Shown: in pieces, positions 1 to 64,000 of the stretch
Position numbering within the stretch: the first letter of the stretch is position 1
Layout: each line of letters opens with the position of its first letter
NCBI GenBank assembly: GCA_021800255.1
Contig: JAJYZC010000009.1
Location: 1 to 64,000 of the forward strand
Length of the DNA: 64,000 bases
Reading direction: 5' to 3'
Origin: Acidobacteriota bacterium
GTDB lineage: Bacteria > Acidobacteriota > Terriglobia > Terriglobales > Acidobacteriaceae
Made by a program: the position numbers and the translations under genes
The notes under the pieces: model-generated
Databases searched by the model: none
Told to the model about the DNA's origin: nothing
The model's input: only the letters and a program-made list of their open reading frames with translations

Positions 1-1477
1 TCCAGGGCTGGGAGGCGGCGTAGAACTCCTGCAAGCCGCGGTTCATGAGCTGGAGGGTGAAGCCGATGGCGACCGTGGAGACGGCTACGCCGATGAATAG
101 AGCGAGCTGCTGGAGGCGGGGCGTAGAGCCGACCAGGAAGCCGGTTTTGAGGTCCTGCGAGGTGTCGCCGGCGTTGGCTGAGGCGATGCAGACCACGCCG
201 CCGATGGAGATGGCCAGAGCGCCGTAGGCCGGAGCGGTCCATCCCTGGACGAGAAAGACGGCGGCGGTGGCCATAAGGGTGGCGATGGTCATGCCGGAGA
301 TGGGGTTTGCGGAGCTGCCGATGAGACCCACGATGCGCGAGCTGACGGTGACGAAGAGGAATCCGAAGACGACGACGAGCAGGGCCGCTGCGAGGTTGGC
401 GATCCAGCCGGTATAAGCGCCGGGAACGGGCTTGAACTGGAGAAAGATGAACATGCATGCGATGAGCAGGATGGAGCCAAGGACGACCGTGCCCATGGAG
501 AGATCGTTTTCGGTGCGGATGGGCCGGGCGGTGGCAGATGCGCCCTTGCGCAGGCTGGCGAAGCCGGAACCGAGGGCGCCGAAGATGGTGGGCAGAGTTT
601 TGATGAGGGTAATCAGGCCGGCGGCAGCCACCGCGCCCGCGCCGATGGGGCGCACATAGGTGGCCCACAGGTCGCTGGGGCCCATCTGCGCAATGGGCAC
701 CGTGCCGGGATAGAGGGGATGGGGCAGGCTCTTGCCGAAGAAGTAAATGAGCGGCATGATGACCAGCCAGGAGACGACGCCGCCGGCAAAGAGCGTGCCG
801 GCGACGCGCGCGCCGATGATGTAGCCCACGCCCAGGTACTCAGAGGTGGCCTCGGCCTTGATGGACGCGCCCTTGAGGATGTGCTCGGGGCCGAAGTCGG
901 GCTGGAACTCGGGCGTGCCCGGCCAGGCCCTGAAGATGAACTCGTTTTGGAAGAGGGTATAGAGCGAGCCCAGGCCCAGGCCCATGAAGACGCGGCCGGC
1001 AAAGGAACCGGCGCGCTCGCCGGCGATGAGCACGTCAGCGCAGGCGGTTCCCTCGGGATAGGTCAGCGTGCCGTGCTCCTCGACGATAAGCTGGCGGCGC
1101 AGCGGGATCATGAAGAGCACGCCCAGCCAGCCGCCGATCAGCGCCAGGATGAAGATGCGCGAATATTCGAGGTCGAAGCCGAGAAAGATGAGCGCAGGCA
1201 GCGTGAAGATGACTCCGGCGGCGATGGACTGGCCGGCGTTGCCGGTGGTCTGGACGATGTTGTTCTCAAGGATGGAGGCGCGGCCGAAGGCGCGCAGAAT
1301 GCTGATGGAGAGCACCGCGATGGGAATGGAAGCGGCCACGGTAAGCCCGGCTTCCAGACCCACGTAGACCGTGACAGCGCCGAAGACGAGGCCGAAAAAG
1401 GACCCCAGCAAGATGGCGCGGAGGGTGAATTCAGGGCGGGTCTCGTGGGGCGGAATAAAGGGCTGAAAGTCGGGCAA
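1..1477 (-). CDS. OPT-family oligopeptide transporter, 3' end cut by window
   Basis: Polytopic inner-membrane protein of the OPT (oligopeptide transporter) family, expected to import small peptides or metal-chelate compounds. I translated the minus strand directly because the ORF track omits it: the frame is open to base 1. It contains long hydrophobic segments, a PEGTACADVL motif and an ANAGDTSQDLKTGFLVG segment, both typical of bacterial OPT proteins. The start is a TTG (LPDFQPFIP...) preceded by GGAGGAG at about 4-5 nt. The same frame is open further upstream into lpxK, but no better start is seen. It lies 76 bp downstream of lpxK in the same direction. The C-terminus is missing. The family is confident; the substrate is unknown. 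Confidence 0.85.
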   Translation of the reverse strand, partial: MPDFQPFIPPHETRPEFTLRAILLGSFFGLVFGAVTVYVGLEAGLTVAASIPIAVLSISILRAFGRASILENNIVQTTGNAGQSIAAGVIFTLPALIFLGFDLEYSRIFILALIGGWLGVLFMIPLRRQLIVEEHGTLTYPEGTACADVLIAGERAGSFAGRVFMGLGLGSLYTLFQNEFIFRAWPGTPEFQPDFGPEHILKGASIKAEATSEYLGVGYIIGARVAGTLFAGGVVSWLVIMPLIYFFGKSLPHPLYPGTVPIAQMGPSDLWATYVRPIGAGAVAAAGLITLIKTLPTIFGALGSGFASLRKGASATARPIRTENDLSMGTVVLGSILLIACMFIFLQFKPVPGAYTGWIANLAAALLVVVFGFLFVTVSSRIVGLIGSSANPISGMTIATLMATAAVFLVQGWTAPAYGALAISIGGVVCIASANAGDTSQDLKTGFLVGSTPRLQQLALFIGVAVSTVAIGFTLQLMNRGLQEFYAASQPW

Positions 1478-1553
1478 CGGCTCCTCCGGTCGCGCAGCAA
1501 CGAAATGGGCGAGAGATCCCTGAAGGGCGAGTGTAGCAGCGCGGGCCGGTGGA

Positions 1554-2576
1554 TTAACAGAGCGTTCCGCGTTTTGTGAGACGGCCGAGGGCGAGGCGTT
1601 CGATCAGCCAATCGACGGCCGCGGCTTCGTTCTCGATGGCCACGCGCAACAGTACGCTGGTTAGCGGTAGGGAAGCGGGGATGGATGCGGCCAAGTCTCC
1701 CAGCCGCACGCGATCCTTTTCCGTGGTCAGCAGCGCCGTGGCGCGAACGCTGTGGGCGGCGGCAAGCAGGCAAGCCAAGTCGTGCGCGTCGTAACGATGG
1801 TGGTCGGGGAAGGCGATGCGGCTGGCCACGTGCAGCCCGGCGGATTCGAGGCCCGAGAAGAACTGATTTGGCCGGGCGATGCCGCAGAAGGCGGCGACCG
1901 GGCCGCTGATGGGCGGGACCTGCATGGTGCGGCGCAGCCGCCACAGTTGCCCCTGCCAGCCCAGCCTTCTCACCTCAGCTTCCAAATCCCGGTCATCGGC
2001 AGGGATGGCGATCACGCCGGCGCGGCGCACGGAGCGCAGCGGCTCGCGCAGGTTGCCGGCGGGGAGCAGATGATCGTCCAGGTCGCCGCGGCTCAGCAGC
2101 AAAATATCAACATCGCGCGCGAGCCGGCGGTGCTGGAAGCCGTCGTCGAGCAGGTGGACGGCGGATTCGGCGGAAGCGGGCTCGGCCGCCTCAGCCATCA
2201 GGCCCGCCTGATAGCGCCGGGCAGCCACGTAGACCGGCACACCGGCCTCGCGAGCGATGAGGAGCGGCTCGTCGCCGAAGCCCGCGGCTGCGCCATTGGG
2301 ATCGACGCGGGCCGTGGCCCGGCTCTTGCGCCCATAGCCGCGGGAGAGCACATCCACGCGCAGACCGCGAGCCGCGAGCGCCTGAGCCAAGGCAATGGCG
2401 AGCGGCGTTTTGCCCGCGCCGCCAGCCGAGAGGCTGCCGATGCTGAGGACCGGCCAGCGCAGCCGGCGGACGGGTTGGAGTCCCGAGTGCAAGCCCAGCT
2501 CGCGCAGCGCGACGGCAAGCCAGTAGACCGGGACGAGAGGCCAGAGCAGCGGGCGCGCGGCGGGCGTATAGCTCAT
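1554..2576 (-). CDS. lpxK: Tetraacyldisaccharide 4'-kinase
   Basis: Phosphorylates the 4' position of the lipid A disaccharide at the cytoplasmic face of the inner membrane. 340 aa, the usual family length. The N-terminus has a membrane-associated segment (PLLWPLVPVYWLAVALRE), followed by the P-loop SAGGAGKTP near residue 50 and a LLDDGFQHRR motif, both characteristic of LpxK. The track ORF extends upstream inside waaA; the real start is the ATG at 2576, whose ATGA overlaps the waaA stop. Translational coupling with waaA therefore seems likely. The pair shows that the organism makes Kdo-lipid A lipopolysaccharide. Confidence 0.95.
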   Translation of the reverse strand: MSYTPAARPLLWPLVPVYWLAVALRELGLHSGLQPVRRLRWPVLSIGSLSAGGAGKTPLAIALAQALAARGLRVDVLSRGYGRKSRATARVDPNGAAAGFGDEPLLIAREAGVPVYVAARRYQAGLMAEAAEPASAESAVHLLDDGFQHRRLARDVDILLLSRGDLDDHLLPAGNLREPLRSVRRAGVIAIPADDRDLEAEVRRLGWQGQLWRLRRTMQVPPISGPVAAFCGIARPNQFFSGLESAGLHVASRIAFPDHHRYDAHDLACLLAAAHSVRATALLTTEKDRVRLGDLAASIPASLPLTSVLLRVAIENEAAAVDWLIERLALGRLTKRGTLC

Positions 2577-3883
2577 GGTGTGTGTTCCTGGACGGCTTCG
2601 GCGCCGAGGATCTCGCCGATGGATTCCACGCAGCGGGCGGTCGCACCGGCCGCGCGGTTGAAAGCCTCGCGCGCACGCTCGCCCATAGCTTCGGCAGCAG
2701 CCCGGTTTTGGAGTAGTTCTAGCAACGCTGCGGCCAACTCCTCTCTTTGTACGATGCGCAGAGCCTGGTGCGCGCGCAGCTCTTCGGTAATGGCGCGAAA
2801 GTTGGCGTAATGCGAGCCCATGACGATGGGGACGGCAAATTGGGCCGGTTCCAGGGGGTTGTGGCCGCCAGTGGGAACCAGGCTGCCGCCCACCAAGGCC
2901 ACGGAGGCAAGCGAGTAGACGGAGGCAAGCTCGCCGATGGTGTCGAGGAGGATGATCGTGCCGGGTTTGAGCGCATCTGGCTGCTGAGACCAGGCCGAGC
3001 GGCGCACCCATGGCGCGCCGGATTTTTCGACGAGCGCGGCCACGGCGGCGAATCGCTCTGGATGGCGCGGCGCGAGGACGATCGCCAGTTGGGGATCGGC
3101 GGCGAGCAGTTGCGGCCAGGCTGCAAGCAACGCGGATTCCTCACCTTCCATCGTGCTGCCGGCCACGATCAGCCGCAATCCCGCCGCCGATTCCTTTAGC
3201 TTGCGGGTCGCGTCTGCCTCCTTGGCTGTGCGCACGTCGAACTTCAAGTTCCCCGCGACCACCACCCGCTCCGGCAGGCAGCCGAGAGCGCGCAGCCGTT
3301 CGGCGTCGGTTTCGCTCTGCGCCAGAACGCGGCTCAGCCGCTCCAGCAGCGGGCGCCACAGCCGCCGCAGCCGCCGGTAGCGCGGCCAGGAGCGGTCGGA
3401 GATGCGGGCATTGACCACCGCAACCGGAATCCCGCGGCGGTAGCAGCCGCTGAGCAGGTTGGGCCAGAACTCGGTCTCGGTCAGGATCAGCAGGCGCGGT
3501 TGCAACGCGCTCAGATAAGCGCGCACCGCCCAGGGCAGATCGAGCGGGCAATAGAAGACGCGGCCAGCGCCGAAGCGTTCGCGGGCCAGCGCCTGGCCGG
3601 TGCGCGTGGTGGTGGAGATAAGCAAGCGGAAGCCGGGGAAGGCGCGGTCCAACTCGGCGATGAGCCGCGCTGCAGCCAGCACCTCGCCCACAGAGACGGC
3701 ATGGAGCCAGATCACCGGGCGGTCTTTGGCCTGGGGATCGGCAGCCAGCCCCTTCGGAAACCGGCCCATCCGCTGCCACAGCCCTTCGCGGTACTTGTGC
3801 GTTGTGGCCATCCGCCACAGCCACCAGGGCGCTCCAGCCACAAGCGCCAAAAACAGCGCCAGGTTATAGAAAAACAGGATCAT
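2573..3883 (-). CDS. waaA: 3-deoxy-D-manno-octulosonic acid (Kdo) transferase
   Basis: Transfers Kdo from CMP-Kdo to lipid IVA, the step that begins the LPS inner core. About 436 aa with an N-terminal membrane anchor (LFFYNLALFLALVAG), then WLHAVSVGE near residue 60, LILTETEFWPN, the AQSETDAERLRALG segment and a GGHNPLEPA donor-site motif near residue 340, all diagnostic of the GT30 family. An ATG at 3883 is used; the track starts two codons earlier at a TTG. Neither has a clear Shine-Dalgarno sequence. It overlaps lpxK by 4 nt and is divergent from the exported protein at 3940. Confidence 0.95.
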   Translation of the reverse strand: MILFFYNLALFLALVAGAPWWLWRMATTHKYREGLWQRMGRFPKGLAADPQAKDRPVIWLHAVSVGEVLAAARLIAELDRAFPGFRLLISTTTRTGQALARERFGAGRVFYCPLDLPWAVRAYLSALQPRLLILTETEFWPNLLSGCYRRGIPVAVVNARISDRSWPRYRRLRRLWRPLLERLSRVLAQSETDAERLRALGCLPERVVVAGNLKFDVRTAKEADATRKLKESAAGLRLIVAGSTMEGEESALLAAWPQLLAADPQLAIVLAPRHPERFAAVAALVEKSGAPWVRRSAWSQQPDALKPGTIILLDTIGELASVYSLASVALVGGSLVPTGGHNPLEPAQFAVPIVMGSHYANFRAITEELRAHQALRIVQREELAAALLELLQNRAAAEAMGERAREAFNRAAGATARCVESIGEILGAEAVQEHTP

Positions 3884-3939
3884 ACACAACCGATCGCAGC
3901 CTCACGCGGTCTAACCCTCAAATGATACAGTCGAGCACG

Positions 3940-4593
3940 ATGAGGATTTTGCGGACAATCATACTGGTTATGCTCGTGCTGGGGCTGGCGCTGCCGGCGA
4001 TGGCGCGCGACCACACGCCGCCTCCGGTTAAGCCCGCGACCGCATTTGCCGCGGTTGAAATTCATAAGGATGAGCACCTGGCCATCGCCGTCGTGCCCTA
4101 CGACACCAAGAAGCAGGAATCCATCTTCCGCGTCGATTATCTGAAATACGGCGTGATTCCGGTGCGGCTGATCGTGACCAATACCGGCAACCAGCCCATT
4201 TCCCTGAGCGATGCGCGGATTCTCTTTGAGACTGCGGACGGGCGGTACGTCCAGGCTGCCGAGCCAGCCGATGTGGAGAGGCTCATGAACCCTCACGAGC
4301 CCCGCTCCATGCCTATGCCCAGCCCCATCCCCGGCATTCACTTCGGGCGCAAAAATCACAACTACGAGAAAGTAAAGGAGGATTTCGATACCTTCGAATA
4401 CAACTCGCTGGTGGTGGAACCGCACACCACCCATGCCGGCTTTCTATTCTACGTTGTGCCGGGCCTGGACCATCCGCTCAAGGGCGCGCATATATTCATC
4501 GACAGGGTGCGCAACGCGGAGGGCCACCAGTTGTACTACTTCGAGATTCCCTTCAATCAGTACTTGCAGTCGCAGTCCGGGCAGAGCCACTGA
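3940..4593 (+). CDS. Exported protein of unknown function
   Basis: 217 aa with a clear signal peptide: MRILRTIILVMLVLGLAL followed by a cleavage site near AMA-RD. The mature part is soluble-looking; the segment VRLIVTNTGNQPISLSDARI suggests an immunoglobulin-like beta-sandwich, as in many periplasmic or surface accessory proteins. I do not recognise a named family. The start at 3940 is preferred over 3922 because an extended -10 (TGATACAGT) ends 8 nt before it, which would give a nearly leaderless mRNA and leaves the upstream ATG outside the transcript. It is divergent from waaA and convergent with queD. Confidence 0.8.
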   Translation: MRILRTIILVMLVLGLALPAMARDHTPPPVKPATAFAAVEIHKDEHLAIAVVPYDTKKQESIFRVDYLKYGVIPVRLIVTNTGNQPISLSDARILFETADGRYVQAAEPADVERLMNPHEPRSMPMPSPIPGIHFGRKNHNYEKVKEDFDTFEYNSLVVEPHTTHAGFLFYVVPGLDHPLKGAHIFIDRVRNAEGHQLYYFEIPFNQYLQSQSGQSH

Positions 4594-4649
4594 CGGGCGA
4601 AGCGGGCGCCAACGCCTCAGCGCGGGCGTGGCCCAGTTTTTCCCAATGC

Positions 4650-5027
4650 CTACTCGTAGTAGGTTGCCGTGGTGGTGTCGGTCTCCCAGATGGTGCAGTC
4701 CTTCACGCGCACACGGCCCGCAGTCATCCCCGCGAGCTGCCGGTTGGTCTCGTCGTAGAGGTATTTGGCCAGGTTCTCGGCGGAGGGGTTGAGAACCGTA
4801 AAAGGCTCCAGGTCGTTGAGCATCTGGTGGTCGATGCGGCCGACGACCGGGCGCAACACATCCTTGAGCAGCTTGAAGTCGAGCAGCAGGCCGGCCTCGT
4901 CGAGAGCAGCCCCGGCCAGGGTCACGCGGACCTTGTAGTTGTGGCCGTGCGGATTCTCGCACTTGCCTTTGTAGTTGCGCAGATAGTGGCCGGAGGAAAA
5001 ATCCGCCTCCACAGTAACTTCATACAT
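4650..5027 (-). CDS. queD: 6-carboxy-5,6,7,8-tetrahydropterin synthase (QueD/PTPS family)
   Basis: Converts dihydroneopterin triphosphate to 6-carboxytetrahydropterin in the 7-deazaguanine (queuosine) pathway. 125 aa. Zn ligands are visible: His14 (SSGHYL), and His27 and His29 (NPHGHNY). The catalytic cysteine is Cys23 (KGKCEN), and an RIDHQMLN motif and a WETD glutamate near the C-terminus complete the active site. The start is the ATG at 5027, not the upstream track start, because MYEVTVEADFSSGHY matches the family N-terminus. No other queuosine genes are nearby. A eukaryotic-like 6-pyruvoyltetrahydropterin synthase activity is possible but less likely. Confidence 0.92.
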   Translation of the reverse strand: MYEVTVEADFSSGHYLRNYKGKCENPHGHNYKVRVTLAGAALDEAGLLLDFKLLKDVLRPVVGRIDHQMLNDLEPFTVLNPSAENLAKYLYDETNRQLAGMTAGRVRVKDCTIWETDTTTATYYE

Positions 5028-5105
5028 CGGCGTCGGCTCGATCCTGCGCGGGAAGCAAGCCCGCACCCTCTTATTTTAATGGGAGCAGCGAATCTACGGA
5101 TTACC

Positions 5106-5122
5106 GGAGACGCGGCGTCTCC
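5106..5122. repeat. Short palindrome between queD and a membrane-protein gene
   Basis: GGAGACGC-G-GCGTCTCC: 8-nt perfect arms around one base. It lies in the 112-bp gap downstream of the small membrane gene and upstream of queD. It could be an operator or part of an RNA hairpin; the spacing is too tight for a normal loop, so the function is unknown. Confidence 0.4.
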
Positions 5123-5139
5123 AGCACGCAGATGAAAAT

Positions 5140-5418
5140 CTATCCGCCGCCCCGCTTATCCGCGGGTCCGCGGCGTCTACGGCGGGTAGCCTGGCGGGCC
5201 TCTTCGCTGCGCCGGTCAACCTGCTCGAAGAGGTTGGTCATGACCCCGATGAACGCCGCAACCAGCGCGCAGAGGAACAGAAAGATGGCGATCATCCGCC
5301 ATAGCGACCCGTTGGCGGGCAGGCCGGGCTGAAAGCTGGAAGGAACCAGCGACATACCCCCGGAGATCAGCGCAAACAACCCCAGCGAGGCCGCGAGGAT
5401 ATAGAAGTTCCGGGACAT
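5140..5418 (-). CDS. Small two-TM membrane protein
   Basis: 92 aa. Two hydrophobic helices (YILAASLGLFALISGGM and MIAIFLFLCALVAAFIGVM) are followed by a strongly basic cytoplasmic tail (RRSEEARQATRRRRRG). Family not recognised. It lies between pncA and queD on the same strand, 57 bp from the pncA stop codon. The clean TM pattern and basic tail argue for a real gene rather than a shadow. Confidence 0.65.
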   Translation of the reverse strand: MSRNFYILAASLGLFALISGGMSLVPSSFQPGLPANGSLWRMIAIFLFLCALVAAFIGVMTNLFEQVDRRSEEARQATRRRRRGPADKRGGG

Positions 5419-5475
5419 GATGGGAAGCGTTGCGGCAAACTGCGCCGCCTGCTGAAAATTGTACGCGCAAAGGTC

Positions 5476-6105
5476 TCAAGCGAAGAGTTCCACGCCTTCG
5501 ACGATCACGGCGCCGGCCTTCCGAAGCTCGGCCTCCATGCGAACTGCCCTTTGGGCCGGATCGATGGCCCGGCAGGCGTCGCGGACGATGGCCACGGGCC
5601 ATCCCAAACGGCGGGCGTCGAGAGCCGAGTAGGCCACGCAGTAGTCGTAGGCAAGACCGGCCAAAAAGATGCGCGTCAGCCCGCGCTCGCGCAGATAGCC
5701 GGCCAGGCCGGTGGGCGTGGCGCGGTCGTTCTCAAAGAAGGCCGAGTAGGAATCGATCTGCGGCCGGAAACCCTTGCGCAAGATGAGCTCTGCTTGCGGA
5801 AGGTGGAGCGCGGGATGAAACTCCGCGCCGCGGCTGCCCTGCACGCAGTGGATGGGCCAAAGCGTCTGTTCACCGTAATAAAGCCGGACGGAATCGAAGG
5901 GCTGCTTGCCGGGATGATGGGCGGCGAACGAGGAGTGATGGGTAGGGTGCCAGTCCTGAGTGAGGAGGATGTGCTCGAAGCGGGAAGCGATGCGGTGAAT
6001 GGGACCGATGACCGCGTCCCCGTCCGCCACAGCCAGCGCGCCGCCGGGGCAAAAATCGTTCTGAATGTCTACCACCAGAAGAACATCTTGTGCGGTGATC
6101 TGCAT
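5476..6105 (-). CDS. pncA: Nicotinamidase/pyrazinamidase, isochorismatase-like fold
   Basis: Hydrolyses nicotinamide to nicotinate in NAD salvage. 209 aa. The catalytic triad is visible: Asp13 in LLVVDIQNDFCPGG, the lysine in ILRKGF, and the cysteine in LAYDYCVAYSA. The metal-binding residues are in the DWHP segment (TQDWHPTHHSSF). The ATG at 6105 (MQITAQD) matches the family N-terminus; the longer track ORF adds an unrelated arginine-rich stretch. A de novo NAD gene, nadB, lies 25 kb away in this window. Confidence 0.93.
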   Translation of the reverse strand: MQITAQDVLLVVDIQNDFCPGGALAVADGDAVIGPIHRIASRFEHILLTQDWHPTHHSSFAAHHPGKQPFDSVRLYYGEQTLWPIHCVQGSRGAEFHPALHLPQAELILRKGFRPQIDSYSAFFENDRATPTGLAGYLRERGLTRIFLAGLAYDYCVAYSALDARRLGWPVAIVRDACRAIDPAQRAVRMEAELRKAGAVIVEGVELFA

Positions 6106-6178
6106 GAAACCATTTTTGCAGAGAATGCCGCTGGGGCTTGAGCGCCGCAAGTGCGGCCTGCGTATGGCAGCGCGAAGA

Positions 6179-7144
6179 TTATTGCGCACCCATCTCGCCA
6201 AGCACCTCGCGGGTCACGCGCCTCACCAGCGCCTCGATTTCGGCCGGGGTGAACCGCACGTCCCGCTCTTGTGCGGCTTTACGGCGGCCTGCCGGCCGCG
6301 CCGGAGTGCGCTCAGAGGCAGGAGAATCTACCTTGCCCGCGCCGCCGGCGAAGCGAATGTCAGGCAGACCCATGCGCTTTTTCCGCGCCAGCAGGTCGGT
6401 GGCCTTCTGCTCCGGAATGCGCAGAAGCGGCGCGCCTAACTGCGCGGCAAAGGCCAGAATGGTGCAGTAAGTGTCCAGAATCTCGCAATTCCATTCCGCT
6501 CCGGTTACGGTGTCAGACCAGCAGACTACACCGTGATTGGTGAGCAGGACGGTATTGTGTTGCTTGACGAAAGGCAGCACAGTGCGGGCGAAGGCGTCTG
6601 TGCCGGGAGTCTCGTAGGGCGCAATCGCTACCTTGCCCACAAAGATCTCAAACTCGGGAATCACCAGGTTCGCCGGCACGAGGCCGGTGACGGCATAGGC
6701 CGTGGCGTGAGGCGGATGACAGTGAACCGCAGCCCTGGCTTCGGGCACGGCTTTGAAGATTTCCAGGTGAAGCAAGATCTCACTGGTGGCCGGCTTGGTC
6801 CCGGCGATCTGATTGCCGTCGAGGTCAACCATGCACAGGTCGGCCGGCGTGAGGTCGAACTTGCTCACCATCGTAGGTGTACAGATGACCTCGTTAGGGC
6901 CGATGCGGTAGGAGATGTTGCCGCCGTTGCCGTCTACGAATTGGCGCAGCCACAGCTTGCGGCCCACGGCGCAAATCTCCTGTTTGATGGATTTGGCCTG
7001 CGGCGTGGTGAACAAGCGCGGGTTGGCCGGGGGCCGAAGCTCACGAGCCGCGGCGCGCCGGCGGCCGCTGGATTCGGTGGTCTTGGTTGCTCTCTTCACG
7101 GGCGCGTCTCGATAGAAAAATGCAGCCTGCGGTGCGAAAACCAC
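6179..7144 (-). CDS. Class II aldolase/adducin family protein (L-fuculose-phosphate aldolase-like)
   Basis: Zn-dependent aldolase fold. The segment DGNGGNISYRI near residue 72 is the phosphate-binding N-GN-S signature; AAVHCHPPHATAYA carries two Zn histidines and TNHGVVCWS the third. It probably cleaves a phosphorylated sugar such as L-fuculose 1-phosphate, but the substrate cannot be read from sequence. 321 aa is long because of a basic N-terminal extension of about 45 residues and a C-terminal tail of about 90 residues with a helical end (EIEALVRRVTREVLGEM). The start is a GTG with AGGAA about 9 nt upstream; a shorter protein starting nearer LFTTPQAK is possible. Confidence 0.85.
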   Translation of the reverse strand: MVFAPQAAFFYRDAPVKRATKTTESSGRRRAAARELRPPANPRLFTTPQAKSIKQEICAVGRKLWLRQFVDGNGGNISYRIGPNEVICTPTMVSKFDLTPADLCMVDLDGNQIAGTKPATSEILLHLEIFKAVPEARAAVHCHPPHATAYAVTGLVPANLVIPEFEIFVGKVAIAPYETPGTDAFARTVLPFVKQHNTVLLTNHGVVCWSDTVTGAEWNCEILDTYCTILAFAAQLGAPLLRIPEQKATDLLARKKRMGLPDIRFAGGAGKVDSPASERTPARPAGRRKAAQERDVRFTPAEIEALVRRVTREVLGEMGAQ

Positions 7145-7248
7145 AGCAGCTCGTTCCTGGTGCTATTGCTATTGAACGATAGGACGGAAAGGCGCGTCAA
7201 AAGGCGCGCCCGCGTGAGTTGCAGACAGGAAAAGGCGCAGGCCCCGCA

Positions 7249-7806
7249 CTACGACTTCCACTTGATGTTGCAGCCTATCGATGGGCGCTGGTCGGCGGAA
7301 ACCGGTTTGCCCGCAAGCACCGCGTCGATGGCCGCGCGCAGGTCTTTCCCGGTGACGGGGATGCCGTTGCCGGGACGGCTGTCGTCGTACTGGCCGCGAT
7401 AGACGAGCTTGAAATCGGCGTCGAAGAGATAGGGATCAGGCGTGCAAGCGGCCTTGTAGGCGCGGGCCACGTCTTGAGTCTCGTCATAGAGATAGGGGAA
7501 CGTAAACCCGTTCTCATGGGCCTGCCGCTTCAGTCCTTCGGGGCTGTCGGCGGGATGAGTGGTGATGTCGTTGGCGCTGATGGCGACCATGGCGATGGGC
7601 TTGCCCGCGTAATCGGCGCCCAGCTTGCCCAGCGACTTCTCAATGTGCTTCACATAAGGGCAGTGGGTACAGATGAACATGACGAGCATCGCTTTTTTGC
7701 CGCGAAAATCGTCGCGCCGGACGGTCTTTCCAGTCACAGCATCGGTAAGCGCAAAATCCGGCGCCCTGGTTCCAAGCGCAAGCATTGCCGATTCAGTCAG
7801 TGCCAT
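7249..7806 (-). CDS. Thioredoxin-like redoxin (AhpC/TSA-type) protein
   Basis: 185 aa, a cytoplasmic redoxin without a signal peptide. It has a FICTHCPYVKHIE active-site motif, a CxxC variant found in a widespread subfamily often annotated thioredoxin family protein. The peroxiredoxin-like N-terminus is LGTRAPDFALTDAVTGKTV. Expected to be a thiol reductase or peroxidase; the partner is unknown. It is preceded by ruvB on the same strand across a 105-bp spacer with repeated short words (agttagcaagccagc, gctaacttgctggct). Confidence 0.87.
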   Translation of the reverse strand: MALTESAMLALGTRAPDFALTDAVTGKTVRRDDFRGKKAMLVMFICTHCPYVKHIEKSLGKLGADYAGKPIAMVAISANDITTHPADSPEGLKRQAHENGFTFPYLYDETQDVARAYKAACTPDPYLFDADFKLVYRGQYDDSRPGNGIPVTGKDLRAAIDAVLAGKPVSADQRPSIGCNIKWKS

Positions 7807-7911
7807 GATTTCTCTCCTCGAACGAGTTAGAAAATCCGCAAGCCGCGAGTTAGCAAGCCAGCGGGGATCGCATTCGCGCTGCTAACTTGCTGGCTGCTGA
7901 CTCACTGCTTC

Positions 7912-8949
7912 TTAAAACAATCCCGCCTGGCGTCCGGGCACGGCCAAACCGAAGTGCTCGTAAGCCTGCCGCGTAGCCACGCGGCCGCGGGGCGTGCGGT
8001 CCAAAAAGCCGATCTGTATCAGAAACGGCTCGTACACTTCTTCCAGCGCATCCTCTTCTTCGGCAAGGGTCGCAGCCAGCGTGCTCAGGCCCACGGGTCC
8101 TCCGCCGTATTTCTGGATGACCGCGAGCAGCAGCCGGCGGTCGATCTCGTCGAAGCCGTGCGCATCCACTTCCAGCATGGTGAGCGCGGCGTTGGCGGTA
8201 GGCCGGTCGATGGCGCCCGAGCCGCGCACCTGGGCGTAGTCGCGGACGCGGCGCAGCAGACGATTGGCGATGCGCGGCGTGCCGCGAGAGCGCAGCGCAA
8301 TCTCCGCCGCGCCGTCGCGGTCGATGGGAATCTGCAAAACCTCGGCGGATCGCTCTACGATGATGCGCAGATCCTCTTCGCTGTAAAATTCAAGGCGCAG
8401 CAGAATGCCGAAGCGCGACCGTAAAGGCGAAGAGAGCAGGCCGGGCCGCGTGGTGGCGCCAATAAAGGTGAAGGGCTTGATGTCCATCACGTGGGTGCGC
8501 GCCGCCGGGCCCTGGCCAATGATGATGTCCAGCTTGTAGTCTTCGAGGGCGGTGTAAAGCTTCTCTTCGAGCACCGGCTGCAGGCGGTGAATCTCATCGA
8601 GGAAGAGCACCTGACGCTCGCGCAGGTTGGTGAGGATGGCAGTGAGGTCGCCCTGAATCTGCAGCGCGGGGCCGGAGGTCTGCTGGAAGCCCACGCCGAG
8701 CTCGTTGGCGATGATGGTGGCCAGCGTGGTTTTGCCCAGGCCCGGAGGGCCGGAAAGCAGCACATGATCGAGGGCCTCGCCGCGCAGTTTGGCTGCTTCC
8801 AGCGCGATGGAAAGCTGCTCCTTGGCCTTCGCCTGGCCGATGAACTCGCCCAGCCGGCGGGGACGCAGCTTGAGCTCGAAGTCCTGTTCCTCGTCAGCGC
8901 GCGCTGCGCTCACGAGGCGTTCCGGCGCGTTGTCTCGGGCGATGGCCAT
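7912..8949 (-). CDS. ruvB: Holliday junction branch migration ATPase
   Basis: AAA+ motor that drives branch migration with RuvA and RuvC. 345 aa, the normal length. Walker A is [12 protein letters not shown] near residue 67, Walker B is LFLDEIHRL, sensor 1 is [18 protein letters not shown], and the C-terminal winged-helix DNA-binding domain contains [12 protein letters not shown]. ruvA and ruvC are not adjacent, which is common outside gamma-proteobacteria. Confidence 0.97.
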
Positions 8950-9058
8950 GCTGAAGAGAAGTGTAGCGGCTGCCAGCGGCCGGGGCCAAGTACCGCTTTA
9001 TGCATGCTTTTGCTTGCCAGTGCGCGCAAGGGCCGGCATTTAGACTGGTAAGGTTCTC

Positions 9059-10276
9059 TTGATTCAGATGGCCCACCGGTTCGGAATCCTTCGCCGCTTT
9101 CGATTCAATCGCCCGCAGCGCATCGCGGCGGGGTTGCTGGCGCTGTTTCTGGCGCAGGGGCTTTGGGTCACGAGCCGCCAAACCCTGACCAACCGCGATT
9201 ACCAGTATGCGCGCTGCGGACGCGAGACCTGGGAGCGGCCCGAAGCCGAGCCCGGCTACTATACCTCCTGCGGCAACATTCGTGACGGCATTTTGGCTTA
9301 CCGGATGGCCGGGCTGCCGCTGACGCTGAATTTGCTTGTGGAGCGGGGACTGGACCGCTTTCGTCCGCCCGCAGACCGCGTGGTGCAGACCAGCGGCGAG
9401 ATCAGCACTTGGGAGCTGCGCCACCAGCTCACTCACGTGCTGCTGCTGATGCGGCTGCCGTTTTTGCTGGCCGGCTGCGTACTGGGCGGGTGCATCTGGT
9501 GGGTCACGCGCAGGCTCTACGGCAACCTGGGCGGATATACGGCCTTGGCGCTCTACTGCTTCTCTCCGGCTATCTTGAGAGATTGCCTGACGCCCAGCGC
9601 TGAGGTGCTGGCGGCGCTGGGCGTTTACGGCGGGGTGTATACGTCGATCGGCGTGGCCCACGCCATGATGGGGCCGCGGCCGAAGTCGCGGGTGCGCATC
9701 GTGCTGCTGACCGTGCTGCTGGGCGTGGCCGCAGCCGCGCACATCGCCGCGCTGCCGGTGGCGGCGTTGCTGGGCCTGGCGGCCATGATCTGGGTGGCTG
9801 AGGGGCATCGCAGCCAGGCCCTGCCGATCGTGGGGATGGCCTCGGCCGGGGCGCTCGTACTGCTGTTTGCCAGCTACGGGTTTTTGCCCGACGCCTTCAG
9901 CTATGTCTTCCGCTCGGCGGACGGGTTCCTGTGGTTTTCGCTGGATCCGGCGCGGCGGTTTTTCAGCGCGTTCGAGAACGCGGGCATCACCATCGCGGCG
10001 GGCGCGGCGGCTTTCCTCTACCTGGGCGTGCGCCGGTCGCGCTACTTCGGCAACACCATGCCGCTTTTTTGCGCTCTGGTTCTGATGGCGCTGGTGATGA
10101 CGGGGGCTCCGGGAAGCCCATGGGTGTGGTCGCTGCCCTTTTTGCTCACCTTTGCAGGCGGGGTGTTTGCAGACGCCTACGAGTCGCCGCGCGGACGGCT
10201 GGCGATGTACGCCGCGGGCGCGATTGTCGTGCTGCAGGCGGCGCTCTGCCTGATGAGCTTGCCGGGGATGGTGTAG
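9059..10276 (+). CDS. Polytopic membrane protein, possibly GT-C-like
   Basis: 405 aa with roughly nine to ten predicted TM helices and a first periplasmic loop bearing NRDYQYARCGRETWERP. The architecture (large first loop after TM1, many later TMs) resembles GT-C glycosyltransferases that use polyprenyl-phosphate sugars, but I see no convincing DxD or equivalent catalytic motif, so function is open. The start is a TTG at 9059 with AAGG 5 nt upstream; an ATG at 9068 is the alternative. It is convergent with trmFO, with stops 14 bp apart. Confidence 0.75.
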   Translation: MIQMAHRFGILRRFRFNRPQRIAAGLLALFLAQGLWVTSRQTLTNRDYQYARCGRETWERPEAEPGYYTSCGNIRDGILAYRMAGLPLTLNLLVERGLDRFRPPADRVVQTSGEISTWELRHQLTHVLLLMRLPFLLAGCVLGGCIWWVTRRLYGNLGGYTALALYCFSPAILRDCLTPSAEVLAALGVYGGVYTSIGVAHAMMGPRPKSRVRIVLLTVLLGVAAAAHIAALPVAALLGLAAMIWVAEGHRSQALPIVGMASAGALVLLFASYGFLPDAFSYVFRSADGFLWFSLDPARRFFSAFENAGITIAAGAAAFLYLGVRRSRYFGNTMPLFCALVLMALVMTGAPGSPWVWSLPFLLTFAGGVFADAYESPRGRLAMYAAGAIVVLQAALCLMSLPGMV

Positions 10277-10290
10277 GAGCGAGCGATCCA

Positions 10291-11712
10291 TCAGCCTCGC
10301 TGGCTGGCCGGGATGCCTGGTCCGCAAGCCGCCCGCCAGGCGTCGAAGGCATTGAGCGCGCGCTCGCACTGGATGCAATGACGCTCCTGTTTGTCGCGGA
10401 CCTTCCTGCGCAGGTCTTCTTCGAGCGGCTCTAAAAGATCGAAGGTCATATTGGCGGGCTGGAAGTTTTTGGCATCGGCGTGGGTGATGTAATGAACCAG
10501 CGAACCCAGCGCCGTGGCGCGGGGTACGGGCGTCAGCTCCTGGCCTCGCACCAGGACCGCCGCGTAGATGCCAGCCAGCATTCCGGTGGCGATGGACTCG
10601 GTATAGCCCTCCACGCCGCAGAGCTGGCCGGCAAAAAAGATGGGTTGCCGCGCCGCGTGTCTGAACCGCAGAAACTCGTCCAGCAGCGCCGGAGCGCAGA
10701 TGTAGGTGTTGCGGTGCATCTGGCCGTAGCGCAGGAAGCGCGCGTTTTCCAGGCCAGGAATCAGGCGCAGGATGCGCGCCTGCTCGCCGAACTTGAGGTG
10801 GTTCTGGAAGCCCACGAGGTTGTAACTGGAAGCGCGCAGGTTCTCCTTGCGCAGTTGCACCACGGCCCAGGGAGTTTTGCCGGTGCGCGGGTCGCGCAGG
10901 CCCACCGGCTTCATCGGCCCAAAGCGCAGCGTGTCGCGCCCGCGGCGGGCAAGGACTTCAATGGGCAGGCAGCCTTCAAAGTACCGGGCCCCCTGCGCAC
11001 CCGCGCCTGAATCGTGGGGGCAGAAATCGTCCAGCTTTTCCCACTCTTTTTCTTCAGCCGGTTCGGCGGCCAGCAGCGCGTCGTAGAAGCGGTCGTACTC
11101 GGCACGGTCCAAGGGGCAGTTGATGTAGTCGGCTGTGCCCTTGTCCCAGCGCGCGGCAAAGTAAACCCGGCTCATGTCGATGGTCTCGGCATCGACGATG
11201 GGCGAGATGGAGTCATAAAAGGCCAGATGGCCGGAGCCGGTTATGCGCTCGATCTCGCGGCTGAGCGCATCGGAGGTCAGCGGGCCGGTAGCCACGATAG
11301 TGGCCGCAAGCTCCGAGCCGCGCGGATTGAGCTGCGTCACTTCTTCCCGGATCACGTGGATCAGCGGTTGGACGGCGATGGCCTCCGAGATGCGGCGCGA
11401 GAACTCGACGCGGTCCACGGCCAGCGCGTGGCCCGCCGGCACTGCGCACTCATCTGCAATCCCCAAAAGCGCGCAGCCCCCGCGCCGCATCTCCTGCTTC
11501 AGCAGCCACGGCGCGGTATAGGGCGACTCGCTCTTGAGCGAGTTGGAGCAGACCAGCTCGCCGAAGTCGGTGGTCTGATGGGCGGGCGTAAGCCGTGGTT
11601 TGCCGTCCACGACGGCGCGCATCTCGTAGAGGTCTACCTGGCAGCCCAACCGCGCCGCAGTCAGCGCGGCCTCCGGACCGGACAAGCCGCCGCCGATCAC
11701 GCGAATCCTCAC
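10291..11712 (-). CDS. trmFO: Methylenetetrahydrofolate-tRNA-(uracil-5-)-methyltransferase
   Basis: Folate- and FAD-dependent enzyme that makes m5U54 in the tRNA T-loop. 473 aa. The N-terminal FAD-binding motif is RVIGGGLSGPEAALTAARLG; other family motifs are ELVCSNSLKSE (catalytic-region cysteine), RWDKGTADYINCP, GPMKPVGLRDPRTGK and QLCGVEGYTES. The start is a GTG overlapping the GNAT stop (GTGA), so the track ORF beginning at 12018 is too long. The C-terminus is about 40 residues longer than short family members. Coupled to the upstream acetyltransferase gene. Confidence 0.95.
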   Translation of the reverse strand: MRIRVIGGGLSGPEAALTAARLGCQVDLYEMRAVVDGKPRLTPAHQTTDFGELVCSNSLKSESPYTAPWLLKQEMRRGGCALLGIADECAVPAGHALAVDRVEFSRRISEAIAVQPLIHVIREEVTQLNPRGSELAATIVATGPLTSDALSREIERITGSGHLAFYDSISPIVDAETIDMSRVYFAARWDKGTADYINCPLDRAEYDRFYDALLAAEPAEEKEWEKLDDFCPHDSGAGAQGARYFEGCLPIEVLARRGRDTLRFGPMKPVGLRDPRTGKTPWAVVQLRKENLRASSYNLVGFQNHLKFGEQARILRLIPGLENARFLRYGQMHRNTYICAPALLDEFLRFRHAARQPIFFAGQLCGVEGYTESIATGMLAGIYAAVLVRGQELTPVPRATALGSLVHYITHADAKNFQPANMTFDLLEPLEEDLRRKVRDKQERHCIQCERALNAFDAWRAACGPGIPASQRG

Positions 11713-12239
11713 GGCGCGGCCTCCTGGGGGCCTTCCTGAGGGCTTGGAACGGCAGACTCGCTTCCACTTGCCAGCCGGAGAAGCGCCTCCCCGTCCAAGC
11801 GCACATTGCGCCACTCGTCCAGAAACTCGGCGCCCATGGCGCGATAGAACTCGATGGCCGTCGTATTCCAGTCCAGCACCTCCCACTGTATGCGCCGGCA
11901 GCCCCGCTCGACGGCGATGGCGGCCACGCGCCGCAGGAGGGCCTTGCCGATGCCCTGGCCGCGAAACTCCGGCTGCACAAAAAGGTCTTCCAAATAGATT
12001 CCGGGCCGGCCCATCCAAGTGGAATAATTGAAGAAATAAAAGGCAAAGCCGGCCGGCTGGCCGTCCTGCTCAGCGATCAAGCAGTGGTAAAAGGGGACGG
12101 GGCCGAAACCATCGCGCAGCAAGCCTTCCTCGGTCGCCGTCACGGCGTCCGGCGCACGCTCAAAGGCGGCCAGGGCGCGGATAAAAGCCAGGACTTGCCC
12201 AACGTCGGCCGCCGCCGCGGTGCGAATCGTGACTGTCAT
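11709..12239 (-). CDS. GNAT-family N-acetyltransferase (SSAT-like)
   Basis: 176 aa. It contains the GNAT acetyl-CoA loop LFVQPEFRGQGIGKALLRRV and a C-terminal IQWEVLDWNTTAIEFYRAMGAEFL segment, as in the diamine/spermidine acetyltransferase subgroup; the acceptor is unknown. A -10-like TAAAAT ends 6 nt before the ATG, suggesting a very short or absent leader. A weak CRP-like TGTGA-N6-TCATG lies just upstream at 12255-12270. It overlaps trmFO by 4 nt. Confidence 0.9.
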   Translation of the reverse strand: MTVTIRTAAAADVGQVLAFIRALAAFERAPDAVTATEEGLLRDGFGPVPFYHCLIAEQDGQPAGFAFYFFNYSTWMGRPGIYLEDLFVQPEFRGQGIGKALLRRVAAIAVERGCRRIQWEVLDWNTTAIEFYRAMGAEFLDEWRNVRLDGEALLRLASGSESAVPSPQEGPQEAAP

Positions 12240-12610
12240 GCTTTGATTTTAGAGTGTGATACAGATCATGGCAGGCGGCCCGCCCACCCCATACAATCAA
12301 GCTGTCTTTGCGCCGCGTAAGGCCGGCGCCGGCAAACGGTGCATTCCGAAGCCGGGCTGAGTCGCGCTTTCCATGGATACAGAAGCGCGGCGGTCGCGCG
12401 CAGAGTGGCGGCCTTCAACGCAAGCCCTCTTGTCCGGGTAGCTGGGTAAGATTTAACTTTGGTCTTGGATGATTGCAGACGGTCCGGCGGGTCCAGCCTT
12501 GCGGCGCCTGTGCTGGGCACACGCTGCTGGTCCACCGGGGTTTGATGCAGCAATTACGATTTTTTCGAGCCCGCGGGCGCATCGTTCGCGCCGCTCCTAA
12601 GGAGAAGAAC

Positions 12611-13816
12611 ATGAGACGCACTTTTTCACTTTGGCTGGGCCTGCCCGCGGCGGCAGGATTGCTGGGATTCGCCCTCATCCCGGTGCTTGCGCAGCAGCCG
12701 TCCGCAAAGATGGGCAAAATTTACGGTCAGGTGCTCAATCCAACGGGGGCGCCCCAAACGGACGGTACGGTGAGCCTCTCACCCGACGGCGGCAGGACGT
12801 TGAAATACAACTTTCCGGTCTCCGCGGACGGCGAGTATTCCGGCGAGGCACCTGCAGGCACCTACACGCTGATCTACCGCGAACCGACTACGCCGAAGGG
12901 TCAAGTGGTGGATGAGATCTCGGGCATCAAGATCGCGGCCGGAGCGAATGTGGAGCAAAACGACGATATGTCGCGGCCCGCATACCTGGCCAAGATGACG
13001 CCGGAGCAGAGAAAGCAGTTGGAGGAGCTCAAGAAAAACAACGCTGCGGCCATGAAGGCCAATGTGGTCATCAAGGAACTGAACGCGGACCTGAAGATGG
13101 TGGCTCAGGATCAGAGTGATATTGACAACGCGGCGGCGGCGGCGGCCAAGAGCCTGGGTTCGAACGCGACCAAGGATCAGATTGCCGCCAAGACGGCGGA
13201 GATCAAGACCGCCAAGTACAACGATATCTTGACCATGATGACCAAGGACACGGGGCTCATGCCAAACCAGGCCATCCTGTGGGTAAAGCTGGGCTATGCG
13301 CAGGAGGGTCTGCAAAAGTATGACGATGCGATCACCAGCTATCAGAAGGCAATCACCTTAGAAAGCGCCGCCAAGACGCCGCAGAGTGACGTTCTTGGCG
13401 TTGCGGATGCCGGTCTAGGCGAGATTTATGCGCGCACCGGCAAGGTTGCCCAGGCGAATGCGGCCTACGACGCCTCTGCCAAGGCCGACCCAACCAGGGC
13501 GGGCCTTGAGCTGCGCAATGAGGCGATTATCTTCTTCCAGCAAGGGAACGCAGATGCGCAGGTCGCGGCGGCCGAGGAGGCCCAGAAGGTCGATCCCAAC
13601 GATCCCATCATTTACTATCTCGAAGGGCAGGGACTGGTCCAGAAGGCCACAGTCGATCCCACCACGCACAGGATTGTCCTGCCCCCTGGGTGCGCCGATG
13701 CGTACCGGAAGTATCTGCAACTGGCGCCGACGGGGCAGTTTGCCGCCGAGGTAACCGGCATTTTGCAGCAGGCGGGCGAGAAAATCAGTTCTTCCTACCA
13801 TGCGGGTAGGCGCTAA
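12611..13816 (+). CDS. Exported TPR protein with N-terminal carboxypeptidase-regulatory-like domain
   Basis: 401 aa. Signal peptide MRRTFSLWLGLPAAAGLLGF...LAQQ, then a beta-sandwich domain (GKIYGQVLNPTGAPQTDGTVSLS...GTYTLIYREPTTP) and an Ala/Lys-rich helical linker. TPR-like repeats start near residue 210 (WVKLGYAQEGLQKYDDAITSYQKAI, GLGEIYARTGKVAQANAAYDASAKADP). Probably a periplasmic or outer-membrane-associated scaffold. The start at 12611 is fixed by AAGGAG 6 nt upstream; the track ORF begins too early. A strong intrinsic terminator follows. Exact role unknown. Confidence 0.88.
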   Translation: MRRTFSLWLGLPAAAGLLGFALIPVLAQQPSAKMGKIYGQVLNPTGAPQTDGTVSLSPDGGRTLKYNFPVSADGEYSGEAPAGTYTLIYREPTTPKGQVVDEISGIKIAAGANVEQNDDMSRPAYLAKMTPEQRKQLEELKKNNAAAMKANVVIKELNADLKMVAQDQSDIDNAAAAAAKSLGSNATKDQIAAKTAEIKTAKYNDILTMMTKDTGLMPNQAILWVKLGYAQEGLQKYDDAITSYQKAITLESAAKTPQSDVLGVADAGLGEIYARTGKVAQANAAYDASAKADPTRAGLELRNEAIIFFQQGNADAQVAAAEEAQKVDPNDPIIYYLEGQGLVQKATVDPTTHRIVLPPGCADAYRKYLQLAPTGQFAAEVTGILQQAGEKISSSYHAGRR

Positions 13817-13841
13817 GCCTGCGGTTAGCTCGCGTATACCT

Positions 13842-13876
13842 ACGGGCGTTCGCCGCGGCGGACGCCCGTTCTTTTT
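13842..13876 (+). terminator. Rho-independent terminator of the TPR gene
   Basis: Stem ACGGGCGT / ACGCCCGT extended inward by CGCCG/CGGCG pairs, followed by TTCTTTTTC. It is 25 bp after the stop at 13816 and is the clearest intrinsic terminator in the window. Confidence 0.9.
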
Positions 13877-13936
13877 CACGTTTCCGGGGCCTCGCTTCCC
13901 CAAGGCCCACTGAGGAACCCGGCCGAGGCAACCTTC

Positions 13937-13942
13937 TACAAT
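13937..13942 (+). promoter_or_regulatory. -10 box of moeA giving a likely leaderless mRNA
   Basis: TACAAT, with 7 nt to the moeA ATG. There is no room for a Shine-Dalgarno sequence between the expected transcription start and the start codon. The -35 region is poor. The orphan ABC ATPase at 40146 has the same arrangement. Confidence 0.6.
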
Positions 13943-13949
13943 CCATTCC

Positions 13950-15236
13950 ATGAGCTCCGCTCTGCTCAGTTACGCAGAAGCCGCCGCGGAGGTTGGCGCG
14001 TATGCCGCGCAGTTGGGCCGGCGTAAACCCGCCGCCGAGCGTGTCGAACTGGGCTGCGCTCCCGGCCGAGTGCTTGCCCGGCGGCTGTACGCTGACCGCG
14101 ATCAGCCGCCCTTCGCCCGCTCCGCGCGCGATGGCTATGCCTGCCGTGCGCGAGAGGCTTCAGCCCACTTGCCGTTGCCCGTGGCCGGCTCGACGCGCGC
14201 CGGCGAAGCTCCGGGCGGCCCGCTTCCCAAAGGCGCTGCCTGGGAGATCATGACCGGCGCCGCCATTCCAAAGGGCGCTGACGCCGTGGTGATGCTCGAA
14301 CATGTCGCGCACCTCCGCGCCGCTGGGAACCCGTCTGCGGAACGGGTTCGGCTGCTGCCGCCGCGCAAGGTGAAGAAAGGGGAAAATATCGTCGCCCAAG
14401 GCGCGCAGGCGCGCAAGGGCGAATATCTGCTTGCTCCCGGAATCGCAATCTCCGCCGCGCAGGTGGCGCTGGCTGCCGCCTGCGGCTACACGGCGCTTGA
14501 GGTCTTCGCCCGGCCCCGCGTGGCCATTCTTCCCACCGGCGACGAGATCGTCCCCATCGAGTCTGTTCCCGCTCCCGGCCAGATTCGCAACTCCAATGGT
14601 CCGATGCTGGCGGCTATGGCCGCGGCGGCCGGAGGCGAGCCTTGGCTTCTGCCCACCGTCGCAGACCATGCCCAGGCTCTCGACGCCGCGCTCACTGAAG
14701 CAGCCAAGGCTGATCTTTTGCTCATCACAGGCGGAGTTTCGGCGGGTAAGTTCGACCTGGTAGAGCCGGCCCTGGCCCGCGCCGGAGGCCGCTTTTATTT
14801 CACCGGCGCGCGCATCCAGCCGGGCAAACCCGTGGTCTTCGCCGGCCTGTCTTTGAGCGAGCGTGGCCGCGCCGGAAAAGCGCTGCGCTCCTTGCCGGTC
14901 TTCGGCCTTCCCGGCAATCCCGTCTCCTCCGCCGTCACATTCTTGCTCTTTGCCGCGCCGGTGCTCGCGGCCCTTGCCGGCCGCGCCGAACTTGGCCCGC
15001 GCTTCGCCCTGGCGCGGCTGGCCGCAGACGCCAAAGCCAAGCCGGACCTCACCCGCTTCCTACCCGCATCTTGCACCTTCGGCGCGGCTACGGGAGAATT
15101 GCCTGAAGTCGCGCTCGTGCCCTGGGAGGGATCGGGCGATCTGACGGCCCTGGCGCGCTCCAACTGCTTTCTAGTGCTGCCCGAAGCGTCTGGTCCCGTG
15201 AAAGCGGGCGCAATCGTGCGCATCCTGCTTCCCTGA
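13950..15236 (+). CDS. moeA: Molybdopterin molybdenumtransferase
   Basis: Inserts molybdate into adenylyl-molybdopterin to form the molybdenum cofactor. 428 aa. The N-terminal region has [15 protein letters not shown], followed by [20 protein letters not shown] and the central domain [23 protein letters not shown] and [14 protein letters not shown] motifs typical of MoeA. A TACAAT -10 box ends 7 nt before the ATG, so the transcript is probably leaderless. It is followed 8 bp later by moaC, giving a two-gene cofactor operon. Confidence 0.96.
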
Positions 15237-15244
15237 GAATCCCT

Positions 15245-15763
15245 ATGACTAAGCCCTCGCACCTCTCGCACTTCGATGCAGCCGGCCAGGCCCGCATGGT
15301 GGACGTGAGCGCCAAGCCGCCCACGCGGCGCACGGCCACGGCTTCGGCCTTTGTAGAGCTTTCCGCCGCCGTGCTTGCGGCGCTGCCCGCCAGCCCCAAG
15401 GGCGATCCGCTCCAGGTGGCGCGTTTCGCCGGCATCCAGGCGGCCAAGCGGACGGCAGATCTGATTCCTATGTGCCATCCGCTGCCGCTCACGCACGTGG
15501 ACGTGCAGGCGGAGATCGCCCGTGGCGGCGTGCGCATCACGGCTACGGTTGCCACCACCGGCCCCACGGGCGTGGAGATGGAAGCCCTCACCGCCGCTGC
15601 CGTGGCCGCCCTTACCGTCTACGACATGACCAAGGCCCTCGACAAAGCCATCGTTATTCGCGAAGTTCGCTTGGAAGCCAAAACCGGCGGCAAGAGCGGC
15701 AATTTCAAAAGAAGCGCGAGCCGCTCCGGATGGCGCGGGCAGGCCGTCACGCGCACTCGATAG
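15245..15763 (+). CDS. moaC: Cyclic pyranopterin monophosphate synthase
   Basis: Makes cyclic pyranopterin monophosphate in the first stage of molybdenum cofactor synthesis. 172 aa. The active-site [11 protein letters not shown] and the catalytic-lysine segment [10 protein letters not shown] are present, along with [16 protein letters not shown] at the N-terminus and GGKSGNFKR near the C-terminus. A 15-residue basic tail overlaps the convergent HDOD gene by 17 bp. It lies 8 bp downstream of moeA. Confidence 0.96.
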
Positions 15764-16598
15764 CGCGGATGCGTTTGGCTACCTCATCGGCCAGAGGCGC
15801 AATTTCGGAATCAAAGAGCCTGCGTTCGCGCGCCGGCAGCTCGCTGAGCAGCTCGGAATAGGGCGTGGTTTCGCAGCCGGGGAAGGCCGGAAAGCCTGTC
15901 GCGTCGGCCATCCTGCAACTGATTTTGATCAATTCGGCCATGTTCCAGGCGCCGTCGGTGCGGCGGGCGTCGTGATGGGCGGAGACGATCGGTTCGAGCT
16001 CGGAGGGCAGCTTCCAGTCGCCGACCAGTTGTATTCCCGTTTCGCAGTGATCCCATCCGAAGAGATTCCGCTCGCCGGCGAGAATGCTGACCGGGCTTCC
16101 GCGATGGCTCTCCAGCAGAGCGGCGTAGTCCTTGGGCTGGACCACGGCCAGCGCGATGCGCCCGATGTCGTGCAGAATGCCGGCAGTATAGGCAACGTCC
16201 CTGTCGATCAGACCCACTGCGGCCAGCCGCTCCGCGATGACGGCGCAGGCCAGGTTGTGGCGCCACAGGTTGCGCATGGCCGGGTAGCTCATGGCCTTCC
16301 CAAGATAAGCCCTTACTCCGACCGTGATGCACATGCCCTGGAGGGTGTTGGCGCCGAGCACGGTCACCGCCTGCAAGACGCTCGTGGAGGGGTAGCGCGG
16401 AGCATAGAGAATCGAATTCGCAACGGTGAGAACTTCGCTGGCGAAGGCCGGATCAGTCGAGATCAGGTCGCACAGCCGCTCCAACTGCGCGTTTTCATCG
16501 TTCGCCAGTTGCAGCACGCGGATGGCGACCTGGGGAAACGGAGGCAGATGCAGGTGCGCCCAAGGCAGATCGGCTACGTCCTTGCCTCGTTTCTCCAT
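15747..16598 (-). CDS. HDOD-domain signalling protein
   Basis: 283 aa consisting almost entirely of one HDOD domain: [23 protein letters not shown]..., [17 protein letters not shown] and [18 protein letters not shown] proteins are non-catalytic relatives of HD phosphohydrolases, used in regulation of motility, stress or second messengers; here HDIGR retains an HD pair but the rest of the metal site is not obvious. The start at 16598 (MEKRGK) has AGGAA 6 nt upstream; the track start 33 nt earlier is a TTG. No output domain is attached. The 255-bp gap upstream holds no visible gene. Confidence 0.87.
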
Positions 16599-16853
16599 GT
16601 GCGTTCCTGGGTTTTCCTTTCCTTGAGGCAATTCTGCCGGGACGCGGGCATTCTCCGCTTTCGCTCACGGTGGACCCGGCCGCTGCACAAACGCACCACC
16701 GGCGGCCGCGCCGTGGATCGTGTTTACACCTCAGCAGTTTCTTTATCGGCAAATGGGAGAGTTTTCACTAGCCGCCATCTGCGGTGGAGGGATAGAAATT
16801 GCCCGGCTATTGGTGCATTCGGGCGCGAAGACGAAACAGGTGCCTCGCTGGCC

Positions 16854-18554
16854 TCATTCCCTTCTCCCCATGCGCGCGAAGCGGGGGACCGCGATCAAGG
16901 TAATCGCAAACAAGAAGATCGAAGCTGCGGAAAACTCCAAATGGCGGACGCGCAGGTCTTCAAATACCAGCTTCACGGCCAGCAGGACCAGCGCGGCGTA
17001 GCTGATGCGGGTCAGCTCCTTGCGCCGCCAGCGCGCGCCGCTGAAGGCCAGGGCGAGCGCCGCCGCGCAGATGGTGAAGGTGCGAATGAACGCCAGATGA
17101 TGAGGAGCGGGAATCACGCGCAGCGCGACGAGCGCCATCAGCCCCTTGACCAGCAGCGCCGCTGCCGCGCCCACCGCCAGAAGCGCGGAGACAATGTGAA
17201 GAGCCTGCGGCCTCCGCCGCTCCTCGGGCACGGGCTTGGCCGCGGCATAGCAGAGGATCGCGCCCGCCGTGGCCAGGTAAACGCTCCATCCCGGTGCGCC
17301 CGAAAGGCCATCGGCCAGGGCGTGGAAGCAGTAACCCAGCAGGCCGGAGAGAATTGCCGCCGCCAGCAGGTACGCTGCGCCGTGAAACTCCAGCGCCAGC
17401 CGGTTGAGCCGTGCGCCGAGGGCCGTAACCTCAATCGCCGCCAAAATAAGAACCATCGTCAGCCACAAGGGCGGCAGGCACAACAGGCCGCCGCCCAAAA
17501 ACAGCGCCGCGCTCCAGGTGGCGAAGATGCGGTAATTGCGCCGCTCGGCAAGACGGTCAAAGACCAAGAAGACCGCTGCATAGCCAACGGCTGACAAAAT
17601 CATGCAGAAAACGCCGAGAGCGATCGTGCTGCCGCGCGGTCCGAAGTAGAGCACGCTGGAGGCGCCCAGCAGGAACGCGATCATGGTCTGAACCGTCTCG
17701 AAGACGGTGATCGTCTTCCGCTGGAGAACGGTTTTGAAGCTCACGCTCCCGGCAAAGATCAGGAACAAGGCCAGACTCGGCGCCAGCAACGCGCCCCTGC
17801 CCAGCGCCGGGTAACTGAGGTGGGCATTGGACGGGCCGGAGTAGATGAAGATCAACCCCCAAATAGCCGCATCGGCCGCCAGCGCCACCAGCGGCCGTAC
17901 GCTCAACTCGTGACCGCGTTCCCCCGCGAACTCGGCCAGCAGAACCATAAGCAGGAGCACCGCGAGGAAGGGAACGATCTGATGCGAGGCGGCCGATAAG
18001 CCCAGGGCCAGCGCCGCCACGGTGAGATTCGCCACCCAGAAGACGGAAGCCAGATCGCGCTTCCACGCCAAGGCCGATGCCGCAATCACAAACCCGCCCA
18101 GCACGATGGCGGTCATAGGGACGGAAATCACTTTGAAGCGGAGGGTAAGCTCCCAGAGCATGGGCGCCAGGATCAGGGCTGAAGTGCAGGCATAGGTCGT
18201 GCTGGCAAACCATGCGCCTGCCGGCGCTTGCGCCGCCCAGATCAGCCAGAGAATTGCGTAGGCGATGGCCACCGCGGCTACCGCCGGCTTGGGCAGCGCG
18301 CTGGATTCCGCCACGGCGCGCAGAACGTAGGCTCCGGCGATGCCCAGCATGGCCTTGCCCAGCACCGGGAATGCGCCCCCGGTCAATGCGGAGAAAAGTC
18401 CTTCGCCGACGGGCGCCGGCTGCGAAGGAACCGGCTCCGCAGCAGCCGGCGCACAGGCTGCGCCGGAGGAATGCTCAAGGGCATCAATGCGCCGCTCCAG
18501 CGCCTCTAGGCGCTCGGCCAGCCGTTCGTATGCGTCGCCGGGAAGATCGCCCAT
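16854..18554 (-). CDS. DUF2339-like polytopic membrane protein
   Basis: 566 aa. The N-terminal cytoplasmic coiled-coil (YERLAERLEALERRIDALEH) and Ala/Pro linker precede roughly 16 TM helices. The coiled-coil plus many-TM layout and the FPVLGKAMLGIAGAYVLRAVAES start of the membrane part resemble DUF2339 proteins, whose function is unknown. The start at 18554 is chosen because the track extension runs through a low-complexity stretch. It lies 56 bp downstream of the NrfD gene on the same strand and may be the last gene of that operon. Confidence 0.75.
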   Translation of the reverse strand: MGDLPGDAYERLAERLEALERRIDALEHSSGAACAPAAAEPVPSQPAPVGEGLFSALTGGAFPVLGKAMLGIAGAYVLRAVAESSALPKPAVAAVAIAYAILWLIWAAQAPAGAWFASTTYACTSALILAPMLWELTLRFKVISVPMTAIVLGGFVIAASALAWKRDLASVFWVANLTVAALALGLSAASHQIVPFLAVLLLMVLLAEFAGERGHELSVRPLVALAADAAIWGLIFIYSGPSNAHLSYPALGRGALLAPSLALFLIFAGSVSFKTVLQRKTITVFETVQTMIAFLLGASSVLYFGPRGSTIALGVFCMILSAVGYAAVFLVFDRLAERRNYRIFATWSAALFLGGGLLCLPPLWLTMVLILAAIEVTALGARLNRLALEFHGAAYLLAAAILSGLLGYCFHALADGLSGAPGWSVYLATAGAILCYAAAKPVPEERRRPQALHIVSALLAVGAAAALLVKGLMALVALRVIPAPHHLAFIRTFTICAAALALAFSGARWRRKELTRISYAALVLLAVKLVFEDLRVRHLEFSAASIFLFAITLIAVPRFARMGRRE

Positions 18555-18610
18555 CGTCTTCACCCGATCCGGTTCAGTTGTTGCGGCGCACGGTCCGCGT
18601 GTTGCCAACC

Positions 18611-19786
18611 TCAGTCGGCCAAAGCCGGGTGCGCGCTTTTTTCCGGCCACGGCGGCAGCAGCTTCAACAGCACCCACAGGAAGAACAGCGGCAGGAGGAT
18701 CAAACCAATCGCCACCAGCAGGCCCTCATGCGTCGCCAGGGCCATCTTGTAGGTGGTGTAGCCCAGGAAACTCTTCGAAAACAACTGCCCCCCGATGACC
18801 ACGTTCCAGCGCATGGCGAAGACGCTGATCAGGATCAGCGCGCCGCAAAAAGCGTAGATGCGCTTGCGGGCGATCTCAGGCATCTTGACGATCTGCACCA
18901 GGAACAACAGAACCAAGGGCAGCACCGTGCCCAGCCAGATTTGCAGCACAATCTGCGAGAAGTAGAGTTTGGTGTGCACCAGAAAGTCCAGGGTGCGGAA
19001 GGACTCGTCGGCCAGGTAGATGCGGTGTACCAGGTCGAGCATCTCCAGGGTGAAGTCGATGACGAAGATGTAGAACATGTACTTGGCCACGGTGTCCAGG
19101 CAGAGCATGTCGATCTTCTGGCCGCGCATTTTGGTAAGCGCCATGTAGAGGAGCATGACGGCGGCGATGCCTGAGACCATGGCGGAAAAGATGAAGACAA
19201 CAGGCATCAAGGGCGACGACCACCAGGGATTGGCCTTGAGCGAGCCGAAGATGAAGCCCACGTAGCCGTGCAGCAAAACGGCCGAGGGAATGCCGACCAG
19301 GGTGACGATCCAGCCCGCCTTCTCGTCCACGCGCAGCGAGCCCTCGCTGATGTTGCTGGAGCCCAGCGTAAGGATGCGGTAGATGAGGCGCTTGATCCCC
19401 GTGGTTTGTTGCGACCACAGCACGATTTCGCGGCGGTAGTCGAGCCATATCTCGAACAGCAGCACCGCCATCAAGTACCAGAGGTAGATGTAGCCGAACA
19501 TGGCCATGGCCGAAGTGTCGTGGGGGGTGAAGTACATCTCGTAGCAGCGCTCCGGATGGCCGAGGTGAAACAGCAGCGGCAGCGGCGCGACGATCAGGAA
19601 GGCGAGAGCCGTGAGCATCGCCAGCCGGTAGGTGGGCTTCACCGCCTCCACGCGGAAGATGCGCTCCAGCGAGGCCAGAATGAAAGCTCCCGCCACCAGC
19701 CCCGTAATGTAGGGATACAAAACGATCAGTATGCTCCAGTAGAGCCTGATCTCGTTCGGATACATGTAACCTTCCACGCCGGTCAT
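18611..19786 (-). CDS. NrfD/PsrC-family quinol-interacting membrane subunit
   Basis: 391 aa with about ten TM helices, the NrfD/PsrC/DsrP-type subunit that exchanges electrons with menaquinol. Recognisable features are the early YITGLVAGAFILASLERIF helix, FHLGHPERCYEMY and LHGYVGFIFGSLKANPWWSSPLMPVVFIFSA. It is the third gene of a cytochrome-ferredoxin-NrfD set, in the same order as dsrJOP, but no DsrMK, molybdopterin or catalytic subunit is adjacent. A 44-bp C/T-rich spacer with tandem CCTAGTC words separates it from the ferredoxin gene. Confidence 0.9.
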   Translation of the reverse strand: MTGVEGYMYPNEIRLYWSILIVLYPYITGLVAGAFILASLERIFRVEAVKPTYRLAMLTALAFLIVAPLPLLFHLGHPERCYEMYFTPHDTSAMAMFGYIYLWYLMAVLLFEIWLDYRREIVLWSQQTTGIKRLIYRILTLGSSNISEGSLRVDEKAGWIVTLVGIPSAVLLHGYVGFIFGSLKANPWWSSPLMPVVFIFSAMVSGIAAVMLLYMALTKMRGQKIDMLCLDTVAKYMFYIFVIDFTLEMLDLVHRIYLADESFRTLDFLVHTKLYFSQIVLQIWLGTVLPLVLLFLVQIVKMPEIARKRIYAFCGALILISVFAMRWNVVIGGQLFSKSFLGYTTYKMALATHEGLLVAIGLILLPLFFLWVLLKLLPPWPEKSAHPALAD

Positions 19787-19787
19787 T

Positions 19788-19826
19788 CCTAGCTCCTAGC
19801 CCCTCAGTCCCTAGTCCCTAGTCCCT
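19788..19826. repeat. Short tandem CCTAGTC-type repeat in the operon spacer
   Basis: The spacer between the ferredoxin and NrfD genes consists mostly of variants of a 7-nt word (cctagct, cctagcc, cctcagt, ccctagt, ccctagt). Possibly a slippage-prone spacer; no known function. Confidence 0.6.
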
Positions 19827-19830
19827 TTCT

Positions 19831-20565
19831 TTACCGCACCGATCCGTCCAAATCGTTGTAAAAAACCTTGGCCCCCGTGGCCATATCCGGTTTCAAGATG
19901 TGCACGGTGTGGGTTCTCAAAAACTCGTGAATGGGATCCTTGGGATTTTTCAAGTCGGCCAGTTGCCGCGCGCCGGTGGGACAGGCTTCGCAGCAGGCCG
20001 TGGTCAGCCCCTTGGTGATGCGGTGGTAGCAAAGCGTGCACTTGTCCGCCACGTGCTTGGTGGGATGAATGTAGCGGCACCCATACGGGCAGGCCTGCAC
20101 GCAATAGCCGCAGCCCATGCAGTACTTCTGGTCGATCAGCACCACCCCGTCCGGGGTGATGAACGTCGCCCCCACCGGGCAAACCTGGGTGCAGGGCGAA
20201 TCCGCGCAATGGTTGCACAGCTTGGGAACGAAGAAGTAGATCCCGTCGGGGTCTTCGCTGACCGGGGGAAATCCCTCCTTGCCGCCGTCGGGTGAAATCA
20301 CCTGCGGCCGGTCCAGATGCCAGTCGGTACGGTGATACTCCTCCACCCAGGTGCGGAAGAATCCGTCGGGGACATCGTTTTCAGCCTGGCAGGCGCGCAC
20401 GCAGTTGCCGCAGCCGATGCACTTCGAGACATCGATCAACATACCCCACCAGTGATCGGTCATCGTGTAGTTGGGCGCGCTCTCCGGCGTCCCCGCAAGC
20501 ACCGATTTCCAGGCCACCGCGGCGGCCGGCAACAGAAGAAGAACATGGCGGCGGGTTATATTCAC
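19831..20565 (-). CDS. Tat-exported ferredoxin-like protein with four [4Fe-4S] clusters
   Basis: 244 aa electron-transfer subunit. The N-terminus (ITRRHVLLLLPAAAVAWKSVLAG) resembles a twin-arginine signal. Sixteen cysteines form four cluster motifs: CIGCGNCVRAC, CNHCADSPCTQVC, CMGCGYCVQAC, and CTLC...CCEAC. This is the NrfC/DsrO/PsrB-type pattern. The start is a GTG overlapping the cytochrome stop (GTGA) with GGGAGGT 5 nt upstream; the track start within the cytochrome gene is wrong. It should pass electrons between the tetraheme cytochrome and the NrfD subunit on the periplasmic side. Confidence 0.92.
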   Translation of the reverse strand: MNITRRHVLLLLPAAAVAWKSVLAGTPESAPNYTMTDHWWGMLIDVSKCIGCGNCVRACQAENDVPDGFFRTWVEEYHRTDWHLDRPQVISPDGGKEGFPPVSEDPDGIYFFVPKLCNHCADSPCTQVCPVGATFITPDGVVLIDQKYCMGCGYCVQACPYGCRYIHPTKHVADKCTLCYHRITKGLTTACCEACPTGARQLADLKNPKDPIHEFLRTHTVHILKPDMATGAKVFYNDLDGSVR

Positions 20566-21047
20566 TGCGCACCTCCCGCGTTGGATCCCGAACCGATGGC
20601 CGGACTGTGGGGGTTGTGGCAGGTTTCGCAAGCCACGCCGTTGGCATGCTCGGCCGCCACTACCTGCGGAAAGCCCTTGGGCCGCGCGGCGCTGGCCTCG
20701 TGACAGCGAACGCACAGCGTGGCGGTATTCGGCAAGACTGGAACCACGGCGGCCGGATTTTCAACGTGGCCTTCCAATGGCCCGTGACAGGCCTCGCAGT
20801 TTACGTGCGCGTGCGCGCCGGCGGCCTTCGTAGCCACAATGTCCGCGTGGCACTCCGCGCAGGCCTGGTGGCCGGCAAAATGCAGCGGGTTAGCGGCGAT
20901 CTCCCCAATGGCCGCTGCGCGATAGTGCCCGTATTCTCCAAATGTCTTGGGAACTACGAAGCCGCGCACCACCAGAAAGATCAGAAAGAGGACGACGAAG
21001 ATCCCCACGAACCGGAAGAGGTGTCCAGCATCCTTTAAAACGCTCAT
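20562..21047 (-). CDS. Membrane-anchored tetraheme cytochrome c
   Basis: 161 aa. A single N-terminal TM helix (FVGIFVVLFLIFLVVRGFVV) anchors a periplasmic domain with four CxxCH heme sites: CAECH, CEACH, CVRCH and CETCH. Size and layout fit small quinol-linked cytochromes such as DsrJ/NrfH/QrcA-like subunits. First gene of the electron-transfer operon; its stop overlaps the ferredoxin start. The redox partner and terminal acceptor are unknown because no catalytic subunit lies nearby. Confidence 0.9.
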   Translation of the reverse strand: MSVLKDAGHLFRFVGIFVVLFLIFLVVRGFVVPKTFGEYGHYRAAAIGEIAANPLHFAGHQACAECHADIVATKAAGAHAHVNCEACHGPLEGHVENPAAVVPVLPNTATLCVRCHEASAARPKGFPQVVAAEHANGVACETCHNPHSPAIGSGSNAGGAQ

Positions 21048-21416
21048 TGAACTCTATCTCCGTCCTGCTGCTGCCAGCAGGCTCTGCGGCTCTATCCCTT
21101 TCGTGTGATCTGAAACGCTTATTGCTCTGACGCTACAGGAAAATAAGATGGGGACCATGTGAGCACAATCACGTGCAGATGTGATCTTTCGCACTTTTTC
21201 ACCCTGCTCGCCCGGCATGATCCTCGCTCAACGAGGCTCCATCCGCACCTGCTTCTTCTGATTTCTGAAGGGTTTGTGCGCAAGAGCGGGAGTTCCCCCA
21301 AAGCCTGTTCCATAGCGGGGCGTGCGCTGCGGCCTGTCGTCAGGTCACACGATATATCCTTGCGGCTTTGCCGGAAGGGCGATGCAGCGCGCTTTTAGAT
21401 GGCCTTGCGGGCAGAC
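21048..21416. other. Intergenic region upstream of the cytochrome operon
   Basis: 369 bp between the cytochrome gene and the OprB gene, both on the minus strand. It contains the CRP/FNR-like palindrome at 21158-21173. A 79-codon plus-strand ORF (21159-21398) has no start context or recognisable features and is not called. No convincing terminator was seen. Confidence 0.5.
21158..21173. promoter_or_regulatory. CRP/FNR-family-like operator
   Basis: TGTGA-GCACAA-TCACG matches the TGTGA-N6-TCACA consensus of CRP in 9 of 10 positions. It sits about 110 bp upstream of the tetraheme cytochrome start. An Fnr/Crp-type regulator controlling a respiratory operon would make sense, but the regulator is not in this window. 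Confidence 0.45.
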
Positions 21417-22916
21417 TCAGAATTCGGTGTGAAAGCGAAAGGAGGAGACGGCGACCGGACCACGCACCTGGTTATAGCCGGGATTGTTGATGTGCTGAAA
21501 ATCGTATGAGGCATAGAAACCGCGCCACAGGTGAGCGGTGTAGAAGCCCTCAACGATCTTTTCGTGGCCATACGTCAGCGCGCCGTCGCCGAGCAGAAAG
21601 CCGAGTCCGCCCAGCGCCAGATATTGCTGGTGCGCAGCCACAATGCCGTTCATCACAAAGGCCGCGCCGGCGCGGTCCGCGGGCCTCTTCCATTTGCTTC
21701 CCATGGTGAATCCGCCCAGCTCCAGCGTGCGGTCGTCCTCGGTGTAGCAGTAGGATTCGTTGCGGCCGTCGCTCCAGCCCAAGCGGCCGAAGACGCCTAT
21801 GCCGGACGTGACGGCCTGCTCGAAGTTCAGCCCGAAGCCGTATCTGTGGCGTCCCTGCCGCCGCGTGGCGATGATGTCCGGTGTCGCCGTCTTGTGGGCG
21901 AGAAACTCCCCAATCGCTTCTTCGTAGTTCCCCATGTCGGCGTGATTGAGATAGCTCAGCAGGCGCACCGCGCCTGGCCGGTGCGCGATCCGGCTGCCTT
22001 GAAGATCAAACTCTAAGTTTTCCGAGCGCGCCCGCGCCACGTCGGCGTCCAGATAGATTCCGTTGGCCGTCTTCGGCATCAACGCCTCGGCAAAGCGCGC
22101 CGCAAAGCCGCGGTCGTCGTATTCCACCATTGCGCCATCCGTATAACCGCGGGTGTTGGCCGCGTAGTCGTAGGCCCCGTCGTTGTCCACGGTCCAGTTC
22201 ATGAACTGAAGGTGGCTGTCCGATCCCCAGGTGTTGGTATCGAAGAAATCCACCAGGTCGAACTTGCCCAGGCGGAATTCGAGCCGCCGTGCGGGCAAAC
22301 TGGTGGCCAGGTCCAGCTCGTCGCGTTGCGCGGCTACGCGGCTGTTGCTCAGCGGGATAATCTGCCGCACCATGAGCCGCGCCAGGTAGGGCGCCCTGGA
22401 AAGCGCCACCCCCTGCACCAGCCGCACCGCGTCCAGATTGGTATAGCCGGCCAGTCCATTGGCGTTGCCGATGCCGTCGCCGGTCGCGTCTTCGAGATCA
22501 GCAAATACCTCCGTATCCGGCGTCAACTCGTAGCCGGTGTAGAGCGTAAGCACATGGGTCGTGGCGCTCTGCGCCCACGCCGTCAGGCTGTTGGGTCCGC
22601 TGTACTTTGCCGGGAATGCCGGGTGATCCTGCAGGATGATGTTCGCCTGGCCCGAAATCCAGTAGCGCGCGGCTTCGGAGTGGGGAAAGAGCGCGGCCGG
22701 AGTGCCGGCATCGTCCGCAGAGGTCCGGCATGCGCCGGCTGCAGGTGATGCGCCGGCCGGCGCATGGGCGCTGCAATGGGGGGTCTGCCCAACCGCGGCT
22801 GCGGCGGCCAGGGCCAGCCCCAGACACATGCCGAGGCTCACGGCCAGTGCGTCCGGCCGCGCGAAAAACGCCCGCGCCGCGCCGCGGCGAGACCTGGAAC
22901 CCCGAAACAGAAACAT
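21417..22916 (-). CDS. OprB-family outer-membrane porin
   Basis: 499 aa. Signal peptide in the first ~45 residues (LAVSLGMCLGLALAAAAAVGQ), then a beta-barrel sequence with YWISGQANIILQDHPAFPAKYSGPNSL, the typical N-terminal part of OprB/carbohydrate-selective porins, and a terminal phenylalanine (FRFHTEF) as outer-membrane signal. The start at 22916 has GAGGAGGG 7 nt upstream. The gene is divergent from the RcnR-like regulator and lies next to the Nramp operon. OprB-type porins beside Nramp genes suggest metal entry, although sugar passage is the classical role. Confidence 0.85.
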   Translation of the reverse strand: MFLFRGSRSRRGAARAFFARPDALAVSLGMCLGLALAAAAAVGQTPHCSAHAPAGASPAAGACRTSADDAGTPAALFPHSEAARYWISGQANIILQDHPAFPAKYSGPNSLTAWAQSATTHVLTLYTGYELTPDTEVFADLEDATGDGIGNANGLAGYTNLDAVRLVQGVALSRAPYLARLMVRQIIPLSNSRVAAQRDELDLATSLPARRLEFRLGKFDLVDFFDTNTWGSDSHLQFMNWTVDNDGAYDYAANTRGYTDGAMVEYDDRGFAARFAEALMPKTANGIYLDADVARARSENLEFDLQGSRIAHRPGAVRLLSYLNHADMGNYEEAIGEFLAHKTATPDIIATRRQGRHRYGFGLNFEQAVTSGIGVFGRLGWSDGRNESYCYTEDDRTLELGGFTMGSKWKRPADRAGAAFVMNGIVAAHQQYLALGGLGFLLGDGALTYGHEKIVEGFYTAHLWRGFYASYDFQHINNPGYNQVRGPVAVSSFRFHTEF

Positions 22917-23149
22917 GCAGCAGCCCTCCTCGCGTAGGGTAATGGGTGAGTTTTACAAGGGCGCAAATCGATCCCTGCGCAAACGCTCGAAGGTCAGACC
23001 GAGCTTTGGCGCCGGGGGCAGGCCGCAAATCAGCCTCCTGCCGGATTAGGCCCGAGGCGGGACGGCGGGCCTACAATGAGAGAACAACGAAACCCTCGCC
23101 GGTTCGTGCTCTGCCGGGGGTAGGTATTGTCAAGCGTAGGAGCCCCGCC

Positions 23150-23422
23150 ATGTCCCACCAGGACCGGGAAAAACTCAAATTGCTGCAGCGGCTGAGGAAA
23201 GTTCGCGGCCAGTTGGACGCCGTGGAGCGCGCCCTGACAGCCGACGAGGATTGCGGCGGCCAGCTCATGCTGCTGGCCGCGGTGCGCGGCGGCGTAAACG
23301 CGCTCATGGGTGAGGTGCTGGAGACTCACATTCGCTTTCACTTGGCCGGCGGCGCTAAGGAACAGATCGCCCCCGAGTTGGCCGAAGATCTCATCGACCT
23401 GGTGCATGCCTACCTCAAGTAA
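23150..23422 (+). CDS. Metal-sensing repressor of the CsoR/RcnR family (RcnR-like)
   Basis: 90 aa all-helical tetrameric repressor of the DUF156 family. Residues at the RcnR metal positions are conserved: His3 (MSHQD), Cys35 (DEDCGGQ), His60 and His64 (ETHIRFHL). This is the Ni/Co-sensing RcnR set rather than the Cu-sensing CsoR set or the formaldehyde-sensing FrmR set. The ATG at 23150 is chosen because it places His3 correctly; the track ORF is 68 codons too long. A TACAAT -10 lies at 23072-23077. It is divergent from the porin and close to the Nramp operon, whose promoter holds a matching palindrome. Confidence 0.9.
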   Translation: MSHQDREKLKLLQRLRKVRGQLDAVERALTADEDCGGQLMLLAAVRGGVNALMGEVLETHIRFHLAGGAKEQIAPELAEDLIDLVHAYLK

Positions 23423-23594
23423 GCTCATTGATCGCTCGTCAGTGAAGCCCATCGTTCCCTCCCCTATCGCAACGGAATGACACGCGGCGGAAAACGCGAA
23501 CCATCCTCAGAAGCCGGCAGCACGATTGCTTGCGTGCCGCCCTCCGGACCGTTGCGCTCAACCGTGCCCTACCGGCGAGCGGCCGCTGCCCGTC

Positions 23595-23810
23595 TCACCG
23601 GACGAACCCCACCATTCCGAGCACGTGATAGACCAGAATTCCGCCCATCAGGATCAGATAGCCCCGGAGCGCGATCAACGAGTAGCGCACCGCCGGCGTC
23701 ATCACAATCGGCCCCAGCCCCTCGCTGGCGCACTTCTGCTCGGGCTCGTCGTCGAGGGGATGAACTACGCGAAAGTACTCCGCAGGATAGGAATTGTGCA
23801 TGGTCGCCAT
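23595..23810 (-). CDS. Small single-TM protein, last gene of the Nramp operon
   Basis: 71 aa. A soluble N-terminus (MATMHNSYPAEYFRVVHPLDDEPEQKCASEG) is followed by one TM helix (YSLIALRGYLILMGGILVYHVLGM). It starts 16 bp after the Nramp stop, on the same strand, so it is probably co-transcribed and possibly a small accessory subunit of the transporter. No family is recognised. A real gene is favoured by the operon position and the clear membrane helix. Confidence 0.6.
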   Translation of the reverse strand: MATMHNSYPAEYFRVVHPLDDEPEQKCASEGLGPIVMTPAVRYSLIALRGYLILMGGILVYHVLGMVGFVR

Positions 23811-23826
23811 GAGTCACCTCGTCAAG

Positions 23827-25140
23827 TCAAGAAAAAAGATTGGGTAGCATCACCTGCGCCGCCAGCAGCAGCGACAGGGCGAAGAGGACGGCAATGATCG
23901 TCCAGTTGATCCAGTTATTCCAGCGCCGGTTCACCCATTGATCGCCCAGTAAGGCGCGATCGTTGAGCAGCAGTTGCAGAAAAATGATGGCCGAGGGCAG
24001 CATCAGCCCGGCCAGAACCTGCACGCTGACGATGACCAGTTGCAAGGGCATGCGCGGGATCAGCACCACGCCCGCCGCCGCGGCCACGCAGCCCGTGTAG
24101 ACGGTGTAGAACCCCGGCGCCTCCCAAAGCTTCTTGTGCAGCGAATGCGGCCAGCCGCGCACTTCACCGTAGGCCCAGGCGCTGGCCAGAGAAATCGCTG
24201 TCGTGCCCAGCACCGCCGCGTTCACCATCAGCAGCAGCACGCCGTTGCGCATCCATACCCCGGCGAAGGGAACCAGCGCCCTGGCCATCTGCGCCGGGTC
24301 GGCAAATACGATGCCGCGCCGCAAGCCGGACTCGCCCACGATCATCATGGCCCCGGCCACCAGCACCGTGAAGGCCGCGCCGATCAATGTGTCCAGCCGC
24401 GCCCACTTCAGATCCGAGAAGCGCAGCCGCTTTTCGGCCACGCAGCTTTGCTGGAAGAAGAGCTGCCAGGGAGCGATGGTCGTGCCGATAATTGCGATGA
24501 TTAAAAAGACCAGGCTGCCGGTAAGCGGGCCGGGCGGCAGGTTGGGAACCACGCTGTTGTAGGCCACCGCGCCCCAGTGCGGATGCGCCATCGCCGCCAA
24601 CGCAAACCACGTGAGGTCCAGCAGGCAAAGAAAGATCACCGTGCGCTCCCAGCGCAGGTAGCTTCCGGTCACGACCATCAGAACAAGGCCAGCGGCCGCG
24701 GCCGGAACTGAGATTTGCGGCCGAACGCCCACTGCGCCCAAGGCCAGCGAGATGGCGGCAAACTCCGTAACCAGGGTGAGAAAGTTTACGATCAGCAGAT
24801 CGGCCAGCGAAAACCGTCCCCACCACTTGCCGAACCGCTCGTAGATCATGGCCGCGTGGCCCTTGCCGGTGGCGATGCCCAGGCGCGCCACCATCTCCTG
24901 GACGAAGTAGGTGATGGGCAGCAGCAAGAGCAGAATCCACAGCAAATGCAGGCCGTATTGCGCGCCCGCCTGCACATACGTGGAGACAGCCCCGGCATCG
25001 TTGTCGGCCTCCATCACGATCAGGCCGGGCCCAAAGACCATCAGAAACGTAAGCAGGCTGCGCTGCCAGCGCGTGCGTACACGCACGCCCGCGCTGGATG
25101 GCGCTTTCACCTCTCTTACCTGCGCATTGGCCGTTTGCAT
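23827..25140 (-). CDS. Nramp (SLC11)-family divalent metal transporter with a non-canonical metal site
   Basis: 437 aa with about 11 TM helices. Family features: GPGLIVMEADNDAGAVSTYVQAG in TM1, ARLGIATGKGHAAMIYERFG, and GTTIAPWQLFFQQS in TM6. In canonical Nramps TM1 has DPGN and TM6 has A-x-x-MPH; here the asparagine position reads Ala (DAGA) and the methionine position reads Ala (IAPW), so Mn/Fe selectivity may be lost. Similar replacements are reported, as I recall, for Nramp-related Mg transporters. The start at 25140 has AGGAG 7 nt upstream. It sits between two tiny genes in a probable three-gene operon. Confidence 0.9.
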   Translation of the reverse strand: MQTANAQVREVKAPSSAGVRVRTRWQRSLLTFLMVFGPGLIVMEADNDAGAVSTYVQAGAQYGLHLLWILLLLLPITYFVQEMVARLGIATGKGHAAMIYERFGKWWGRFSLADLLIVNFLTLVTEFAAISLALGAVGVRPQISVPAAAAGLVLMVVTGSYLRWERTVIFLCLLDLTWFALAAMAHPHWGAVAYNSVVPNLPPGPLTGSLVFLIIAIIGTTIAPWQLFFQQSCVAEKRLRFSDLKWARLDTLIGAAFTVLVAGAMMIVGESGLRRGIVFADPAQMARALVPFAGVWMRNGVLLLMVNAAVLGTTAISLASAWAYGEVRGWPHSLHKKLWEAPGFYTVYTGCVAAAAGVVLIPRMPLQLVIVSVQVLAGLMLPSAIIFLQLLLNDRALLGDQWVNRRWNNWINWTIIAVLFALSLLLAAQVMLPNLFS

Positions 25141-25165
25141 CGGTCCGCTCCTGCCTTCATTGAAA

Positions 25166-25342
25166 TCAGGCGCAAAGCAGCCGCGCCGGCGGCTCCTCAA
25201 CGTCAGGGGGTTGCTGGCCGGCGGGCTTACAGTCCGCAATCCATTTCGCGGCCAGCGGCTGCGCAGGATTTCCGGTTGTCACCCACGCGCACGAGAGCGG
25301 CGCGGAACGCCGAATGGGAAAATTGAGAATGACTTTGGTCAT
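25166..25342 (-). CDS. 58-aa small protein upstream of the Nramp gene
   Basis: Too short to be listed separately in the track, which shows a longer frame. The ATG at 25342 is preceded by a very strong Shine-Dalgarno sequence (GGAAGGAGG, 5 nt). The product, MTKVILNFPIRRSAPLSCAW..., is soluble with two cysteines. It ends 25 bp before the Nramp start. No family is recognised. Possible roles are a metal chaperone, a regulator of the transporter, or a leader peptide. Confidence 0.6.
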   Translation of the reverse strand: MTKVILNFPIRRSAPLSCAWVTTGNPAQPLAAKWIADCKPAGQQPPDVEEPPARLLCA

Positions 25343-25936
25343 GACAGCCTCCTTCCGGCACACGCGCCCGTATGCCTGCGCGAACCTGAGAACAGATCCG
25401 CGCACGGAGGCGCAGTTGGCCAGACTTTCGTCTTAGGAGGGGCGGGCAGAACCGCAGGCCGTGCGTGATTTCCTGGTGGTTCCCACTCACTCACTCGATC
25501 TCAAACAAGCACTGTGAGGAGCGGGCGGGAGGCACGTCAGCGAGGCTAATCGCGGCGTCCCGAAGGTCCGTCACAGCGCAGGAGAGCGCTCCGTAGTTCG
25601 CACGCCGTGCGCGCCGGTAGCGCGGCGGTGTGCAGGCTTCGCGGAGGTTCTAGCGCAATTTCGGTTTTCATAGAGTCTCATTGGCGCGTCCACCGTTCAC
25701 AGGCAAACGCTGCCAACGCCTTTATACCATACCCTGAGTGGGTATGGGAAGCCGAACGCAAAAAAAATCTGCTGTGCGCATCTACCCGTGCGCATCTACG
25801 CCCTGCCTGGATGTCTGGATATGATGAGTGACGGCCGAAGGGCAAGCAAACCGGTTCGTGCACCTTCCCCAAGGGAGCGACGAACGGTTCGCTGCGCTGC
25901 GATTTCTTCCTGAGTTCAGGGAGCCGGGGATCGCGT
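25343..25936. other. Long leader/intergenic region of the Nramp operon
   Basis: 594 bp between the small gene at 25166 and the HIT gene. The operator and -10 box at 25721-25747 imply a 5' leader of about 370 nt before the first small gene. I looked for M-box and yybP-ykoY riboswitch signatures and found none. Plus-strand ORFs here lack start context. Confidence 0.5.
25721..25747 (-). promoter_or_regulatory. CsoR/RcnR-type operator overlapping the Nramp operon promoter
   Basis: Perfect inverted repeat CCATACCC-TGAGT-GGGTATGG (25727-25747). CsoR-family operators are ATACCC...GGGTAT-type palindromes. Immediately downstream on the minus strand is TATAAA (25721-25726), a good -10 box, so a bound repressor would block the promoter. 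The RcnR-like gene at 23150 encodes the obvious candidate repressor. Confidence 0.7.
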
Positions 25937-26515
25937 TCAGGCCGGGCCGAGTTCCGCGAAGGCCAGTCGCAGCCGCCGCCACGTCGTCTCCAGGTCCTCA
26001 GGCAGGACGCGGGTCTCCGCAACGGTGGTGATAAAGCTGGTGTCTCCGGTCCAGCGAGGCATGGCGTGCAGGTGAACGTGCCCGGCTACCCCCGCGCCGG
26101 CCGACTGGCCGATGTTCATGCCGAAGTTAAACCCGTCGGGGTGGTAAACGCGCTCCAGGGCGCGCTCCGTGCGCTGCGCCAAGTCCATGAGCTCCTGGGC
26201 GGTTTCAGCAGGCAGCGCAGCCAGCCGGTCCAGATGAGCGTAGGGCATCGCCATCACGTGGCCGGAGGTGTAAGGGAAGGCGTTCAGGCACACGAAATTG
26301 TATTTGGCGCGCACCACCAAGCCCGCGGCGGCTTCGGCCTTCTCCGCTTCCATGCTGTTGGCGATGGCGTAATCCACTGAGGCGATGAGATTGCAGAAGA
26401 TGCAGCCGAGATTGCCGGGCCAAGCTCTCAGCGCGGGAGCCACGCCGGTACGGGCGGTCTCATCTGCCGAAGTGACGTAGGCATAACGCCAGGGAGTCCA
26501 AAGGTGGTCCATCAC
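25937..26515 (-). CDS. HIT-family hydrolase/AP4A phosphorylase-like protein
   Basis: 192 aa. It has the histidine triad HVHLHAMPRW near residue 148, the N-terminal WTPWRYAYV typical of the HIT subgroup often annotated as AP(4)A phosphorylase, and IFCNLIAS. It acts on nucleoside phosphates such as diadenosine tetraphosphate. Two adjacent ATGs (26515, 26512) are possible starts. It is divergent from rpsA. Confidence 0.92.
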   Translation of the reverse strand: MMDHLWTPWRYAYVTSADETARTGVAPALRAWPGNLGCIFCNLIASVDYAIANSMEAEKAEAAAGLVVRAKYNFVCLNAFPYTSGHVMAMPYAHLDRLAALPAETAQELMDLAQRTERALERVYHPDGFNFGMNIGQSAGAGVAGHVHLHAMPRWTGDTSFITTVAETRVLPEDLETTWRRLRLAFAELGPA

Positions 26516-26926
26516 GATTGCGCCGCTGGCACCAGTATATCGAGGCGCTTCGGCCCACGCTCAGTGTTTGCAATGCGGGATGCCGGGGCGTGCGCCGGAA
26601 GTGCCTCGATTGACGCTGGAAAGCGTACATTGCTACACTCGATTGCGTAGCTTCCTGCGCGGATTCCAGCAGTGAGTTGAGGCCGCCATGCAGCGAGCCG
26701 TCCCTGCCGGGTGTTTTTCCAAGGAGACCGGCGGCATCTCCGAATCCAGCCCCAAGCTGGACGGTGCTCCATGGGAGGACGCGGCGGTTCGGCGCCAAAG
26801 CGCGACGGCAGGATCACGGCTTGTAGGGCTCTCCGCTCGCGGTTCGCCGTGGTGGGCAGCGCGGGAGCCGCTCCTGACGGAGAGAGTGAGCCGCCGGGAG
26901 AGCATGGAATTCCGGAGCTGGCAGTA
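26516..26926. other. HIT-rpsA divergent region with the rpsA leader
   Basis: 411 bp. It holds the rpsA promoter (26610-26639), a leader of about 280 nt, and a 7-codon ORF overlapping the rpsA start. The 79-codon frame 26688-26927 ends at the same stop as that ORF; its longer part shows no recognisable features. Confidence 0.5.
26610..26639 (+). promoter_or_regulatory. Sigma70-type promoter of rpsA
   Basis: TTGACG, 18 bp, TACACT. It is the best housekeeping promoter seen in the window. Transcription would start near 26646, leaving a leader of about 280 nt before the rpsA ATG. Confidence 0.7.
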
Positions 26927-26927
26927 A
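26904..26927 (+). CDS. Candidate 7-aa leader peptide overlapping rpsA
   Basis: ATG...TAA encodes MEFRSWQ, with GGGAG 2 nt upstream of the ATG. Its TAA overlaps the rpsA ATG as TAATG, an arrangement that can couple translation of the two. It may be chance; the longer 79-codon frame uses the same stop. Confidence 0.35.
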   Translation: MEFRSWQ

Positions 26928-28966
26928 TGGCAAACGTCCTTAATCCCGAACCCGAGAGCATAACCCTGAACACCGAATTGGAAGTCCCAACACTAGAACC
27001 TGCGGCGGAAGCTGAGCAACCGCTGTACGAATCCGCGTCCAACCTTGAGGCCACAGATGCTGTTGCAGCAATCGCACCGGACGCAGATAACCCTCCAACT
27101 GAGCCCTTAGCCGCACCAGCAGAAGCCGTGGCTGCGGCCGCCACCCACCGTGCAGAAAGCGAAAAAGGAGTGGAAGACGCCCCTGCCGCGGCCGCAGAGG
27201 CGCCGCTGGAAGCCGCGTCCGTTCACCGCACAGAACCGGGTGCGCTTGCGCCGGCAGCTCCTGCAACTGAGCCCGCGGAAGACTTCTCTGCGGCCCTGGC
27301 CGCGTTTGAGCGCGAGCAGGCGGCCGAGGCGGCCGCCGTCGAGGCGCATGGGGATAAGATCGTTTCCGGTACAGTTCTCAAGCAGACGGAAAAGTACCTG
27401 GTGGTGGATGTGGGCCTCAAATCCGAGGGGCTTGTGCCCTTGGAGCAGGTTCTGGACCACACCGGCGCAGTCAAGTTACAGCCCGGCGACCCCATCGACG
27501 TGGTGATCGAGCGCGAGGAGCCGGAGGGCGGCTACCTGGTGAGCTACGAGCGCGCCCAGCGGCTGCGCGTTTGGGACGCGATTGAGCGCGCCGCGCACGA
27601 CAAGACGCCCATCCAAGGCACCGTGGTCAGCCGCGTCAAGGGCGGGCTGACCGTGGACATCGGCTTGAAGGCATTCTTGCCCGGCTCGCAGCTTGAAATC
27701 CGCCCCGTGCGCAACCTCGATGGCTACCTTGGCCGGCAGATTGACGTGCGTGTAATCAAGCTGAATAAGAAGCGCGGCAACGTGGTGGTAAGCCGCAAGG
27801 AGCTTCTGGAAGAGGATCTGAACGTCAAACGGTCGGCCACGATGGAGCACCTGGAGGAGGGCGCGGTGCTCACCGGAACGGTGAAAAACCTCACCGACTA
27901 CGGCGCGTTTGTCGATCTGGGCGGCATTGACGGCCTGCTGCACATCACCGACATGAGCTGGGGACGGTTGACGCACCCCCGCGACCTGGTGAATGTAGGC
28001 GATGAGATTCAGGTGAAGGTGCTCAAATTCGACAAAGAAAAGCAGCGGGTTTCACTGGGCTTTAAGCAGTTGACCCCTGACCCGTGGCTGGACGCCGCCG
28101 AACGCTATCCGGTAGGCGCCAAAGTGCATGGGCGGGTGCTTTCGGTCACCGACTACGGCGCCTTCATCGAGCTGGAGCAGGGCATTGAGGGACTGGTTCA
28201 CCTCTCGGAGATGACCTGGTCCAAGCGGCTCAAGCATCCCTCCAAGCTGGTCAAGCCGGGCGACGAGGTGGATACAGTGGTGCTCAGCGTGAATTCCGGC
28301 GACCGGCGGATTTCGCTGGGCATGAAGCAGTTGATGGAAAATCCCTGGGAGAACCTGACCGACCGCTATCCGGTGGGAACCGTGGTCGAGGGCCGGGTGC
28401 GCAACCTCACCGACTTTGGCGCCTTCATCGAGATCGAGGACGGCATCGACGGCATGGTGCACGTCTCCAACCTCAGTTGGGTCAAACGCGTGAAGCATCC
28501 CTCCGAGGTCGTGAAAAAGGGCGAGCGGTTGAAGGCCGTGGTACTGGGCGTTGAACCCCAGAACCGGCGCCTGAGCCTGGGCATCAAGCAATTGCAGCCC
28601 GACGTCTGGGAGACCTTCTTCGCCACCCACCGGGTGGGCGACGTAGTGCACGGTAAGGTGCTGCGCATCGCGCAGTTCGGCGCCTTTGTCGAAATCGCCG
28701 AAGGCATTGAGGGCCTGTGCCATATCTCCGAGGCTGGCGACCAGGCTGGCAGCCACTCCAAGCTCGAGCCGGGCGAGGAGCACGACTTCAAGATCATCAA
28801 GATCAACGTGGAAGAAAAGAAGGTGGGCCTGAGCCTGCGCGCGCTGGGCCACGAAGCCACCCGAGCGCAGGTGGAAAGCTACAAGGCGGAGGCGCACAAG
28901 CATCCGGTCTCCAGCTCCACCACCACCCTCGGCGACCTCATCAACTGGCGCAAGGGTGAGCGGTAA
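26927..28966 (+). CDS. rpsA: 30S ribosomal protein S1
   Basis: 679 aa mRNA-binding ribosomal protein. Six S1 OB-fold repeats start at about residue 141; the central ones are near-identical in pattern ([71 protein letters not shown]). An acidic, Ala/Glu/Pro-rich extension of about 140 residues precedes the first repeat and makes the protein longer than the 557-aa E. coli form. The ATG at 26927 ([10 protein letters not shown]) has GGAG 9 nt upstream; the track ORF begins too early. Confidence 0.96.
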
Positions 28967-28996
28967 AGACGCCTTCGCAAACTCGTCACGGAACGC

Positions 28997-29022
28997 AGCG
29001 GCCACCCTTCGGGGTGGCCGCT
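28997..29022 (+). terminator. Hairpin after rpsA
   Basis: Perfect 11-bp stem AGCGGCCACCC / GGGTGGCCGCT closed by a TTCG tetraloop, about 30 bp past the rpsA stop. There is no T-tract, so it is either a weak or factor-assisted terminator or a 3'-end stabiliser. Confidence 0.65.
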
Positions 29023-29200
29023 GTGCATTGGGCGGGAGCTTCCGGGTGCATGAAATCGCGCGCAACCAACACTTCTGGCCTTCGGTCCTGGCATTGCGGC
29101 GATTCAGGCGTGATGCGATCCATTTCATCCCGGCTGGGCGGCGAATCCAATCCCGTCTTCCGCGAAGCTTTTCCAACGCGCTTATGAGCCAATTTTCCTC

Positions 29201-29231
29201 TTGACCTTGACCCTGCGTCAGGCCCGACTAT
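29201..29231 (+). promoter_or_regulatory. MerR-type promoter/operator upstream of the TipAS regulator
   Basis: TTGACC and GACTAT are separated by 19 bp, the over-long spacer typical of MerR-activated promoters. The spacer region contains CTTGAC-CCTGC-GTCAGG, an imperfect inverted repeat. It ends 12 bp before the merR start, indicating autoregulation. Confidence 0.65.
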
Positions 29232-29243
29232 GGTCGAAGAGCG

Positions 29244-30083
29244 ATGGGCACCACCTACCGGATTGGCGAATTCGCGGAATTGGCAGGCGTAACCGTGCGA
29301 GCGTTGCACCACTACGATCGCATCGGCTTGCTCAAGCCGCAGCGCGGAATCTCCGGGTTTCGCCTCTATGACATGGTAGACCTGGAACGTCTCGAACAGA
29401 TTGCGGCACTGAAGTTCCTGGGGATTCCGCTTCGGGAGATCAGGCTGCTGCTGAAACACGGACCGCTGACGCTCACCGGCTCCCTGCATGTGCAACGTGG
29501 AGCTCTGGCCGAAAAGCGAAAGCTGATCGACCGCGCCATCGTTGCCATTGAAGCGGCGGAAAAGGCGATTCGATCGGGGCAAACCACCGACGCGTCCATT
29601 CTCAGACGAATCATCGAGGTGATCGACATGCAACCACAAGAGAAATCCATGCGGAAGTATTACACCGATCAAGCCTGGCTCGATAAGGAGCGTATCGCCC
29701 GTGAAACGCCTCTTGAAGTCCGGCAGAAGAATTTAACGGCCTTTCGGCAGCTCTTCGCCGAGATCGAAGCGGACATCGGCCTGGACCCGGCGAACGAACG
29801 CGCCCAGGCGCTCACCAGGCGGTGGCTGCAGCACTCGGAATTCGCCCATGGCGGCAATGAGGCGCTCAGGGCCGGCAATATCGAGGCATGGAACGATCGC
29901 GCCAACTGGCCGCAGGAAGAACAGGACAAGCTTCTGGCCGCCTTCGGTCTCGATCTCAACGACAGGGCCGCCTCCATGGAGCGCTTCGACGCCGTCGCAA
30001 AATTCATAGAGCGGGCGGTTGGGCACAAGATGCGAACCAATCTTCCGAGTATTCGCAGCCTCTACGGACTCGATCCGGTTTAG
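29244..30083 (+). CDS. MerR-family regulator with TipAS ligand-binding domain
   Basis: 279 aa. N-terminal MerR helix-turn-helix (YRIGEFAELAGVTVRALHHYDRIGLLKP), a dimerisation coiled coil, then a TipAS-type C-terminal domain (QAWLDKERIAR..., RRWLQHSEFAHGGN, GHKMRTNLPSIRSLYG). TipAS domains bind diverse hydrophobic antibiotics or related ligands. The gene follows a MerR-type promoter and precedes a membrane protein by 59 bp, which is its likely regulatory target. Confidence 0.92.
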   Translation: MGTTYRIGEFAELAGVTVRALHHYDRIGLLKPQRGISGFRLYDMVDLERLEQIAALKFLGIPLREIRLLLKHGPLTLTGSLHVQRGALAEKRKLIDRAIVAIEAAEKAIRSGQTTDASILRRIIEVIDMQPQEKSMRKYYTDQAWLDKERIARETPLEVRQKNLTAFRQLFAEIEADIGLDPANERAQALTRRWLQHSEFAHGGNEALRAGNIEAWNDRANWPQEEQDKLLAAFGLDLNDRAASMERFDAVAKFIERAVGHKMRTNLPSIRSLYGLDPV

Positions 30084-30142
30084 CCGGAATTTCGTTCTTC
30101 GGCCCCGATTCGCTTCAATTTCTGTAACCCGAAAGAGGCTCC

Positions 30143-31141
30143 ATGTCGAACCCGCAGCGTTCCATCCTTGCCGCCATCACCCTCTTCTTTCTCGCGCCAC
30201 TCGTCGCCGAATACCTTCTCGGCGATTTTTCCATCACCTTTCTTAAGCCGCTCATCGTGCTGGCGCCCATGTATGGCGGGGGCGCGTTGCTCATCCGCGA
30301 GCTCACGCGCCGCGCGGGCCGCGGCTGGCCCACCATCTTTCTCCTCGGCTGTGCCTACTGCCTCATTGAGGAGGGCTACACCACGCAGACGCTCTTTAAC
30401 CCCAACGCCTTCGGGCTGCACCTCCACTTGCTGTCCGTGGCCTGGATTCCCGCCCTCGGCATCGGCGCCTGGTGGACGCTCTTCATGCTCAACGTTCACC
30501 CCTTCTGGAGCATTGGCGTCTCCATTGCGCTCGTCGAGGGACTGTTCCCTTCCCGCGCCCGCACGCCCTGGCTCGGCAACATTGGCATCCCGGTCGCTGC
30601 TGTTCTCTTCGCCGCCGCCGTTTACTTTAGCACCGTCTTTTCCATCCGCCGCTACCACTTCATCGCTTCGGCCTCACAATTCACGGTCACAGGAGTGATC
30701 GCAATCCTCTTTGCCGCCGCCGCGTTCCTCATTCCCAAGCCGAAATCGCAGCCCAGGCCGGAACCGGTCCCGTCACCCTGGATTACGGGCCTGGCCGCAT
30801 TCTTCCTCGCCGCCGCGGTCTTTTTTGCGCCGATTCCGTTGAACTGGGCCGCCGTCGCGTGGATACTCGCCGCCGATCTTGCTTTTCTGCTCTTGCTCTG
30901 GGTGTTTTCGCGCCGCAGCGCATGGACTGCCCTGCACACGCTCTCAATCGCCGCAGCCGGCGCTCTTTTTTATGGCATGCACGCATTCATCCAGGGGCCT
31001 ATCGTCCCCGCCCCGAAGGGGACCGTCCTCGCCAGCCACGTGCTGCTTCTCGTGCTCGCGCTGGCTGTCATCGCCATCGCGGCGCGCCGCACGCGCGGCT
31101 GGATCTCTGTCGAATCCGGCTCCGTCGCCAGTGCCCAATGA
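30143..31141 (+). CDS. Polytopic membrane protein linked to the MerR regulator
   Basis: 332 aa, eight to ten TM helices. A conserved-looking polar motif, CLIEEGYTTQTLFNP, lies between early helices near residue 76; paired glutamates in a membrane loop recall CAAX/CPBP-type intramembrane proteases, but the other motifs of that family are not evident. RBS AGAGG lies 6 nt before the ATG. Being downstream of a TipAS-type regulator, it could serve in drug response or export. Unrecognised family. Confidence 0.75.
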   Translation: MSNPQRSILAAITLFFLAPLVAEYLLGDFSITFLKPLIVLAPMYGGGALLIRELTRRAGRGWPTIFLLGCAYCLIEEGYTTQTLFNPNAFGLHLHLLSVAWIPALGIGAWWTLFMLNVHPFWSIGVSIALVEGLFPSRARTPWLGNIGIPVAAVLFAAAVYFSTVFSIRRYHFIASASQFTVTGVIAILFAAAAFLIPKPKSQPRPEPVPSPWITGLAAFFLAAAVFFAPIPLNWAAVAWILAADLAFLLLLWVFSRRSAWTALHTLSIAAAGALFYGMHAFIQGPIVPAPKGTVLASHVLLLVLALAVIAIAARRTRGWISVESGSVASAQ

Positions 31142-31150
31142 GCAGCCCGC

Positions 31151-31266
31151 CTTATAGCATTTTCGGAAAAGGTGTAGACCGAAACCGCTCCTGCTGAGTG
31201 GATTTTTCCTCAAGAAAAATCCACTTTCGCGGCTCTCAATCGTTCCCAATATTTCCGAAAATGCCT
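31151..31266. repeat. Dispersed palindromic repeat, copy A
   Basis: The ends are TATAGCATTTTCGGAAA and ATTTCCGAAAATGC, complementary to each other. The left part (GTAGACCGAAA) matches copy D at 41609. The interior differs from copy D and contains a 12-bp perfect hairpin at 31197-31225. Confidence 0.75.
31197..31225. terminator. Strong bidirectional hairpin
   Basis: AGTGGATTTTTC / GAAAAATCCACT: 12-bp perfect arms with a 5-nt loop, between the 3' ends of the membrane-protein gene and nadB (convergent). The A/T runs inside the stem could terminate transcription from either side. Confidence 0.6.
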
Positions 31267-31273
31267 TTGCCGC

Positions 31274-33025
31274 TTACCACTCCTCGAAGACCGGCCGTCC
31301 CTCCCGGCCGAGCACCGAGTGTTTGCGGAAGTTCTGATCGTCGCGCCGGGGATAGTCGTTGCGGAAGTGCGCGCCGCGGCTCTCGGTGCGAGCCAGGGCG
31401 CTCATCAGGATGCAGTGCGCCACGCAGCTCATGGCCAGCGCCTCAGCCAGCCGGCGGCTGCTCTTTCCGCCGCTCGCCAGCTCGGCAAGGCCCTCCGCGC
31501 AGGCCTTTTGCTCGGCCAGTCCTTTGCGTAACCCGGCCTCATCGCGCAGCAGCCCCGCGTAAGTCCACATGGCGCTCCGCAGCCGCTCCACGATCTCTTC
31601 CACCTGGGCTTCTTCCTTTGCTGTCAGCGCTTTGGAAACTGCGCCGGCGGGTTCGACTGCGGCCAAAGGCAATCCGTCGTCGAGCATGGACCGCGCCGCG
31701 CGTGCGCCGAAGACAAGCCCTTCGAGCAGCGAGTTCGAAGCCAGCCGGTTGGCGCCATGCACGCCCGTGCAGGCTGCCTCGCCCGCTGCGTACAGACCGC
31801 CCAGGCTGGTGCGGCCGCCCAGGTCGGTGCGAATCCCGCCCATCAGGTAGTGCGCAGCCGGGCGCACCGGGATCAGGTCGCGCGCCAGATCCAGTCCATA
31901 GCGCGCCAGGAAGGCGCTGATGCCGGGGAAACGCACAGGAAAGTTCACTCCGCGCACGTGGCGCATGTCCAGGTAGACCGGCCGCGGCTCGCTTCCAGAC
32001 TCGCCCGGCTCGCCCATGGCCTCGCGGGCGATGGCGCGAGCCACCACGTCGCGCGGGGCCAGTTCAGCAAGGGGGTGGACGCGCTCCATGAAGCGCTCGC
32101 CTCGCTCGTTGCGCAGCCATGCGCCCTCGCCGCGCAGGGCTTCAGAGATCAAGAAGCGCGGTGCGCCCGCCTGCGCAAACGCGGTGGGATGGAACTGATA
32201 GAACTCCATGTCGGCCAGCTCCGCGCCGGCCTTCCACCCCCACGGCAAAGACCCGCCGTTGGGGGCCCCGGTCTCACACCCCAACGACAAAGACCCGTCG
32301 TTGGGGGCCCCGGTCTTCCACCCCAACGGCAAAGACCCGCCGTTGGGGACCCCGGCCAGCACGGCCAGCGCGATGCCATCGCCGGTAGCCACAGCAGGAT
32401 TGGTCGTGTCGGAGTAAACCTGGCCGGCCCCGCCGGATGCAATGAGAACGGCGCGCGCCGCCACGCGGCGCTTGCTCCCCTGCCTGCCGCGTCCGGTTGC
32501 GCCCACGCGCACCAGCTCCGCCCCAATCACCCGCCCGCCGTCCACGATCAGTCCCGTGACCATCGTCCATTCGGCGAACCGGATGCGCGGATGAACGCGC
32601 GCAAAGGCCGCCAGGGAGCGGCTGATCTCCGCGCCCGTGGCGTCGCCGCTCGAGTGCAGGATGCGCGGCAGCGAGTGCGCGCCCTCGCGCGTGCGCACCA
32701 GCTCGCCGGCCTCGCGGTCGAAGTTGGCGCCCCACTCGATCAGCTCGGCCACACGCAGCGGACCCTCCGTCACCAGCGCCTCGGCCGCCGGCCGGTAGAC
32801 CAGCCCATCGCCCGCATTCACTGTGTCTTCAAGGTGCAGGGCAATGTCTTCGTCGCCCTTGAGCGCCACAGCGATCCCGCCCTGCGCGTAGTGCGTGTTC
32901 GACTCGCCGACCGACTCCTTGGTGACCACCAGCACGTCGCCGTGGCGCGCCAGCTCCACGGCCGCGCGCAAGCCGGCCACGCCCGCGCCCACGATCAGAT
33001 AGTCCACTGCAGAGGTTCTTGCCAT
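31274..33025 (-). CDS. nadB: L-aspartate oxidase
   Basis: FAD enzyme oxidising L-aspartate to iminoaspartate for de novo NAD synthesis. 583 aa. FAD motif YLIVGAGVAGLRAAVELA, substrate region THYAQGGIAVAL, HSSGDATGAEISRSL, PAAHYLMGGIRTD and TGVHGANRLASNSLLEGLVFGARAA are all present. The start is the ATG at 33025 (MARTSAVDYL); the upstream part of the track ORF is tandem-repeat DNA. A 42-residue insertion made of three 14-residue repeats lies between GDGIALAVLAG and AELADMEFYQFHP, where other NadB proteins run straight through. nadA and nadC are not nearby. Confidence 0.95.
   Translation of the reverse strand: MARTSAVDYLIVGAGVAGLRAAVELARHGDVLVVTKESVGESNTHYAQGGIAVALKGDEDIALHLEDTVNAGDGLVYRPAAEALVTEGPLRVAELIEWGANFDREAGELVRTREGAHSLPRILHSSGDATGAEISRSLAAFARVHPRIRFAEWTMVTGLIVDGGRVIGAELVRVGATGRGRQGSKRRVAARAVLIASGGAGQVYSDTTNPAVATGDGIALAVLAGVPNGGSLPLGWKTGAPNDGSLSLGCETGAPNGGSLPWGWKAGAELADMEFYQFHPTAFAQAGAPRFLISEALRGEGAWLRNERGERFMERVHPLAELAPRDVVARAIAREAMGEPGESGSEPRPVYLDMRHVRGVNFPVRFPGISAFLARYGLDLARDLIPVRPAAHYLMGGIRTDLGGRTSLGGLYAAGEAACTGVHGANRLASNSLLEGLVFGARAARSMLDDGLPLAAVEPAGAVSKALTAKEEAQVEEIVERLRSAMWTYAGLLRDEAGLRKGLAEQKACAEGLAELASGGKSSRRLAEALAMSCVAHCILMSALARTESRGAHFRNDYPRRDDQNFRKHSVLGREGRPVFEEW
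32231..32356 (-). repeat. Three-copy 42-bp minisatellite inside nadB
   Basis: Three units of 42 bp (14 codons each) reading roughly GAPN(D/G)GSLSLGWKT. Each unit carries an inverted repeat CCCCAACGGC...GCCGTTGGGG. The length is a multiple of three, so the nadB frame is intact. This G/C-rich word is unlike the rest of NadB. Confidence 0.85.
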
Positions 33026-33099
33026 AAACTTTGAGGCTATCACCGCAGAAACGCCAGAGCAGCAAATGATGGGATGAGGCAGCGGATGGCGCAGAACAA

Positions 33100-33151
33100 G
33101 GCCGCAGGAGTTGGTGCAAAGGCCGCAGGAGTTGGTGCAAAGGCCGCAGGA
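33100..33151. repeat. 21-bp tandem repeat upstream of nadB
   Basis: GGCCGCAGGAGTTGGTGCAA-A repeated twice exactly, plus a 10-bp third partial copy. It lies 75-125 bp upstream of the nadB ATG, in the likely promoter region. Confidence 0.85.
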
Positions 33152-33298
33152 TGCTGCGCGCCGGCGCCGGTCAACATCCACAGGGGCGAAGGCCCGGATA
33201 GCCGCGCGCCAGTCACACCCGGATCAAACTTCTGCTCCCTGTCCGCGGCATTCATGGCGGCCAGTTCAGGGTGCTTGTAACAGGCCGGGCGATGCCCG

Positions 33299-34912
33299 CT
33301 ACTGCCTTTTTTTCATGCGCTGCGCCAGCCACGCGCGGTAAAGCCCGCACTGCGCCGCGCGCAGCGGCTTGCCGCTGGCTGCCGCGTTCCCGTCCACGCC
33401 AAAGTCCATGTACCGCTGCGAGGCGGCGAGCCTGGGCCACTCTGGCAGCCCCGCGCCGTTCGGATCGCCGCTGCGCGCAAAGTTCGTCCAGTAGTCCTCC
33501 ATCCGATCCGCCAACTTGAAATCCAGCTTGGTGAACTTGCCTCCGATGTTTCCCGACTTGGGGAAGAACCCAAACACATACGGCAGTTCGCCCGAGTGCT
33601 GCGCCCCCTCCGCCTCCTGGGCGGGGAGGGGATGATCGAACTCGTATTCGTACACCGGCTGCCCGGTCGCGCTTTGCCACAGCGCCTCGGTGGTGATGGG
33701 GCAATGGAACATGCGGTCAGCGAACCACTGCACCGAAGCCGAGCCATAGAGCGGATCACTGGCGCCCTGCCCGTTGCCGGCCAGCCCGTAGATCGCCAGG
33801 GCCTTGGGCGCCAGACTTCCGGCCTCGCGCTCAATGCTGGCGCGCAGCGCATTCACCGGCTCAGAGATCACGATCTCGCGCGAGGTGGTGCCCAGCAGCA
33901 GCGGGATCGCGGCTGCTTGTCCGGCGGCAAACACTTCCTCTGGCGAGCGCGGCAGCACCCAGCCATCCACGTCGGGCGTAAAGCCGCCCGGCCATTGCGT
34001 GGCGCGTGCGCCCAGTTCGGTGAGCAGCTCGGCGGCCGGAATCTTGCGCAGGAACGCAATGCCCCGCGCTCCGGCGGGCGCGTTCAAAGCCGCGGCTGTC
34101 TTCTCGCCCAGTTGCTCTGCTTTGACCAGTGGAATTACCGGCGGCCAAAAGGCCGCGCCGCTTTCGCCCATGGCCTTCTCAAACAGCCCGCGCGCCAGCG
34201 GCGAGGTCATCAACATGCCCGTATCCATGGAACCCGCCGACTGGCCAAAGACCGTCACATTGTTGGGATCGCCGCCGAACGCGGCAATGTTCGCGCGCAC
34301 CCACTGGAGGGCGAGGATCTGGTCCATCAGCCCGTAGTTGCCCGAGGCGTGATGCGGCGACTCGCGTGTGAGCGCCGGATCGGCGAAGAAACCGAAGACG
34401 CCGAGGCGATAATTGATCGTCACCAGCACCACCCCGTGCGCGGGCAGGGTGCCGTCGTTGTAGAGCCCGCCGCTGCCCGATCCGCCCAGGTTCGCTCCGC
34501 CGTGAATCCAGAACATCACCGGCAGCGGCTTCCGCGCCGGCCACGCCGGGGTAATCACGTTGAGGAAGAGGCAGTTCTCGCTGTCATGTCCGGCATCGTA
34601 ACGGTTCCAGTCGCCGGTGAGCAGCGGCTGCATGCACGATGCGCCAAAGTGCGCGGCTTCGCGAATGCCTTTCCATCGCTTCGCCGGCAGCGGTGGGCGC
34701 CAGCGCAACCGGCCTACCGGAGGCTGCGCGTAAGGAATGCCCAGGAACTCCGCGCCGCCGCCGGGGCGCGCCACTCCGCGCACCAGTCCCGCCGTGGTAC
34801 GCGCCACCAACCCGTTGTCTGCCGCCAACATCGGAAGCGCGGTCACCAATAACACTGCCGCTAACGCCGCCCAGCCGTAAACCGCTCTCCACCTCAACCT
34901 TCGATTACCCAC
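33299..34912 (-). CDS. Exported type-B carboxylesterase
   Basis: 537 aa alpha/beta-hydrolase. Signal peptide GNRRLRWRAVYGWAALAAVLLVTALPMLAAD. Family motifs: FLGIPYAQPPVGRLRW, ENCLFLNVITP, the oxyanion-hole HGGANLGGSG, nucleophile-elbow FGQSAGSMD, and the histidine region QHSGELPYVFG. It would hydrolyse esters of organic acids or sugars in the periplasm. I chose the GTG at 34912 because GGAGGAGGAG lies 4-5 nt upstream and the signal peptide begins there; the track start adds an arginine-rich stretch. Confidence 0.9.
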   Translation of the reverse strand: MGNRRLRWRAVYGWAALAAVLLVTALPMLAADNGLVARTTAGLVRGVARPGGGAEFLGIPYAQPPVGRLRWRPPLPAKRWKGIREAAHFGASCMQPLLTGDWNRYDAGHDSENCLFLNVITPAWPARKPLPVMFWIHGGANLGGSGSGGLYNDGTLPAHGVVLVTINYRLGVFGFFADPALTRESPHHASGNYGLMDQILALQWVRANIAAFGGDPNNVTVFGQSAGSMDTGMLMTSPLARGLFEKAMGESGAAFWPPVIPLVKAEQLGEKTAAALNAPAGARGIAFLRKIPAAELLTELGARATQWPGGFTPDVDGWVLPRSPEEVFAAGQAAAIPLLLGTTSREIVISEPVNALRASIEREAGSLAPKALAIYGLAGNGQGASDPLYGSASVQWFADRMFHCPITTEALWQSATGQPVYEYEFDHPLPAQEAEGAQHSGELPYVFGFFPKSGNIGGKFTKLDFKLADRMEDYWTNFARSGDPNGAGLPEWPRLAASQRYMDFGVDGNAAASGKPLRAAQCGLYRAWLAQRMKKRQ

Positions 34913-35270
34913 CCGGCTCCTCCTCCCTGGCATCCAACCGGGAATTCTATCAATTCGAGCGCCGCGTAAACCGCGATTCCGTGGCACCACGCCGCAGGCA
35001 GGCGTTTTACGCCTTGCGCTTACGCCGATTGAGGCTATCCTGAACGTGAGTCTGGTTCCTTCGCATGGCCTTTGTCCACATCATCGGCAAACCATCTTCA
35101 CCCTTTGGCAGTCCGTGTATTCGTCTGCGGAGGGTCTTTTTTTTTCGTTCCGGGCGCAGCGGAGAGGATTGGGCGCGGCGGCCTCTTTAGCCGTCTGTAG
35201 TTTTCTGGGAACCGGGGCCGTGCTGGACTCAAGCTGGGGCGGAAAATTTGCGTCCTGGAGAGGTTGAATC
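34913..35270. other. Intergenic region, esterase to small exported protein
   Basis: 358 bp between divergent genes. It contains a T9 run near 35150 and a 73-codon plus-strand frame (35046-35267) with no recognisable features. No promoter can be assigned with confidence. Confidence 0.4.
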
Positions 35271-35555
35271 GTGTACAGGCTTTTAGGCCGCTTTCTCTGG
35301 CGCGTCTTTCTCGGTCTGGCTGCGGTCACCGTGGTTGCTTACGCCGGTGATTCGGCCGTTTACCTTTTGCGCGGCTCGCCTAGCTCCATGGTCAAAGTCA
35401 ACCGCTTCATGGGCATTCCCCTCAAGGGCAACAAAGAGGAGTACGACTTTCTCGGCACGGTCCAGGTCCCATGCGCCGAGTCTCTGTTTCCTCACGGAGG
35501 CCACGATCCCTGCTGGCATCTACGCCGCAATCCCAACCAATGGGAAAATCCGTAG
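35271..35555 (+). CDS. Small exported/membrane-anchored protein
   Basis: 94 aa with a GTG start supported by GGAGAGG 7 nt upstream. An N-terminal hydrophobic segment (FLWRVFLGLAAVTVVAYAG) is followed by YLLRGSPSSMVKVNRFMG and a C-terminal part with two cysteines (VPCAESLFPHGGHDPCWHLRRNPNQW). The spaced cysteine pair with an aromatic end looks like a conserved small domain, which I believe is found in other Acidobacteriota. Function unknown. Confidence 0.65.
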   Translation: MYRLLGRFLWRVFLGLAAVTVVAYAGDSAVYLLRGSPSSMVKVNRFMGIPLKGNKEEYDFLGTVQVPCAESLFPHGGHDPCWHLRRNPNQWENP

Positions 35556-36039
35556 AGAGTCTCTGCGCAACCATCATTCCTATGGCCTCCGCCCGGCTTC
35601 CTTCCCTCACGCCTGTTTCCGATGCCAATCGTGGCCGGCAATCCTCGGCCGAAGCAGGCTGCGCCCGCGTTCTGGTGGACGAAGACCACTGCGGAGAACG
35701 CCGCGTGGCGGATGAACCTTGACTCGATAACCTTTGGAAAATCGGTTCAGCAGGCGATGATAACCTTCGCCGGCGCCCTATCCTTTTCTTACCCGGCGGG
35801 AACACTCCGCGCCAGCCCGGTGTCTAAACAATAGACAGATGAGGCCCGCCCAGCAGGCCGCAGGCGCGCGGTTTGGCATCTGTTCCAGGCTGGTTCCTGC
35901 GCTGCAGCTAACGACCGGCAGCACAGGCATTTAGGGTCCGAAATCCGCGGATTTCCGCTGCCTGGGGAAATCCAGAGATGCCAAACGTGCATCTTTTGCG
36001 GTAAGGTGGGAGAACACTGAATTACAGGCGGATCTCACC
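35556..36039. other. Intergenic region upstream of the sigma factor
   Basis: 484 bp with no gene that can be supported. It holds the inverted-repeat structure 35871-35986 and, within it, the palindrome GAAATCCGCGGATTTC. The many overlapping ORFs in the track here lack start context. Confidence 0.5.
35871..35986. repeat. 116-bp inverted-repeat element upstream of the ECF sigma gene
   Basis: Outer arms GTTTGGCATCT (35871-35881) and AGATGCCAAAC (35976-35986) are perfect complements. A second pair, CCAGGC and GCCTGG, lies just inside. The middle holds a 16-bp palindrome (35940-35955). It could be a miniature mobile element or a structured RNA/cruciform. It ends 53 bp before the sigma gene. Confidence 0.65.
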
Positions 36040-36714
36040 ATGGGGAATGTTGCCAGCGCGTTGGCGCTCCACACCGACGACGCGGAACTCGTCGAAGAAC
36101 TTCGCTCCGGGTCTGAGGAGGCGTTTGCGTGGTTAATTGCGCGCTACCATCAACCCATCTTTTCCCTCTTGGCGCGCATCGTGCATAACCGCGCCGATGC
36201 CGCCGACCTGACGCAGGAGGTCTTCGTGAAGGTCTTCAGGGGAGTACGCGGTTTTCACGGCCATTCCACCCTGCGGACGTGGATCTACCGCATCGCTCTG
36301 CGCGAGGCCTCGAACCAGCAGCGCTGGTGGATGCGCCACAAGCAGCAGGAGATTCCCATGGAGCAGGAGATGACGGAGAATCACTCCGCACCGTCCATGC
36401 GGCTCAAAGACATGCTCGCGGATCCGGGAGAGTCGCCTTACGATTGCGCGCTGCGCGCTGAAAACCGCGCGCGTGTGGAGTCGGCGCTGAGGCGGGTTCC
36501 GGAGCCGTTTCGCACTACCCTGATTCTGCGCGACATTGAAGGATTCGTTTACGAGGAAGTGGCGGAAATGCAAGGCGTGAGCCTGGGTACGGTGAAGTCC
36601 CGGCTGGTCCGGGGACGCGCCTGCTTGAAATCGCTGCTGACAACAGCGGGGCCGGATGCGCATCCTACGGCGCTTATGGCCTTGGAATTGCCCCTCGGAG
36701 AGGAGGCGCAGTGA
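36040..36714 (+). CDS. ECF-type RNA polymerase sigma factor
   Basis: 224 aa. Region 2 contains ARYHQPIFSLLARIVHNRADAADLTQEVFVKVFRGVRGFHGHSTLRTWIYRIA; region 4 contains LRDIEGFVYEEVAEMQGVSLGTVKSRLVRGRACLKSLL. Directs transcription of a stress or envelope regulon that cannot be read here. Its stop overlaps the anti-sigma start (GTGA), the standard sigma/anti-sigma arrangement. Confidence 0.94.
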   Translation: MGNVASALALHTDDAELVEELRSGSEEAFAWLIARYHQPIFSLLARIVHNRADAADLTQEVFVKVFRGVRGFHGHSTLRTWIYRIALREASNQQRWWMRHKQQEIPMEQEMTENHSAPSMRLKDMLADPGESPYDCALRAENRARVESALRRVPEPFRTTLILRDIEGFVYEEVAEMQGVSLGTVKSRLVRGRACLKSLLTTAGPDAHPTALMALELPLGEEAQ

Positions 36715-37397
36715 ATGACTGCAAAGAAGTGCAGGCAAGCTTTTCGGAATATTTGGATGGCCGGCTGAACGGACGCGAGATGCAGCTCATCGCCGCCCAC
36801 GTCGGCGGCTGCAGGCAGTGCGCGCACGAGTGGGAGTCTCTGCGCCACGCGCAGTTGGCGCTGGCTGAACTAGGCCCGGTTCCGGAACCTGAAGACCTGC
36901 TGCTGCGCATTCGCGTAGCCCTCAGTCAGGAGCGTGCGCGCAGCCGCCAGAAACTCTTTCACGGTTGGGGCCTGGCATGGAAGAACACGCTGGGTCCATT
37001 CCTTCTCCGAGCCTCTGCCGGCTTTGCCAGCGCCGTCTTGCTGCTGGGCACGGTCACCGTTCTGGTGACCATGTTCACGCAGCCCCAGATCGTCCAGCCT
37101 ACCAGGCAGGACGCGCCTCTGGGAGTGGCCAGCGCACCGCGCCTCCTTTACCTTTCCAGTGTGGCCGGCAGTGACGGCGTGAGCGGCGTATCCAGCCCCG
37201 TGGTAGTGGAGGCCTACGTCAACGATCAAGGCGAGGTCTATGACTATCGCATCGTCTCCGGCCCCACGGACGCAGCTACCCGCTCGCAGATCGAGAACAT
37301 GCTGCTGTTTAGCGTCTTCGCTCCGGCCCGGTTCCTGGGCCAGCCGGTGAACGGCCTAGCCGTGCTCTCCTTTTCCGACATTTCGGTGCGCGGCTAA
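36711..37397 (+). CDS. Membrane anti-sigma factor with zinc-finger and TonB C-terminal-like domain
   Basis: 228 aa. N-terminal zf-HC2 domain (SEYLDGRLNGREMQLIAAHVGGCRQCAHEW, HxxxCxxC) would bind the sigma factor; one TM helix follows (GFASAVLLLGTVTVLVTMF). The periplasmic part ends in VVVEAYVNDQGEVYDYRIVSG...NMLLFSVFAPARFLGQPVNGLAVLSFSD, which matches the pattern of TonB C-terminal domains. The GTG start has GGAGAGGAGG upstream. The anti-sigma role is confident from the zinc finger, TM helix and overlap with the sigma gene; the TonB-like assignment is my reading. Confidence 0.85.
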   Translation: MNDCKEVQASFSEYLDGRLNGREMQLIAAHVGGCRQCAHEWESLRHAQLALAELGPVPEPEDLLLRIRVALSQERARSRQKLFHGWGLAWKNTLGPFLLRASAGFASAVLLLGTVTVLVTMFTQPQIVQPTRQDAPLGVASAPRLLYLSSVAGSDGVSGVSSPVVVEAYVNDQGEVYDYRIVSGPTDAATRSQIENMLLFSVFAPARFLGQPVNGLAVLSFSDISVRG

Positions 37398-37435
37398 CCC
37401 GGTTGAGGGGAAAGCGTTCTGAATCAAGGTTCCCG

Positions 37436-37590
37436 CCTGCTGCGGAAATTGCGATACGAAAAACTCAATCACCCGGGGCGGGATTTGCTGTGTTCTCGCA
37501 CCAAAACGAGTATAGTGGCCGCGATCCCAAAAAGCAGCGGCATAAAACTCAATCTCAACAGGACCACGCCATTTCTGAAAAATGCTGTGG
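37436..37590. repeat. Dispersed palindromic repeat, copy B (degenerate)
   Basis: From about 37509 it follows copy D closely: AGTGGCCGCGATCCC, AAGCAGCGGCAT, AATCTCAACAGGACC and ATTTCTGAAAAATGCTGTGG. The left part (TGCGGAAATTGCGATACGAAAA) is a diverged version of copy D's left end with extra sequence after it. Confidence 0.7.
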
Positions 37591-37650
37591 ACGTGCGGGA
37601 ACCGCGCGCCGCCGAACTGCGTAGGATGCAGTGAGAACAAGGAGATCGCC

Positions 37651-38085
37651 ATGAGCAGCGTCCCTGGTCCCAATCCCCAGGCCGTCTTCTACCAGCAATA
37701 CGAGATCGCGCGCCGCGACGAGATCGTGGGCATTCTGCTGGCGTTGTTCCTGGGCACCTTCGGCATTCACCACTTTTATCTGCGCCGGACAGGCCTGGGG
37801 ATTCTCTACGTCTGCTTGTGCTGGTCCGGCATTCCCACCATCCTCGGCTTCATCGAGTGCTTCTTCATGCCCGGCCGGGTGCGCGAGTTTAACGCCGTTC
37901 AGGCCGCCGGGATTGCGGCCGCGTTGGGGATTCCGGTTCCGGGCTGGGGCCAGCCGTCTGCCTACGCCACGGCCAATGTTCCGCCGCAACCCACCGGTGC
38001 ACCCTCGCTCGTTGCCTGCCCCCGCTGCCAGACTACCAATCCTTCCGGCTCGCGCTTCTGCTCCGCCTGCGGCAACGCGCTGTAA
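37651..38085 (+). CDS. TM2-domain protein with C-terminal zinc ribbon
   Basis: 144 aa. TM2 domain: RRDEIVGILLALFLGTFGIHHFYLRRTGLGILYVCLCWSGIPTILGFIECF, two helices joined by a short polar loop. A Pro/Ala linker leads to a zinc-ribbon-like CPRCQTTNPSGSRFCSACGNAL with two CxxC pairs. The ATG at 37651 has AAGGAG 6 nt upstream. TM2 proteins are of unclear function. It starts 60 bp after a dispersed repeat copy. Confidence 0.87.
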   Translation: MSSVPGPNPQAVFYQQYEIARRDEIVGILLALFLGTFGIHHFYLRRTGLGILYVCLCWSGIPTILGFIECFFMPGRVREFNAVQAAGIAAALGIPVPGWGQPSAYATANVPPQPTGAPSLVACPRCQTTNPSGSRFCSACGNAL

Positions 38086-38098
38086 AGATCAGGAAAGA

Positions 38099-38716
38099 TC
38101 AGGGGTTTGCGTCAAGTGAATCGGCGCCGGAGAGTTGGCCGATCAATAAGCCTTCCAGATAGGTGGCGAGAGCAGAAACATTGAAGTGGCCTTCATTCCA
38201 GTGCCGGTCTGCATCCTGGAGCGCCGCGTAGTACGGTTCCCGGTTATCTCGAATGCGCTCGGGCACGATCTTCTTGCCGGGCAGTAACCGTCCCTGCCTC
38301 ATACAGAGCAGGTAATAGCAAGCTGCGCGAGCCGTTCTGCCGTTGCCCTCGACAAAAGGATGAATCCAATTCAGCCTCCAAAGTGTGTACGCGGGAAGAA
38401 GGGTAGGGTGATCCAACACATTCCAGTTCTCATGAATAAGTGAAAAGAACCGGTCCATCTGATTCGGAACATCTTTGAAGTGTGGAGGCAGGTGGTTGCC
38501 GACATAAATCGGCTCTTCCCGATAGCGCCCACCAAACTGAGCAATGTTTGCGACTGCGGCAGCATTCAACGACCAAAGCATGTACTTGTCGAACGCCTCG
38601 ATCCCCTTTTCCAGCCCGATTTCGATGCAATTCAACAACAAGTCGTATTGGCGGAGAAGATTCTGCTCCTGGACTTTAGCGTAAAGCTCCGGGTTCTCGC
38701 TTTCTCTTACACTCAT
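38099..38716 (-). CDS. Fic-domain protein (probable AMPylase/toxin)
   Basis: 205 aa. The canonical Fic motif is complete: HPFVEGNGRTAR near residue 117, with catalytic His and both arginines, so nucleotidyl transfer (AMPylation) is expected. There is no N-terminal inhibitory helix motif (S/TxxxEG/N) that I can see within the protein. It lies 14 bp downstream of a small gene on the same strand, a toxin-antitoxin-like layout. GC is visibly lower than the neighbours, suggesting acquisition. The target is unknown. Confidence 0.92.
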   Translation of the reverse strand: MSVRESENPELYAKVQEQNLLRQYDLLLNCIEIGLEKGIEAFDKYMLWSLNAAAVANIAQFGGRYREEPIYVGNHLPPHFKDVPNQMDRFFSLIHENWNVLDHPTLLPAYTLWRLNWIHPFVEGNGRTARAACYYLLCMRQGRLLPGKKIVPERIRDNREPYYAALQDADRHWNEGHFNVSALATYLEGLLIGQLSGADSLDANP

Positions 38717-38730
38717 GCCGAACGGCGGCG

Positions 38731-38958
38731 CTACATCTGGGAACGATTGTCTTGTGGAAGAAGCCGAATGCTCTCAGACGCTTTTCGTACACTCTCCTTG
38801 GTTATCCGGTCGGATTTGAGTGAGTTGCCAAATGCAAAGCTGATTCTCTGTTCGCGTAATTCATCATCGGTCACAGTCCGGGCCCTGGACTCGACCAACA
38901 AATGCAGCAGATGTGGATTCGCGTCAGCAACTCCAAGGAACTGTTTCCGATCTGCCAT
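38731..38958 (-). CDS. Small Fic-associated protein, candidate antitoxin
   Basis: 75 aa from the ATG at 38958, which has GGAGGGG 6 nt upstream; two earlier ATGs in the track are less likely. Charged and helical: ELREQRISFAFGNSLKSDRITKESVRK. The segment SFAFGN resembles the inhibitory (S/T)xxxE(G/N) motif of Fic antitoxins, except that the glutamate position is Gly. Its place immediately before fic on the same strand suggests an antitoxin or co-factor role. Not experimentally supported. Confidence 0.65.
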   Translation of the reverse strand: MADRKQFLGVADANPHLLHLLVESRARTVTDDELREQRISFAFGNSLKSDRITKESVRKASESIRLLPQDNRSQM

Positions 38959-39129
38959 AGCGTTCCCCTCCATCATCGTTTCGCTGTTCAGTTCAAAACA
39001 TCATAACGCATTCGGAGCGCCTCATCTGTGAGGGCTGTTTATTCCACGGATGACACTTTCATTAGACCGTTTGTGAACCCAATCGGATATTCATTTTTAG
39101 GGTTGTATACAGAAGAGCACTCTGCAGCT

Positions 39130-40101
39130 TCACATATTCGCTTGTCCCGCCCGCATGGCCTCGTTGAACTTGGGTTTGGTGAACTCCAGCGCCGCCTCCA
39201 GCGCGGCGCGGTACTCATCGGCCTTGGCCATCAGCGCGGGCGTGGCGGCGGCAAAATCGCTGTCCAGCTTCATCAGCCCCGCGCCGGCCTCGTCGCCCGC
39301 CATGCGCAGCAGGTCGGCCTCGGTGGTGTTCAGATACTGCGCGTCGCGCGGGTCGGCGATCCACACCGGCTCGCCCGCGCCCAGCACGCCGGAGAGCCAG
39401 TAGACCTTGCTGAGCAGATAGCGCAGCCGTTCCTGGTCGTTGGTCTCGGTAAAGATGAACTTCTTCTGCCAGCGGCTCCAGTAGCGCGTGGTTACAGGCA
39501 CCGGCTGGCGATTTCCTGATTTCAGAAATTCGAGCTGGCCCATGTCCACCGTCTTGCGCACGGCGTTGTAGATGAAGGTCTCGGCGTAGGGCTGCTCCAT
39601 AGCCGGCACGATCTCGGCGAAGGTCAGCGTGACGCTGGCGGCCACCTTGGCGTGCAGGTTGTGCGCCCCGCCGTCGGCCAGGTGAATCTCGCCGTGGACG
39701 ATGTAGGTGTCGGCGCCAGAGGTAGAGCGGTGAAACGGCCACTCAAACTGCCCAAACGCCACCGGCAGGCCGCCCAGCGTCACGTAGCAGTCGGGGCGCG
39801 GATTCCTCAGCCGCTTGGCCGCGGCGGCCAGATGGGCTGTCATCTCCGGCAGCAGGTGCGGTTTTGAAAAGTCGAATGCCGCGCTCAACTCCAGCCTGAG
39901 CGAGCGTCCCGCGGCCTGGCTGCCGGGCAGCCCCAGCTCGAAAACCGCCGTAGGCCGGCCGTGAAAGTCCGCGCCCTGGGCAGTAGAGACGAGCACCAAG
40001 CCAGCCTGGGCGGCGGCGGCTTGGAGCGAAGCGGCAAGCGAGGATTTCAGTTCGGCGGTCATGCGCGGCAAGTCCTGAGGCAGAGTTCGTTGTATATCCA
40101 T
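39130..40101 (-). CDS. Conserved-looking protein of unknown function
   Basis: 323 aa, apparently cytoplasmic. No signal peptide or TM helix. Recognisable stretches such as CYVTLGGLPVAFGQFEWPFHRS, GEPVWIADPRDAQYLN and LRMAGDEAGAGLM do not call up a family. The start at 40101 (MDIQRTL) or the ATG at 40062 (MTAELK) are both possible; neither has a clear Shine-Dalgarno sequence. It is divergent from the ABC ATPase at 40146 with only 44 bp between them. Confidence 0.65.
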   Translation of the reverse strand: MDIQRTLPQDLPRMTAELKSSLAASLQAAAAQAGLVLVSTAQGADFHGRPTAVFELGLPGSQAAGRSLRLELSAAFDFSKPHLLPEMTAHLAAAAKRLRNPRPDCYVTLGGLPVAFGQFEWPFHRSTSGADTYIVHGEIHLADGGAHNLHAKVAASVTLTFAEIVPAMEQPYAETFIYNAVRKTVDMGQLEFLKSGNRQPVPVTTRYWSRWQKKFIFTETNDQERLRYLLSKVYWLSGVLGAGEPVWIADPRDAQYLNTTEADLLRMAGDEAGAGLMKLDSDFAAATPALMAKADEYRAALEAALEFTKPKFNEAMRAGQANM

Positions 40102-40132
40102 TCTACGCAAGCGCGCCGAATGCCGCCGCATT

Positions 40133-40138
40133 TACAAT
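40133..40138 (+). promoter_or_regulatory. -10 box of the orphan ABC ATPase; likely leaderless
   Basis: TACAAT, 7 nt before the GTG start at 40146, exactly the spacing seen at moeA. The same 44-bp gap must also hold the start region of the divergent gene at 40101. Confidence 0.55.
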
Positions 40139-40145
40139 TCCAGTT

Positions 40146-40919
40146 GTGGAGTCCGAAGCCTCATCTCCCATCATCCTTGCCCAAGACCTGACCAAAGTCT
40201 ATGCGGCGGGCCAAATACAAGTGACGGCCGTGCGCGGCGTCTCGCTGGCCGTTGAGCCGGGCGAGTTCGTGGCCATTGTGGGCCCCTCGGGCTCGGGCAA
40301 ATCCACGCTCTTTTACCTGTTAGGCGGACTGGCGCGGGCTACCTCCGGCCGCGTGGTGATCGATGGGATCGACTTTGCCGCCTTAAACGACGCCGCCCGC
40401 ACGCGCCTGCGCCGGCATCGCATCGGCTTCGTCTTTCAGCGGTTCAACCTGCTGCCTACCCTCTCGGGACTTGGCAACATCGAGATCGCCTATGCTGTGA
40501 GCGGACGCAAGGAGCCGATGGATTCCAACTATCTCGACCACTTGTGCGATATGCTGGCCATTCGCGGGCGCCTCAAGCACCTGCCCTCAGAATTGAGCGG
40601 CGGCGAGCAGCAGCGGGTGGCGATTGCCAGGGCGCTGATTACGCGGCCGGCCATCGTGCTGGCCGACGAACCCACCGGCAACCTGGATAGCAAAAACTCC
40701 GACGCCGTACTGCACATGCTGCTGCGCTCCAACCGCGAGCTGGGCCAGACCACGCTGATGATTACCCACAATCCCGACGCGGCGGCCGTCGCCACCCGCA
40801 TCCTGCACATGCGCGACGGCGAGATTGCTTACGAGGAAAAAGGCTCCCGGGCCGGGGCTGCGCTGCCGCCTCTGGGCGCGGAAAAGACGGCCGCAGCCTC
40901 CGCTCCCGCCTCAGTTTGA
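40146..40919 (+). CDS. ABC transporter ATPase, MacB/LolD-type
   Basis: 257 aa. Walker A GPSGSGKST near residue 47, Q-loop FVFQRFNLLPTLSG, signature LSGGEQQRVAIARAL, Walker B IVLADEPTGNLD and the H-loop TLMITHNPD all fit the MacB/LolD subfamily, which powers mechanotransmission-type permeases or lipoprotein release. No permease or membrane-fusion gene is adjacent. The GTG start follows a TACAAT box with no room for a ribosome binding site. A 25-residue Ala-rich C-terminal tail is atypical. Confidence 0.9.
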   Translation: MESEASSPIILAQDLTKVYAAGQIQVTAVRGVSLAVEPGEFVAIVGPSGSGKSTLFYLLGGLARATSGRVVIDGIDFAALNDAARTRLRRHRIGFVFQRFNLLPTLSGLGNIEIAYAVSGRKEPMDSNYLDHLCDMLAIRGRLKHLPSELSGGEQQRVAIARALITRPAIVLADEPTGNLDSKNSDAVLHMLLRSNRELGQTTLMITHNPDAAAVATRILHMRDGEIAYEEKGSRAGAALPPLGAEKTAAASAPASV

Positions 40920-41074
40920 CCCTGTTCCAGCCGCCCGGTATACTCAAGTTTGCGTTGATTGCGGTTTTCCTTCACGTATCGGCCAAGACGCAATCGCCGA
41001 GCGGCTTTTTCATCGAGAAAAAACTGCCTTGCGATGCGCTAACAGCGGCACAGCGTGGCAGGAGTGCCGGCTTA

Positions 41075-41149
41075 GCGGGAGTAGCTCAGTGGTAGAGCAT
41101 CGCCTTGCCAAGGCGAGGGTCGCGAGTTCAAGTCTCGTCTCCCGCTCCA
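41075..41149 (+). tRNA. tRNA-Gly (GCC)
   Basis: Cloverleaf complete: acceptor GCGGGAG/CTCCCGC, D-arm GCTCAGTGGTAGAGC, anticodon loop TTGCCAA (GCC), T-loop TTCAAGT, discriminator T and encoded CCA. 75 nt including CCA. Confidence 0.97.
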
Positions 41150-41241
41150 AGTTATGCCGCTGCGGCCAAGCCCATCGAGGCCCGGCGAGCGGCGACGGCT
41201 TGGAGGATGGATTCATCCGGCAGAGCAGGCAGCCAACCCAA

Positions 41242-41316
41242 GGCGCGGTACCCAAGTGGTAAGGGAGAGGTCTGCAAAACCTTTATGCGCCGGTTCGATC
41301 CCGGCCCGCGCCTCCA
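41242..41316 (+). tRNA. tRNA-Cys (GCA)
   Basis: Acceptor GGCGCGG/CCGCGCC, anticodon loop CTGCAAA (GCA), T-arm CCGGTTCGATCCCGG, discriminator T and encoded CCA. It lies 92 bp after tRNA-Gly on the same strand, probably one transcript. Confidence 0.96.
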
Positions 41317-41472
41317 ATCCTTTCAACAGCTTAGGCTTGAAATTCAAGAGGGGCTTTGTGGGCACTGTGACGGATACTGTAGGGACTCCCCGTTGCTCTT
41401 CACTGCATCACCCGCTTCTCTGCGTCCTTTGATGGGTAAGGTTGCAAGGTGGAGCAAGCGAAGGCGTCCTCA

Positions 41473-41517
41473 TATTCAATCTCAACAGGACTACACCATT
41501 TCCGAATAGGCCGTAAG
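41473..41517. repeat. Dispersed palindromic repeat, copy C (right end only)
   Basis: CAATCTCAACAGGACTACACC followed by ATTTCCGAATAGGCCGTAAG matches the right third of copy D; the left part is absent. Confidence 0.7.
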
Positions 41518-41608
41518 TGCAGGCAAGTTCCCATCGATCTCGTTTATCGGTTCAGAACGAAGGTCTGACCACAGAAAACATTTCTCATGCGCCGAAAAGA
41601 GAGTGGGC

Positions 41609-41728
41609 CTATAGCATCTTCGGAAATACGATAGACCGAAAGCACATACTCAAGTGACCGCGACCTCAAGAAGCAGCGACATGAAAATCGATCTCAACAG
41701 GACTGCACCATTTCCGAAAATGCTGTAG
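41609..41728. repeat. Dispersed palindromic repeat, copy D (complete, 120 bp)
   Basis: Terminal inverted repeats CTATAGCATCTTCGGAAAT (left) and ATTTCCGAAAATGCTGTAG (right) pair over 19 positions with two mismatches. The interior has ATAGACCGAAA, GTGACCGCGACC, AAGCAGCGACATG and GATCTCAACAGGACT. Taken as the type copy of the family. Confidence 0.8.
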
Positions 41729-41796
41729 CCTGCGGCCGCCAAGTGCAAACGGCTGCCACGCCGCTCAAAATGGCTTTCGGGAGACGGGATTTGCGA

Positions 41797-42561
41797 TCAG
41801 TTCGTGTGGGCCCCGGGCTCGGTGTGGGCCATCTCCGGCTGCATCGAGCCCGAAGCCGCCTTACGTTCCGCAGGGCGTTCCATCCCCTGCGCGACCTGTG
41901 CCATGCGCAAGTGCTTCTCCATGAGATTGCGCGCTTCCAGCGGCTTGTGCGCGCGGATGGCGCGGTAAATCTCACGGTGCATCTCCGCCGACTCGCGCCG
42001 GACCGTGGAACGCTCCGCCGTCTTGCGCCGTTTGTCGTAGAGCGCCGAAGTGATGGTTTCAATCACGGCGGCCAGGATGGGATTGCCCGAAGCCCGCGAA
42101 ACGGTGCGGTGAAAGAGCACATCATGGATCAGATATTCCGAGGGGTTGTTCATGGCGGCGAACATCTCCGCGACCTCCTCGGCCAGCGCGGCGTGATGCT
42201 CCTCTTTGCCGCGTTCGGCGGCCAGCGCAGCCACTTGGCCCTCCAGGATGATGCGGGCTTCGAACATCTGCCACGTCTGAAAGTGGTGCAACGCGCCCAT
42301 CAGACCGAGAGACGCCTTGCCGAATTCAGGCGGGCCATCGGCGACGAAGGTCCCCACGCCGTGGCGAACCTTCATGACGCCCATGGCAGCCAGATAGCCG
42401 ATGCCCGTGCGCAGGCTGGCGCGGCTGATCTTGAGGGAACGGGCAAATTCGCGCTCCGGGGGGATTTTGTCGCCTGGGTGCAAGGCGCCGTTCTCAATGA
42501 GGGTGCGGATGTGGTTCACCACATGCATGGTGCGATCGGTATTCGGTTCGCCACGTTTCAT
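41797..42561 (-). CDS. FadR-subfamily GntR regulator, likely hexuronate repressor
   Basis: 254 aa. N-terminal winged helix (HVVNHIRTLIENGALHPGDKIPPEREFARSLKISRASLRTGIGYLAAMGVM) and an all-helical FCD ligand domain (FEARIILEGQVAALAAERG, DVLFHRTVSRASGNPIL, HREIYRAIRAHKPLEARNLMEKHL) with the FCD metal-binding histidines. The ATG at 42561 is preferred to the TTG three codons earlier. It is divergent from the uxaC operon, whose promoter has a GntR-type palindrome, so it probably represses the operon until a uronate or its metabolite binds. Confidence 0.9.
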   Translation of the reverse strand: MKRGEPNTDRTMHVVNHIRTLIENGALHPGDKIPPEREFARSLKISRASLRTGIGYLAAMGVMKVRHGVGTFVADGPPEFGKASLGLMGALHHFQTWQMFEARIILEGQVAALAAERGKEEHHAALAEEVAEMFAAMNNPSEYLIHDVLFHRTVSRASGNPILAAVIETITSALYDKRRKTAERSTVRRESAEMHREIYRAIRAHKPLEARNLMEKHLRMAQVAQGMERPAERKAASGSMQPEMAHTEPGAHTN

Positions 42562-42697
42562 CCGGGACAAGAGGGGCGCCTTCCTGCGACTCTAAAAAAA
42601 AAATCAGCGGCAAGATGAGATTACCACCGAAAGGCGCTGGGATGAAAAAATGCCTCCCCGGGGCACAAGAAAAATCCGCAGCGGCGAAGCGCGTGTG

Positions 42698-42735
42698 TAT
42701 ACTAGCTTGTGGTCTGACCTCAATCTCCGGTCAGA
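42698..42735 (+). promoter_or_regulatory. -10 box and GntR-type operator of the hexuronate operon
   Basis: TATACT (42698-42703) followed by GTGGTCTGACC (42709-42719), matching the FadR-type TGGT-NNN-ACC core. A second half GGTCAGA (42729-42735) forms TCTGACC-N9-GGTCAGA. The site overlaps the expected transcription start, fitting repression. Confidence 0.6.
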
Positions 42736-42764
42736 ACATGGGCGGTTTTTCCACCCAAGATAGG

Positions 42765-44177
42765 ATGAAATCCATGCTGATCGACGAAAATCGGCTCTTT
42801 CCCGCCGAAGCCGGGACGCGCAAGATCGCCCAGGCGCTGTACGCGCACGTTCGCAGCCTGCCTATCGTCAGCCCGCACGGGCACACGCAGGCACGCTGGT
42901 TTGCCGCCAATGAACCGTTTCCTGACCCGGCCACTCTGTTTGTGCAACCGGATCACTACGTCTTCCGAATGCTCTACAGCCAGGGCGTATCCATGGACGA
43001 GCTGGAGATCGGGCAGCCGCAGGTGAAAGAGCCGCGCAAGGTATGGCGCATCTTTGCCAGCCATTACTACCTGTTTCGCGGCACGCCCACGCGCATGTGG
43101 CTGGACTACGCCTTTCAAGAACTGTTCGGGCTGGGGGAGCGGTTGTCGGAAAAAACCGCCGACCTGTATTACGACACCATTGCGGAAAAGCTGCGCATGC
43201 CGGAGTTTCTGCCCCGCGCGCTTTACGAGCGATTCAATCTCGAGGTGCTGGCCACCACGGATTCGCCGCTGGACGCGCTCCAGGATCATCAGGCCATCCG
43301 GGCTTCGGACTGGAAGGCGAGGATCAATGCACGTATTTTGCCCACCTTCCGTCCCGATCCGGTAGTGGATCCGGAGTTTGCAGGTTTTGCCCAGCGCATT
43401 GCCCAACTCGGCGAGCAGAGCGGCGAAGACACGACGACGTGGAGCGGCTACTTGAACGCGCTGGCCAAGGCGCGGCTGCGTTTCCGCGCGCTGGGCTGCA
43501 CGGCCACCGATCACGGCCATCCCACGGCGCAAACTGCGGACCTAGCTGCCGGCGAAGCAGCCAAGCTCTTCGCCAAGGTGCGAAGCGGAAACGCCGACAC
43601 CGGCGAGCAGGAGCTGTTCCGCGCCCAAATGCTGACTGAGATGGCGCGCATGAGCCTGGAAGACGGCTTGGTGATGCAGATTCACCCCGGCAGCGTGCGC
43701 AACCATAACCGCCTGATCTACGAACGTTACGGCCGCGATATGGGTGCGGACATTCCCAGACCCACAAATTATGTGGATGCGCTGCGGCCCTTGCTGAACC
43801 GCTTCGGCAACGAGCGCAAGCTCACCATTATTCTATTCATGCTGGATGAGTCGACGATCAGCCGCGAGCTGGCGCCGCTGGCCGGGCACTATCCATGCTT
43901 GCGTCTGGGTCCGCCGTGGTGGTTTCATGACAGTCCTGAGGGCATGATGCGTTTCCGCGAACTGGCCACGGAGACGGCAGGCTTCTATAACACGGCTGGA
44001 TTCAACGACGACACGCGGGCTTTCCTCTCCATTCCAGCGCGGCACGATGTGGCCAGGCGCATTGACTGCGCCTTTCTGGCCAGATTAGTCGCCGAACACA
44101 GGTTGGAGGAAGACGAGGCCTTCGAGGTGGCGCACGATCTGGCGTATGGGCTGGTGAAGAAGGCATACCGGCTCTAG
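42765..44177 (+). CDS. uxaC: Uronate isomerase
   Basis: Isomerises D-glucuronate to D-fructuronate and D-galacturonate to D-tagaturonate; amidohydrolase fold. 470 aa. Metal-site motif IVSPHGHTQARWF near residue 40, TTDSPLDALQDHQAI, GCTATDHGHPTA, MQIHPGSVRNHNR and PPWWFHDSPEGMMRF are all typical. The ATG at 42765 (MKSMLIDENRLF) resembles family N-termini; 42774, with AGGA 8 nt upstream, is equally possible, and the track start lies before the promoter. First gene of the uronate operon. Confidence 0.95.
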   Translation: MKSMLIDENRLFPAEAGTRKIAQALYAHVRSLPIVSPHGHTQARWFAANEPFPDPATLFVQPDHYVFRMLYSQGVSMDELEIGQPQVKEPRKVWRIFASHYYLFRGTPTRMWLDYAFQELFGLGERLSEKTADLYYDTIAEKLRMPEFLPRALYERFNLEVLATTDSPLDALQDHQAIRASDWKARINARILPTFRPDPVVDPEFAGFAQRIAQLGEQSGEDTTTWSGYLNALAKARLRFRALGCTATDHGHPTAQTADLAAGEAAKLFAKVRSGNADTGEQELFRAQMLTEMARMSLEDGLVMQIHPGSVRNHNRLIYERYGRDMGADIPRPTNYVDALRPLLNRFGNERKLTIILFMLDESTISRELAPLAGHYPCLRLGPPWWFHDSPEGMMRFRELATETAGFYNTAGFNDDTRAFLSIPARHDVARRIDCAFLARLVAEHRLEEDEAFEVAHDLAYGLVKKAYRL

Positions 44178-44310
44178 CCGGGCGGTTTTGCCTGCGGAGC
44201 CGGCTGCTGTGACCGGCGCGCAAGCCGGATGGCGGCGCATCATACTGAGAACGAGTTGACGAGCAAACTCGGTGGAGGGTAAGACGCGCTCGGATGCACA
44301 AACCGGAGAG

Positions 44311-45582
44311 ATGGCCGCGCCAGCCGAAGGCATGGGGCGCGTGCGCTGGACCATCTGCGCGCTGTTGTTCGCCGCCACTACCCTCAACTACATGGATCGC
44401 ATGGTGCTGGGCTTGCTCAAGCCCACCATCCAGCACAGCATCGGCATGACAGAACTGGACTACGCCTACGTCGTAGACGCCTTCCAGATTGCCTATGCGG
44501 TGGGCATGCTGGTCATGGGCCGGCTCATCGACCGGGTGGGTACACGCATCGGCTACCTGGTCGTGATGTGTGTTTGGAGCCTGTCGGCGTGGGGCCACGC
44601 GCTGGCCAACACGGTGCTGGAGTTCGGCATCGCCCGCTTGTGCCTGGGCCTCGGCGAATCCGGCAACTTCCCGGTGGCCATTAAAACCGTAGCCGAGTGG
44701 TTTCCGCAAAAGGAGCGCTCGTTGGCCACGGGCATCTTCAATTCAGGCACCAACCTGGGCGCAATCATCGCGCCTTTGGCTGTGCCCTGGGTTGTGCTCA
44801 CCTTCCATACCTGGCACGCGGGCTTTCTCATCACCGGCGTCTTCAGCACAGTGTGGATCGTTTTGTGGCTGCTTTACTACCACAAGCCCGGCGAACACCC
44901 CAAGCTCCGCGCCGCGGAGTTTGAATACATCGAAGAAGGCAGGACCGAACCGCCAAAGCCGGGAACAGCGTGGCTCAAGCTGTTTGCCTACCGGCAGACC
45001 TGGGCCTTCTTCTTGGGCAAATTCCTCACAGATCCTATCTGGTGGTTCTATCTCTTCTGGCTGCCGTCGTACTTCACCACCAAGTTCCACCTCACGCTTT
45101 CCACGCTGGGGCTGCCGCTGGTCATCGTCTACACTGCGGCCACGGTGGGCAGCATTTTGGGCGGCTGGCTGCCGGCTCCGTTCCGCAAAGCGGGGATGGC
45201 GGTCACGCGCGCGCGCATGGCCGCCATGCTGGTTTGCGCCTGCGCCGTGGTTCCCATATTTCTGGCGGCCTATATGAAGAATGAGTGGGCATGCGTCGGC
45301 CTTTTGAGCCTGGCCACGGCCGCCCACCAGGGATTTTCCGCCAATCTGTTCACCACCGTCTCTGACATGTTTCCGCGCAGCGAAGTTGCATCGGTCACGG
45401 GCATTGGCGGCACGGCCGGCGCCATCGGGGGCGCGCTCATTGCTTCCATCGCGGGTTTGGTTCTGCAATTCATGCACACCTATGCGCCCTTGTTTTTCAT
45501 CGCCGCCAGCGCCTACATCGTCGCCTGGGTTCTGATTGCTGTGCTGGCGCCCGGATTAAGGAAGGCAGAGTTAGCAGCATGA
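44311..45582 (+). CDS. MFS hexuronate transporter (ExuT-like)
   Basis: About 423 aa with 12 TM helices. Anion:cation symporter subfamily features: TTLNYMDRMVLGLL in TM1, GRLIDRVGTRIGY between TM2 and TM3, ARLCLGLGESGNFPVAIKTVAEWFPQKERSLATGIFNSGTNLGAI, and GIGGTAGAIGGAL. This subfamily imports galacturonate and glucuronate. The stop overlaps the next start (ATGA). The start is unsure: ATG at 44311 or the GTG at 44272; neither has an ideal ribosome binding site. Confidence 0.92.
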   Translation: MAAPAEGMGRVRWTICALLFAATTLNYMDRMVLGLLKPTIQHSIGMTELDYAYVVDAFQIAYAVGMLVMGRLIDRVGTRIGYLVVMCVWSLSAWGHALANTVLEFGIARLCLGLGESGNFPVAIKTVAEWFPQKERSLATGIFNSGTNLGAIIAPLAVPWVVLTFHTWHAGFLITGVFSTVWIVLWLLYYHKPGEHPKLRAAEFEYIEEGRTEPPKPGTAWLKLFAYRQTWAFFLGKFLTDPIWWFYLFWLPSYFTTKFHLTLSTLGLPLVIVYTAATVGSILGGWLPAPFRKAGMAVTRARMAAMLVCACAVVPIFLAAYMKNEWACVGLLSLATAAHQGFSANLFTTVSDMFPRSEVASVTGIGGTAGAIGGALIASIAGLVLQFMHTYAPLFFIAASAYIVAWVLIAVLAPGLRKAELAA

Positions 45583-46847
45583 GCCTTTATTGCGCCATAG
45601 GAAGCGCCGAAACCGAATTATCCTCGCGGCAGCTGCAGGAACTGCTCGCGGACAGCCTGGCCAAGCTGGGCGAGCGCGCCAGCGTGCTCGCCGTCCCGCC
45701 CGACCAGAGCCGCGAACACTCTCGCGCCGGCGAGCTGACGCGCTACGCCTGGGAGTATTACGGCGACAGGTTGAAAGCGGTGCTGCCCGCTCTCGGCACG
45801 CACGTTCCGATGCGGCCCGGCCAGATCGCGCACATGTTCGCAGGCGTGCCCGCGGAGCTGTTCCGTGTGCACAACTGGCGCACCGATATTGAGACATTGG
45901 GTGAAGTCCCTGCCGGGTTCGTGCGCGAGCAGTCGGAGGGAAAACTGAACTTTTCCTGGCCGGCGCAGGTCAACCGCCTCATCTCACGCGGCGGCTTCGA
46001 CCTGATCCTCTCCATCGGCCAGGTGGTGCCTCACGAAGTGATCGGCATGGCCAATTACACCAAGAACATTCTCATTGGCGTGGGCGGGCGCGAAGGCATC
46101 AACCGCAGCCATTACTTGGGCGCGGTCTATGGAATGGAGCGCATCATGGGTCGCGCGGAGAACCCCGTGCGCAATGTGCTCGATTACGCCGCCGGGCGTT
46201 TTCTGCGGCACTTGCCCATCGTTTATGTGCTGACTGTGGTGGGGCGCGGCAAGGACGGCGGGCTGCCGGTGCGCGGCCTGTTCATCGGCGACGATAGCGA
46301 GTGCTTTTTACGCGCCGCCGAGTTGAGCCTGAAGGTCAACTTCGAGATCGTCGCCGAGCCCATTCAAAAGGCCGTGGTTTATCTTGACCCCAATGAATTC
46401 CATTCCACCTGGATCGGCAACAAGGCCGTCTACCGCACGCGCATGGCGCTGGCCGACGGCGCGGAGTTGGTCATTCTGGCGCCGGGAGTGCGGGAGTTCG
46501 GCGAAGACCAGGGCATCGATGCGCTGATCCGCAAGTACGGCTATCGCGGCACGCCGGCCACGCTGAAGGCGGTGAGTGAAAACGCCGATTTGGCCGGCGA
46601 CCTGAGCGCCGCCGCGCACCTGATCCACGCCTCTTCAGAGGGCCGCTTCAGGATCGTCTGGTGCCCTGGGCACCTGAGCCGCGAGGAGGTGGAGGGGGTG
46701 GGATACGAATACGGCGATCTTAAAGCCATGCTCGCGCGCTACGATCCCGCCCAGCTTCGCCAGGGATATAACCGCGTGCACGGCGAAGAGATTTTCTTTG
46801 TCGCCCATCCCGGATTGGGGCTATGGGCGCACCGCAGCCGCCTGTGA
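45579..46847 (+). CDS. LarA-family (DUF2088) nickel-pincer racemase/epimerase-like protein
   Basis: 422 aa. Residues equivalent to the lactate racemase catalytic set appear conserved: a His in ALGTHVPMRPGQI, His and Lys in QVVPHEVIGMANYTKNILIGVGG, and a His in INRSHYLGAVYG. LarA enzymes bind a nickel pincer nucleotide through that lysine and invert hydroxyl stereochemistry at the C2 of 2-hydroxyacids. Inside a hexuronate operon the substrate is probably an aldonate or uronate rather than lactate. Translationally coupled to the transporter. larB, larC and larE are not in the window. Confidence 0.85.
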   Translation: MSLYCAIGSAETELSSRQLQELLADSLAKLGERASVLAVPPDQSREHSRAGELTRYAWEYYGDRLKAVLPALGTHVPMRPGQIAHMFAGVPAELFRVHNWRTDIETLGEVPAGFVREQSEGKLNFSWPAQVNRLISRGGFDLILSIGQVVPHEVIGMANYTKNILIGVGGREGINRSHYLGAVYGMERIMGRAENPVRNVLDYAAGRFLRHLPIVYVLTVVGRGKDGGLPVRGLFIGDDSECFLRAAELSLKVNFEIVAEPIQKAVVYLDPNEFHSTWIGNKAVYRTRMALADGAELVILAPGVREFGEDQGIDALIRKYGYRGTPATLKAVSENADLAGDLSAAAHLIHASSEGRFRIVWCPGHLSREEVEGVGYEYGDLKAMLARYDPAQLRQGYNRVHGEEIFFVAHPGLGLWAHRSRL

Positions 46848-46863
46848 AAGGCAGAAAACGATT

Positions 46864-48186
46864 ATGACTTATCAAGGACTCAAACTTACCAAGTATTCCC
46901 TCGGCACCGGCGACCGTTTCGCGCACCAGGCCAAAGCGCAGTTGCAGGCGTGTGTGCAGGCTCTGGCGCAAGGCGCTGAAGTCATTCCGGTCTGGAACAA
47001 GTCGAACCGCGAGCACCTCATCATTGGCTCTGAACCGGCGTCGGTCCGCCAGGCCGCCGACGCCGCCGTACAGGCGCTCCACTGGAAGCTGCCGTATTAC
47101 TGCGACGCCGATCACATCACGGCCGAGACCGTCGGCCGCTTTCTCGCGCCGTGCGACTTCTTCACCCTCGATGTGGCGGACTTTATCGGTCAGGCCGCTC
47201 CGCCGGCAGAGATCGACGCCTTCGTCAAGCGCCATGCCGAGCTCCAGGGCCGCATCGAGATGGCGGGCGCGGATGAAGCTTTCGAGATGACCACGGAGAG
47301 CCTGAAACAAACCGTGCGGAAATTTCTCGGCGCGGTGAAGAAGGCGGGCGAGGTCTATCGCAAGATCGAGAAGGCCAAAGGCGCGGGCAATTTCATCCCT
47401 GAAGTCTCAATGGACGAAACCGATCGCGCGCAAAGCCCCGCGGAGCTGCTCGTGATTCTGGCGGCCATCGCCGATGAAGGCATACCCGTGCAGACCATCG
47501 CGCCCAAGTTCAGCGGGCGCTTCAACAAGGGCGTGGACTACGTGGGCGATGCGGCGCAATTCGAGCGCGAGATGGCGCTGGATGTGGCGGCCATCGCTCA
47601 TGCGGTGAAGCAATACGGATTGCCGGAGAATCTCAAGCTGAGCATCCACTCGGGCAGCGACAAGTTTTCCATCTATCCGGCCATTCACCGGACGATGCGG
47701 CGCTCCAACTGCGGCGTGCACCTGAAAACTGCCGGCACCACATGGCTGGAAGAACTGATCGGGCTGGCCGAGGCCGGCGGTGACGGGCTAGAGTTGGCTA
47801 AGGAGATCTACGCGCAGGCGTTCGCTCACCGCGCGGAGCTTTGTGAACCCTACGCCGCAGTCATCGACATCGACCCGGCGCAATTGCCCACGCCAGACGC
47901 AGTGCGCGCCTGGACGCCGGAGCAATACACGTCGGCGCTGCGGCACGTGGAAGGCAGCCCGGCTTACAATCCCAGTGTGCGCCAGTTGTTACACGTGGGC
48001 TTCAAGGTTGCCGCTCACATGGAGCGCCGCTATCTCGATTTGCTGGAGGCCAATGAAGCGGTGATTGCCAAAAACGTGACCGAAAACCTCTTCGCACGGC
48101 ACATCGCTCCGGTATTTTTGGGAGTCACGGGCGATGGCGCCAGGCAAGCCCGGAACGCGGATTCATTTGTCACGGAGAAAGCATGA
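46864..48186 (+). CDS. uxaE: Tagaturonate epimerase
   Basis: 440 aa. Strong similarity in pattern to Thermotoga-type UxaE: IAPKFSGRFNKGVDYVGDAAQFE, LPENLKLSIHSGSDKFSIYPAIHR, GVHLKTAGTTWLEELIGLAEAGGDGLELAKEIY and a C-terminal AKNVTENLFARHI. UxaE interconverts D-tagaturonate and D-fructuronate, joining galacturonate and glucuronate breakdown. The ATG at 46864 is 16 bp after the LarA-like stop. It overlaps the SDR gene by ATGA. Confidence 0.9.
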   Translation: MTYQGLKLTKYSLGTGDRFAHQAKAQLQACVQALAQGAEVIPVWNKSNREHLIIGSEPASVRQAADAAVQALHWKLPYYCDADHITAETVGRFLAPCDFFTLDVADFIGQAAPPAEIDAFVKRHAELQGRIEMAGADEAFEMTTESLKQTVRKFLGAVKKAGEVYRKIEKAKGAGNFIPEVSMDETDRAQSPAELLVILAAIADEGIPVQTIAPKFSGRFNKGVDYVGDAAQFEREMALDVAAIAHAVKQYGLPENLKLSIHSGSDKFSIYPAIHRTMRRSNCGVHLKTAGTTWLEELIGLAEAGGDGLELAKEIYAQAFAHRAELCEPYAAVIDIDPAQLPTPDAVRAWTPEQYTSALRHVEGSPAYNPSVRQLLHVGFKVAAHMERRYLDLLEANEAVIAKNVTENLFARHIAPVFLGVTGDGARQARNADSFVTEKA

Positions 48187-48959
48187 GCAGCGATCTTTTT
48201 AGCTTGAAAGGCAAAGTCGCGGTGGTTACCGGGGGTACCTCCGGGATCGGCCGCGCGCTCAGCCTGGGTCTGGCGGAGGCCGGCGCGGATGTGATAGCGA
48301 CTGGCCGCCGTCAGCCGCAGGTGGATGAAACCGCCGGCGCCATTGAGGCGCTTGGCCGCAAGACTGTGCGCCAGACGGCGGACGTTTGTGACCGCAGCAC
48401 GCTCGAAGGGCTGCTGGCGGCCGCGCTCGGGGCCTTCGGCAAGGTGGACATTCTGGTCAATTGCGCGGGCATCATCAAGCGCGCGCCCACGCTGGACTTT
48501 CCCGAAGAGGAATGGAATGCCATTCTGAACACCAATTTGACGGGAACGCTGCGCGCCTGCCAGGTCTTCGGCCGGCAGATGCTGGAGCGGGGTTACGGGC
48601 GCATCGTCAACATTGCCTCGCTGAACAGCTTCGTCTCACTCAGCGAAGTGGCGGCCTACGCAGCCAGCAAGGCAGGTGTGGCCGCCCTCACGCGTTCGCT
48701 GGCGGTGGAGTGGTCAAAGAAAGGGGTTACGGTGAATGCCGTCGCGCCCGGCGTCTTCCGCACCGGCTTGAACGCCAAACTGCTCGACAGCACGGCGCGC
48801 GGCCAGGAGCTGCTGATGCGCACGCCCATGGGGCGTTTCGGCAAGACCGAAGAACTGGTCGGCGCCACGGTATTTCTCGCCTCCGATAGCGCTTCCTTCA
48901 TCACCGGGCAGATTTTGGCCGTGGACGGCGGCTTTCTGGCCAGCGGCGTCAACCAATAG
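48183..48959 (+). CDS. SDR-family oxidoreductase, probable fructuronate reductase/aldonate dehydrogenase
   Basis: 258 aa classical short-chain dehydrogenase. Cofactor motif TGGTSGIGRAL near residue 17, NCAGI, catalytic Ser in NIASLNSFVS and YAASK, and GGFLASG at the C-terminus. An Arg-rich ATGRRQ after beta-2 suggests NADP. In this operon it most likely reduces fructuronate to mannonate (SDR-type UxuB), though a KduD- or gluconate 5-dehydrogenase-like activity is possible. Last gene of the operon; uxuA and KDG kinase are elsewhere. Confidence 0.88.
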   Translation: MSSDLFSLKGKVAVVTGGTSGIGRALSLGLAEAGADVIATGRRQPQVDETAGAIEALGRKTVRQTADVCDRSTLEGLLAAALGAFGKVDILVNCAGIIKRAPTLDFPEEEWNAILNTNLTGTLRACQVFGRQMLERGYGRIVNIASLNSFVSLSEVAAYAASKAGVAALTRSLAVEWSKKGVTVNAVAPGVFRTGLNAKLLDSTARGQELLMRTPMGRFGKTEELVGATVFLASDSASFITGQILAVDGGFLASGVNQ

Positions 48960-49042
48960 ACTCGTAGCCGCGTGATGGCGCAAGCGGCGCGCATCCGGGC
49001 GCTCTATCGGAGATGGAAACGGCCTTCACGATGACTCGGCTG

Positions 49043-49723
49043 CTACGCGACTGCGCTGGGCGCCGCCTGTTCCTCGGCCTCGAGTTTGCTGCCGACTTCG
49101 GCTGCGGCCTGAGCCAGCACGCGGTGGTGAATGGTGAACAGGGCGAGTTCGAGACGGTCGCCGACGCCGGTCTTGTCATAGATGGAGCGAAGATAATTCT
49201 TGACCACCTGCTCGGTGGTCTTGAGCCGGAGGGCGATCTCGCGGTTCTTGCACCCCTGCACGATGAGAGCCACAATCCGCATCTCCTTGGGCGTGAGCCG
49301 GTCGCGCACGCGCATACCCACCATATCTTCCTCGTGCGCTTCAGTGAGCTTGATCTGAGGAGGAAGCCAGGTTTCTCCAGCAGCGACGCGGCGCACGCAG
49401 TCCCCTAGCGCCGGTCCGGTCACGCTGCGAAAGACCACGCCGCGAAATCCCATCTGCAAGTAGGTGTCGGGGGTTTCGCTGTTCTCGGCGATGACGATGC
49501 CACGGCTGCCCGTGGTCTCAAACAGCAACTGCAGGCGCGCAAAATCCGGGTGCAAAGACGCCGCGAACAGGACGATGGATCCGGGAAAGGTGGTGATGGC
49601 ATGGTACATGCGATCCAGGTCCGTGCACTGAGCGATAATGCGTATATCCTCGTCCATGGCCAGCACTTTGGCTGTACCCGCACGGAAGATCGCCTGTGAA
49701 TCGGCTAGGATGATTTTATTCAT
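49043..49723 (-). CDS. LuxR/NarL-type response regulator with degenerate receiver
   Basis: 226 aa. The receiver-like N-terminus starts IILADSQAIFRAG (acidic residue retained), but the expected phospho-acceptor strand reads SIVLFAASL, where Ala replaces the Asp; the later Thr/Lys positions are also not clear. The C-terminal LuxR HTH is intact: RLTPKEMRIVALIVQGCKNREIALRLKTTEQVVKNYLRSIYDKTGV. So it probably works without aspartyl phosphorylation. No kinase is adjacent. It is convergent with the hexuronate operon. Confidence 0.88.
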   Translation of the reverse strand: MNKIILADSQAIFRAGTAKVLAMDEDIRIIAQCTDLDRMYHAITTFPGSIVLFAASLHPDFARLQLLFETTGSRGIVIAENSETPDTYLQMGFRGVVFRSVTGPALGDCVRRVAAGETWLPPQIKLTEAHEEDMVGMRVRDRLTPKEMRIVALIVQGCKNREIALRLKTTEQVVKNYLRSIYDKTGVGDRLELALFTIHHRVLAQAAAEVGSKLEAEEQAAPSAVA

Positions 49724-50110
49724 GTTGTGTGCCCTGCCTGCGCATAATCCCGTTGCAACATTTGCTCCCGCTTCGCCTATTGCTGTTTCGCCTTTTCAAA
49801 GGCCGGAAACGGAGGCCCGAATCGGGGTTGCTTACGCCTTCACCCTTCGGTCACTATCGGCAATTAGGCACAGAGTCTTGGCGCTGTACAGATTCGCTAC
49901 ATAACGAACAGCCCTGCATCCTTTCCTAGACGACTCACTCTCGATAAGTCAATCCTTAACTCGACTTTCTTGTGATAGAGATTCAAGGCAGTTACCCCCG
50001 GCCCTGCAGCCGTTGCAGTGCGGCTATAAACGGCGCCGAGCCGCGTAATCGATGGGGCCGCGTTCCATGCTGCGGATTCTTTGCGGGCCGGTTTCCCGCT
50101 CTTGCTGCTG
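49724..50110. other. Intergenic region upstream of the LuxR-type gene
   Basis: 387 bp between two minus-strand genes. No gene, repeat or terminator could be supported. The track ORF 49897-50295 overlaps the AIM24 gene in another frame and is a shadow. Confidence 0.45.
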
Positions 50111-50878
50111 CTACTGATTGCCCAGGATTGAGCCGACGATGCCGCCCAGCAGGCCGCCGCCGATAGCCGCAGGAGCCGCCGCTCCGGCTTGCCCTTGCGG
50201 CAGGTATTCGCCAATCTGGTGCGCCAGCCGCGCGATTGGCAGCGTTTGCAGCCATATCCGCCCCGGCCCCTGGAGCACCGCCAGGAACAGCCCATCCCCG
50301 CCGAAGATCATGTTCTTCACGCCGGGAACCATGGTGATCTGGAAGCCCACCGTAGTCTGGAAGGCGCCCACGTGGCCCGGATGCACGCGCAGCATCTCGC
50401 CCGGCGCAAGATCTTTCACGATCAGCTCGCCGGAAAGCTCAAGCCAGGCCGTCCCCTGGCCGCCCACGCGCTGCAGCAGGAAGCCATCGCCGCCGAAGAC
50501 GCCCGCGCCCAGCGACTGCTGAAAGCCCACGCCGATGGTCACCTGGGGCGTGGCGCAGAGGAAGCCGTGACGATGAACCATGTAATCGGGGCCCTGGCCA
50601 AGCTCAATGGGCACAATGTGCCCCGGCAGCTTGGTGGCGAAGGCCACCTGGCCGGGGGCCTGCATGGCCCGGTACTCGGTCATGAAGATGCTGCCGCCGC
50701 CGGCCACGCGCTTCAGCACGCCGAACAGGCCGCCGCCTCCGCCCATCTGCGTGTGGGTCATCAGTTGGATCGAGCTGCTCATCCAGGAGAGCTCGCCGCT
50801 CTCTGAGAACACGCTCTCGTTGGGGTCAAGCTCAACCTCCAGCACCGGCATGGTGGTGCCCTGAATCTTCGCCTGCAT
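50111..50878 (-). CDS. AIM24-family protein
   Basis: 255 aa, the TIGR00266/AIM24 beta-helical family of unknown function. Typical segments: QMGGGGGLFGVLKRVAGGGSIFMTEYRA, GVGFQQSLGAGVFGGDGFLLQRVGGQGTAWLELSG and a Gly/Ala-rich C-terminus. AGGAGG lies upstream of the ATG. Bacterial members have been linked to membrane or stress contexts; no function can be assigned from context. Confidence 0.92.
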   Translation of the reverse strand: MQAKIQGTTMPVLEVELDPNESVFSESGELSWMSSSIQLMTHTQMGGGGGLFGVLKRVAGGGSIFMTEYRAMQAPGQVAFATKLPGHIVPIELGQGPDYMVHRHGFLCATPQVTIGVGFQQSLGAGVFGGDGFLLQRVGGQGTAWLELSGELIVKDLAPGEMLRVHPGHVGAFQTTVGFQITMVPGVKNMIFGGDGLFLAVLQGPGRIWLQTLPIARLAHQIGEYLPQGQAGAAAPAAIGGGLLGGIVGSILGNQ

Positions 50879-50972
50879 GGTTTTCGCCTCCTGTTTTTCA
50901 GTCTATTCGCGCGGTTTGGCGCGGCCAGCCAGAGCGCCGCGAACCACGCCCTCGCCGCGGTGAATCCGGCAA

Positions 50973-51227
50973 TCAGCGCCCGCGCGCGATGCGCCGGTTG
51001 CGGAGCCACTTGGCCACGCCCACCGTCAGCAGCATTCCGCCGAACGGAATACACATAAGGGCGGCGATGAGCGCGAACCAGCCCGTATTGGTGGTGGCGC
51101 CGGTGGGCGTATAGCCGCCCAGCACCGTGACCAGCAGCACGCCCGCCAGCACTCCCGCGCCCACCATCGATCCGCCCCATCTGAGCAGTTGGCGCGTGCC
51201 GTCGTCGGGCTGGTTGGGAGCGGGCAT
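50973..51227 (-). CDS. Small two-TM protein of the heme/oxidase cluster
   Basis: 84 aa. Two TM helices (GGSMVGAGVLAGVLLVTVLGGY and WFALIAALMCIPFGGMLLTVGVAKWL) and a basic end. It starts 12 bp after the DUF420 stop on the same strand, so it is probably co-transcribed with ctaB and DUF420, and may be an oxidase-assembly accessory. Unnamed family. Confidence 0.7.
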   Translation of the reverse strand: MPAPNQPDDGTRQLLRWGGSMVGAGVLAGVLLVTVLGGYTPTGATTNTGWFALIAALMCIPFGGMLLTVGVAKWLRNRRIARGR

Positions 51228-51239
51228 CGTAGCTTGCGG

Positions 51240-51797
51240 CTAACCTTTCGCGGCAGCCAGCATGGCGTACACGATGACCCCGGTAACCGAAACGTAAAGC
51301 CAGATGGGGAAGGTCCAGCGGGCCACCTTGCGATGCATGGGAATGCGCCCTGAGAGCGAGAAGAAGAAGGTGACGAGGACGAGCGGCAGCGCCACCATGG
51401 AGAGCAGGATGTGGCTGACCAGGATCGTGAGGTAGACGATGCGGATGAGGCTGTGGCCGGGGTAATGGCTCTCGCCGTGCAGCGCGTAGTTGCCAACGTA
51501 ACTGACCAGAAATAGGGTGGAAAACCAGAACGCGGTTATCATGGCCCGGCGGTGGGCCGCGATCCTGCGGGCGCGGATGAAACGGTAGCCGGCAACGATG
51601 GCCGTGGCGGCGCAGCCGTTCAGCAGCGCGTTCAGCCCCGGCAGAAAGGTAAGCTCTTTGCCGCTCACGTCCAGGGCGGGGTGAACGTAGATCAGCCACA
51701 AGAGAAAGAGCGTAGCCGCGGCGCTGATGACCAGAATGGCGGCGATGGCCGGGCCTGTGCCAGGTTGCGGTTTCGTTGCGCGGGCTGCGGTCGTCAT
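51240..51797 (-). CDS. DUF420 membrane protein
   Basis: 185 aa, five TM helices. Typical DUF420 features: LPGLNALLNGCAATAIVAGYRFIRARRIAAHRRAMI, SHILLSMVALPLVLVTFFFSLSGRIPMHRKVARWTFPIWLYVSVTGVIVY with conserved histidines. DUF420 proteins accompany cytochrome oxidase assembly genes. The ATG at 51797 has AAGGAAG just upstream and is 8 bp after the ctaB stop; the track ORF is too long. Confidence 0.92.
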   Translation of the reverse strand: MTTAARATKPQPGTGPAIAAILVISAAATLFLLWLIYVHPALDVSGKELTFLPGLNALLNGCAATAIVAGYRFIRARRIAAHRRAMITAFWFSTLFLVSYVGNYALHGESHYPGHSLIRIVYLTILVSHILLSMVALPLVLVTFFFSLSGRIPMHRKVARWTFPIWLYVSVTGVIVYAMLAAAKG

Positions 51798-51805
51798 TGG
51801 CTTCC

Positions 51806-52837
51806 TTAGTGCTTTGCGATGGCGCAGAGCATCAGCGTGGTGAACAGCAGAGGCAGGTAAAGCACGCTGACCTTGAGCAAGTCGCGCGCCAACATGCGGC
51901 TTTCGGTCTCCGTGCGGGCGCGCAGGATGCGCGTAAAGCGGATGGTGTAGCCCAGATACACCAAACCCAGCGCGGTGGCCACCACGGGGTAAACGTTGCC
52001 CGTCAGTCCCAGCCGCCACGGCGCCAGACTGACGGGAATCATGAGCACGGCGTAGAACAGCGCCTCGATCACGGTAGACCCTCCGTCGGGCTGCACCACG
52101 GGCAACATGCGAATCCCGGCGCGGGCGTAATCCTCGCGGTAGAGCCAGGCGATGGACATGAAGTGCGGAAACTGCCAAACAAAAAGGATGGCGAACAGCG
52201 CCACCGCCGGCCACTCGATGCGGCCGCGGGCTGCCGTCCACCCCAGCATCGGCCCCATGGCGCCGGGAAACGCGCCGATAAAGGTGGCCATGGTGGTCAC
52301 GCGCTTCAGCGGCGTATAGATGGCCACGTAGGTGAAGGCCGTCAGCATAGCCAGGGACACGGTGAGCAGGTTGGTGTGCAGCAGCAGCCACAGCACGCCA
52401 AAGGCCAGCGCGCCGATGCCGGCCAGGATGCCCTGCATCAGCGAAAAGCGCCCCGAGGCCAGCGGGCGGTCGGCGGTGCGGGTCATGAGCGCGTCGGTCC
52501 GGCGCTCCAAAGCCTGGTTGAGCGCGCCGGCTCCGGCCGAAACCAGGCCGATCCCGAAGAGCGTCTCCAGCAGGCCGGGCTGCACGCTGGAGATGCCCGA
52601 CTGCATCGATCCCAGGTAGAACCCTCCCCAGCCGGTCACCAGCACCAGTCCGACCACCTTCACCTTGAACAGCTCGCGCAGGTCGTGAATCAGCGTGGCC
52701 GTGACGCCCGGGCTGGGCGCATGAAGGGCGTGTGCGTGAAGGCCGTGCGCTTCCAGCGCGCCCTCCGCGAGCGCCGGGCTGTCCATGGGGTGCGCAGCGA
52801 GTTCCACCGATGCAGCGGCTTGTGAAGCGGGAGTCAT
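51806..52837 (-). CDS. ctaB: Heme O synthase (protoheme IX farnesyltransferase)
   Basis: UbiA-type prenyltransferase that adds a farnesyl group to protoheme for heme-copper oxidases. 343 aa, about eight TM helices. Signature ALNQALERRTDALMTRTADRPLASGR near residue 105 and YTPLKRVTTMATFIGAFPGAMGPMLGW, QFPHFMSIAWLYREDYARAGIRMLP. The N-terminus from 52837 is Ala/His-rich and about 45 residues long; a later Met is possible. No oxidase subunit genes are adjacent. Confidence 0.94.
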   Translation of the reverse strand: MTPASQAAASVELAAHPMDSPALAEGALEAHGLHAHALHAPSPGVTATLIHDLRELFKVKVVGLVLVTGWGGFYLGSMQSGISSVQPGLLETLFGIGLVSAGAGALNQALERRTDALMTRTADRPLASGRFSLMQGILAGIGALAFGVLWLLLHTNLLTVSLAMLTAFTYVAIYTPLKRVTTMATFIGAFPGAMGPMLGWTAARGRIEWPAVALFAILFVWQFPHFMSIAWLYREDYARAGIRMLPVVQPDGGSTVIEALFYAVLMIPVSLAPWRLGLTGNVYPVVATALGLVYLGYTIRFTRILRARTETESRMLARDLLKVSVLYLPLLFTTLMLCAIAKH

Positions 52838-52937
52838 GGAGACGGAAGAAGAACTCAAGCGCCCGCGACGGGGAGGCGGCGCGCCTGGCTTTATGATACC
52901 AAGCCCGGACCCCGGGCCTGGAGCGATTTGCCGGCTC

Positions 52938-54281
52938 TTATCCGCGCAGCACCCAATCGACGGTCTCAATATCGGCCAGGCCGTTGCATCCATAGATGGC
53001 CGGAAGGACGCGCCCGGCGGGGTGGGCGCGGCGCAGCGCGGCCACTTTTTCTGTGCCGCAGCGGTAGGCGGGCAGATACATGCGGCCCAGCAGCGGATGG
53101 CGTCCCCAGGCACCGGAGAGCTTCTCGGCGCGCTCCCCGGTGACCAGGAAATCGCGGCGCAGCGTGGACGCGACCTCGGATTGCGGGCGCATTTCGCCCC
53201 AACTCATGTAGGAGGACTGGTTCTTGGCGTCATCCTGCAAGAGGGCCAGCAGCACGCCGATCTCGAGGTCTTCGTCGGGCAACTGATCGGCCTCCGTGAC
53301 CCCATACGCAATGAGGATGGCGTTGTTGGCGACGCCCTCAAAGAGCGTGGCGGCGCGGGTGTTCATGGTGAGGACCGTGGCCTCGAAGCCGGCCTTGCCG
53401 CGCACGTAGAGGTCCTGCAGGTAGGCGAAGGTGGTCACGTGGCCGGGCACCACCTCGTGGCTCACAAGCTGCTCGAATTCGGGATAGGAGATCTGGAGCG
53501 AGGCGTTGATCTCGTAGGTGGCCTCGTAGTGCGGCGCGCCGGCTGGGGTGCGGGCGCGGCCCAGGTAATTCATGGAGCCGGAGAACCACGCCTCCTTGAT
53601 GGGCAGGAAGCGGATGTTGGCGCGGGGCACGTGGGCCAGCTCTTGCGGTAAAAAAGGCGTGAGGTTCTTCTCGCTCAGGCTGTCGAAACGCGCGATGACG
53701 GCCTCGCCCAAAGCCTTGACCGAGGCCATGGGGACGACGCGATCCCGGCGCCAGGCGTCCACCGCGCCCAGCAATCCCTCCGGTTTCGATGGGTTGTAGC
53801 CGGCGCGGCCCAGCAGATCGGCCACGCGCTCCCGCTTTGCCTCGGGGCGGGAGGGTTCAGGCGGCTTGCCGGTGGAGGCTTCGACGGCGCGGGCGTAGGG
53901 CACCGGATCGCCCTTGCCCAAAACTTCCATGGCCAGGTCCCACATGGTTTCGAGGCAAACCGCCAGCCCAGCCAGATAAGCGCCGCGCAAAGGCTCCATC
54001 TTGGCCGCCTCGGCGCGCAGGCCGGAGATGGCCTGGGGAAGGTTCACTGCGCGCAGGTACTCGCCCACGGCTTCGCGGTCGAGGGTCTTTGCCGAGACGC
54101 CGCCGGACTGGCGCAAGCGCGCCGCCGCGGGATGGGTGTAGGCGGCCGGCAAAGGCTCATCGGAAAACCAGGAGTCGGCGATGAACCGCCCCGTGCCCGA
54201 AGCGCACATCACATCGCCGCCCCAGAGCGTGTCGATGCCCAGAACAGCACTGGCAACGTACATTCCCGCTTGGTCCATCAT
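52938..54281 (-). CDS. DUF885-family putative metallopeptidase
   Basis: 447 aa, no signal peptide. The zinc-site motif QLVSHEVVPGHVTTF near residue 270 (HExxxGH variant) and downstream LFEGVANNAILIAYG are typical of DUF885 proteins, some of which are peptidases. The N-terminal part is shorter than in many DUF885 members. GGAGAAG lies 5 nt before the ATG. It is next to ctaB on the same strand with 100 bp between; a functional link is not evident. Confidence 0.82.
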   Translation of the reverse strand: MMDQAGMYVASAVLGIDTLWGGDVMCASGTGRFIADSWFSDEPLPAAYTHPAAARLRQSGGVSAKTLDREAVGEYLRAVNLPQAISGLRAEAAKMEPLRGAYLAGLAVCLETMWDLAMEVLGKGDPVPYARAVEASTGKPPEPSRPEAKRERVADLLGRAGYNPSKPEGLLGAVDAWRRDRVVPMASVKALGEAVIARFDSLSEKNLTPFLPQELAHVPRANIRFLPIKEAWFSGSMNYLGRARTPAGAPHYEATYEINASLQISYPEFEQLVSHEVVPGHVTTFAYLQDLYVRGKAGFEATVLTMNTRAATLFEGVANNAILIAYGVTEADQLPDEDLEIGVLLALLQDDAKNQSSYMSWGEMRPQSEVASTLRRDFLVTGERAEKLSGAWGRHPLLGRMYLPAYRCGTEKVAALRRAHPAGRVLPAIYGCNGLADIETVDWVLRG

Positions 54282-54517
54282 GAATGCTTCTCCAAATGTA
54301 TTTTTCTGCCGGCAAAAGGCCGGCGTCCTCCCCGTGCGGCCGAAGACTTACCTGCGTGGCGGCCGTTTTTCTTTACAATGCAACCATTTGCAATGCGGCT
54401 ACGTCCATTTATGATGGTAATAAGGAAGCGCACAAAGGCGATGCGAAATGAGATTCCTGCGGAAGACGGTGGGGCAAGCCAAGGTGCCAAAGGAAGCCCT
54501 TCCTGCCAGAGAATCTC

Positions 54518-55486
54518 ATGAGTGAAACAACGATTACTGAGCATAGCTATGCTCCCAGAAAACGGCTCTCGTCCCATTTCAGCCTTCTCCGTCTCGATCA
54601 CTCTGTAAAGCAGATATTCGTCATTCCCGGCATTGTGATTGCCGCCAGCCTCACCGAGGCGAGCTTCAACGCCGCATTGATGATGCGAATCGTGCTGGGT
54701 CTGCTGGCAGTGGTGGCAGTTGCATGCAGCAATTACGTGCTCAACGAGCTGTTGGACGCGCCCTTCGACCGCCAGCATCCCACCAAGCGCCTGCGCCCGG
54801 CCGCTTGCCGCAGCATCAGCGTGCCGCTGGCATACGCGCAGTGGCTGGTGTGCGCGGCGCTGGGGTTTTGGCTGGCCTATGGAGTCTCATGGCCGCTGTT
54901 TTTCAGCGTGCTCGGCCTCTGGATCATGGGCTGTGTCTATAACATCCCGCCGCTGCGCTTGAAAGACGTTCCTTATCTGGACGTTCTGGTGGAATCGGTG
55001 AACAATCCCATCCGTTTTTGCGTGGGCTGGTGCATCGTGACCGCGACCGTGGTTCCGCCGGCGTCGATGCTGGTGGCCTACTGGATGCTGGGCGCCTATT
55101 TCATGGCCCTCAAACGGTTCAGCGAATACCGCCAGATCGGCTCCGAGTCGGCCATCCGCTACCGGCGCTCCTTCGCGTTTTACGGCGAACAAAAGCTGCT
55201 CACCTCAGCTCTCTTCTACGCGGCGGCGTCGATGCTGTTCTTTGGGGCCTTCATCATGCGCTATCGCATGGCGATGATCTTCGCCTTCCCATTCATCGCC
55301 CTGCTGATGGCGGATTACTTCCACCTCGCGTTTGCGCACGACAGCCCGGTGCAGAATCCAGAGAAACTCTACCGCCAGCCGCGTCTGATGACGCTGCTCG
55401 CACTGTGCTGCATGGTGCTGATTGTCACTTCATTTGTCAATTTTCCGTGGCTGGCGCAGATATTTCCCAAATCCGGAGTGCATTGA
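54518..55486 (+). CDS. UbiA-family prenyltransferase, DPPR-synthase-like
   Basis: 322 aa, about eight TM helices. The first Asp-rich motif, NELLDAPFDRQHPTKRLRP near residue 75, is close to that of decaprenyl-phosphate phosphoribosyltransferases (NDxxDxxxDxxHPxKRxRP). VYNIPPLRLKDVPYLDVLVES is the second. It may attach a phospho-sugar to polyprenyl phosphate for cell-surface glycan synthesis. A polytopic membrane gene follows 85 bp later and could be the user of that donor. A quinone-type substrate cannot be excluded. Confidence 0.87.
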   Translation: MSETTITEHSYAPRKRLSSHFSLLRLDHSVKQIFVIPGIVIAASLTEASFNAALMMRIVLGLLAVVAVACSNYVLNELLDAPFDRQHPTKRLRPAACRSISVPLAYAQWLVCAALGFWLAYGVSWPLFFSVLGLWIMGCVYNIPPLRLKDVPYLDVLVESVNNPIRFCVGWCIVTATVVPPASMLVAYWMLGAYFMALKRFSEYRQIGSESAIRYRRSFAFYGEQKLLTSALFYAAASMLFFGAFIMRYRMAMIFAFPFIALLMADYFHLAFAHDSPVQNPEKLYRQPRLMTLLALCCMVLIVTSFVNFPWLAQIFPKSGVH

Positions 55487-55571
55487 GCGGAACATGTAAT
55501 CCCGCCCGGGTCTCGCTGCTCAAGCGGGGCGCTGGTGTGTGCGTGTAGTTATCCTAGAGGAAGAGGATTGG

Positions 55572-57113
55572 ATGAGGAACTCTCCAGACCGCCAGGCGCC
55601 CATCGCGCTTTTAGGGCTTTTGACGGTCGCCTCCGTTGTGGTTCACGGCTATCACCTGGGCGTGGAAGACAGCGAGATTTACATTCCCGCGGCGCGCAAG
55701 CTGCTGCACCCTCGTCTTTACCCTTACGCCACTGAGTTTTTCCTGTCGCACGAGCGGTTGTCGCTCTTCGCGCGCATCCTGGCCTGGACCGCGCGCCTCA
55801 CCCGCCTTTCCATGGATTGGACGCTCTTCCTCTGGTACATCGCTACCATCTTCGCCACGCTGGCCGCGTGCTGGGTTTTGGCGGCCATCAGTTTTCGCTC
55901 GCTCAGGGCGCGCTGGTGCGCGGTGCTTTTGATTGCCGCCGTGCTCACCATGCCGGCCGCCAACACCGGTTTGCTGCTGATGGACCCTTACGTGACGGCG
56001 CGTTCTTTCTCCACGCCGCTTACCCTTTTTGCGCTGGCCGGCTTTCTGGAACGGCGCTATGTTCTCGCGCTCCTTTTAACTGTGGTCACTGCCGCAGTTC
56101 ATCCGCAGATGGCCGCGTACCTCATCTTCCTCGCCGCGGTTCTGTGGATAGCGGAGCGATATGCCCGGGCCGCGCAGCGCAAACTCCCGGTCATGGCAGG
56201 TTTCTGGGGCGCGCTAACGGCAGGCTTTCATCTCGGCGCGGCGCAGGGACCCTACCGCGAAGCCCTCTACTCGCGCAACTTCTACTTTCTCTTCACTTGG
56301 CCTTGGTATGACTGGCTGGGACTGCTGGGGCCGCTCGCCTTCCTCGTGTGGTTCTGGAAAGGCAAGCTGCGCGGAACCACGCGCGCCTTTGAGCGCCTCA
56401 GCTTCGCGCTCATCCCCTTTGGCCTGATTGCCATCGTGGCCGCGGCGATCATCTCCAGCACCCACGAACTGGACATGTTTGCCCGTTTGCAGCCGTTGCG
56501 CTGCTTTCACCTCATCACCTTAGTTTTTGTTCTCTTCCTGGGCGGGGTGATCGGCGAGTACTTTGCCAGGGAACGCCTGTGGGTGATTCCCGCACTCTGT
56601 GTCCCGCTGGCAGCCGGCATGTTCGTTGTGCAGCACGAGACCTACCCCTACAGTCCGCACATCGAATTCCCCGGCCGCACCACCAGCCCCAACGCCTGGG
56701 TCAACGCGCTGCTCTGGATACGCCGCCATACACCCACTGATGCGGTCTTCGCCGTGGACTCCCGCTACTTCATAGCTAAAGGCGTGGATGTGCACGGCTT
56801 CCGCGCCATCAGCGAGCGTTCTGACTTGGCCGATTACTACAAAGACGGCGGGGTGGTGGCTATCTTTCCCAATCTCGCCGCCGAGTGGAAGCAGATGAGC
56901 AACGCCACCTATGGGCTGAACCACTTCAACAAAGAGCAGTTTGAGCGCCTGGCGCGCGAATACCCGGTCACGTGGACGGTAATTCATGGCCCCGCGCCCG
57001 CGGGCATGGATTGTCCTTACCAGCAGCGCGGATACTCTGTCTGCAGGATTCCCGGCGCGGCGGGATTGGCTCACACCGCAGTTGCCGCCGGCGCGCGACA
57101 GCCCAGGCGCTGA
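55572..57113 (+). CDS. Polytopic membrane protein, GT-C-like with periplasmic C-terminus
   Basis: 513 aa. A first extracytoplasmic loop follows TM1 (GYHLGVEDSEIYIPAARKLLHPRLYP, with acidic residues of the kind seen at GT-C catalytic sites), then about ten TM helices and a C-terminal soluble domain of about 130 residues (DAVFAVDSRYFIAKGVDVHGFRAISERSDLADYYKDGG). The ATG at 55572 has GAGGAAGAGG upstream; the track GTG at 55539 does not. Context with the UbiA-like gene suggests glycosyl transfer from a polyprenyl donor. Unproven. Confidence 0.75.
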   Translation: MRNSPDRQAPIALLGLLTVASVVVHGYHLGVEDSEIYIPAARKLLHPRLYPYATEFFLSHERLSLFARILAWTARLTRLSMDWTLFLWYIATIFATLAACWVLAAISFRSLRARWCAVLLIAAVLTMPAANTGLLLMDPYVTARSFSTPLTLFALAGFLERRYVLALLLTVVTAAVHPQMAAYLIFLAAVLWIAERYARAAQRKLPVMAGFWGALTAGFHLGAAQGPYREALYSRNFYFLFTWPWYDWLGLLGPLAFLVWFWKGKLRGTTRAFERLSFALIPFGLIAIVAAAIISSTHELDMFARLQPLRCFHLITLVFVLFLGGVIGEYFARERLWVIPALCVPLAAGMFVVQHETYPYSPHIEFPGRTTSPNAWVNALLWIRRHTPTDAVFAVDSRYFIAKGVDVHGFRAISERSDLADYYKDGGVVAIFPNLAAEWKQMSNATYGLNHFNKEQFERLAREYPVTWTVIHGPAPAGMDCPYQQRGYSVCRIPGAAGLAHTAVAAGARQPRR

Positions 57114-57165
57114 TCGCTTTCGTCAGTCGAACTGCTCCAGGTTCGTCCTCTGCGAAAATAGAGAC

Positions 57166-59220
<2,055 letters not shown>

Positions 59221-59260
59221 GCTAGATACTGAGTTCCCGGTCGTAGATAATCAACTCAGT

Positions 59261-62098
<2,838 letters not shown>

Positions 62099-62206
62099 GA
62101 AACGGAGCGCATCTGCATTTTAGCCTTGGCGCCAATTTGCCGATTCGCATATATCTCAACCCGCATAAAGGACACCGCAATCAAGCCTTGCAGCATTTGG
62201 CCGCCT

Positions 62207-62215
62207 GATACACTA
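62207..62215 (+). promoter_or_regulatory. Extended -10 of rpe
   Basis: TGATACACT, 24 nt before the rpe ATG, with GGAG in the short leader. A 10-bp palindrome TTGGCGCCAA lies upstream at 62126-62135. Confidence 0.5.
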
Positions 62216-62239
62216 GGCGTGGAGCTGCTCTGAGCATTC

Positions 62240-62911
62240 ATGGTCGAACTGCTGCCATCCATACTGTCGGCGGATTTTGCGCATCTAGCCGATGAGATCG
62301 CCGCGGCCGAGCGGGGCGGAGGCACGGTGATCCACGTGGACGTGATGGACGGGCACTTTGTGCCCAACATGACCCTCGGCCCGCCGGTGGTGGCCAGCCT
62401 ACGCAAAGCAACAAGAATGCCGCTTGACTGCCACCTGATGATCGACAACCCCAACGAGTACATCGCCGCCTTCGCTGAAGCCGGCGCCAATTGGCTGAGC
62501 GTACACTACGAAGCCTGCACCCATTTGCACCGCTCGCTGGAGATGATCCTCGACCACGGCATGAAGCCGGGGGTGGTCCTGAACCCCGCCACGCGCGTGG
62601 ACCTGATCGAGGAAATTCTGCCCATGGTTCATCATGTGCTCATCATGAGCGTGAATCCGGGGTTCGGAGGGCAGGAGTTCATCCCATTTTCGCTGGATAA
62701 AATCCGCCGCCTTACCGAGTTGCGCCGGGAACTGGGGCTGAAGTTTAGAATTGAAGTGGACGGCGGGGTAGCTCACGATACGGTGGCCAAGATCGTCCAA
62801 GCAGGAGCAGACCTTCTGGTAGCGGGAAGTGCCGTCTTCGGCGCCGGCCGGCCGGAAGCGGATGCGCGCGCGCTTTTAGCGGCGGCTCGCGCTGCGGCTG
62901 GCGAGCGATAG
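62240..62911 (+). CDS. rpe: Ribulose-phosphate 3-epimerase
   Basis: Interconverts ribulose 5-phosphate and xylulose 5-phosphate in the pentose phosphate pathway. 223 aa TIM barrel. LLPSILSADFAHL, VIHVDVMDGHFVPNMTLGP, LDCHLMIDNP, LIMSVNPGFGGQEFIP and RIEVDGGVAHDT carry the substrate- and metal-binding residues. GGAG is upstream, in a short leader. It stands alone between ppc and the BamD gene. Confidence 0.97.
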   Translation: MVELLPSILSADFAHLADEIAAAERGGGTVIHVDVMDGHFVPNMTLGPPVVASLRKATRMPLDCHLMIDNPNEYIAAFAEAGANWLSVHYEACTHLHRSLEMILDHGMKPGVVLNPATRVDLIEEILPMVHHVLIMSVNPGFGGQEFIPFSLDKIRRLTELRRELGLKFRIEVDGGVAHDTVAKIVQAGADLLVAGSAVFGAGRPEADARALLAAARAAAGER

Positions 62912-62996
62912 CCAGGAAGAGTAAGATTCTCTCGAATAGGTGTGGCAGGCCGGTGGGACCGGAATGAGCAGCTCAGGCAGCGAGGTAGCGGATCGT

Positions 62997-64000
62997 ATGA
63001 AGCAGTCTTCGAAGAAGTGGGGAGCGGTGGCGTTAGCCGTTCTGCTTTTGGCCAGCGTCTCCGCCCAGGCGCGCTCGAAGAAGGTAAAGGACTTCAACCT
63101 GAAGGCCAACCCGCTGGCCACTGTGAAATCTGAGCAGCCCGACAAGATCCTCTACGACAAGGCCATGAAGGAATTGAAAAAGGGCCAGTACACCGTGGCG
63201 CGGCTTGACCTGGAGACCCTTCTCAATACCTATCCGGATTCGGAATACCGGATGCGCGCCAAGCTCTCCGTGGGCGACACCTGGTACAAAGAGGGTGGCT
63301 CCGCGGCGCTCACTCAGGCCCAGGCCGAATACCAGGACTTCATCACCTTCTTCCCCAACACCCCCGAGGCGGCCGAGGCGAAGATGAAGATCGCCGACAT
63401 CTATTACGAGCAGATTCAGAAGCCGGACCGCGACTACACCGACGCCCTGGAAGCCGAGCAGCAGTACCGGGAGATGATCCAAATGTTCCCGGATTCGCCC
63501 CTGATCCCGCGCGCCGAGCAGCAGTTGCGCAACGTGCAGGAGGTTCTGGCGCAGCGTGAATACCTGATCGGCCAATACTACGAGAGCGTTGAAAACTATT
63601 CCGCCGCCATCGCCCGGCTGGAAACCGTGGCTGAAAGATACCCGCTTTTCTCGCGCAGCGACGAGGTTTTGATTGACATCGGCGATTCCTACGAGGCCGA
63701 AGCGAGCGCCGTCGCCATGGCAACGCACCTGCCCGGCGCGGTCCGCGAGCGGCTGCGCACCTCCTACCTGAACAAGGCCGCCGCAGCTTACGATGAGGTC
63801 ATCACCCGTTATCCTATGGATCCTCACGTGGAGGATGCCCGCGACCGCTTGGTAGAGTTGAACCGCCCCATCCCCAATCCTACCCAAGCGTCGATCGCCG
63901 AAAGCGACGCGGAGGAACGCAGCCGGCAGCCCTTGCACTTTGCCGACAAAACCCTGGGACTGTTCAAACGCGGGCCTACGGTAGTAGAGGCTGCGCACGT
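62997..64000 (+). CDS. BamD-like outer-membrane assembly TPR protein, cut by window end
   Basis: At least 334 aa, open to the window end. N-terminal signal peptide MKQSSKKWGAVALAVLLLASVSAQA, then TPR units of the BamD/YfiO type: ILYDKAMKELKKGQYTVARLDLETLLNTYPDSEYRMRAKLSVGDTWYKEGG, AEAKMKIADIYYEQI, AEQQLRNVQEVLAQREYLIGQYYESVENYSAAIARLETVAERYP. BamD proteins are normally lipoproteins, but no lipobox cysteine is present near the signal cleavage site. The ATG at 62997 is preferred; 62964 is the alternative. Confidence 0.85.
   Translation, partial: MKQSSKKWGAVALAVLLLASVSAQARSKKVKDFNLKANPLATVKSEQPDKILYDKAMKELKKGQYTVARLDLETLLNTYPDSEYRMRAKLSVGDTWYKEGGSAALTQAQAEYQDFITFFPNTPEAAEAKMKIADIYYEQIQKPDRDYTDALEAEQQYREMIQMFPDSPLIPRAEQQLRNVQEVLAQREYLIGQYYESVENYSAAIARLETVAERYPLFSRSDEVLIDIGDSYEAEASAVAMATHLPGAVRERLRTSYLNKAAAAYDEVITRYPMDPHVEDARDRLVELNRPIPNPTQASIAESDAEERSRQPLHFADKTLGLFKRGPTVVEAAH

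Follow-up and report, generated by a model that had tools for sequence, protein, structure and literature searches.

A cytochrome, iron-sulfur and NrfD operon of Acidobacteriota that probably passes menaquinol electrons to periplasmic multiheme cytochromes

We examined a four-gene operon in a 64,000-nucleotide stretch of the genome of a soil acidobacterium (hereafter the window), the products of which probably build a membrane complex that moves electrons from the quinone pool to periplasmic multiheme cytochromes. Because the module has the architecture of the Geobacter Cbc4 complex and lies behind a palindrome shared with a decaheme cytochrome cluster, ccmFH, feoAB and a Rieske/cytochrome b cluster, its most likely role is to oxidise menaquinol at low oxygen on behalf of a multiheme network in the periplasm, perhaps for extracellular electron transfer.

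Organization of the operon and its cofactor sites

All four genes lie on the minus strand. The first (20562–21047) encodes a tetraheme cytochrome c of 161 aa with one N-terminal transmembrane anchor and four CXXCH motifs; it matches Cytochrome_C554 in Pfam (E=9e-9), and an alignment of its homologs reveals six further invariant histidines that are possible distal ligands. Its stop codon overlaps by 4 bp (GTGA) the GTG start of a 244-aa iron-sulfur protein of the NrfC/DsrO/TtrB kind (19831–20565), which carries the twin-arginine leader ITRRHVLLLLP, predictive of Tat export, matches Fer4_11 (Pfam, E=1e-23) and has PsrB (2vpw_B) as its best solved relative. The 16 cluster cysteines of this protein, corresponding to four [4Fe-4S] clusters, are invariant in 26 homologs (the motif and cofactor-residue alignments comprised 22–26 homologs each). 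After a gap of 44 bp follows a membrane subunit of 391 aa and about nine transmembrane helices (18611–19786), which is a member of the NrfD family PF03916 (125.4 bits against a gathering cut-off of 25.8, E=5e-36). A further 56 bp separates it from the fourth gene (16854–18554), encoding a DUF2339-like polytopic membrane protein of 566 aa with about 18 helices and an N-terminal soluble helix.

Residue roles have been described for E. coli NrfD, including a quinone site, a pathway arginine and a proton path (PMC8076601). In the window NrfD, residues Y24, H74, S92 and Y175, which align with the proposed quinone site, are invariant, as is R326, which matches the pathway arginine; the proton-path residues are partly changed (E149 to T, E228 to A and K246 to S). 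With quinone-site and cofactor residues intact, the earlier note's suggestion that the module transfers electrons between menaquinol and the periplasm gains support.

Upstream of the operon, between positions 21417 and 25239, lie genes for an OprB-type porin, a CsoR/FrmR-type repressor and an Nramp metal transporter, and these are absent beside the module in its relatives.

Conservation of the module among Acidobacteriota

When a single genome of each species was scanned for the NrfD subunit, matches came from Acidobacteriota alone and marked 77 further, distinct loci. The trio of cytochrome, iron-sulfur and NrfD genes stands in unchanged order at nearly all loci whose contig extends far enough, the iron-sulfur and NrfD proteins are 63–88% identical across the 77 loci, and every intact cytochrome homolog of a window-type trio has four hemes. 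Constancy of order, identity and heme number argues that the trio is no chance arrangement. Motifs, Pfam matches and conserved order thus confirm that the trio had been correctly read from the sequence, including its dsrJOP-like arrangement (cytochrome, iron-sulfur protein, NrfD), which is kept in relatives. The outer flanks of the module vary between loci, and no catalytic gene is conserved beside the trio at any of the 77. More distant relatives of the module have a cytochrome with eight hemes, and a search of plasmids found only distant NrfD proteins (24–32% identity).

Among 159 genomes drawn evenly across the phylum, 23 have window-type NrfD, so the module is accessory and patchy; within the window's own family, it is confined in this draw to the window's genus. 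The cultured strain Occallatibacter savannae AB23 (L073) is one of the carriers.

Several loci have further features. In five (L110, L112, L114, L115 and L121), the gene directly upstream of the trio encodes a protein with 12 hemes, the N-terminus of which resembles that of ImcH (helices and CX3CH), while three (L113, L114 and L119) have a window-type trio and a DsrP-like module in tandem or interleaved. At L120 and L126, Rieske/cytochrome b genes and cytochromes of 9 to 11 hemes adjoin the trio. Loci L123 and L124 are the same in sequence and come from genomes placed in different families (G055 and G142), one of which probably contains a binning error.

Search for a catalytic partner

The window contains no molybdopterin enzyme, DsrK or NrfA, which bears out the earlier observation that the trio has no DsrMK, molybdopterin enzyme or nitrite reductase beside it. 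We examined the rest of the genome through family searches and selected stretches. Contig C54 (L081, L105) carries DsrAB, DsrC, a complete DsrMKJOP, all five subunits of which exceed their curated cut-offs, and a second DsrK-like protein; the window therefore comes from a dsr-carrying acidobacterium. Alternative complex III (ACIII) lies with its own oxidase on contig C7. Two molybdopterin-family proteins were found, one inside the complex I cluster in the NuoG position and one other, whose likely start, MAASSPFRVVHAVCSHDC, has no export signal. NrfA is absent from the genome by this search. A missing catalytic subunit encoded elsewhere was thus sought among molybdopterin enzymes, DsrK and NrfA, and none fits: DsrMK comes with a JOP of its own, ACIII stands apart and the additional molybdopterin enzyme has no export signal.

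These results bear directly on the possibility that the module is the membrane anchor of a conventional periplasmic reductase (a molybdenum enzyme or a nitrite or sulfite reductase) encoded at a distance. The iron-sulfur subunit is indeed closest to TtrB, PsrB and NrfC, which serve such reductases, but the sole molybdopterin enzyme outside complex I has no export signal, NrfA is missing, none of the 77 loci holds a catalytic gene and the cytochrome takes the position and number of a catalytic subunit. For reductases of the MccA and octaheme types, the coverage was solely that of a general search for multiheme proteins. We regard this explanation as improbable.

The genome does contain candidate multiheme partners, which we assigned using published traits of multiheme families (PMC6295460). 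A cluster on contig C52 encodes, in order, a decaheme cytochrome of the DmsE/MtrA family (above cut-off), an 894-aa protein, a monoheme cytochrome and an ImcH-like cytochrome, the last of which has helices at its N-terminus and contains a CX3CH motif. The 894-aa protein has no Pfam or PDB match and ends in phenylalanine, as outer-membrane barrels do; from its position and this C-terminal residue we call it a putative outer-membrane barrel. On contig C81 lie genes for two 11-heme proteins, one of which is fused to cytochrome b561 and resembles CbcL. Other genomes likewise have the decaheme gene paired with the barrel gene, several of them together with ImcH; in the window's genome, there is no linkage between the decaheme/ImcH genes and the module.

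Evidence against membership in the Dsr, Nrf, Ttr, Qrc, ACIII and Hyb complexes

Against curated equivalog models, the iron-sulfur subunit scores best with TtrB (188 bits against a cut-off of 416), followed by DsrO (154.9 against 200), NrfC (140.5 against 377.6) and QrcC (93.9 against 400). The NrfD subunit scores best with NrfD (56.1 against 347.6), then DsrP (32.5 against 350), and has no match to QrcD. No subunit reaches the equivalog cut-off for Dsr, Nrf, Ttr or Qrc. In a tree of 31 NrfD rows, all window-type sequences fall into a single clade (100/99), to which the eight-heme relatives attach, and DsrP, ActC and HybB branch elsewhere; the deep placement is uncertain because several reference rows are long-branched. 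The iron-sulfur tree likewise groups the window type with the eight-heme type (99/99). A search of the NrfD profile against PDB sequences returned nothing at E<=1. Taken together, curated models and trees speak against membership in the Dsr, Nrf, Ttr, Qrc, ACIII or Hyb complexes, and so the known complex with a remote catalytic subunit that the earlier note had considered as an alternative was found neither by family assignment nor in the genome.

Composition points the same way. The window module shares with DsrJOP the order of its genes, and DsrO is the second-best curated match of its iron-sulfur subunit, but its cytochrome has four hemes where DsrJ has three, DsrMK is not alongside, the subunits fall below the DsrO and DsrP cut-offs in a separate NrfD clade, and a true DsrMKJOP is encoded elsewhere in the genome. 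From NrfABCD it differs in its NrfC and NrfD scores, both below cut-off, and in the absence of NrfA. ACIII has a pentaheme ActA, a long ActB and two NrfD-like subunits, whereas the window has a single NrfD and a short iron-sulfur protein. QrcABCD and NhcABCD resemble it in combining a multiheme cytochrome, an iron-sulfur protein and NrfD, in having no redox-active molybdenum and in being quinone-linked, but the window has neither QrcB nor NhcD, has four hemes rather than six or nine, and gives a low QrcC score and no QrcD match.

Similarity to Cbc4 and a proposed path of electrons

Geobacter Cbc4 (CbcSTU) is a menaquinol:ferricytochrome c oxidoreductase without a catalytic subunit (PMC11434368), and CbcS-2 of G. 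metallireducens has four hemes (PMC10989804). By published composition, Cbc4 and the window module have the same parts in identical order, namely a cytochrome c, a four-cluster iron-sulfur protein and an NrfD-type subunit, and the window module is likewise without a dedicated catalytic subunit, both across the 77 loci and in its genome, where none fits. The two differ in that no DUF2339-like gene is described with CbcSTU and in that the window type is an acidobacterial clade with its own palindrome.

There are further precedents. FeS/NrfD-multiheme complexes of Melioribacter and MBNT15 are proposed to hand electrons from quinol on to multiheme cytochromes of the periplasm during iron reduction (PMC9386147); they too join an iron-sulfur/anchor module to a multiheme cytochrome, and the description considered here mentions no DUF2339-like partner. 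Shewanella SirCD, an iron-sulfur and NrfD pair like that of the window, is a quinol dehydrogenase for periplasmic acceptors that can replace CymA (reported in PMC11434368); it differs in being originally tied to the sulfite reductase SirA and in that this source describes no tetraheme subunit of its own. Given these precedents, an absent catalytic subunit is normal for such complexes, and what the earlier note treated as an anomaly is a composition shared with Cbc4 and with the Melioribacter and MBNT15 complexes.

From these comparisons, we consider it likely, on sequence grounds, that the operon encodes a menaquinol:cytochrome c oxidoreductase like Cbc4, which would supply a multiheme network of the periplasm or outer membrane that is regulated together with it, and we hold with greater confidence still that it needs no catalytic subunit. 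The NrfD subunit would oxidise menaquinol on its periplasmic face. The electrons would travel along the four [4Fe-4S] clusters of the Tat-exported protein, reach the anchored tetraheme cytochrome and leave it for multiheme cytochromes that are soluble or reside in the outer membrane, with no dedicated catalytic subunit as acceptor. That the final outlet is extracellular electron transfer we rate as an even chance. The DUF2339-like protein may serve as an accessory or integral membrane subunit.

A shared palindrome defines a candidate regulon

The CRP/FNR-type palindrome TGTGAGCACAATCACG (21158–21173, no strand assigned), one mismatch from TGTGA-N6-TCACA, lies about 110–126 bp upstream of the cytochrome start, and a weaker copy with two mismatches, TGTGATCTTTCGCACT (21180–21195, no strand assigned), lies 22 bp from it, a spacing of paired sites seen again in several relatives. 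Allowing at most one mismatch within 350 bp upstream of the cytochrome, TGTGA-N6-TCACA is present at 52 of 75 loci, with 0.6 expected from local shuffles. It is missing at Bryobacterales and Vicinamibacteria loci and in the distant relatives. Upstream of the module loci, classical FNR boxes (TTGAT-N4-ATCAA) are weakly enriched and CooA-type boxes are not.

The whole genome contains nine perfect copies of TGTGA-N6-TCACA (the reversed control pattern has 0), all of them intergenic as far as the ORF maps show. Four precede the decaheme cluster, ccmF-ccmH, feoA-feoB and a cupredoxin/oxidoreductase/Rieske/cytochrome b cluster; the others precede a monoheme cytochrome (two copies), an FAD oxidoreductase and an amidohydrolase, or lie near purC. 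Divergent from the decaheme cluster is a gene for a CRP/FNR-family protein (L097:5227–5979, minus strand) with an N-terminal CX2CX8C motif and the recognition helix RETVTR, which we take to be CRP-like and to fit TGTGA half sites; judging from its motifs, this regulator likely reads the TGTGA-N6-TCACA sites.

The shared palindrome thus links the trio with multiheme cytochromes and with the maturation of cytochromes and the uptake of Fe(II), and it narrows the unknown periplasmic partner of the earlier note to co-regulated multiheme cytochromes. In the proposed scheme, a CRP/FNR-type regulator would control, besides the operon, the MtrA-type decaheme/barrel/ImcH cluster and the genes for maturing cytochrome c and taking up ferrous iron, and would switch the operon on, probably at low oxygen; the palindrome regulon as a whole may be a low-oxygen programme.

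Such a regulon also bears on whether the module is instead a stripped or alternative complex III that reduces the cytochrome c of terminal oxidases in aerobic respiration. ACIII is itself a multiheme/iron-sulfur/NrfD complex and the genome has three COX1-type proteins, but ACIII adjoins its own oxidase, no examined locus has the module next to an oxidase and the regulon points to anaerobic functions, which makes this role very improbable.

Co-occurrence and the direction of electron flow

Among the 159 genomes, the decaheme family is found in 19 of the 23 that carry the module (it is absent from four) and in 64 of the other 136 (p=0.0015), and DsrK is found in 8 of 23 against 8 of 136 (p=0.0004); these counts ignore kinship. 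The association with DsrK would suit a reversed complex, in which periplasmic or extracellular donors such as Fe(II) reduce menaquinone by way of the tetraheme cytochrome and so feed, for example, DsrMK-dependent sulfite reduction. Qrc and Nhc, also built of cytochrome, iron-sulfur and NrfD subunits, run from cytochrome c3 to menaquinone (PMC8076601), and feoAB in the regulon could also suit Fe(II)-rich niches. Nevertheless, 15 of the 23 module genomes have no DsrK, and the resemblance to Qrc is slight, with QrcC far below cut-off, QrcD unmatched and QrcB absent here. Reverse flow is therefore unlikely in our estimation, though less so than the reductase-anchor and complex III roles, and we continue to favour oxidation of menaquinol for the multiheme network.

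The module is also present (L077) in CO124, a published MAG of a sulfate reducer. The authors of that study assigned the NrfD proteins of CO124 to Dsr, Qrc, HydB and DmsC (PMC10564751), whereas we find six NrfD-like proteins in it, one of them in the window's clade. Six exceeds the four published groups, and the module NrfD may therefore have been filed under another complex, for example Qrc.

The DUF2339-like protein as a recurrent partner

The DUF2339-like gene follows NrfD in 66 of the 77 loci at a median gap of 42 bp (less than 200 bp in 61 of the 66), in agreement with the earlier guess that it belongs to the module. The window protein has no match to PF10101 (gathering cut-off 33.6); the best of the weak homolog matches, that of L062, reaches 31.9 bits (E=8e-8) over almost its full length, and the protein is at most a remote relative of DUF2339. 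An AlphaFold2 model is confident (pLDDT 89, about 18 helices), and in a fold search it matched no solved structure at E<=0.001; the hits obtained, at E>0.03, were all look-alikes built of helical repeats. The literature searched contained no functional study of DUF2339.

Homologs occur in 23 of the 159 genomes. Four of the 23 neighbourhoods adjoin a window-type trio (G000, G151, G050 and G051), and 11 adjoin a second module consisting of a tetraheme cytochrome, an iron-sulfur protein and a DsrP-family NrfD with no DsrMK alongside (L138, L140, L158–L164, L166 and L167). This second module comes mostly from one genus, in genomes of about 3.3 Mb; its NrfD exceeds the DsrP cut-off in 3 of 3 tested, and L160 shows a 4-bp overlap. 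Since 10 of the 11 cases fall in one genus, they represent few independent events. One homolog adjoins ImcH, two adjoin a Rieske/cytochrome b or cytochrome b/multiheme cluster and five are not adjacent to such modules. At L137, Rieske/cytochrome b genes and cytochromes of 9 to 11 hemes adjoin the DUF2339-like gene.

An obligatory partnership with the trio was considered and set aside: with at most 8 candidates scored per genome, the two co-occur in 6 of 23 module genomes against 17 of 136 others (p=0.11), and elsewhere the gene adjoins other quinol:cytochrome modules. From its gene neighbourhoods, the protein seems to be a new, previously unrecognised recurrent partner of quinol:cytochrome modules.

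Implications

Acidobacteriota are abundant in soil and peat, and most cultured members are described as aerobes. If the proposed function is correct, many soil and peat Acidobacteriota, including the sulfate-reducer relative CO124, have a regulated pathway for the export of electrons from respiration to multiheme cytochromes. More tentatively, the DUF2339-like protein might be an unrecognised subunit, whether ion-conducting, energy-coupling or for assembly, common to several quinol:multiheme-cytochrome complexes of Acidobacteriota (with window-type NrfD, with DsrP-like NrfD having its own tetraheme cytochrome and no DsrMK, with ImcH or with Rieske/cytochrome b), which in many soil members of the phylum, dsr carriers included, would form an oxygen-regulated electron-export system. 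Recurrence beside quinol:cytochrome oxidoreductases, together with a confident model that has no solved look-alike, gives DUF2339-like membrane proteins a first testable context.

Follow-up and report, generated by a model that had tools for sequence, protein, structure and literature searches.

A CsoR-family repressor that may couple excess transition metal to Mg2+/Mn2+ import through an OprB-family porin and an NRMT-type transporter in Acidobacteriaceae

The genes that CsoR-family sensors are known to switch on serve export or detoxification. The window analysed here, a stretch of 64,000 nucleotides from an acidobacterial genome of 3.36 Mb, carries such a sensor beside an Nramp operon. Why a repressor of this family should stand at the promoter of an Nramp gene, what else it might control and which signal it answers are the questions raised by this locus. 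The first-pass annotation labelled the sensor RcnR-like and proposed that an efflux-type sensor is wired to the Nramp operon through a palindrome in its promoter, the transporter either having an exporter-like role or importing a different metal from that which the sensor detects.

The sensor gene (23150–23422, plus strand) encodes a protein of 90 amino acids, matching PF02583 with E=7e-17 and 62 bits against a curated cut-off of 22.8. Together with Cys35, which is present in 56/57 collected homologs, this match places it in the CsoR/DUF156 family. It is the sole PF02583 member of the genome, and a single CsoR-family gene is also found in many other operator-bearing genomes. The palindrome lies exactly where it had been described: a perfect 8-bp inverted repeat, CCATACCC-TGAGT-GGGTATGG, occupies 25727–25747 and directly abuts the minus-strand TATAAA (25721–25726) that is the probable -10 region of the Nramp operon promoter. 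The repeat alone is unremarkable because simulated windows give similar counts; 16 perfect 8-bp inverted repeats with 3–8 nt spacers occur in the window and 6–16 in each of five Markov-1 simulations, and we therefore rejected its statistical significance by itself. The pattern ATACCC-N5-GGGTAT is matched without mismatch only once in the genome, at this site. A single further match with one mismatch, at C29 (L002), is not recognisably at the promoter of a related gene and was rejected as a second operator. The Nramp start codon follows ~590 nt downstream of the operator, after a long leader with a 58-aa ORF. A consensus promoter scan at the site returned no sigma-70 consensus pair, in line with a degenerate -35 region in the window, where relatives have TTGAC.

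According to our comparisons, it is the conservation of the repeat and not the repeat itself that is remarkable. In Acidobacteriaceae, the same operator is found about 370–605 nt upstream of the orthologous Nramp genes, with 0–2 mismatches in same-genus orthologs, and it is kept in 20/21 rows of the window's clade, L023 being the exception. In relatives the operator usually lies inside the promoter, with TTGAC beside it and TATRRTA after it, or in the form TTGAC-operator-GGTAYAA, so that it takes up the -35/-10 spacer, as in the typical sequences TTGACTATACCCTAGGGGGATATGATACAA and TTGACAATATCCTACGGGGGTATGATAGAAA. In ten loci, about half, a divergent csoR starts at the NRMT operator (L007, L008, L010, L011, L015, L022, L040, L042, L045 and L047). 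Where csoR is located elsewhere it usually has its own copy of the operator, and genome G292 shares the arrangement of the window, with csoR convergent and downstream of the NRMT gene. Across the order, ATAYCC-N5-GGRTATG is matched in 109/298 genomes versus ~14 hits for a reversed control pattern. Among 30 loci cut out of this order-wide search, csoR stands beside the site in 17, of which 13 also have a porin and 3 an NRMT gene. The matches at L134 and L140 fall within predicted genes and were discounted as chance hits. The first-pass annotation had named a lack of conservation upstream of orthologous Nramp genes as one result that would overturn its proposal; the palindrome is conserved there, and csoR often diverges from it. 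The comparisons thus argue strongly for a regulatory link of repressor, operator and Nramp gene, and they agree with the proposed wiring of a sensor from a derepressor family to an Nramp transporter.

The transporter itself (23827–25140, minus strand; PF01566) belongs to the NRMT class. Its best PDB match is EleNRMT, at 222 bits versus 50 for MntH, and the NRMT site residues are present: the TM1 Asp, the TM6 Thr, and the changes from Met to Ala and from His to Trp, with one TM1 position that is Ala in the window and Gly in EleNRMT. Such Asp, Thr, Ala and Trp residues mark the sites of NRMT-class transporters, which are uncoupled Mg/Mn importers (PMC8806188). Judged by these features, the window Nramp is an NRMT-type (Mg2+/Mn2+) transporter. 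It could transport Mn instead of Mg, and an outgroup protein from A. capsulatum favoured Mn (PMC4072509). The regulatory link to Mg2+ that accompanies this class is found in the orthologs, not in the window itself. An M-box Mg2+ riboswitch (RF00380) lies upstream of the gene in 11 ortholog loci (L020, L024, L028, L029, L031–L033, L036, L046, L048 and L052), and orthologs beyond the window's clade often have it at the operator's place. That the Nramp protein exports the sensed metal would agree with the classical efflux targets of CsoR-family repressors, but NRMT-class transporters are characterised as importers, and M-box switches turn import on at low Mg; we hold the exporter-like role to be very improbable. 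The other option, that the metal taken up differs from the metal sensed, is instead favoured, because the transporter is NRMT-like and its orthologs carry Mg2+ riboswitches.

The window leader has no Rfam family at gathering score and only chance-level matches at E<=10, no M-box was found in 19 scanned CsoR-operator loci, and none was found anywhere in 15 searched CsoR-operator genomes. In the transporter tree, the clade of the window, in which 20/21 rows have the operator, is set apart from the M-box rows with support of 100/99. L022 and L045, which have the operator and a divergent csoR, group with the M-box row L024; therefore the type of control changed more than once or was lost. In the Gemmatimonadetes locus L046 (L046:5318–9311), an M-box precedes the porin and NRMT genes, csoR runs the other way, and a site resembling the operator lies between the two. 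With these elements lined up one after another, the locus is possibly an intermediate or under double control. A locus of Dyella, in the Gammaproteobacteria, has a divergent csoR, an operator-like site, Nramp and an OprB-family porin (L082:7040–12819), from which the wiring may extend beyond Acidobacteriota. Like the M-box-controlled NRMT Mg2+ transporters of C. acetobutylicum and EleNRMT, the window protein belongs to a transporter class with M-boxes upstream of orthologs. Unlike them, it has a protein repressor, from a family answering transition metals or electrophiles, in place of the M-box.

Two small proteins accompany the transporter. The 58-aa ORF of the leader (25166–25342, minus strand) has the consensus LxCxWxxTGxPxxPLxCxW...LCA, with conserved Cys and Trp and a C-terminal LCA. 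Its 35 distinct homologs lie behind CsoR operators, in NRMT or porin leaders, and tblastn found none of the family in M-box-bearing loci. The second is a single-TM protein of 71 aa (23595–23810, minus strand), a probable partner of the NRMT with no Pfam or NCBIfam match, whose homologs lie downstream of the Nramp match in 69/77 loci. In ~45–50% identical homologs, mostly from Actinobacteria but also from Dyella and Alicyclobacillus, the same sequence forms an in-frame C-terminal extension of Nramp. Because of this fusion, the 71-aa protein is probably a split-off C-terminal helix of the transporter.

A further target was overlooked in the first-pass annotation. An OprB-family porin (PF04966; 21417–22916, minus strand) is divergent from csoR, is the gene that usually diverges from it throughout the genus and the family, and is more widely conserved beside it than the Nramp gene. 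Next to it, at 18611–21047 on the minus strand, an NrfD-like protein, a 4Fe-4S protein and a multi-CXXCH cytochrome stand in a row as a membrane electron-transfer module. The operator between csoR and the porin is degenerate in the window, which reads CTGCCGGGGGTAGGTAT at 23111–23127 versus ATACCGGGGGTRGGTAT in genus mates. Among 44 genomes of the genus, 8 have an NRMT match at E<=1e-100 (7 clear orthologs with 79–100% identity and one 43% paralog), and 39 have csoR. The NRMT gene is therefore an optional member of the csoR-porin regulon. The same counts lend themselves to a circuit in which the csoR-OprB porin pair is the main target, the NRMT a passenger and the porin, not Mg uptake, the point of response; csoR with its usual porin partner is, after all, far commoner in the genus. 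Yet the NRMT, where present, keeps the operator almost without exception, and the porin adjoins the NRMT also in the M-box loci L024, L029, L033, L046 and L052, so that pore and importer belong together. We regard a porin-centred response as possible but rather doubtful, and favour joint control of both genes.

The regulon may reach an efflux pump as well. An MFP-RND pair of the CusA/CzcA family follows the operator in G009; it has the motif DFGMVVDGA...EN, which we take to be of the divalent type, and in G272 csoR and the operator adjoin the same CzcA-type pump. Besides csoR and the divergent porin, the operator thus probably controls a CzcA-type divalent efflux pump in related genomes, although the link to the pump rests on these two. 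The pump bears on the nature of the signal. A copper sensor would account for operators that resemble those of copper CsoR, for example at B. subtilis copZA, and the C-H-H site would have a counterpart in T. thermophilus CsoR. However, these genomes encode the true C-H-C homologs as separate proteins (L087, L110, L180, L182 and L183) and the linked pump has the divalent-type motif, which makes a response to Cu(I) unlikely.

His3, Cys35, His60 and His64, which had been presented as the RcnR metal set, are all in the translation, but as a set they do not describe RcnR, since the six-coordinate Ni/Co site of RcnR lists Glu63 and not His60 (PMC7055735) and residue 63 is Phe here. Of the octahedral site (N-terminal amine, His3, Glu34, Cys35, Glu63 and His64), the window protein has Asp34 and Phe63 at two positions; almost every homolog has F, L or H at position 63, and only 22/57 have His3. 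C35, H60 and H64, on the other hand, are essentially invariant among RcnR/FrmR-like homologs. The locus resembles RcnR-rcnA of E. coli and DmeR-dmeF of rhizobia in that its CsoR/DUF156 repressor has Cys35 and His64 and a promoter beside metal-transport genes contains the operator. It differs in its target, an NRMT importer and a porin rather than RcnA or a CDF exporter, and in its operator, where ATAYCC-N5-GGRTAT before NRMT, porin or csoR replaces TACT-G6-N-AGTA and control of rcnA. The absent Glu63, the unconserved His3 and the ATACCC-type operator rule out an RcnR identity, and the RcnR-like label was dropped.

FrmR is nearest to the window sensor by profile and by solved structure, scoring 79 bits versus 50 for RcnR among NCBIfam profiles, with both under the cut-off (133 for FrmR). 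It is not a FrmR in the strict sense, in which Pro2 accompanies Cys35, as it has Ser2 and a score below that cut-off. A sensor of formaldehyde or another electrophile, acting through Cys35 like FrmR of Salmonella, would fit this kinship and the Pro2 of 10/57 collected homologs. The window's Ser2 speaks against it, because a P2S change impairs formaldehyde sensing by FrmR (PMC5016687), as do His64 in place of the Glu64 of FrmR and targets that comprise metal transporters and a pump of CzcA type; neither frmA nor any other formaldehyde-detoxification gene was seen at the operators. Such a signal is decidedly unlikely. In cells, Zn and Co both elicit a response from the E64H variant of FrmR, which has the same C35/H60/H64 set (PMC4528141, PMC5016687). 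By analogy with this match, the most likely inducer would be a divalent transition metal, Zn-, Co- or Ni-like.

From these observations we infer the following mechanism. The metal-free repressor would bind ATAYCC-N5-GGRTAT operators inside promoters and block RNA polymerase at its own gene, at the divergent OprB-family porin and at the operon of leader, 58-aa ORF, NRMT and 71-aa protein. Release from the DNA would follow when a divalent transition metal in excess, Zn, Co or Ni most likely, binds Cys35, His60 and His64. Derepression would then yield CsoR, a pore in the outer membrane and, in the inner membrane, an uncoupled importer of Mg2+/Mn2+, and the larger supply of Mg/Mn might compete against the intruding toxic metal. 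This competition is the likely gain, because the NRMT imports Mg2+/Mn2+ instead of exporting the sensed metal. We give the whole circuit, a metal-sensing repressor acting on its own gene, the porin and the NRMT operon, with excess metal raising Mg/Mn supply, a probability of roughly 0.55. Counted against it are the counter-intuitive derepression of an importer by metal and the degenerate -35 region and csoR/porin operator of the window. A comparable pairing is MnoP and MntH of Bradyrhizobium, an outer-membrane channel and an Nramp-family importer tied together under the metal regulator Mur. MnoP is a Mn porin (PMC6011978). Unlike that system, the present one has a porin of the OprB family, a regulator of another family and the opposite expected sign of response.

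In our literature search, no paper linked CsoR with NRMT, and in the few papers with both RcnR and Nramp, title and abstract gave no sign of such a link. If the circuit is true, a Mg2+/Mn2+ importer and a porin would be under a CsoR member in an operon that is under a riboswitch elsewhere, which is a changed regulatory logic, and defence by metal competition would be a testable proposal. In a study of Granulicella, no MntR-type control was found and an unknown regulator was inferred to govern Mn homeostasis (PMC7315648); the csoR circuit is a concrete candidate for this missing regulator. The fuller proposal is more tentative, and we place it somewhat short of even odds: on sensing a surplus of divalent transition metal, a CsoR-family protein would turn on Mg2+/Mn2+ import across both membranes, through the OprB-family porin and the NRMT, as a metal-competition response that replaces Mg2+-riboswitch control in Acidobacteriaceae and involves two undescribed small proteins. 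This suggests that cells of some soil Acidobacteria meet toxic metals by altering their magnesium/manganese supply.
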